From a virus: DNA of 20,313 nucleotides. The notes under the pieces are model-generated. The model was not told where the DNA came from and searched no databases. It saw only the letters and a list, made by a program, of their open reading frames with translations. The stretch covers positions 1-20,313 of the IMG/VR virus record IMGVR_UViG_3300035698_013833, one strand, 5' to 3'. This document shows, one piece after another, positions 1 through 20,313 of the stretch (positions are counted from its first letter, which is position 1; each line of letters starts with the position of its first letter). A program made the position numbers and the translations under genes.

Positions 1-70
1 GAACACGAAATTGTAATTCCTCATTTTGACTTTCCAATTGCTCAATTTTATGCTGATTGCCTGTTTTCAC
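1..70 (-). CDS. Start of an unknown gene, cut by the window edge
   Basis: The first 23 codons of a minus-strand gene begin at a GTG (70..68) with GAGG centred about 8 nt upstream. The peptide begins MKTGNQHKIEQLESQNEELQ, which is charged and heptad-like and suggests an N-terminal coiled coil. By position, just after the tail genes, it could be a tail assembly or tape-measure-related protein, but that is only positional inference. The same frame is open upstream to the stop of the preceding gene, so an earlier TTG start is possible. Confidence 0.5.
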   Translation of the reverse strand, partial: MKTGNQHKIEQLESQNEELQFRV

Positions 71-103
71 GTTGTACCTCAACTCCAAAATTTTACTAGG
101 TTT

Positions 104-553
104 TTATTTAGATTTTATAAGTAAAATGTCAATTTCATACAGAATATCTTCTTCGTTATATCCATATTGGCTAGGGTGTCCTTTAATAACATCTACACCT
201 TCTATGATATTTGTTTCAGAATAAAATCCAGTATCTCCTGCTATAACATTCGCCATTGTATTTCTTTCACCTTCATCAGATATAGTCATAGTTGCTGACC
301 TACACCTTTTCATCTTAGATTTTCCTGTTAATATAGCCCGAAGTGTTTTTCTTTCGGTATAAGAACACAATAACTTTAAAGCATATCTATCCACATATCC
401 ATCAGTCCTGACTCTTACATCTTGAATATAAGTTTCACCATCGACATTCTTATAGGCAGTATCGCTACCGCCTATAGTCAGTCTATCATCAATCAAAGTA
501 TAAGAATCTTTCTCTTTCTGGATATGATTTCCATTATATTCAATGTCGATCAT
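104..553 (-). CDS. Hypothetical tail-region protein, 149 aa
   Basis: This is a 149-residue protein that I do not recognise. It starts at an ATG with a good AAGGAG 7 nt upstream and lies 11 bp after the probable major tail protein, clearly in the same operon. It has no membrane segment or signal peptide and no cysteine cluster. The central part (about residues 43-90) alternates beta-like and basic stretches. The C-terminus is acidic, then hydrophobic (YEIDILLIKSK). Position after the major tail gene suggests a tail tube-associated or tail assembly role. The usual tail chaperone frameshift arrangement is not visible here. Confidence 0.7.
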   Translation of the reverse strand: MIDIEYNGNHIQKEKDSYTLIDDRLTIGGSDTAYKNVDGETYIQDVRVRTDGYVDRYALKLLCSYTERKTLRAILTGKSKMKRCRSATMTISDEGERNTMANVIAGDTGFYSETNIIEGVDVIKGHPSQYGYNEEDILYEIDILLIKSK

Positions 554-564
554 AATTTATCTCC

Positions 565-1749
565 TTATACTGTATAGTTTTCCCAAAATACTGTTCTGTC
601 TATATCATTGGTAATAGCATCTTTTGCAGGAATAACATAATTCCCAGTTCCAAATGCTCCAGCAATAGCACTACCTGTTGTTCCTGCTGTTTCAACTACT
701 ATAAATCCAACTTCTCCAGTTGTTCCACCAGTTCCGTTTAAATCTGTAGCTATTTCAGAAGTCCAAGCTACAAAGCCTTTTCCTAACGTAGAGGTTACAG
801 GAGCGTCAACCCAAGTAGTAGCATACTTAAATATTTCAACTGTATCGTCAGCATCATCTATGACTATTGCAACGTCTCCAATAGTTCCACCTACACTAGG
901 AGTCCCCCCACCAGTTATAGTTATGATATAATCAGCATTAACTTTATAGATAGATTCTGTTCCAGATATAGCAACAGTATCTACTTCGTTAGCACTAAAT
1001 CCATCATACATCAATTGAGATACGTGTCTTCTATCAGCTAAGAACATGCAGTCAGCAGTATAGTTATTAGCATCTGTTCCTTCTGCAAATTGAACATTAG
1101 AAGAACTTACAAATGCCCATCTAAACACTATATCATCGGTAGTTTCAGCCGTTGGTGCAATCGCTAATTCCATTGAAGTACATATATTAGTTTTATTATA
1201 TTTGTCGATGTATGGATTAGATCTCAGAGAAGGTATTCCTGTCGTAGAATCATGTTTCTTCCCATCTATTACGAAATACCCATCCTTATAAAAAAGATAT
1301 TTAGCATCGGTAATATCTAATGGGCATACATTTCTAGCTCCAGACGTAGATATCAATTCAACGTAAGTTCCGTTGTCGTCAATTCCAGATCCTTCTAAAA
1401 ATGCCATTGCACTATTTCTATTTACAGTTGGTGGTAAAACCTCTGGATTTATAGCATTATAAACCGTGTCTGCTCTCAAAGAAATACTCATAGTGTTATC
1501 CGTAACTGTCTCATTACCTTGACTTGAAGCATTTACTTTTCCGAAAGTATTATATCCATCTTGCTTCTCTCTGTCCCCACTGAACATTTGTCCTAGTGGG
1601 AATGTTCCAGCGTCAGGTGCTACCATAGGTATTCTATACATAGCCACTGCTCCAGTTGCAGGAACTCTACCTAAAGCAGTTACATAACAAATATCGTCAT
1701 TAAAGTTCGAGTAGTTAAAACTTTCTAAATTGTCACAACCAAATCCCAT
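565..1749 (-). CDS. Probable major tail protein (394 aa)
   Basis: This 394-residue protein is rich in Thr, Ser, Gly, Val and Asp and has few lysines, a composition typical of an abundant beta-rich virion protein. Residues about 280-375 are Gly/Thr-rich (GGGTPSVGG, NGTGGTTGEVG) and look like a surface-exposed appended domain. The start is an ATG behind AAGGAGG, the strongest kind of site in this window, as expected for a highly expressed structural gene. It directly follows the tail terminator, the usual place of the major tail protein in siphovirus operons. The length is above that of simple tail tube proteins (about 150-250 aa). A tail sheath cannot be excluded, since I see no diagnostic motif. 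Confidence 0.5.
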   Translation of the reverse strand: MGFGCDNLESFNYSNFNDDICYVTALGRVPATGAVAMYRIPMVAPDAGTFPLGQMFSGDREKQDGYNTFGKVNASSQGNETVTDNTMSISLRADTVYNAINPEVLPPTVNRNSAMAFLEGSGIDDNGTYVELISTSGARNVCPLDITDAKYLFYKDGYFVIDGKKHDSTTGIPSLRSNPYIDKYNKTNICTSMELAIAPTAETTDDIVFRWAFVSSSNVQFAEGTDANNYTADCMFLADRRHVSQLMYDGFSANEVDTVAISGTESIYKVNADYIITITGGGTPSVGGTIGDVAIVIDDADDTVEIFKYATTWVDAPVTSTLGKGFVAWTSEIATDLNGTGGTTGEVGFIVVETAGTTGSAIAGAFGTGNYVIPAKDAITNDIDRTVFWENYTV

Positions 1750-1770
1750 TATTTTATTCCTCCTTAATTT

Positions 1771-2451
1771 TTATTTCGTGTAATTCATAGTATATCTTAT
1801 CTGAAAACTCATAGTATACTTTTGTAATTGATCACTATAATTTCCTCTTGGATCTTTGTTGATGGAATCATAGCATTTCATATAGCCACATATAGTAGTA
1901 TTGTCATATATTGGCAATCGTTTATTTTTCTTTATAAAATCAGTTTCAACTAAGCATATATAGTCGAATATTTTCTCTTTAGTGCTATCATTTTTAGTTT
2001 GAAAATACAAATAAACTGGAACAGCTACATCTGTATTTGATTTCTTCCTGTAGGGTTGAAATGATGACCCTGTATCGATAAATAAAGTATCTAAAAATAC
2101 TATATCAAATGTATTAGAGGTTGTAAGTGCAAATCCAAAAGCATTATCTAAAGTTATTTCTCCTGTGGCATCATTATAAGCTATTATCCTAATATACTGT
2201 GCAATAAAATCTAAAGGGTTAGAAATCAATATATATCTATTTACAAGAGTATCTTCCAATCCAATTAAATCCTTGGAGGTGGTATTATCAACGACTACGA
2301 ATGAAGTCTCAGTCCCTAATGGCAAAGCCACTTTTGAAGTGCACTCATATACCTTAGAAATGTCTAACAAAGAGTTATAATATCTATATATAGTTAAGTC
2401 AGATATTGAATCTATCCAATCATATAAACTTTTCAATACTGGAAACATCAT
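1771..2451 (-). CDS. Probable tail terminator / tail completion protein, 226 aa
   Basis: The protein starts with an amphipathic helix (MMFPVLKSLYDWIDSI) and ends in a beta strand of the type seen in tail terminators (TMSFQIRYTMNYTK). Between them, residues about 40-120 read as a small beta domain (LVNRYILISNPL ... NDATGEITLDNAFGF) of the kind inserted in many head-tail joining proteins. The ATG overlaps the stop codon of the upstream gene as ATGA, so translation is probably coupled. Its place between the neck protein and the major tail protein supports a tail terminator that joins tail to neck. The assignment rests on position and fold-like pattern. Confidence 0.5.
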   Translation of the reverse strand: MMFPVLKSLYDWIDSISDLTIYRYYNSLLDISKVYECTSKVALPLGTETSFVVVDNTTSKDLIGLEDTLVNRYILISNPLDFIAQYIRIIAYNDATGEITLDNAFGFALTTSNTFDIVFLDTLFIDTGSSFQPYRKKSNTDVAVPVYLYFQTKNDSTKEKIFDYICLVETDFIKKNKRLPIYDNTTICGYMKCYDSINKDPRGNYSDQLQKYTMSFQIRYTMNYTK

Positions 2452-3050
2452 ATAAACAACAACTCCTCTACTTTTCTATATAAGTCTTTAGTTCTATCTC
2501 TTATATCTTGAGCTACACTAGTCAACCAAAGTCCCCCGCCGTTAAAACTTTCTAAGTCAGATGCATCAATTACAGCAGGAATTTCATCCATATGATGAAT
2601 AATGTGTCTCTCATACTCTTCTCTAGGATGTCTTCTTTTATCATCAGAGCCTTCCCTATGACTAGCAACCTCGCCTTGATTTTGGTTAATAACACCTTCC
2701 TCATAACTTATGATCTCAACTTGAATCTTTTTACCAGAAATTAATTTTCTAATTACCCCTTTATAATCTTGCATAGGATTGACATATGCTCGATGTGTCC
2801 ACCAGTAATATGCAGGAGCATTAACTTCCACATCGTAATCAATTGCATCTATTATTCTTTGAGATGAAATAACTTGTTTTGTGAAAGGTACTCCTAAACT
2901 AGCACGGGATTTACCGGTGTCCATTCGGGTAGTTAAAACTACTTGATAAATGATAGGTTCGAATAAATTAAATATTTCTTTCTGAAGTAATATAGCACCC
3001 TTTTTATCTAAATTATCTACATTTTTTACAAGCTTATCGAAAGTTATCAT
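2448..3050 (-). CDS. HK97 gp10-like neck / tail completion protein, 200 aa
   Basis: I placed the start at the ATG 3050..3048 (MITFDKLVKN), 2 nt after the stop of the preceding gene and behind GAGAGGG. A start 11 codons earlier is possible but overlaps the upstream gene and has a poor site. The N-terminal 60 residues form helices followed by TRMDTGKSRASLGVPF, the (V/T)DTGxLRxS-like signature of HK97 gp10/neck proteins. The middle part is basic and polar (EVASHREGSDDKRRHPREEY). Such proteins sit at the head-tail interface. The stop overlaps the next start (ATGA). Confidence 0.6.
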   Translation of the reverse strand: MITFDKLVKNVDNLDKKGAILLQKEIFNLFEPIIYQVVLTTRMDTGKSRASLGVPFTKQVISSQRIIDAIDYDVEVNAPAYYWWTHRAYVNPMQDYKGVIRKLISGKKIQVEIISYEEGVINQNQGEVASHREGSDDKRRHPREEYERHIIHHMDEIPAVIDASDLESFNGGGLWLTSVAQDIRDRTKDLYRKVEELLFI

Positions 3051-3052
3051 AT

Positions 3053-3424
3053 TTAAATATCCCTCTCTATTTCTAAAACCCACATGAGTTTTTCATTAAA
3101 AGACCCAGTTGATTCTAGTTTTATTTGATATACATTCCCATTAGAAACTGTAATGTTAATATTTCTACTTTTAAGACTACTTGTTGGAATGGGTATATCC
3201 AAGCTGTACGTAGTATTTAATTCGGAAATATCGTCAACAAACAACTTACACAGCTTAAATTCTTTTGTGGATACACTATTTCTCCTAGCATATGCTGATT
3301 CATTTTTACTAATCAAACCTCTAATTGGAATTTTCCGACCCTCAAAGTTTAAATAAACGTCTTCCCACCCCACTAAAGAATTTAAATGTTTCATTCCTGC
3401 GTTATGTATACTTGCTACACTCAT
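3053..3424 (-). CDS. Head closure (stopper)-like protein, 123 aa
   Basis: This 123-residue protein is mainly beta after an N-terminal helix. The segment VYLNFEGRKIPIRGLISKNE followed by a strand-rich domain (TVSNGNVYQIKLESTGSFNE) and a final strand WVLEIERDI resembles small head-closure/stopper proteins that plug the capsid after packaging. It sits second to third in the connector block, between a possible adaptor and the gp10-like gene, which is the expected place. The stop is 2 nt before the next start. I see no catalytic motif. The assignment is mostly positional. Confidence 0.45.
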   Translation of the reverse strand: MSVASIHNAGMKHLNSLVGWEDVYLNFEGRKIPIRGLISKNESAYARRNSVSTKEFKLCKLFVDDISELNTTYSLDIPIPTSSLKSRNINITVSNGNVYQIKLESTGSFNEKLMWVLEIERDI

Positions 3425-3432
3425 ATAATCAC

Positions 3433-3894
3433 CTACAAAGTCCCATATTCATATCTTCTGATTATCCACATATCAGTGCCATTTTCAGATGCTTGACAAG
3501 CTGTTAGTTGTTGTTCATAATTACTTTTCAATCTCATTAATTCTGAAATAGGCGTCTTATTTGTATTGAATTGAATTTCATCTGATCCGTTTCTAATAGT
3601 ATCAGTACCTAATAAATTAACATCGTAATTTGCAATCGTTAATTCTAATCTCCATATTTGATATTTTAACCATACGCATTTTGAAACAGAATATAAATAA
3701 TCTCCACTAACACCAGATGTGAAAGCTACTGTTACTGAAAATTTAATATCATTTGTAACTGTATCTACTATTCTGGTTTCTTCATTTAATACTACTTCAT
3801 CTCCCATTGTCAATGCTGTAAAATAAGTTGTTTCAGAACCATTTACAATTAAATTTCCACCGGACAATGAACTTATTGCTCCTAATTTATACAT
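3433..3894 (-). CDS. Head-tail connector-type protein, 153 aa
   Basis: The protein begins with a beta-rich module (residues about 1-70: strands around GDEVVLNEETRIVDTVTND and FSVTVAFTSGVSGDYLYSV). A more helical part follows that includes PISELMRLKSNYEQQLTACQ, and it ends WIIRRYEYGTL. The beta module resembles the one in the tail terminator candidate at 1771-2451 in size and pattern. This is the second gene after the capsid terminator, so a head-tail adaptor is likely. The ribosome binding site is the weaker AGGCG. Confidence 0.45.
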   Translation of the reverse strand: MYKLGAISSLSGGNLIVNGSETTYFTALTMGDEVVLNEETRIVDTVTNDIKFSVTVAFTSGVSGDYLYSVSKCVWLKYQIWRLELTIANYDVNLLGTDTIRNGSDEIQFNTNKTPISELMRLKSNYEQQLTACQASENGTDMWIIRRYEYGTL

Positions 3895-3903
3895 TTATAT
3901 CGC

Positions 3904-4170
3904 CTACTTTTGAATCTTAGGTCTATCTGCTTTTGGTGTTTCTACCACAGTCACAGGAGTTAATTTTTCGCTTATTTCTTTTAATTGCTCTAGGATTAAA
4001 ATATTAATATCTTTCACTTCATCCATTGCAATCATTAATCCTATAATTTCTTTGTTAGCTTTCATATATTCAACATTAGCTCCGCCATAAGCTTCTAATG
4101 CTATAATTTGTGCATCTCCTATCATTTTAACTAATTTACCTATTTTTTCTTTTGATCTTTCTACTGACAT
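3904..4170 (-). CDS. Small helical protein after the capsid gene, 88 aa
   Basis: This 88-residue, mostly helical protein (residues about 1-70) has a basic, Pro-rich tail ending PKADRPKIQK. It is the first gene after the terminator behind the capsid gene and has a strong AAAGGAGG site. No family was recognised. Its place between capsid and adaptor suggests a head accessory or head-tail joining protein. Confidence 0.6.
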   Translation of the reverse strand: MSVERSKEKIGKLVKMIGDAQIIALEAYGGANVEYMKANKEIIGLMIAMDEVKDINILILEQLKEISEKLTPVTVVETPKADRPKIQK

Positions 4171-4193
4171 GTGAAACCTGCCTCCTTTATTTT

Positions 4194-4222
4194 AAAAAAG
4201 GGAACTATCAAAGACAATTCCC
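4194..4222 (-). terminator. Rho-independent terminator after the major capsid gene
   Basis: On the minus strand GGGAATTGTC and GATAGTTCCC pair over 10 consecutive positions (two G-U) around a TTT loop, followed at once by TTTTTT. This is the clearest terminator in the window and lies 18 nt after the capsid stop codon. A T-run also lies on the other side, so it may work in both directions. It probably lowers expression of the connector and tail genes relative to capsid. Confidence 0.8.
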
Positions 4223-4240
4223 AATTTTTTTATATATCTA

Positions 4241-5410
4241 TTACTCTACGTTTACAAAGTAACCGTTCATTCCACTTACCCATGTTTCAAGAGCCGTAAT
4301 AGAAGCGGCTTGCATTTCTCCACTGGCATCCCCTCTACCTGCTTTAATATCTAGTATTACACCAGATAATCTATAAGTAGAATACCATTCTTCAGGGAAG
4401 ATTCTTGTTTTAGAACCTCCAAGATCGATGACTGATTTGAAAGCTTTAATATCATCTTTCATAACAATCCCCATACCTCTCTGCTCTTCATCAATTTCAA
4501 CACCTCTAACTAATAGTGGATTTCCACTTTGATCAACGTACCCCATATCTAAGAATATTAAGAAATCTTTATGCATTCCCGGTATTTTCTTAAATGAAGC
4601 TCCAAACATTTCAGTTACACTTCCAAAATAAGCTATATCTGCATTGTCAGGAGAATTAGCTAATAGTGCTAAATTCTGAATTACTCTAGGATTACCTAAA
4701 ACAAGTACACCTTTCTTTGAATACATATTAGTATCTTCAATTAAATCTATGGCATTTGTGATGTCTGTAGAAGAATATGTAGCTCCTATAAGGGTTCTAT
4801 AGTGATTTCTAGTTGTTACTCCATCAGTTACAGTCACAAAATCTGCAAAGTCCTCTCCCCTAGCAAATCCAAATGATCTTTTATAACCTGCTAAACCAGT
4901 CGTTCCACTATCTAAAGTAGGAACTGAATCTGATTGAGTTGTTCCAGTTATAATTGCTTTCAATCTTGAGAAAGGCAAATATTTATTTACATAAGTTCCT
5001 CTAACCGCAGTTAATTTCTCTCTCGCTTCTTGATCAAGATCAACTTCATTATTTCTAGCCTCAAGAATAGTCGTATCATCATAATCAAAATTCATAACAT
5101 TAAAACCTTGTGATTTCTCCATATCGAATTTATCCATATATGATCTAAATTCTTTAGCAGAAGTTTGAATCCCACCTTTAGTAAATTTAACATTATGAAT
5201 TTTTACTGGTAATGAACTACCATCTTTTCTTGGTACAATTACTTCCATTGGTGACAATACTTCGTTCAAAGCATCTGTATATTGCATAGGTAATGAGTTT
5301 GAGGCTACAATTTCAGCGAAAACCCCTTTTAGAGAATCCGATGCTCCATATTTGACATTGGGAATATTTCCAATACCTTCTCTCCCTGTGTATATTGTTA
5401 AGTCTGCCAT
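4241..5410 (-). CDS. Major capsid protein, 389 aa
   Basis: This 389-residue protein has the size and composition of an HK97-fold major capsid protein. Features that fit are an N-arm, a charged loop region (residues about 65-90, KDGSSLPVKIHNVKFTKGG) that could be the E-loop, a long helical region (about 115-150, DDTTILEARNNEVDLDQEAREKL) and a C-terminal part with KAFKSVIDLGGSKTRIF and EEWYSTYRLSGVILDIKAG. The last resembles the P-domain/A-domain strands. The start ATG follows AAGGAGG, and a terminator follows the stop. Order portal-scaffold-decoration-capsid upstream makes the call firm even without a specific family match. Confidence 0.85.
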   Translation of the reverse strand: MADLTIYTGREGIGNIPNVKYGASDSLKGVFAEIVASNSLPMQYTDALNEVLSPMEVIVPRKDGSSLPVKIHNVKFTKGGIQTSAKEFRSYMDKFDMEKSQGFNVMNFDYDDTTILEARNNEVDLDQEAREKLTAVRGTYVNKYLPFSRLKAIITGTTQSDSVPTLDSGTTGLAGYKRSFGFARGEDFADFVTVTDGVTTRNHYRTLIGATYSSTDITNAIDLIEDTNMYSKKGVLVLGNPRVIQNLALLANSPDNADIAYFGSVTEMFGASFKKIPGMHKDFLIFLDMGYVDQSGNPLLVRGVEIDEEQRGMGIVMKDDIKAFKSVIDLGGSKTRIFPEEWYSTYRLSGVILDIKAGRGDASGEMQAASITALETWVSGMNGYFVNVE

Positions 5411-5452
5411 TATTTATTCCTCCTTAATTTTCTGTTTTATTTGTGATAAATA

Positions 5453-5489
5453 GCGGGCAGTGACTATGTCTCACGACAGATATACCCAC
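5453..5489 (-). promoter_or_regulatory. Stem-loop in the capsid mRNA leader
   Basis: In the 97-nt spacer before the capsid gene the minus strand carries GTGGG ... CCCGC (one G-U) enclosing TGTC-GTGA-GACA, a 4-bp stem with a GNRA-type GTGA loop. It has no U-run, so it looks like a stabilising or processing element of the capsid messenger rather than a terminator. No promoter was recognised in the spacer. Confidence 0.4.
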
Positions 5490-5507
5490 TTTGTTGTTAT
5501 ATCGTTA

Positions 5508-6275
5508 TTAACTAAAAGCTACTGCACCTGTATTCGCGACTATTGTACCGTTTCCTGAAGAATCAAATACTACCAAAATAGCATCCAAAATATCTGTAAA
5601 AGTGGCGATAGAATTTGTACCATTCCATGTTCCAGAAGTCAAAGTAACTGTATGATCCTGTCCGGCTCCGGGTTCTAACCCTGCTTTTACATAAAATAAA
5701 CCTTCATGTGTAGATGCATCTGCTATTGTTGCTGTAATTGCTGCTACAGCATTATTCAAGTATAACTGCTCAGTTGCAACTGCTATCGTATTCGCTCCTG
5801 CTACTGTAAGAGTCTGAGTAGGAGATACTACAGTTGTTCCTTCTGGGTCATTTGACAAGTCAATTAAAATACACCCTCTTGACCATACTTTACCTACCCA
5901 TTGATCTAATTGTCCAACAGTTGTATTTTTAGTTAAAGTGTAAGCTCCACTTGCTCCTAAATAAACTTTTTGTCCAATTTGAGCATTTGTATAAGTACCT
6001 TCTGCGACATCTATTTGTCCATACTTATTTAAATCTGATGATAATCCTGCTTTTAATGTAGAAACCAAATTAAATACTTTTTCTGCTCCCCAATTTTTAG
6101 GAGAACCATTTACAATTATCCCATCTGCTTTAACTCCCGTTGCTGCATCAGCTACTACAATTTTACCGTCACCATCAAGACCAAATAACATCCCTTCAAT
6201 TATGTCCGCATCTGCTACTTTATTAGCTCTGATATGTGCTAAAGCGTCTAATCCGTATTGTGCTACATCTGCCAT
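5508..6275 (-). CDS. Head decoration / head fibre-like protein, 255 aa
   Basis: There are two parts. Residues 1-145 match the pattern of DUF2190-like capsid decoration proteins (DGKIVVADAATGVKADGIIV, then GQKVYLGASGAYTLTKNTT and DQWVGKVWSRGCILIDL). Residues about 160-255 form a Thr/Ala/Gly-rich beta domain ending IATFTDILDAILVVFDSSG. This second domain looks related to the C-terminal part of the protein at 14983-15492. The gene lies between scaffold and capsid, a standard place for decoration proteins that bind the outside of the capsid. The C-terminal domain probably projects from the shell. Confidence 0.65.
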   Translation of the reverse strand: MADVAQYGLDALAHIRANKVADADIIEGMLFGLDGDGKIVVADAATGVKADGIIVNGSPKNWGAEKVFNLVSTLKAGLSSDLNKYGQIDVAEGTYTNAQIGQKVYLGASGAYTLTKNTTVGQLDQWVGKVWSRGCILIDLSNDPEGTTVVSPTQTLTVAGANTIAVATEQLYLNNAVAAITATIADASTHEGLFYVKAGLEPGAGQDHTVTLTSGTWNGTNSIATFTDILDAILVVFDSSGNGTIVANTGAVAFS

Positions 6276-6299
6276 TTAAATTCACATCCTCTTTATATT

Positions 6300-7073
6300 T
6301 TATTTACCCAATAACTTATTTAGGTAGTTAGTGCTAAAATCAAGTATTCCTTCTTTTTTTTCTTTACCATTTGAAACTTTTACACCATCAAACGCTGATC
6401 CTCCAGCTTTCTTTTTAGCATTAAATTTCTCTTGCTCGTCTGCTGTATCGAAGAATTTAGTTAGTGTTCTATAATCATTCTTTTGTGTCTCATAGCCCTC
6501 ATTATCCAGTAATATTTGGTCAAGCTTATCAGCCAGCCAAGGTTTACTAGTTTTTTCTTCGGTTAATGCATTCCTAAACTTTTGTACCTCAAGAGCTAAA
6601 TCCGAAGCTACTTTATCATCTGCCATTTTCTTTAACAATGCCTCTTTTTCTTCCACAGCCTGTTTAGCTTGAGCTTGAGCTGTTTGAGCTAATTCCAATA
6701 ATTCCTTATCTTTTTTAGCTTTACTTTCGATGTCCTTATTTTTTTCCATTTCTTCTAGAATATTTTTAACATTCTTATTATCTTTTATTCCTTCAAATAA
6801 CTTATCATAAGTTTCATCTTTCTCTTTAGCGTTCTTTTCCATTTCTTTCAATTTTTCATCAAATGAACTTGTGATACTTTGTATTTTTTCTTCGTTTAAT
6901 TTAGCCATTTCTTCAACAACTTTTCTAGTAATTTCCTCAACATTAATTTGTGGAATAACTTCTTCTTTTGGCTTATCCTCTACAACTTTTGGAACTTCAA
7001 TAATTACTTCTTCTTTCTTAACATCTTCTACTTTTACTTCCTCTTCTTTTTTAGTATCCTCTACGCTTTCCAC
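6300..7073 (-). CDS. Capsid scaffolding protein, 257 aa
   Basis: This very charged, Lys/Glu-rich protein starts with an acidic, Val/Lys/Glu/Pro-rich low-complexity segment (residues 1-45). A long coiled coil (about 45-150) follows, then a C-terminal domain ending GILDFSTNYLNKLLGK. Long helix, high charge and a short conserved C-terminus are the hallmarks of phage scaffolds that bind the inside of the capsid. Its position directly after portal supports this. No protease signature was seen in it or beside it. Confidence 0.75.
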   Translation of the reverse strand: MESVEDTKKEEEVKVEDVKKEEVIIEVPKVVEDKPKEEVIPQINVEEITRKVVEEMAKLNEEKIQSITSSFDEKLKEMEKNAKEKDETYDKLFEGIKDNKNVKNILEEMEKNKDIESKAKKDKELLELAQTAQAQAKQAVEEKEALLKKMADDKVASDLALEVQKFRNALTEEKTSKPWLADKLDQILLDNEGYETQKNDYRTLTKFFDTADEQEKFNAKKKAGGSAFDGVKVSNGKEKKEGILDFSTNYLNKLLGK

Positions 7074-7092
7074 TTCTTCCTCCTAATTTAAA

Positions 7093-8508
7093 TTATGTAT
7101 TTATCATGTTATTATCAACATTTTGTCCGTTTGATACTCGATCCGATACTTCATTTTTCATAACACTTTTATCTTTATTTTCATCCCCTAACTCCTCATT
7201 AATTTCATTTTCTCTTAATTCAATTTCCTCATCAGAATCACCATTTTCAATATAGATTTCTTTTCTAGATTTCTTAGTTGATTTGATTTCAGATTGCTCA
7301 TATAAAAGTTGATCGAAAGGAGAAGATTTGATTATGAATTTAGGTTTCTGGAATGATAAATTTTTATCTGTTTCCTCATCATACATATCATTTTCTTTTA
7401 GTAAAATTTTAAACCACAATTGCATGGCTTTAATTATACTGTCTACATACAGCTCAATTTTATTTTCACTAGGGAGATTGAGTTGTTGGATTACCCGTGA
7501 TGAGTCGATGTTAAGTTTTTCTAATAAGCTGGGAGTTATTAGACCTGCTTTCCCAAACAGATCATCTCGTGCTACTGTAAATTCTTTGAACATTGAGTTT
7601 AAGTCATTCTTAATTTGAACATCTTGTAGTTGAGCTTGCTTTCCATCTGGGACTCCTGTTGCTTTAGTATTAATTTCTAGAAACCCAGCAGGAGTCCTTC
7701 TACTGCCTGATCCTAAAATTCCATCGATAATTGCTAGGATTGGGAATCCTAAGTTTAAGTTGCATTGACGAATGTTACTGAGTATAGAAACTAATAAAAG
7801 ACTTGGGTCAATATAGTGTTCTGCTGGTATCTCACTAAATTCATCCCTCTGTTTTTTGTACCCTTTTATATGAATCAAAGGAAAATCATTAATATAACTA
7901 TCTCTATTTATAATTGTATCAACTCCATACTGCTTATTACCTTTTTCATCTTTTATTAATTTATTATCCTCATCAAATAAAGGATCTAGTATCACCTTTC
8001 TGCCTTTTTCGTATATTACTATTCTCTCTCTATCGATATTATCAATAATCTCACCACTGCCTAAATCAGCATATTCATCTTCTACCCATTCTTCATATAC
8101 ATATTGTTTATATCTATTCTTATCATTAAGCAATGCTCTTTTCATATTAAATGAATCTAACACCATTAGTTTAGGTATCTTATCTTCCTCATCATCAAAG
8201 AATATTTCTAAAAACATATCTCCAGACTCTTCTAATCCATCATATATTTCATTTAAAAGTAGATTCCAATCTATCTCATTTAGAGCATCTTTTATAAATT
8301 TTCTTTTCTCAGAATCTCTTGTAAATACGTTGACTAAATCTGGGCAATAAGATACAAGTTTTTTTATAATTGAATCCATATAATTATAATCTATATATAT
8401 TTTTTTTAATTCTTCGTCCGTGACCATCAGTTGACCATCACTATTTTTTAGGTTTTTTTCTAAAACGAATTTTGACTTGAAGAACTCAAATGATTCACCT
8501 TTCCTCAT
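7093..8508 (-). CDS. Portal protein (main open reading frame; N-terminus probably longer)
   Basis: This is the SPP1-type portal protein, the dodecameric ring at the capsid vertex used for DNA entry and exit. Seen are an N-terminal helical wing, a strand-rich region with IPKLMVLDSFNMKRALL and WVEDEY, the middle segment FPLIHIKGYKKQRDEFSEIP followed by a long helix (YIDPSLLLVSILSNIRQ), and a charged, disordered C-terminal tail after residue 420. The first ATG (8508) has no ribosome binding site. The frame stays open for 27 more codons to an ATT at 8589..8587, placed 8 nt after GGAGG, so the real protein may be 498 aa or more. It follows an endonuclease gene that appears to have split it. Confidence 0.85.
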   Translation of the reverse strand: MRKGESFEFFKSKFVLEKNLKNSDGQLMVTDEELKKIYIDYNYMDSIIKKLVSYCPDLVNVFTRDSEKRKFIKDALNEIDWNLLLNEIYDGLEESGDMFLEIFFDDEEDKIPKLMVLDSFNMKRALLNDKNRYKQYVYEEWVEDEYADLGSGEIIDNIDRERIVIYEKGRKVILDPLFDEDNKLIKDEKGNKQYGVDTIINRDSYINDFPLIHIKGYKKQRDEFSEIPAEHYIDPSLLLVSILSNIRQCNLNLGFPILAIIDGILGSGSRRTPAGFLEINTKATGVPDGKQAQLQDVQIKNDLNSMFKEFTVARDDLFGKAGLITPSLLEKLNIDSSRVIQQLNLPSENKIELYVDSIIKAMQLWFKILLKENDMYDEETDKNLSFQKPKFIIKSSPFDQLLYEQSEIKSTKKSRKEIYIENGDSDEEIELRENEINEELGDENKDKSVMKNEVSDRVSNGQNVDNNMINT

Positions 8509-8586
8509 TTTTCGTATCGTATCAATCTCTATCTGTCTTTCTGCTTCATCTGATTTGTCTAATAGATATGTAAATGCGTAAGTTGA

Positions 8587-8604
8587 AATTTAAATCACCT
8601 CCTT
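8587..8604 (-). promoter_or_regulatory. Ribosome binding site pointing to an ATT start for portal
   Basis: On the minus strand AAGGAGGTG (8604..8596) lies in the last codons of the broken endonuclease gene. GGAGG ends 8 nt before ATT (8589..8587), the first codon of the portal frame after the endonuclease stop codon TAA. No ATG, GTG or TTG is available at that distance. ATT is a known but rare start codon. Alternatively the site belongs to the inserted element and drives weak restart. Confidence 0.5.
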
Positions 8605-8835
8605 TAATCCCACTTCTATTTCAAGTATAGATTCTATATTATTAAAGTCCCAATATGGAATTCTAATTAATTTTATATTATTATCTTGACAATATTTTTC
8701 TTTTATAGCATCATTAACCTTTTGTCTTTTAAGAGTATCTTCTCCTCCAAAATAAGGAATCGAATAGTAATGTTGCTTTCCATTATACTCTATTAATATA
8801 TTATAATCCGATAAATAAAAGTCAAACCTTAGCAC
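8590..8835 (-). CDS. Fragment: nuclease domain of the broken endonuclease
   Basis: This 81-residue frame carries only the nuclease domain: FDFYLSDYN, an acidic residue in ILIEYNGKQH, an aromatic/Gly stretch, then DAIKEKYCQDN and the strand IKLIRIPYWDF. The corresponding residues in the intact relative at 12113-13492 read IAIEVDGFLH and KLFRIKYDD, so Glu and His are kept while the Asp is Asn here. The listed ATG is internal. The frame is open upstream to about 8870 and encodes PEHFFKGCKNDRVL, which belongs to the domain. Confidence 0.6.
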   Translation of the reverse strand: MLRFDFYLSDYNILIEYNGKQHYYSIPYFGGEDTLKRQKVNDAIKEKYCQDNNIKLIRIPYWDFNNIESILEIEVGLKEVI

Positions 8836-8866
8836 TCTATCGTTTTTACAACCTTTAAAAAAATGT

Positions 8867-10024
8867 TCAGGTATAGATTTTAGATTTTAAGAACATATCT
8901 ATTCTTAATTCCCCCTTACTAGCCTTACTACAAATTCCACACGTTCTCTTGTAAGAGTTCTGAAAGCAATGGAATGAGGTTCTGAATGTATTTGTACAAT
9001 TACATTCTACATCTAATAATTCATCTACCCCATCATATGTTTTCGATAGTAAAGTACAATTATTATCTTCTATAAATTCTTTTACATATTCATAAGAGTG
9101 TCGTCCATTTAATCCTCTTTCTTTATTCGAACATTTAATACATTTCCTTATCTTACTAGCTTTAAAATCATCAAAAGTTTTTTCGAAGTTAGAACCACAT
9201 TCACATTTAAATATTAGGAGTTCTTTTATTGTTTTATATTCGGTACTTAATAACTCACAAGAACTATTTTTCTCTACAAAATCATTAACTTCCTTATATG
9301 TCAACCTTCTATCTAGTCCTTTTAATTCTAAAGAACACTTATTACAATGAGTTTTCCCTCCCATAACTTGTGTAAATGGTACTTCAAATTCCGTACCACA
9401 CTCACATCTCAATCGTATAGGAATCATATTATTAGTATATGTTTTACTTAATAATATACAATTAGTATTAGTTTCTATGTAATTTTTAACATAATTATAT
9501 GAATTCTTTTTAGATTCGTTTCTTTTATCTTGAGCACATATTTCGCACTGTTTATCATTCACCTTAAAATTCGCAAAAGTTTGAGTGAAATCATTTCCAC
9601 ACTTACATTTAAAATTAAGTTGAGTACTGTTATTAATGTATTCTGTAGATAATAATTCGCAATCTGAGTTCTCTTTAACGTATTCTTCAACATCTTCTAT
9701 CTTAAAATTAAATAAGTTTCTCATCTTTTCTTTTGTACATTCATTACAAGTTATTTTACCACCTTTAAATTCAGAAAAGTTTGTTTCAAAGGAATTTCCA
9801 CATTCACATTGTATGGCTAGTTTATCAACATTACTTTTATAGTCACCACTCAATAACTTTCTATTTGAGTCTTTTTCTATATATGTTTTAACATGTTCAT
9901 ATGATAGTCTTATATTTTCACTCCTATTTTCTAATCCACAATCATCACATTGTCTCTTATTCATAGATTTAAATATAGTAAATTGAGTTGTAAATGGCTT
10001 CCCACACTCACATTCAAAATTCAT
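8867..10024 (-). CDS. Fragment: zinc-ribbon repeats 2 to 7 of the broken endonuclease
   Basis: These 385 residues hold the rest of repeat 2 and repeats 3-7. Each repeat has a CxCG knuckle and a later CxxC, except that the first Cys pair of repeat 7 is CNC followed by T. It ends prematurely just after GELRIDMFLKS, the linker that leads into the nuclease domain in the intact relative. The ATG is internal (MNFECECG) and has no ribosome binding site, so this frame is unlikely to be translated on its own. Confidence 0.6.
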   Translation of the reverse strand: MNFECECGKPFTTQFTIFKSMNKRQCDDCGLENRSENIRLSYEHVKTYIEKDSNRKLLSGDYKSNVDKLAIQCECGNSFETNFSEFKGGKITCNECTKEKMRNLFNFKIEDVEEYVKENSDCELLSTEYINNSTQLNFKCKCGNDFTQTFANFKVNDKQCEICAQDKRNESKKNSYNYVKNYIETNTNCILLSKTYTNNMIPIRLRCECGTEFEVPFTQVMGGKTHCNKCSLELKGLDRRLTYKEVNDFVEKNSSCELLSTEYKTIKELLIFKCECGSNFEKTFDDFKASKIRKCIKCSNKERGLNGRHSYEYVKEFIEDNNCTLLSKTYDGVDELLDVECNCTNTFRTSFHCFQNSYKRTCGICSKASKGELRIDMFLKSKIYT

Positions 10025-10045
10025 AGGGGTATGATTATTCTTATA

Positions 10046-10309
10046 TTATGTACTTATTAATTTGCAATTTGAATTATTTTCTACAAAATCTTTAATATCG
10101 TTATAAATGAGTTTTATTTTAGTACCACGCCCACAATTTTCACATTTAAATGGGTTTCTCTTGATGTTTTTCAAACTTAGTTCTGTCTCTTTTCCACATC
10201 CACATAATACTTTCAAAGGTGTTTTTAAGTCTTTATATTCAGTATCCAATAAAGTAAATCCAGAATTTTCAATCAACCATTCGCTTATGTTTTCTATATT
10301 CCACCTCAT
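10046..10309 (-). CDS. Fragment: first 1.5 zinc-ribbon repeats of the broken endonuclease
   Basis: This 87-residue frame contains repeat 1 (with CGCG instead of CxCG spacing variants, then CENC) and the helical half of repeat 2 up to CKLIST, where a TAA replaces the expected Glu codon. It has the authentic start: AGGAGGTAATTAATAATG, with GGAGG 9 nt from the ATG. Only this fragment is likely to be made from the present sequence. Confidence 0.6.
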   Translation of the reverse strand: MRWNIENISEWLIENSGFTLLDTEYKDLKTPLKVLCGCGKETELSLKNIKRNPFKCENCGRGTKIKLIYNDIKDFVENNSNCKLIST

Positions 10310-10311
10310 TA

Positions 10312-10377
10312 TTAATTACCTCCTATTTGATATATTAAAGGGATACGATCATAGGAGTAATCGTCCAATAAGCCCAT
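10312..10377 (-). CDS. Candidate displaced N-terminal piece of portal, 21 codons
   Basis: Between the terminase stop and the endonuclease start lies a short frame that starts ATG GGC TTA TTG and reads MGLLDDYSYDRIPLIYQ before running into the endonuclease ribosome binding site and a TAA. Joining its codon CAA to the ATT at 8589 gives IPLIYQ followed by ISTYAFTYLLDKS in the portal frame, a plausible continuous amphipathic N-terminus. AAAT occurs at both borders. The ribosome binding site (AAGAAG) is weak and close. That the two pieces were once one gene is inference from reading frame, position and sequence character. Confidence 0.5.
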   Translation of the reverse strand: MGLLDDYSYDRIPLIYQIGGN

Positions 10378-10407
10378 GACTTCTTATTGTTTTATCCCAT
10401 ATGTTTA

Positions 10408-12135
10408 TTATAATACTGTCATGTATGTTCGTGGGAAGGGTGTTGATTCTTTTGGTTTCCAATCCAACTTTTGTAATCTAGGTCGCCAAACATGTTCTCC
10501 ATCATTAAATTCTTTTCTATTATTAGAGCATTCAAATGCATAATGATATCCAATAGTACTTAATGCTAAAGAATTTATATGATCATCTGAAAAGTCTCCT
10601 GATGAAGAATCTGGTGCTTTGTATTCAATTCTATTTTCTTTTTTTTCTTTTTTAAGATATAGCATTTCTTCTACTAATTTTTCACTTTCCCAACTTTCAT
10701 CTTCTAATAGTAAATTTAACCGTTGATCATATAACATAGTTTCTAAATAACCAAATAACTTTTCTTTCATATTTGAAGAATATGGATATGGAAACATCTG
10801 AGTTTTACATTTTTTATCCCTCATAGCATTATATAAAGTTTGAATAAAATACAATTGTTGAGATGTACTATCTACACATACTATATCAACTTTGAATCTA
10901 TCACATATACTTACAATTTCATTACATTTGAATTCCATACTTCTACGTTCTCTATTCTTATTAACTGTTTTCATATATTTTACTTTTATTATAGGATTTC
11001 CAAATGAATCAAATGTATGTTCTGTAAGTGTCATACTAAAATAATCGTGTTTTGGTGAAATATCTACTCCTAAAATTATCCAATTCTTCTTATTTGTAAT
11101 AGGAGTATCTATGGTTTCGGTTAATATTTTACTATCAGTTAATACTTTTCTTGTAATAAATTTACCATTACTATCTTCAAAATCACAATAGTAGTTCCAT
11201 CTAATATAAGATGATTTTTCATTGCCTCTCATTCTATTAGTCACATCTAATTTATATCCTTCTGCCATTTTTTTATCAGTTAATAATCTTAACTTATAAA
11301 TATCTTCCCATGGGTGAATTACATTCGTGGTATTACTATTTAAAAAATTTTGAAATAAAAAACTAGCACTACTATTTGTAGGTAACCCATATAAAAATAT
11401 AGGTGCATTTGTGGCAGTTGTAAATGGTGTCGAAGATACTTCAAAGTCATGATTATTTACCAGACCACTCTCATCAACAATCATACAATGACAGCTCAAA
11501 GAATCGTTCTGAGACCCAGTAGTTATTGCAAATATTTGAGACCATGGTAGTTCCTCGCCATCTATAATTCTATTGATCTCTAGTTTAGTGGCATTATTTT
11601 CTAATCTACTATTTTCTTTGTCTGATATTAAAGATGAATGGGGAAACATTATGTTAAATAATTCCAAACCTTTTAATATATAAGGCTTAGTCTCCTTAAA
11701 TAACTTTTTAACACTTTTAGCATCAAATGATGCTAAAACTGATGAAAATCTATCTAACTTAGTTTCTAAATACATCATTCCGAATGATTGTAAATACCCA
11801 AAAGTTAATTTTATGGATTCACTCTTACCACTTTGTCTTGCCCAAGCATTTAATACTCTTTCAGATCTAGGGTCTAAAACTCTTTGTATATTATTTATGA
11901 TGCTTGACCATTGATATGTAAATAACGGAAGAATTCTAAACTTCCCATTCTTAGGGTTCTTTTTTCTTCTGACAAAGCTCACATATTTTACCAGTGAAAA
12001 TAAATGTGGGATATCCTCTATTAATTCACATTCATTAGTGGATATATTATAATTTATAGCAATTGGTTCGAAATAATCACTTCTATTTTTTTGGTATAGT
12101 ATATTATATTTTTCATCTAAGTATAAACTGTTCAT
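10408..12135 (-). CDS. terL: Terminase large subunit, 575 aa
   Basis: This is the DNA-packaging motor: an N-terminal ATPase and a C-terminal RNase H-fold nuclease that cuts the concatemer. Seen are an adenine/Walker A region VLNAWARQSGKSES (residues about 94-107), a Walker B MIVDES (about 218) with the catalytic Glu-like residue next to Asp, and a coupling motif near FLYGLPTNSSA. The nuclease acidic residues are in WIILGVDISPKHD (about 353), VDIVCVDSTSQQ (about 425) and SDDHINSLAL (about 532). Length is normal for the family. The start ATG overlaps the end of the upstream endonuclease gene by 23 bp and has only a weak GGA site, so expression may depend on coupling. Confidence 0.93.
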   Translation of the reverse strand: MNSLYLDEKYNILYQKNRSDYFEPIAINYNISTNECELIEDIPHLFSLVKYVSFVRRKKNPKNGKFRILPLFTYQWSSIINNIQRVLDPRSERVLNAWARQSGKSESIKLTFGYLQSFGMMYLETKLDRFSSVLASFDAKSVKKLFKETKPYILKGLELFNIMFPHSSLISDKENSRLENNATKLEINRIIDGEELPWSQIFAITTGSQNDSLSCHCMIVDESGLVNNHDFEVSSTPFTTATNAPIFLYGLPTNSSASFLFQNFLNSNTTNVIHPWEDIYKLRLLTDKKMAEGYKLDVTNRMRGNEKSSYIRWNYYCDFEDSNGKFITRKVLTDSKILTETIDTPITNKKNWIILGVDISPKHDYFSMTLTEHTFDSFGNPIIKVKYMKTVNKNRERRSMEFKCNEIVSICDRFKVDIVCVDSTSQQLYFIQTLYNAMRDKKCKTQMFPYPYSSNMKEKLFGYLETMLYDQRLNLLLEDESWESEKLVEEMLYLKKEKKENRIEYKAPDSSSGDFSDDHINSLALSTIGYHYAFECSNNRKEFNDGEHVWRPRLQKLDWKPKESTPFPRTYMTVL

Positions 12136-13492
12136 TTTTATCTATCCAACCCTCGATATCTTTAATATCATCATATTTTATTCTGAATAATTTTATATCA
12201 TGGTCTTTACAATATTTAGTTTTTATACTATCCCTATAAACACACTTTAAAAAATTAGAATATTTTTTAAAAAAGTATTCTACATATTCTCGATGTAAAA
12301 ATCCATCAACTTCTATAGCAATATTTTTTTCTGGTATATAAAAATCGAAAGGAAGTGTATTTATATGAATACAGTCCTTGAAACTTTTTTGATGTATGTA
12401 TTTAATACCTATAGAATCTAACCAATCCATTATAAATTTCTCTCCATTACTAACTGTTCCCCTGCAACTATTACATCTTCTCTTATTTCCAGTATTAAAT
12501 TCATTAAAAGTAGTTGTAAATATTTTTTTACAACTACATTCAATATCTATATACTCATTAGATTTTTCATATTTTGAAATTAACTTACAACCACGATTTT
12601 TAATATAATCATATACGTATTCATGAGTATATCTCCTACCTAAACCATTTAAAACGTGGGAACATTTAAAACAACTTCTATGTTTATTAGATATATAAGA
12701 TATAAAATCTTGTTCATATGTTTCACCACATTTCCAACATTTTATACGCATAACTTGTCTTGTATTCTCATAGTCACATTCGCTTGTCAATAAAGTTGAC
12801 ACATTCTTTTCTATGTTATACCGAATATAAGCATAACTTCGTATAACATACCCACTACAATTATCACACTGCCTTTTATTTTTATTTTTAAATTTCTTAA
12901 ATGTGGTGTAAAAACGAGTCTTGCAACTACACTCCAATTCTATTTTAGACTCATAACTTTCATATTCTGTATCTAATAATTTGCAATGTGAGTTGTTTTC
13001 AATATAGTGTTTAATACCATCATATGAATAATCTAAATAATTAGTGTTACACCTGAAGCAAGCATGAACTTTATTTTTTATTATAGTATGTGGGTATGTG
13101 GTAACTTCATTACCACATTCAATACATATAAAGGTTTGTTTTTTACTAGAATTTATAAATATATTTTTAGGTTTTAACTTACAATATTTTTCTAGTAATT
13201 CTAAGGCTTCTTCAAAACCATATTTTGTTTTACCCGTACACACGTTACATTTATATCTTTTTGAGTTTTTAAATTTAGCAAAAGATCTATCAAATTCTCT
13301 TCCGCATGTACATTCTATTTTTAAAAAATCAGTGTTTCTAACATAAGTATTAGAAATTAACTTACATCCTTTTAGTTCTATAAATTCTTTAACAAATTCA
13401 TAAGAGTAAGCTTTATTTGCTCTTTCTATTATTAATTTATTCTCCTTATAGTTTATTTCTTTATTCGAAATGTTAGTCGGATAATTTAGCAA
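12113..13492 (-). CDS. Homing-endonuclease-like protein: five zinc-ribbon repeats plus Vsr-like nuclease
   Basis: This is the intact relative of the broken gene at 8590-10309. Five repeat units (beginning at about residues 27, 90, 154, 215 and 286) each have the helix Y.(Y/F)VK.(F/Y)IE, then C.CG/C.C and CxxC. The C-terminal domain, residues about 345-459, contains GEKFIMDWLDSIG, LPFDFYIPEKNIAIEVDGFLH and KTKYCKDHDIKLFRIKYDD, matching Vsr/PD-(D/E)XK-type phage homing endonucleases (Asp, Glu, DG..H). The TTG start at 13492 has no ribosome binding site. An AAGGAG sits before an ATA at 13429..13427 in a context nearly identical to the start of the relative, so translation may begin there (438 aa). 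The end overlaps terL. Confidence 0.75.
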   Translation of the reverse strand: MLNYPTNISNKEINYKENKLIIERANKAYSYEFVKEFIELKGCKLISNTYVRNTDFLKIECTCGREFDRSFAKFKNSKRYKCNVCTGKTKYGFEEALELLEKYCKLKPKNIFINSSKKQTFICIECGNEVTTYPHTIIKNKVHACFRCNTNYLDYSYDGIKHYIENNSHCKLLDTEYESYESKIELECSCKTRFYTTFKKFKNKNKRQCDNCSGYVIRSYAYIRYNIEKNVSTLLTSECDYENTRQVMRIKCWKCGETYEQDFISYISNKHRSCFKCSHVLNGLGRRYTHEYVYDYIKNRGCKLISKYEKSNEYIDIECSCKKIFTTTFNEFNTGNKRRCNSCRGTVSNGEKFIMDWLDSIGIKYIHQKSFKDCIHINTLPFDFYIPEKNIAIEVDGFLHREYVEYFFKKYSNFLKCVYRDSIKTKYCKDHDIKLFRIKYDDIKDIEGWIDKNEQFILR

Positions 13493-13561
13493 AGCCGAAT
13501 TATTCCAGACGTTTCTATAAGGTAGGTGAGTTTTTATCTCACAATTTTGAACCTTAAAAAT

Positions 13562-14230
13562 TTAATTTATATTTTTCAATGTTTTTATCTCGCTTGGATT
13601 AATTGATAATTTTACTATTCTACATGAGTTCTCTCTATATTCTTCCATAGTACTATCTAATATTTCAATAGAACGATCTTTTTCTTCTTCGCCGAATACA
13701 ACATCCTTAAGTAAGCTTGTTTTAGTTTTAATATAATCATTATAACTTCTCATATATTTATCTTTTTCAGCATTATCAGAGCATTCTCGTATCATTTCCA
13801 TAGTTTCATCCATTAAAAATACAACTTCATTCAATGAACTTTGCTTTTGTATATTTGGATTTATTTTAATATTATTCTCATATTTTTCAACACATTCTCT
13901 ATAATATTCAGAATATTCTATATCTAACTCATCTATATTATTTACAATATCTTTCACACTATCTAATTCTATGTCCTCTCCAAAGTGAGAAAATGTTTCA
14001 ACTATTCTAATAGGACTATAATATTTACTTCTTAACTCTAAGATCTTCTTTTTAGTGCTATCATCTGTAGAATATATTGATATCCCTCTCTTTAGGGATT
14101 TACATTCTTTTTCCTTTTCGTCTAGCTTTATTTTCAATTCCTTTATCTCATTTTCTTTCTCATCCATTTCAAGATTAAATTTTGCGACTAAGCCTTTCTT
14201 AGTAATATCATCATCAGTAATTCTAGCCAT
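13562..14230 (-). CDS. Putative terminase small subunit, 222 aa
   Basis: This acidic, helical protein has a coiled coil at residues about 18-48 (LEMDEKENEIKELKIKLDE). A helix-turn-helix-like stretch follows (about 62-100, KILELRSKYYSPIRIVETFS), then more helices with many Glu and Asp. Small terminases pair a DNA-binding helical domain with an oligomerising coiled coil and precede terL, which fits here except that the endonuclease gene now lies between. I see no direct family motif, so the call rests on position and fold pattern. Its start is 7 bp after the preceding gene. Confidence 0.5.
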   Translation of the reverse strand: MARITDDDITKKGLVAKFNLEMDEKENEIKELKIKLDEKEKECKSLKRGISIYSTDDSTKKKILELRSKYYSPIRIVETFSHFGEDIELDSVKDIVNNIDELDIEYSEYYRECVEKYENNIKINPNIQKQSSLNEVVFLMDETMEMIRECSDNAEKDKYMRSYNDYIKTKTSLLKDVVFGEEEKDRSIEILDSTMEEYRENSCRIVKLSINPSEIKTLKNIN

Positions 14231-14237
14231 ATGTCAC

Positions 14238-14735
14238 CTACCTCTTCAATAATTTCTTTTTATTCTTCTCTAATATCTTATTATATTTACCTTCACCAAT
14301 TGACAATATCAAAGTTTTCTTCCTTCTATCTAACGAAAACATTTCATTTTGTGTAAATCCAAATATATCCAATTCCACATTTCTCATCAATGTATACCCA
14401 TCTAATTTATTCTTAATCTTCATTGTATCTTTTGTGAAATCACTTTCTGGAACTTCTTCCTCTGTAAAATAACCTTTTTCTATAGCTAATCTATAAGCTA
14501 AACTTTCACTAACTGGCTCGTTTGGAAATGGAGCATATGGAGCTAATTTCTTATTCCAATAGGTTATAACCCCCATTGATAAAATTTTATCACCATTGAC
14601 GTATTCCATTAATGATGTTCTTGTCATTTCTCTAAACGAAATTTTACATTTTTTTTCTTTGTCTATTTGCAACTCAAGGAATAAAGTTTTCATCTTTATT
14701 CCAGGTTGTATTTTAAATCTTGATTGTCTACTCAT
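14238..14735 (-). CDS. Hypothetical protein upstream of the terminase genes, 165 aa
   Basis: This basic, mixed alpha/beta protein has strands at TLFLELQIDKEKKCKISF (residues about 17-34), a helical centre (EPVSESLAYRLAIEKGYFT) and a Lys-rich C-terminus (KYNKILEKNKKKLLKR). No family was recognised. It overlaps the upstream 52-aa gene as ATGA, so the two are coupled, and it is followed closely by the putative small terminase. A role in packaging or late regulation is possible but only positional. Confidence 0.65.
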   Translation of the reverse strand: MSRQSRFKIQPGIKMKTLFLELQIDKEKKCKISFREMTRTSLMEYVNGDKILSMGVITYWNKKLAPYAPFPNEPVSESLAYRLAIEKGYFTEEEVPESDFTKDTMKIKNKLDGYTLMRNVELDIFGFTQNEMFSLDRRKKTLILSIGEGKYNKILEKNKKKLLKR

Positions 14736-14890
14736 AAGTTATCACCATTATCATATTTAACACATCTTGCACATGTCCTATCTATCACAATAACATTGAC
14801 TAAACTACATTTGTATATTTTCTTTTTATTTCCACAACTACAAACTTTTTTCATCTTGAAACTTTCGTAGATGCACTCATCTCTTACCAT
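14732..14890 (-). CDS. Small zinc-ribbon-like protein, 52 aa
   Basis: This short gene has a good start: AGAGGCG lies 8 nt before the ATG at 14890, and its TGA overlaps the next gene's ATG. The peptide has two Cys pairs, KKVCSCGNKKKIYKC and RTCARC, a compact Cys4 knuckle arrangement (CxC ... CxxC) that suggests zinc binding. Small zinc ribbons of this kind in phages often bind nucleic acid or a host polymerase. No family was recognised. Confidence 0.65.
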   Translation of the reverse strand: MVRDECIYESFKMKKVCSCGNKKKIYKCSLVNVIVIDRTCARCVKYDNGDNL

Positions 14891-14926
14891 TTTATTCGCC
14901 TCTTTATTTATTTTACTTATATATTC

Positions 14927-14954
14927 AAGGATAAGGATATTTAGTCCCTACCTT
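14927..14954 (-). other. Stem-loop in the spacer before the small zinc protein
   Basis: On the minus strand AAGG and AGGGA pair with TCCTT and CCTT around a 7-nt loop (CTAAATA), a nine-pair stem with small asymmetric interruptions and one G-U. No U-run follows, so it is more likely a leader or processing element than a terminator. It lies between the gene at 14983-15492 and the next start. Confidence 0.3.
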
Positions 14955-14982
14955 AAAATATACAAATTTAACATTTATTTAA

Positions 14983-15492
14983 TTATGCCAATGTAACTCC
15001 TGCCTCACCTATGACATTCCATTTGCTAGTTCCACCAATTAGAACAAGCGTATCTCCTATGTCTGTAAATGTAGCTCCTGTTCCTGCTGACTGACCTTGA
15101 ACATTTGTCAATGCTAATGTTACATCCCCGTTATCTGCTGTCATCTCTATAATTTTAACTACACCTTGCATCGTAGAATCTGGAGCGTCCAAGGTTGCAG
15201 CAAATGTAGCAATTGTTGAATCCAACTCAGTAACTTTTTTTGTAACAGATATCGCACCTGCTGCCGTCACTATATCTGTTTGAGCCGATAAATCATTTAA
15301 GTTTATTTCCGCAGCCGTCGCTGTAATCTCAACTCCATCTAAACTTAATCCTCCTGTAAGATCGATTGATTCATCGTCATATACAGTTGTCGTGTTATCT
15401 CTGTTCGCCTCTACTAGTGCAATTAATTCTGCCCAATTTTGTACACTTGCTACAATATTCTGCTCACTTATCGTTAACGCTGACTTTGCCAT
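14983..15492 (-). CDS. Virion surface-type protein sharing a module with the decoration protein, 169 aa
   Basis: This acidic, Thr/Ala/Val-rich, lysine-poor protein has a helical start (residues 1-30), the motif GVEITATAAEINLNDLSA (about 52-69), which recurs in phage fibre and adhesin proteins, and a C-terminal beta domain (about 98-169). That domain contains DVTLALTNVQ, ATFTDIGDTLVLIGG and SKWNVIGEAGVTLA. It aligns by eye with the end of the decoration protein at 5508-6275 (HTVTLTSGTWN, ATFTDILDAILVVF, GAVAF). It is likely a head or tail surface protein. It lies upstream of the packaging genes, apart from other structural genes. Confidence 0.6.
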   Translation of the reverse strand: MAKSALTISEQNIVASVQNWAELIALVEANRDNTTTVYDDESIDLTGGLSLDGVEITATAAEINLNDLSAQTDIVTAAGAISVTKKVTELDSTIATFAATLDAPDSTMQGVVKIIEMTADNGDVTLALTNVQGQSAGTGATFTDIGDTLVLIGGTSKWNVIGEAGVTLA

Positions 15493-15513
15493 TTTTATAT
15501 TCCCCCTGTAATT

Positions 15514-15645
15514 TTATTTTTTCTTATAATTATCTTTTACAATTTTAATTGCATATGGATTTTCATAACCGTTTAATTGTTTGAACAATTTATCCATATC
15601 CTGTTGTGATTTTTCTTTATTAAATTCTCTTGCTTCAAGTTTCAT
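15514..15645 (-). CDS. Small basic protein, 43 aa
   Basis: I chose the ATG at 15645 (MKLEAREFNKEKSQQDMDKL) because AAAAGGAAA lies 7 nt upstream. A longer reading to a TTG at 15780 has no such site and would run through a hairpin-rich segment. The peptide is charged and helical and ends KIVKDNYKKK. No function was recognised. Confidence 0.5.
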   Translation of the reverse strand: MKLEAREFNKEKSQQDMDKLFKQLNGYENPYAIKIVKDNYKKK

Positions 15646-15800
15646 ATAATTTTCCTTTTGATTGAATTTTAGGAAGCTACGCAATTTCTCACGTAGCCGG
15701 AGAGTTGAAATGAATTTCATAATTAGAAGTGAATAATAACGTGATAGTCTATTGACCATCATACTCACCAAAGCTGGCAAGTTTTATCTGATCCATTGAT
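15646..15800 (-). promoter_or_regulatory. Structured leader before the 43-aa gene
   Basis: On the minus strand GATGGTC-AATA-GACTATC (15760..15743) forms a seven-pair stem with one G-U. It is extended across an internal loop by GAGTA/TATTC (15766..15762 with 15735..15731). A second stem GCTACG/CGTAGC with a 10-nt loop spans 15697..15676. The G-U pairs favour a minus-strand RNA. No terminator tract was seen. Confidence 0.35.
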
Positions 15801-16040
15801 CTATAGTAATTCGCTTAATTGTTTCTTGACATCTTTCAATGTAACTTCTCTTTCTGTCCCATCAATATTCTCTATGATAAATTTTTTATCTGATGTGAAT
15901 AAAATATCAGTTTTATTCTTTAGTTGTACTCCAATTTCAATTCGTTCAATTTGACTTTCCTTATCTTTGAGTTTATTTACAATTTTTAATAATTGAGTTG
16001 TTGCCCAAATTATCGTGTTAGTCTTAATTTTTCCAAACAT
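15801..16040 (-). CDS. Hypothetical protein, 79 aa
   Basis: This 79-residue protein has an N-terminal helix (IIWATTQLLKIVNKLKDKES) and two beta hairpin-like stretches (IERIEIGVQLKNKTDILFTS and KKFIIENIDGTEREV), and ends in a helix KDVKKQLSELL. The start has a strong TGGAGG site 7 nt upstream. No family was recognised. It follows a 185-nt gene-free, hairpin-rich segment. Confidence 0.65.
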   Translation of the reverse strand: MFGKIKTNTIIWATTQLLKIVNKLKDKESQIERIEIGVQLKNKTDILFTSDKKFIIENIDGTEREVTLKDVKKQLSELL

Positions 16041-16224
16041 TTTATTACCTCCATAAATTTAACCGATTTTTCAGATGTCTGCCATCTATTACTGATTGGG
16101 ATTTTCTGTCATCCACAGCTTATTGACGGTTAGTCTATTTTCAACTAACTATAATTTCAGATTATATTGTCGGTACAACTGCAAAACTTATGTGAGTTAT
16201 CCAACTCAGCCTTGCGTTACATAT
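16041..16224 (-). promoter_or_regulatory. Gene-free, hairpin-rich leader or small RNA candidate
   Basis: In order along the minus strand, possible stems are GAGTT/AACTC, TTGT/ACAA, ATAAT/ATTAT, GTTAGT/ACTAAC, CTGT/ACAG and AGATG/CATCT. A further pair AACCG/CGGTT encloses the last two like a multibranch junction. Short stems are expected by chance in sequence this AT-rich, so the closed junction and the density are suggestive rather than proof. The segment ends at the ribosome binding site of the 79-aa gene. Confidence 0.35.
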
Positions 16225-16421
16225 CTAATCGTATATTCTTTTAAGCTCTTGTCTAATTATTGAGTTTAGAACATTATCACTTATGATTATATCCACATCT
16301 AAAATTGATTCTATGTCTAGCAACTCTTCAGTACATCTACTTGTATCTGTATCTGTGACATCTTTTATATCTTCTGCTAATACATACTTAAATTTGAACT
16401 CTTAAGTTTAAATAGTTTCAT
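16225..16421 (-). CDS. Small gene readable only with a -1 frameshift at A AAT TTA (65 aa)
   Basis: Frame 0 starts at ATG 16421 behind GGAGG (4 nt spacing), reads MKLFKLKSSNL and hits TAG three codons later. The sequence at that point is TCA AAT TTA, i.e. the canonical slippery heptamer A AAU UUA (16395..16389). A -1 slip there continues with KYVLAEDIKDVTDTD for 54 codons and ends at TAG 16227..16225 (ELKRIYD). The frame after the slip has no good start of its own. No strong stimulatory hairpin was seen downstream. An indel mutation would give the same picture. Function unknown. Confidence 0.5.
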
Positions 16422-16548
16422 TATTCCTCCAAAGTCTATTTACTGTCTCCATTAAAATATTTCTATCTTCAATTGATAATTGTCTATATTTATCTGATAA
16501 GGATTTTAATATCACATTCTTACTTATTTCTATTGTGGCAATTCCCAT
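16408..16548 (-). CDS. Small hypothetical protein, 46 aa
   Basis: The ATG at 16548 has an excellent AAGGAGG site 8 nt upstream that overlaps the stop of the previous gene. The peptide reads MGIATIEISKNVILKSLSDK and continues as one helical domain ending RLWRNNETI. Its last codons contain the ribosome binding site and start of the next, frameshifted gene, so the two overlap by 14 bp. No family was recognised. Confidence 0.6.
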   Translation of the reverse strand: MGIATIEISKNVILKSLSDKYRQLSIEDRNILMETVNRLWRNNETI

Positions 16549-16560
16549 TATGAGACCTCC

Positions 16561-16824
16561 TTAATAAATCATTCCAATAGCTTCATTCACATTCTGATAA
16601 CAATAAGTTATAGGTAATTCTCCCATTGTATTAATATCTGTATCATTACAATATGCGATTAACGTCTCATAATCTAAATATGATTCACCATTCCCATTGA
16701 ATCTCAACATTGCAAATACAGCGGTCTCATCATCTTCACAAATACATCTTAATACTCGATTTTCATCATCAAGATAAATACAGTCATTCTTCATGAATAA
16801 TTTCTTTTGTATCGACTTTTTCAA
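16561..16824 (-). CDS. Hypothetical protein, 3' part of a frameshifted gene (87 aa)
   Basis: The listed TTG start is weak. The frame is open upstream to 16929 and encodes THRQYCHIIALVNKRKEDG, which looks like genuine coding sequence but has no start. A -1 shift from the upstream 41-codon frame at 16899-17024 would join them into one protein of about 155 residues. The visible part has an acidic Cys-containing segment (RVLRCICEDDETAVFAMLRF) and ends VNEAIGMIY. No family was recognised. There is no slippery heptamer in the overlap, so a mutation is more likely than programmed recoding. Confidence 0.5.
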   Translation of the reverse strand: MKKSIQKKLFMKNDCIYLDDENRVLRCICEDDETAVFAMLRFNGNGESYLDYETLIAYCNDTDINTMGELPITYCYQNVNEAIGMIY

Positions 16825-16898
16825 TTCTCTAGTTGAGTCTGAATTATCTAATTTAGAATGAGAATATATTCCGTCTTCTTTCCTTTTATTGACTAATG

Positions 16899-17024
16899 CT
16901 ATAATATGACAATATTGTCTATGTGTAAATCATGACATTGAATATCATTCTCCACAATGTATTTCAACATAAATTCTGTAGATTTATTAAGTATTACAGA
17001 TGCTTTATTTTTAGATACTTCCAT
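16899..17024 (-). CDS. Short frame, probable 5' part of the frameshifted gene (41 aa)
   Basis: This starts at ATG 17024 behind AAGGGG and encodes MEVSKNKASVILNKSTEFM followed by a helix that stops after HIDNIVIL. The frame that continues the gene overlaps it by 31 bp in the -1 register. Upstream, in the messenger leader, TGAGG can pair either with a nearby CCTC or with a more distant CCTCA, two exclusive hairpins just before the ribosome binding site. Confidence 0.45.
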   Translation of the reverse strand: MEVSKNKASVILNKSTEFMLKYIVENDIQCHDLHIDNIVIL

Positions 17025-17137
17025 TTACTTCAACCCCTTAAATTTAATTTATATGAGGTAATCAAGAGGGTTTTCAACCTCAACTATTTATTTATATTAA
17101 AGGTTTTAACTTTTAATATCGCGGTGTATTTTAGTTG

Positions 17138-17194
17138 AAAACTTGTCATATGTGACTAATCTAAAAATTTGTTTGGTCACATATGACAAGTTTT
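17138..17194. repeat. Perfect 19-bp inverted repeat
   Basis: AAAACTTGTCATATGTGAC (17138-17156) and its exact reverse complement (17176-17194) flank a 19-nt spacer. Each arm itself holds the near-palindrome GTCATATGTGAC. Weaker outer pairs GGTGT/ACACC lie about 13 nt outside. It sits 80 bp downstream of the winged-helix gene in a 250-bp gene-free stretch. It could be a two-site operator, a replication-related binding site or a two-way terminator, since the arms end in GTTTT on both strands. Long loop and AT-rich stem argue against a strong terminator. Confidence 0.85.
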
Positions 17195-17274
17195 AAAATA
17201 CAACTAACACCTTATAAATGCTAGGGTTATGTCTAATTTTTAAAATCTCAATCTAATAGTAACCTGTCTTTACA

Positions 17275-17940
17275 TCACTTGACTTTTTTCGCTTGATCGA
17301 GGATGTCATGACCAAATTCTTCGAGTATTTGCTTATCCCAGTAAACCCTCTTATGTAATTCAAACTCTTTAGCTAATTCATTCCTAAACGCATAATATGT
17401 ACATTTGGTTATCCTCATACTGTGTCCGATTACAGTTGGATTTATTTTATATATTATTTTCTTATCGAGTTTTATCCTTCTGATACACCCCTTTTCAATA
17501 AGTTCTTTTTTTACTCTACTCCATTTGCTAGGAGATAGCGATAATATATCTATAAATTTAGCATCTTTAACTATATTTACATGGTTTTTAAACTGTATTG
17601 TATTATCACAACTAGTATATCTTACAACTAATATAGATAAACATTTATAAGCCTGATCTGATAAATTATCTAGAGCTTCATTTAACTTATCTTTATTCGC
17701 TGTGTAATAACTAACAAATGATTCATATTGTTTTAAATCATTAATGGTAAACCCATTTACTGTTTTTACAGCCTCCTCAATTTCTTCAGTATTTAACTCT
17801 TCTGGTTTATTTTCCAACATATATTTCATATGAACCGCCTTTTTATAGAAATCATCTTTCATATTACTTTCTATAACATCTTGCAGTAGCTCTTCTCCAG
17901 TATCTTTATCATAATGCTCAACCTTATCCATTTTACTCAT
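17275..17940 (-). CDS. Winged-helix DNA-binding protein, RepL-like, 221 aa
   Basis: The N-terminal 80 residues are acidic and helical. Residues about 90-190 form a winged helix-turn-helix: AYKCLSILVVRYTSCDN, FIDILSLSPSKWSRVKKELI as the likely turn-recognition region, then KGCIRRIKLDKKIIYKINPTV as the wing. The order of LxxLxxxG-I-R, wing and INPxV resembles RepL-type plasmid replication proteins and related phage regulators of Firmicutes. It may bind the inverted repeat downstream. GGAGG lies 11 nt before the ATG and is part of an 8-bp pairing with an upstream hairpin loop, which implies translational control. Replication initiator or transcription regulator cannot be separated from sequence alone. 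Confidence 0.6.
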   Translation of the reverse strand: MSKMDKVEHYDKDTGEELLQDVIESNMKDDFYKKAVHMKYMLENKPEELNTEEIEEAVKTVNGFTINDLKQYESFVSYYTANKDKLNEALDNLSDQAYKCLSILVVRYTSCDNTIQFKNHVNIVKDAKFIDILSLSPSKWSRVKKELIEKGCIRRIKLDKKIIYKINPTVIGHSMRITKCTYYAFRNELAKEFELHKRVYWDKQILEEFGHDILDQAKKVK

Positions 17941-17951
17941 TTTAATTTAAT

Positions 17952-18014
17952 CCTCCGTAGTTTTATTTTCTCCGTATAAATATTCTGTGAGTGGCTACGG
18001 AGATAACCACTCAC
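17952..18014 (-). promoter_or_regulatory. H-type pseudoknot that can mask the ribosome binding site of the winged-helix gene
   Basis: Minus strand: stem 1 is GTGAGTGG (18014..18007) with CCACTCAC (17994..17987), eight perfect pairs. Its 12-nt loop TTATCTCCGTAG contains CTCCGTAG, which is exactly complementary to CTACGGAG (17960..17953), the ribosome binding site region. Stem 2 therefore has eight pairs. Loop sizes of 4, 0 and 26 nt fit an H-type pseudoknot. A second partial partner ACGGAG (17975..17970) lies between and could compete. The fold is deduced by eye, and its regulatory role is inferred. Confidence 0.65.
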
Positions 18015-18685
18015 TAATCTGGGTAATTAATCCAAATCAAATTGTTAGTAATAAGATAATCATAATTATCCGTTCGCTAACTTGTAATCTACAATTAAAT
18101 TATAAATTCCAACATAACGATCAGCCTTCTTTTGGCTGTGAGTTCATTCACTAGTGACATCCGTTTCCTCTAGTAAATTATGAAATTGATTTTATAGTAA
18201 TCTGCCTACTATTATTATTGAAATAAGTTTTACCGTTGCTTATTACAACATCTAGCCCTTATGTCTAGCTTTTATCAGATTTATACGTGTCAACTCACGG
18301 CAAACTTTCAATTTTAATCTTGATCTTGAGATTACTTTCGCAATCCCTTGTTGATGACATCTCATTGGTTAGGTATGAGAGACCTGCTACTTGAATTTTT
18401 ACATCCGTCAAGTCGGAATGCCTAGTCATCATCATAGACACTTTTAATTCAATCGGCGTAAAGCCTAATTGAGCTTTCTTTTACATCGTTGCTCTACGAT
18501 TTACAGTTTGACTTTTCTTTATTTGGACTGCTCGATTTAGCCTGCGAGCAAATCTTCGATTAGTATGTCCTCCTTTCATTGAACACTTTCAAACTCTCAT
18601 AGTTTAACGTCCGTGAGCCCAGATACGCTAATCACCTCGTATTATCAATCGATAACGTGTTACTTTAACCTTTACGAAAAAGGTT
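18015..18685 (-). ncRNA. Candidate large structured RNA in a gene-free stretch
   Basis: No reading frame with a start site was found here on either strand. Positions 18241-18660 contain 161 G or C in 420 (38%), high for a spacer in a genome near 30%. Notable stems (plus-strand positions) are GTTAG/CTAAC enclosing GATAAT-CATA-ATTATC across a 6x6 internal loop (18044-18081), TGCTCG/CGAGCA (18529-18550), TCTCAT/ATGAGA (18360-18380), ACTTGA/TCAAGT (18389-18413), TCAAT-C-GGC/GCC-TA-ATTGA (18449-18472) and AACCTTT/AAAGGTT (18667-18685). Large RNAs such as GOLLD and ROOL occur in Firmicute phages near tRNA genes, as here. I cannot confirm membership by eye. Strand is assumed from the neighbours. Confidence 0.4.
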
Positions 18686-18916
18686 CTAAAATACTAACTC
18701 TTCGTTATTTTCAACACCATAATATCTGGCGTAATTAATTCCCCATATATTATTATCTGGATGACAATACATTTCACATCTATTACATTTTCCGATCCTT
18801 TCTTTATTACACCAAATCACATCATCACTGAGTGGATAAGGATTAATCTTATTTGTGAAATAATCGAGTATTTCATCATTCTTATATTTGCTGAGTTGTA
18901 TATCTTTATATCTCAT
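18686..18916 (-). CDS. Small Cys-containing hypothetical protein, 76 aa
   Basis: This 76-residue protein starts with a helix (MRYKDIQLSKYKNDEILDYF). It has a cluster VIWCNKERIGKCNRCEMYCH in which three or four Cys and one His (C, CxxC, CH) could bind zinc. It ends with an acidic hydrophobic tail. The start is 2 nt after the previous gene's stop, so it is coupled to it. An AACCTTT/AAAGGTT hairpin begins directly after its stop codon. No family was recognised. Confidence 0.6.
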   Translation of the reverse strand: MRYKDIQLSKYKNDEILDYFTNKINPYPLSDDVIWCNKERIGKCNRCEMYCHPDNNIWGINYARYYGVENNEELVF

Positions 18917-18918
18917 AA

Positions 18919-19341
18919 TTATATCTTTACTGATTCTAATTGAATAATATTTATCAAACGTGGAATCAATAATTCTACTAATTCATCTAAATAAGTATCA
19001 TCAACCTTCTCTTCAACATTTTTAAATTTCAGCAGGTTATTTGGCGAGGTGAATACCGTGAACTCCTCATTTTCTATATCTTTAAAAATTGAATTAAATC
19101 TATCCATCAGTGGATTTAATATAACATTTATAATCACATCTTTTGTAGGAATTGGAATATCTTTTGATTTTATATCTTCCAACTCATTAAATACTAAAGT
19201 AGATAAATAACCATGTTGTCCTGCTGTCATGCTCAAATCGTACTTTTTTTCCTTTAAATCCCTAAGTTCATACGTAGTATTTATCAACTTATTATTTACC
19301 TCTTTAAACCTTGAATATGGAATAATTTTCTCGTTTTTCAT
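18919..19341 (-). CDS. Hypothetical helical protein, 140 aa
   Basis: This 140-residue, mainly helical, acidic protein has a Lys/Glu-rich N-terminal helix (SRFKEVNNKLINTTYELRDL), a middle segment KSKDIPIPTKDVIINVILNP, and ends with ELVELLIPRLINIIQLESVKI. The start has GGAAGGAG about 6 nt upstream. It is the first protein gene after the tRNA on the minus strand and is followed closely by the 76-aa gene. No family was recognised. Confidence 0.65.
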   Translation of the reverse strand: MKNEKIIPYSRFKEVNNKLINTTYELRDLKEKKYDLSMTAGQHGYLSTLVFNELEDIKSKDIPIPTKDVIINVILNPLMDRFNSIFKDIENEEFTVFTSPNNLLKFKNVEEKVDDTYLDELVELLIPRLINIIQLESVKI

Positions 19342-19551
19342 TTCATATCTCCTTCCGCTGTTTTACGTCTGTCGAGGACTAGTTTTAAATACATTACAAC
19401 CTACGAATAATCATAAATTGTAGGAGATACTTTTATATATCTCCAATTTACACTTCCGCAAGGGATATTCTATATGTATATTTCCTAATATAAAGTGTAG
19501 TCCGCAGACATTCACCACAATTCAATCCTATAAATTTCACACTTTATTGTA
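19342..19551 (-). other. Hairpin-rich spacer between the tRNA and the first minus-strand gene
   Basis: Directly after the tRNA CCA the minus strand reads ATAAAGTGT, which pairs with ACACTTTAT about 40 nt on (nine perfect pairs plus one G-U). The same ACACTT can pair instead with AAGTGT further downstream, so two exclusive folds exist. GGAGATA/TATCTCC with an 8-nt loop follows near 19420-19441. No reading frame with a ribosome binding site was seen until 19341. Confidence 0.35.
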
Positions 19552-19626
19552 TGGTGCTGAGACACTTAGTCGAAAAGTGATTTCCTGATTACAAAACAGG
19601 TGTAATAGCCATTATACTATATCAGC
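19552..19626 (-). tRNA. tRNA-Thr, anticodon UGU
   Basis: The 75-nt gene reads as a cloverleaf: acceptor GCTGATA/TCTCAGC with one T-C mismatch, D-arm with GG in the loop, anticodon stem CCTGT/TCAGG with loop TTTGTAA (anticodon TGT, reading ACA), a 4-nt variable loop, T-arm CACTT-TTCGACT-AAGTG, discriminator A and an encoded CCA. One mismatch each in the acceptor, D and anticodon stems makes it less regular than host tRNAs, as is common in phage. It is alone in the window and lies beside strongly structured sequence. Confidence 0.85.
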
Positions 19627-19638
19627 ATTTGTTTCTTT

Positions 19639-19733
19639 CACAAGTTCTAAATCAATAAATGAAACAGAACTTGTGGATACATCAGTACAAGATACGAAGC
19701 TTGTACTGATGTATCTTTAGTCGGTAATCCGAC
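19639..19733. repeat. Three tandem perfect hairpins beside the tRNA gene
   Basis: Hairpin one: CACAAGTTCT/AGAACTTGTG (19639-19675, 10 bp). Hairpin two begins at the very next base: GATACATCAGTACAAG/CTTGTACTGATGTATC (19676-19715, 16 bp, loop ATACGAAG). Hairpin three: GTCGG-TAAT-CCGAC (19720-19733). No U-run follows on either strand. They lie between the divergent tRNA gene and the promoter of the sigma-like gene. They could be a 5' RNA structure of the tRNA transcript or a DNA site. Confidence 0.75.
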
Positions 19734-19766
19734 ATATTTCTCGTAAGGTAAAGACTAAAATAAATG

Positions 19767-19795
19767 TTGACTTTTAATATTTACTATGGTATAAT
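19767..19795 (+). promoter_or_regulatory. Near-consensus sigma-A promoter for the sigma-like gene
   Basis: TTGACT (19767-19772), a 17-nt spacer and TATAAT (19790-19795), with TGG just before the -10 box giving an extended -10. The transcript would have a leader of about 90 nt carrying a hairpin AGAGA(TA)CAC/GTGTCTCT (19806-19840) before the AGGAGG at 19881-19886. This is the only textbook host promoter I found in the window, so the gene it drives is probably expressed by the unmodified host polymerase. Confidence 0.85.
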
Positions 19796-19891
19796 ATAAA
19801 TATAAAGAGATACACAAAATTTATTAGTACAAGTGTCTCTCTAATGTATTAGACACAATCGTAAAAAAAACAACTTTTAAAGGAGGAAATA

Positions 19892-20313
19892 ATGATAAGA
19901 AGTTATGAAGATAGTAAAGTTATCATAAATTCAGTAATAAGCAAATTTAAATTATTGAATTACACGCAAATAGGGGATCTTAGATCCGACGGATACATTG
20001 TATATTCAAAATCCGTAAATTCTTTTGATGATACAAAAGGAAAGAAATTTACATCATATCTTTATTCTAAAATGTATTATCACGTACTAGATTATTTGAA
20101 ATATTGTAGAAAGTTAAATAAAAGAGAGTGTGAATTGGAAAGTTATTATGATATAGAAGATTCTCCGATAGCTTATGATATTGGGGAAACTACGGATGAT
20201 GTCATACTAAAGGAAATTTTAAAACAATTAACTCCAAAACAATATAACATAATAAAATTACGTTATATTGATGGTGTTAGTGTGAAGGATATTGCAAAAA
20301 TATATAATACATC
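19892..20313 (+). CDS. Sigma-70-family factor, N-terminal 140 codons (runs off the window)
   Basis: This plus-strand gene starts at ATG 19892, 5 nt after AGGAGG, and is open to the window end. Residues about 28-75 match sigma region 2: DLRSDGYIVYSKSVNSFDD, KGKKFTSYLYSKM, YHVLDYLKYCRK. Residues about 112-140 match region 4: LTPKQYNIIKLRYIDGVSV followed by KDIAKIYNTS, the helix-turn-helix that reads the -35 box. It has no regions 1 or 3, like short alternative sigma factors. Being divergent from the virion genes and host-promoted, it may switch on phage late genes. That role is inferred. Confidence 0.8.
   Translation, partial: MIRSYEDSKVIINSVISKFKLLNYTQIGDLRSDGYIVYSKSVNSFDDTKGKKFTSYLYSKMYYHVLDYLKYCRKLNKRECELESYYDIEDSPIAYDIGETTDDVILKEILKQLTPKQYNIIKLRYIDGVSVKDIAKIYNT

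Follow-up and report, generated by a model that had tools for sequence, protein, structure and literature searches.

Homing endonuclease genes (HEGs) are known to split nrdA, topoisomerase and DNA polymerase genes of their hosts (PMC2988022), and they often occur close to terminase genes (PMC10448857). Free-standing phage HEGs, such as the T4-like seg and mob genes and the T5orf172 and HNH genes near terminase (PMC2988022, PMC10448857), resemble the HEG studied here (HEG1) in that they have no intron, lie beside an essential gene and are absent from that place in relatives. Unlike them, HEG1 is a putative pseudogene located at the start of a portal gene, and PMC10448857 does not contain the word portal. 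In the nrdA-mobE arrangement of Aeh1 (PMC2988022), an intron-less HEG also adjoins the coding frame of a host gene, but there it sits within a critical region, so that the protein is split, whereas at the HEG1 locus, judged by relatives, no portal sequence lies upstream of the HEG. The intron-encoded endonuclease of the Twort large terminase gene (terL; MT151386) has a related C-terminal nuclease part (47.5%) and belongs to the packaging module too; however, it is found inside an annotated spliced terL, while HEG1 has no intron match around it. Among the papers that we searched, none reported a HEG interrupting a portal gene.

The translation starts in these systems are also relevant. In Aeh1, the nrdA frame downstream of the HEG has its own ribosome binding site, and the same is true of the portal frame. 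The infC gene combines an AUU start codon with a Shine-Dalgarno sequence (SD); portal has such an SD, and its initiation at AUU is inferred. In infC, the AUU start codon serves the autoregulation of IF3, and we know of no autoregulatory logic of this kind for the AUU of portal.

Gene order and relatives of the locus

The window, i.e., the whole stretch of DNA analyzed, is a virus contig of 20,313 nt, on the minus strand of which a small-terminase-like gene, a second endonuclease gene (HEG2), terL, HEG1, portal and capsid genes follow one another in this order:

14230-13562, minus strand: small-terminase-like gene, assigned by position only
ending at 12113, minus strand: HEG2, flanked by the small-terminase-like gene and terL
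10408..12135, minus strand: terL, with the Walker A motif WARQSGKSE; 36-39% identical over its full length to the Fnu1 and phiKSUM terminases, with aligned starts
10310..10407, minus strand: gap of 98 nt between terL and HEG1 (relatives have 9 nt between terL and portal)
7093..8589, minus strand: portal frame, 498 codons counted from an ATT and 471 from the ATG at 8508

Among 50,697 phage records, the portal, terL and capsid proteins had matches only in the Fusobacterium phages Fnu1, FNU2, FNU3 and phiKSUM (30-38% identity). The portal protein is 35-37% identical to Fnu1 gp015 and phiKSUM CDS0086, and its relatives represent two lineages only, at about 35% identity. The Fnu1 and phiKSUM homologs were named portal and terminase in a published comparison (PMC11760851), which supports the portal assignment; the protein was thus identified by its homology to proteins called portal and by its position adjoining terL. 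Nothing in Pfam, PHROG or PDB matched it above noise, and no profile library recognized it. A structure model built from two sequences reached a pLDDT of 38, too poor for use. Scanning viral contigs for relatives of portal, terL and the capsid proteins and for the portal N-terminal motif yielded only Fnu1, plus one unrelated false match (L002), and no relatives were found in the genome contigs and plasmids scanned. In Fnu1, FNU3 and phiKSUM, the portal ATG lies 9 nt after terL without a HEG in between. As for terL of the window, it has only a weak SD, and at the N-terminus the protein is shorter by a few residues than in Fusobacterium phages.

A decayed, intron-less endonuclease gene

HEG1 extends from ATG 10309 to TAA 8590 on the minus strand, between terL and portal, and tblastn matched it to many annotated phage homing endonucleases. 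It consists of the following parts:

10319..10324, minus strand: HEG1 SD AGGAGG, 9 nt before the HEG1 ATG
10046..10309, minus strand: 5' part of HEG1, 87 codons with an intact first zinc-finger-like unit, closed by an in-frame TAA
8867..10045, minus strand: middle part of HEG1, zinc-finger-like repeats in the same frame as before the TAA; matches the endonuclease families phrog_559 (E 1.5e-43) and phrog_681 (E 1.3e-29)
8590..8886, minus strand: 3' part of HEG1, nuclease domain, displaced into a different frame by a 1-nt shift; 47-63% identical to phage endonucleases in their C-terminal parts

By analogy with other C-terminal parts of this sort, that of HEG1 would be EDxHD-like. Two lesions interrupt the gene. 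The first is the in-frame TAA at 10046-10048, where similar repeats have GAA (Glu), and the second is a 1-nt frameshift near 8867-8886, where one extra A is present within an A-run. Around HEG1, no group I intron matched in Rfam, either at the gathering level or at E values up to 5, and no other Rfam RNA family was detected. HEG1 therefore combines a match to endonuclease families and absence from this place in relatives with a reading frame that is no longer intact. Judged by its sequence, it is a decayed member, i.e., a pseudogene, of the free-standing (intron-less) kind of HEG.

The distance from the HEG1 stop codon to the portal frame is 0 nt. Since HEG1 is broken by both the TAA and the frameshift, a ribosome starting at HEG1 is not expected to arrive at the start of portal. 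Initiation of portal must then occur de novo, in agreement with the strong SD described below.

The start of portal

After the HEG1 stop codon, the portal frame reads ATT TCA ACT TAC and remains open for 27 codons before its first ATG (8508). The elements at this junction are:

8594..8604, minus strand: portal SD AAGGAGGTGAT, within the last HEG1 codons; longest match to the anti-SD on the window's gene-bearing strand
8587..8589, minus strand: ATT, putative portal start codon, aligned with the initiator Met of the Fnu1 and phiKSUM portals, at an SD spacing of 8 nt

The sequence AAAGGAGGTGAT, whose 11-nt core is AAGGAGGTGAT, sits 8 nt before ATT 8589, and the last HEG1 codons (GGA TTA AAG GAG GTG ATT TAA) overlap it. 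When all strong SDs were scanned, those at gene starts led to an ATG or GTG at 5-10 nt, the exceptions being portal (ATT, 8 nt) and HEG2 (ATA, 8 nt). No ATG, GTG or TTG is present within reach of the portal SD, and no SD precedes ATG 8508. The first-pass annotation had described the 27 open codons from ATT 8589 to ATG 8508, the SD 8 nt ahead of the ATT and the missing SD at ATG 8508, all of which are present as described, and its suggestion that the endonuclease brings a ribosome binding site for the downstream frame agrees with the location of the portal SD in the 3' end of HEG1.

Multiple lines of comparison place these 27 codons within portal. The intact Fnu1 and phiKSUM portals begin with M-S-I-Y, the column of which matches I(ATT)-S-T-Y here. 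The 23 aligned residues after the first one are 26-35% identical to the intact relatives, which comes near the 35-37% found for the remaining protein, and the similarity of the 27-codon stretch to the relatives exceeds that of shuffled sequences (p 0.004 and 0.012). The first 11 residues align weakly (p 0.02-0.08), with 3 residues of gap. Codon usage in the 26 codons after the ATT is coding-like, at the 46th percentile of coding windows, a score reached by 2% of wrong-frame windows. Thus, on homology and codon usage, the 27 codons ahead of ATG 8508 are assigned to portal, which would make this ATG internal. It is the first canonical start in the frame, and portal might now begin there with 27 residues lost; however, it has no SD, it aligns to residue 25 of the Fnu1 portal within a conserved stretch, and the codons upstream of it are still coding-like and conserved, so that such a truncated start is highly improbable.

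As an initiator, AUU is very rare and of low efficiency, and it is surprising that an essential structural gene should rely on it. On the other hand, each virion requires only about 12 portal copies. In work on near-cognate initiation, AUU was decoded only weakly by the CAU anticodon in vitro (PMC10158994), which counts against initiation at this codon. A base error in the contig would remove the difficulty: with ATG as the true codon at 8587-8589, an ordinary intergenic HEG would be followed by an ordinary portal start, and ATG would suit position, SD and homology alike. The three anomalies within 1.7 kb (the TAA in the HEG, the 1-nt indel in the A-run and the ATT) could all be consensus errors. 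However, the core morphogenesis genes in the window read through without lesions, and errors would therefore have to cluster in HEG1; moreover, decay of HEGs is common. We consider such an error rather unlikely.

The sequence upstream of the endonuclease gene

The first-pass annotation had also proposed that portal is split by the endonuclease gene, with its first piece in the leader of HEG1:

10377-10312, minus strand: 21-codon frame MGLLDDYSYDRIPLIYQIGGN followed by a stop codon, the proposed first piece; probably not a portal exon

This frame does exist. The proposed 5' exon comprises its first 17 codons (10377-10327, MGLLDDYSYDRIPLIYQ), which would be followed by the HEG and then by the remainder of portal, equipped with a separate SD. 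The joined frame is open, AAAT occurs at each border, and the upstream piece starts with MGLL-, which resembles a common kind of portal N-terminus. However, there is no SD in the sequence preceding ATG 10377, and the frame has a codon score of -1.76 bits; the 17 codons score at the 4th percentile of real coding windows, a level reached by 25% of wrong-frame windows. A frame of such length is present in 20% of shuffled leaders. The borders CAA|ATA and TAA|ATT indeed have four flush bases in common (AAAT), but this carries no weight: when any of 20 in-frame left borders is allowed, a match of this quality occurs in 36-42% of random trials. A target duplication of AAAT was rejected on the same chance expectation (0.36-0.42).

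Comparison with relatives points in the same direction. The 17-codon piece shows no similarity to the relatives beyond that of shuffled sequences (p 0.12-0.21). When it was forced in front of the portal protein, MAFFT paired its M with their M and opened a 20-residue gap, and because Met residues are paired across such a gap, the alignment alone leaves room for a 17-residue extension. In the relatives themselves, the portal frame is closed upstream by a stop codon after 0 codons (Fnu1 and FNU3) or 3 codons (phiKSUM), so they have no room for MGLLDDYSYDRIPLIYQ. A lineage-specific portal extension of 17 residues could exist, since the relatives are only about 35% identical. Among the features of a gene in pieces, a separate ribosome binding site is present for the downstream piece (AAGGAGGTGAT, 8 nt before the ATT), whereas the upstream piece does not look coding, and homology to one contiguous relative is found for the downstream flank and not for the upstream 17 codons. 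The annotation had named lack of similarity to either flanking stretch as evidence against its proposal; similarity is lacking upstream and present downstream. An N-terminus joined from the 17 residues and portal is therefore not supported, and a portal gene in pieces is very unlikely. What stands of the proposal here is that an intron-less endonuclease gene abuts the portal frame; portal is probably not split by it, as the relatives start at the residue encoded by the ATT.

The 5' edge of HEG1 allows another history, in which the HEG inserted at the portal start itself, so that the original SD (AGGAGG, 10319-10324) and ATG 10309 of portal have come to serve the HEG, and portal received a new SD and an accidental ATT from the tail of the HEG. 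The ancestral junction would then read AGGAGGTAATTAATA-ATG-TCA-ACT. The sole good SD and ATG upstream of the insert lie exactly at the 5' edge of the HEG, and ATG 10309 joined to TCA ACT TAC would encode MSTY, comparable to MSIY in the relatives. On the other hand, the first repeat of HEG1 is whole when read from the Met of HEG1 itself, HEGs mostly arrive with a start codon already in place, and the 98-nt upstream gap would need another origin, given the 9 nt in relatives. Capture of the portal start is clearly unlikely on this balance. The broader implication that an essential structural gene lost its SD and AUG to a HEG and was left to start at AUU, and that the phage would use AUU and AUA starts at the genes disturbed by HEGs (portal and HEG2), is just as doubtful.

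The 98-nt leader folds as a three-way junction that is not significant (z -0.5 to -1.4), and hence we do not claim a riboregulator.

Other features of the window

In HEG2, an SD stands 8 nt ahead of ATA 13432 (13447-13429, minus strand). Before this ATA the frame scores as non-coding and after it as coding, and no in-frame ATG is present across roughly the first half of the gene. Either AUA is the start codon of HEG2, or the gene no longer has one. Its leader (13570-13432, minus strand) forms a significant fold (z -3.7), matched in stability by 0 of 200 shuffles. The SD lies inside this fold, and in this respect it is similar to the hairpins that sequester ribosome binding sites in T4-type HEGs. 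At its other end, HEG2 shares 23 nt with the beginning of terL (12113-12141, minus strand). In addition, a tRNA-Thr (TGT) gene was detected at 19552-19626 (minus strand), and two strong SD-like sites lie at 18569-18635 (minus strand), after which no gene of at least 25 codons starts.

Discussion

We favor, with a probability of about 0.6, an undivided portal gene that starts at AUU 8589, with the intron-less HEG1, now a pseudogene, located in the terL-portal gap and supplying the portal SD. A free-standing HEG of the zinc-finger-repeat/EDxHD-like kind would have entered the short terL-portal gap without an intron and decayed by a nonsense codon and a frameshift. Its last codons would provide portal with an exceptionally strong SD, and ribosomes would start de novo at ATT 8589, with AUU read as fMet. 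HEG1 probably persists because its 3' end now supplies the portal SD. As far as sequence comparison goes, HEG1 would be a further free-standing HEG at a new neighbor gene rather than a demonstrated case of a new split gene.

If the ATT is a contig error, the locus would contain an ordinary intergenic HEG. If AUU truly starts portal, an essential structural gene of a phage would operate on a near-cognate start codon, sustained by the exceptionally strong SD of a dead selfish gene, and automated gene calling would set the start of portal 27 codons too far downstream.
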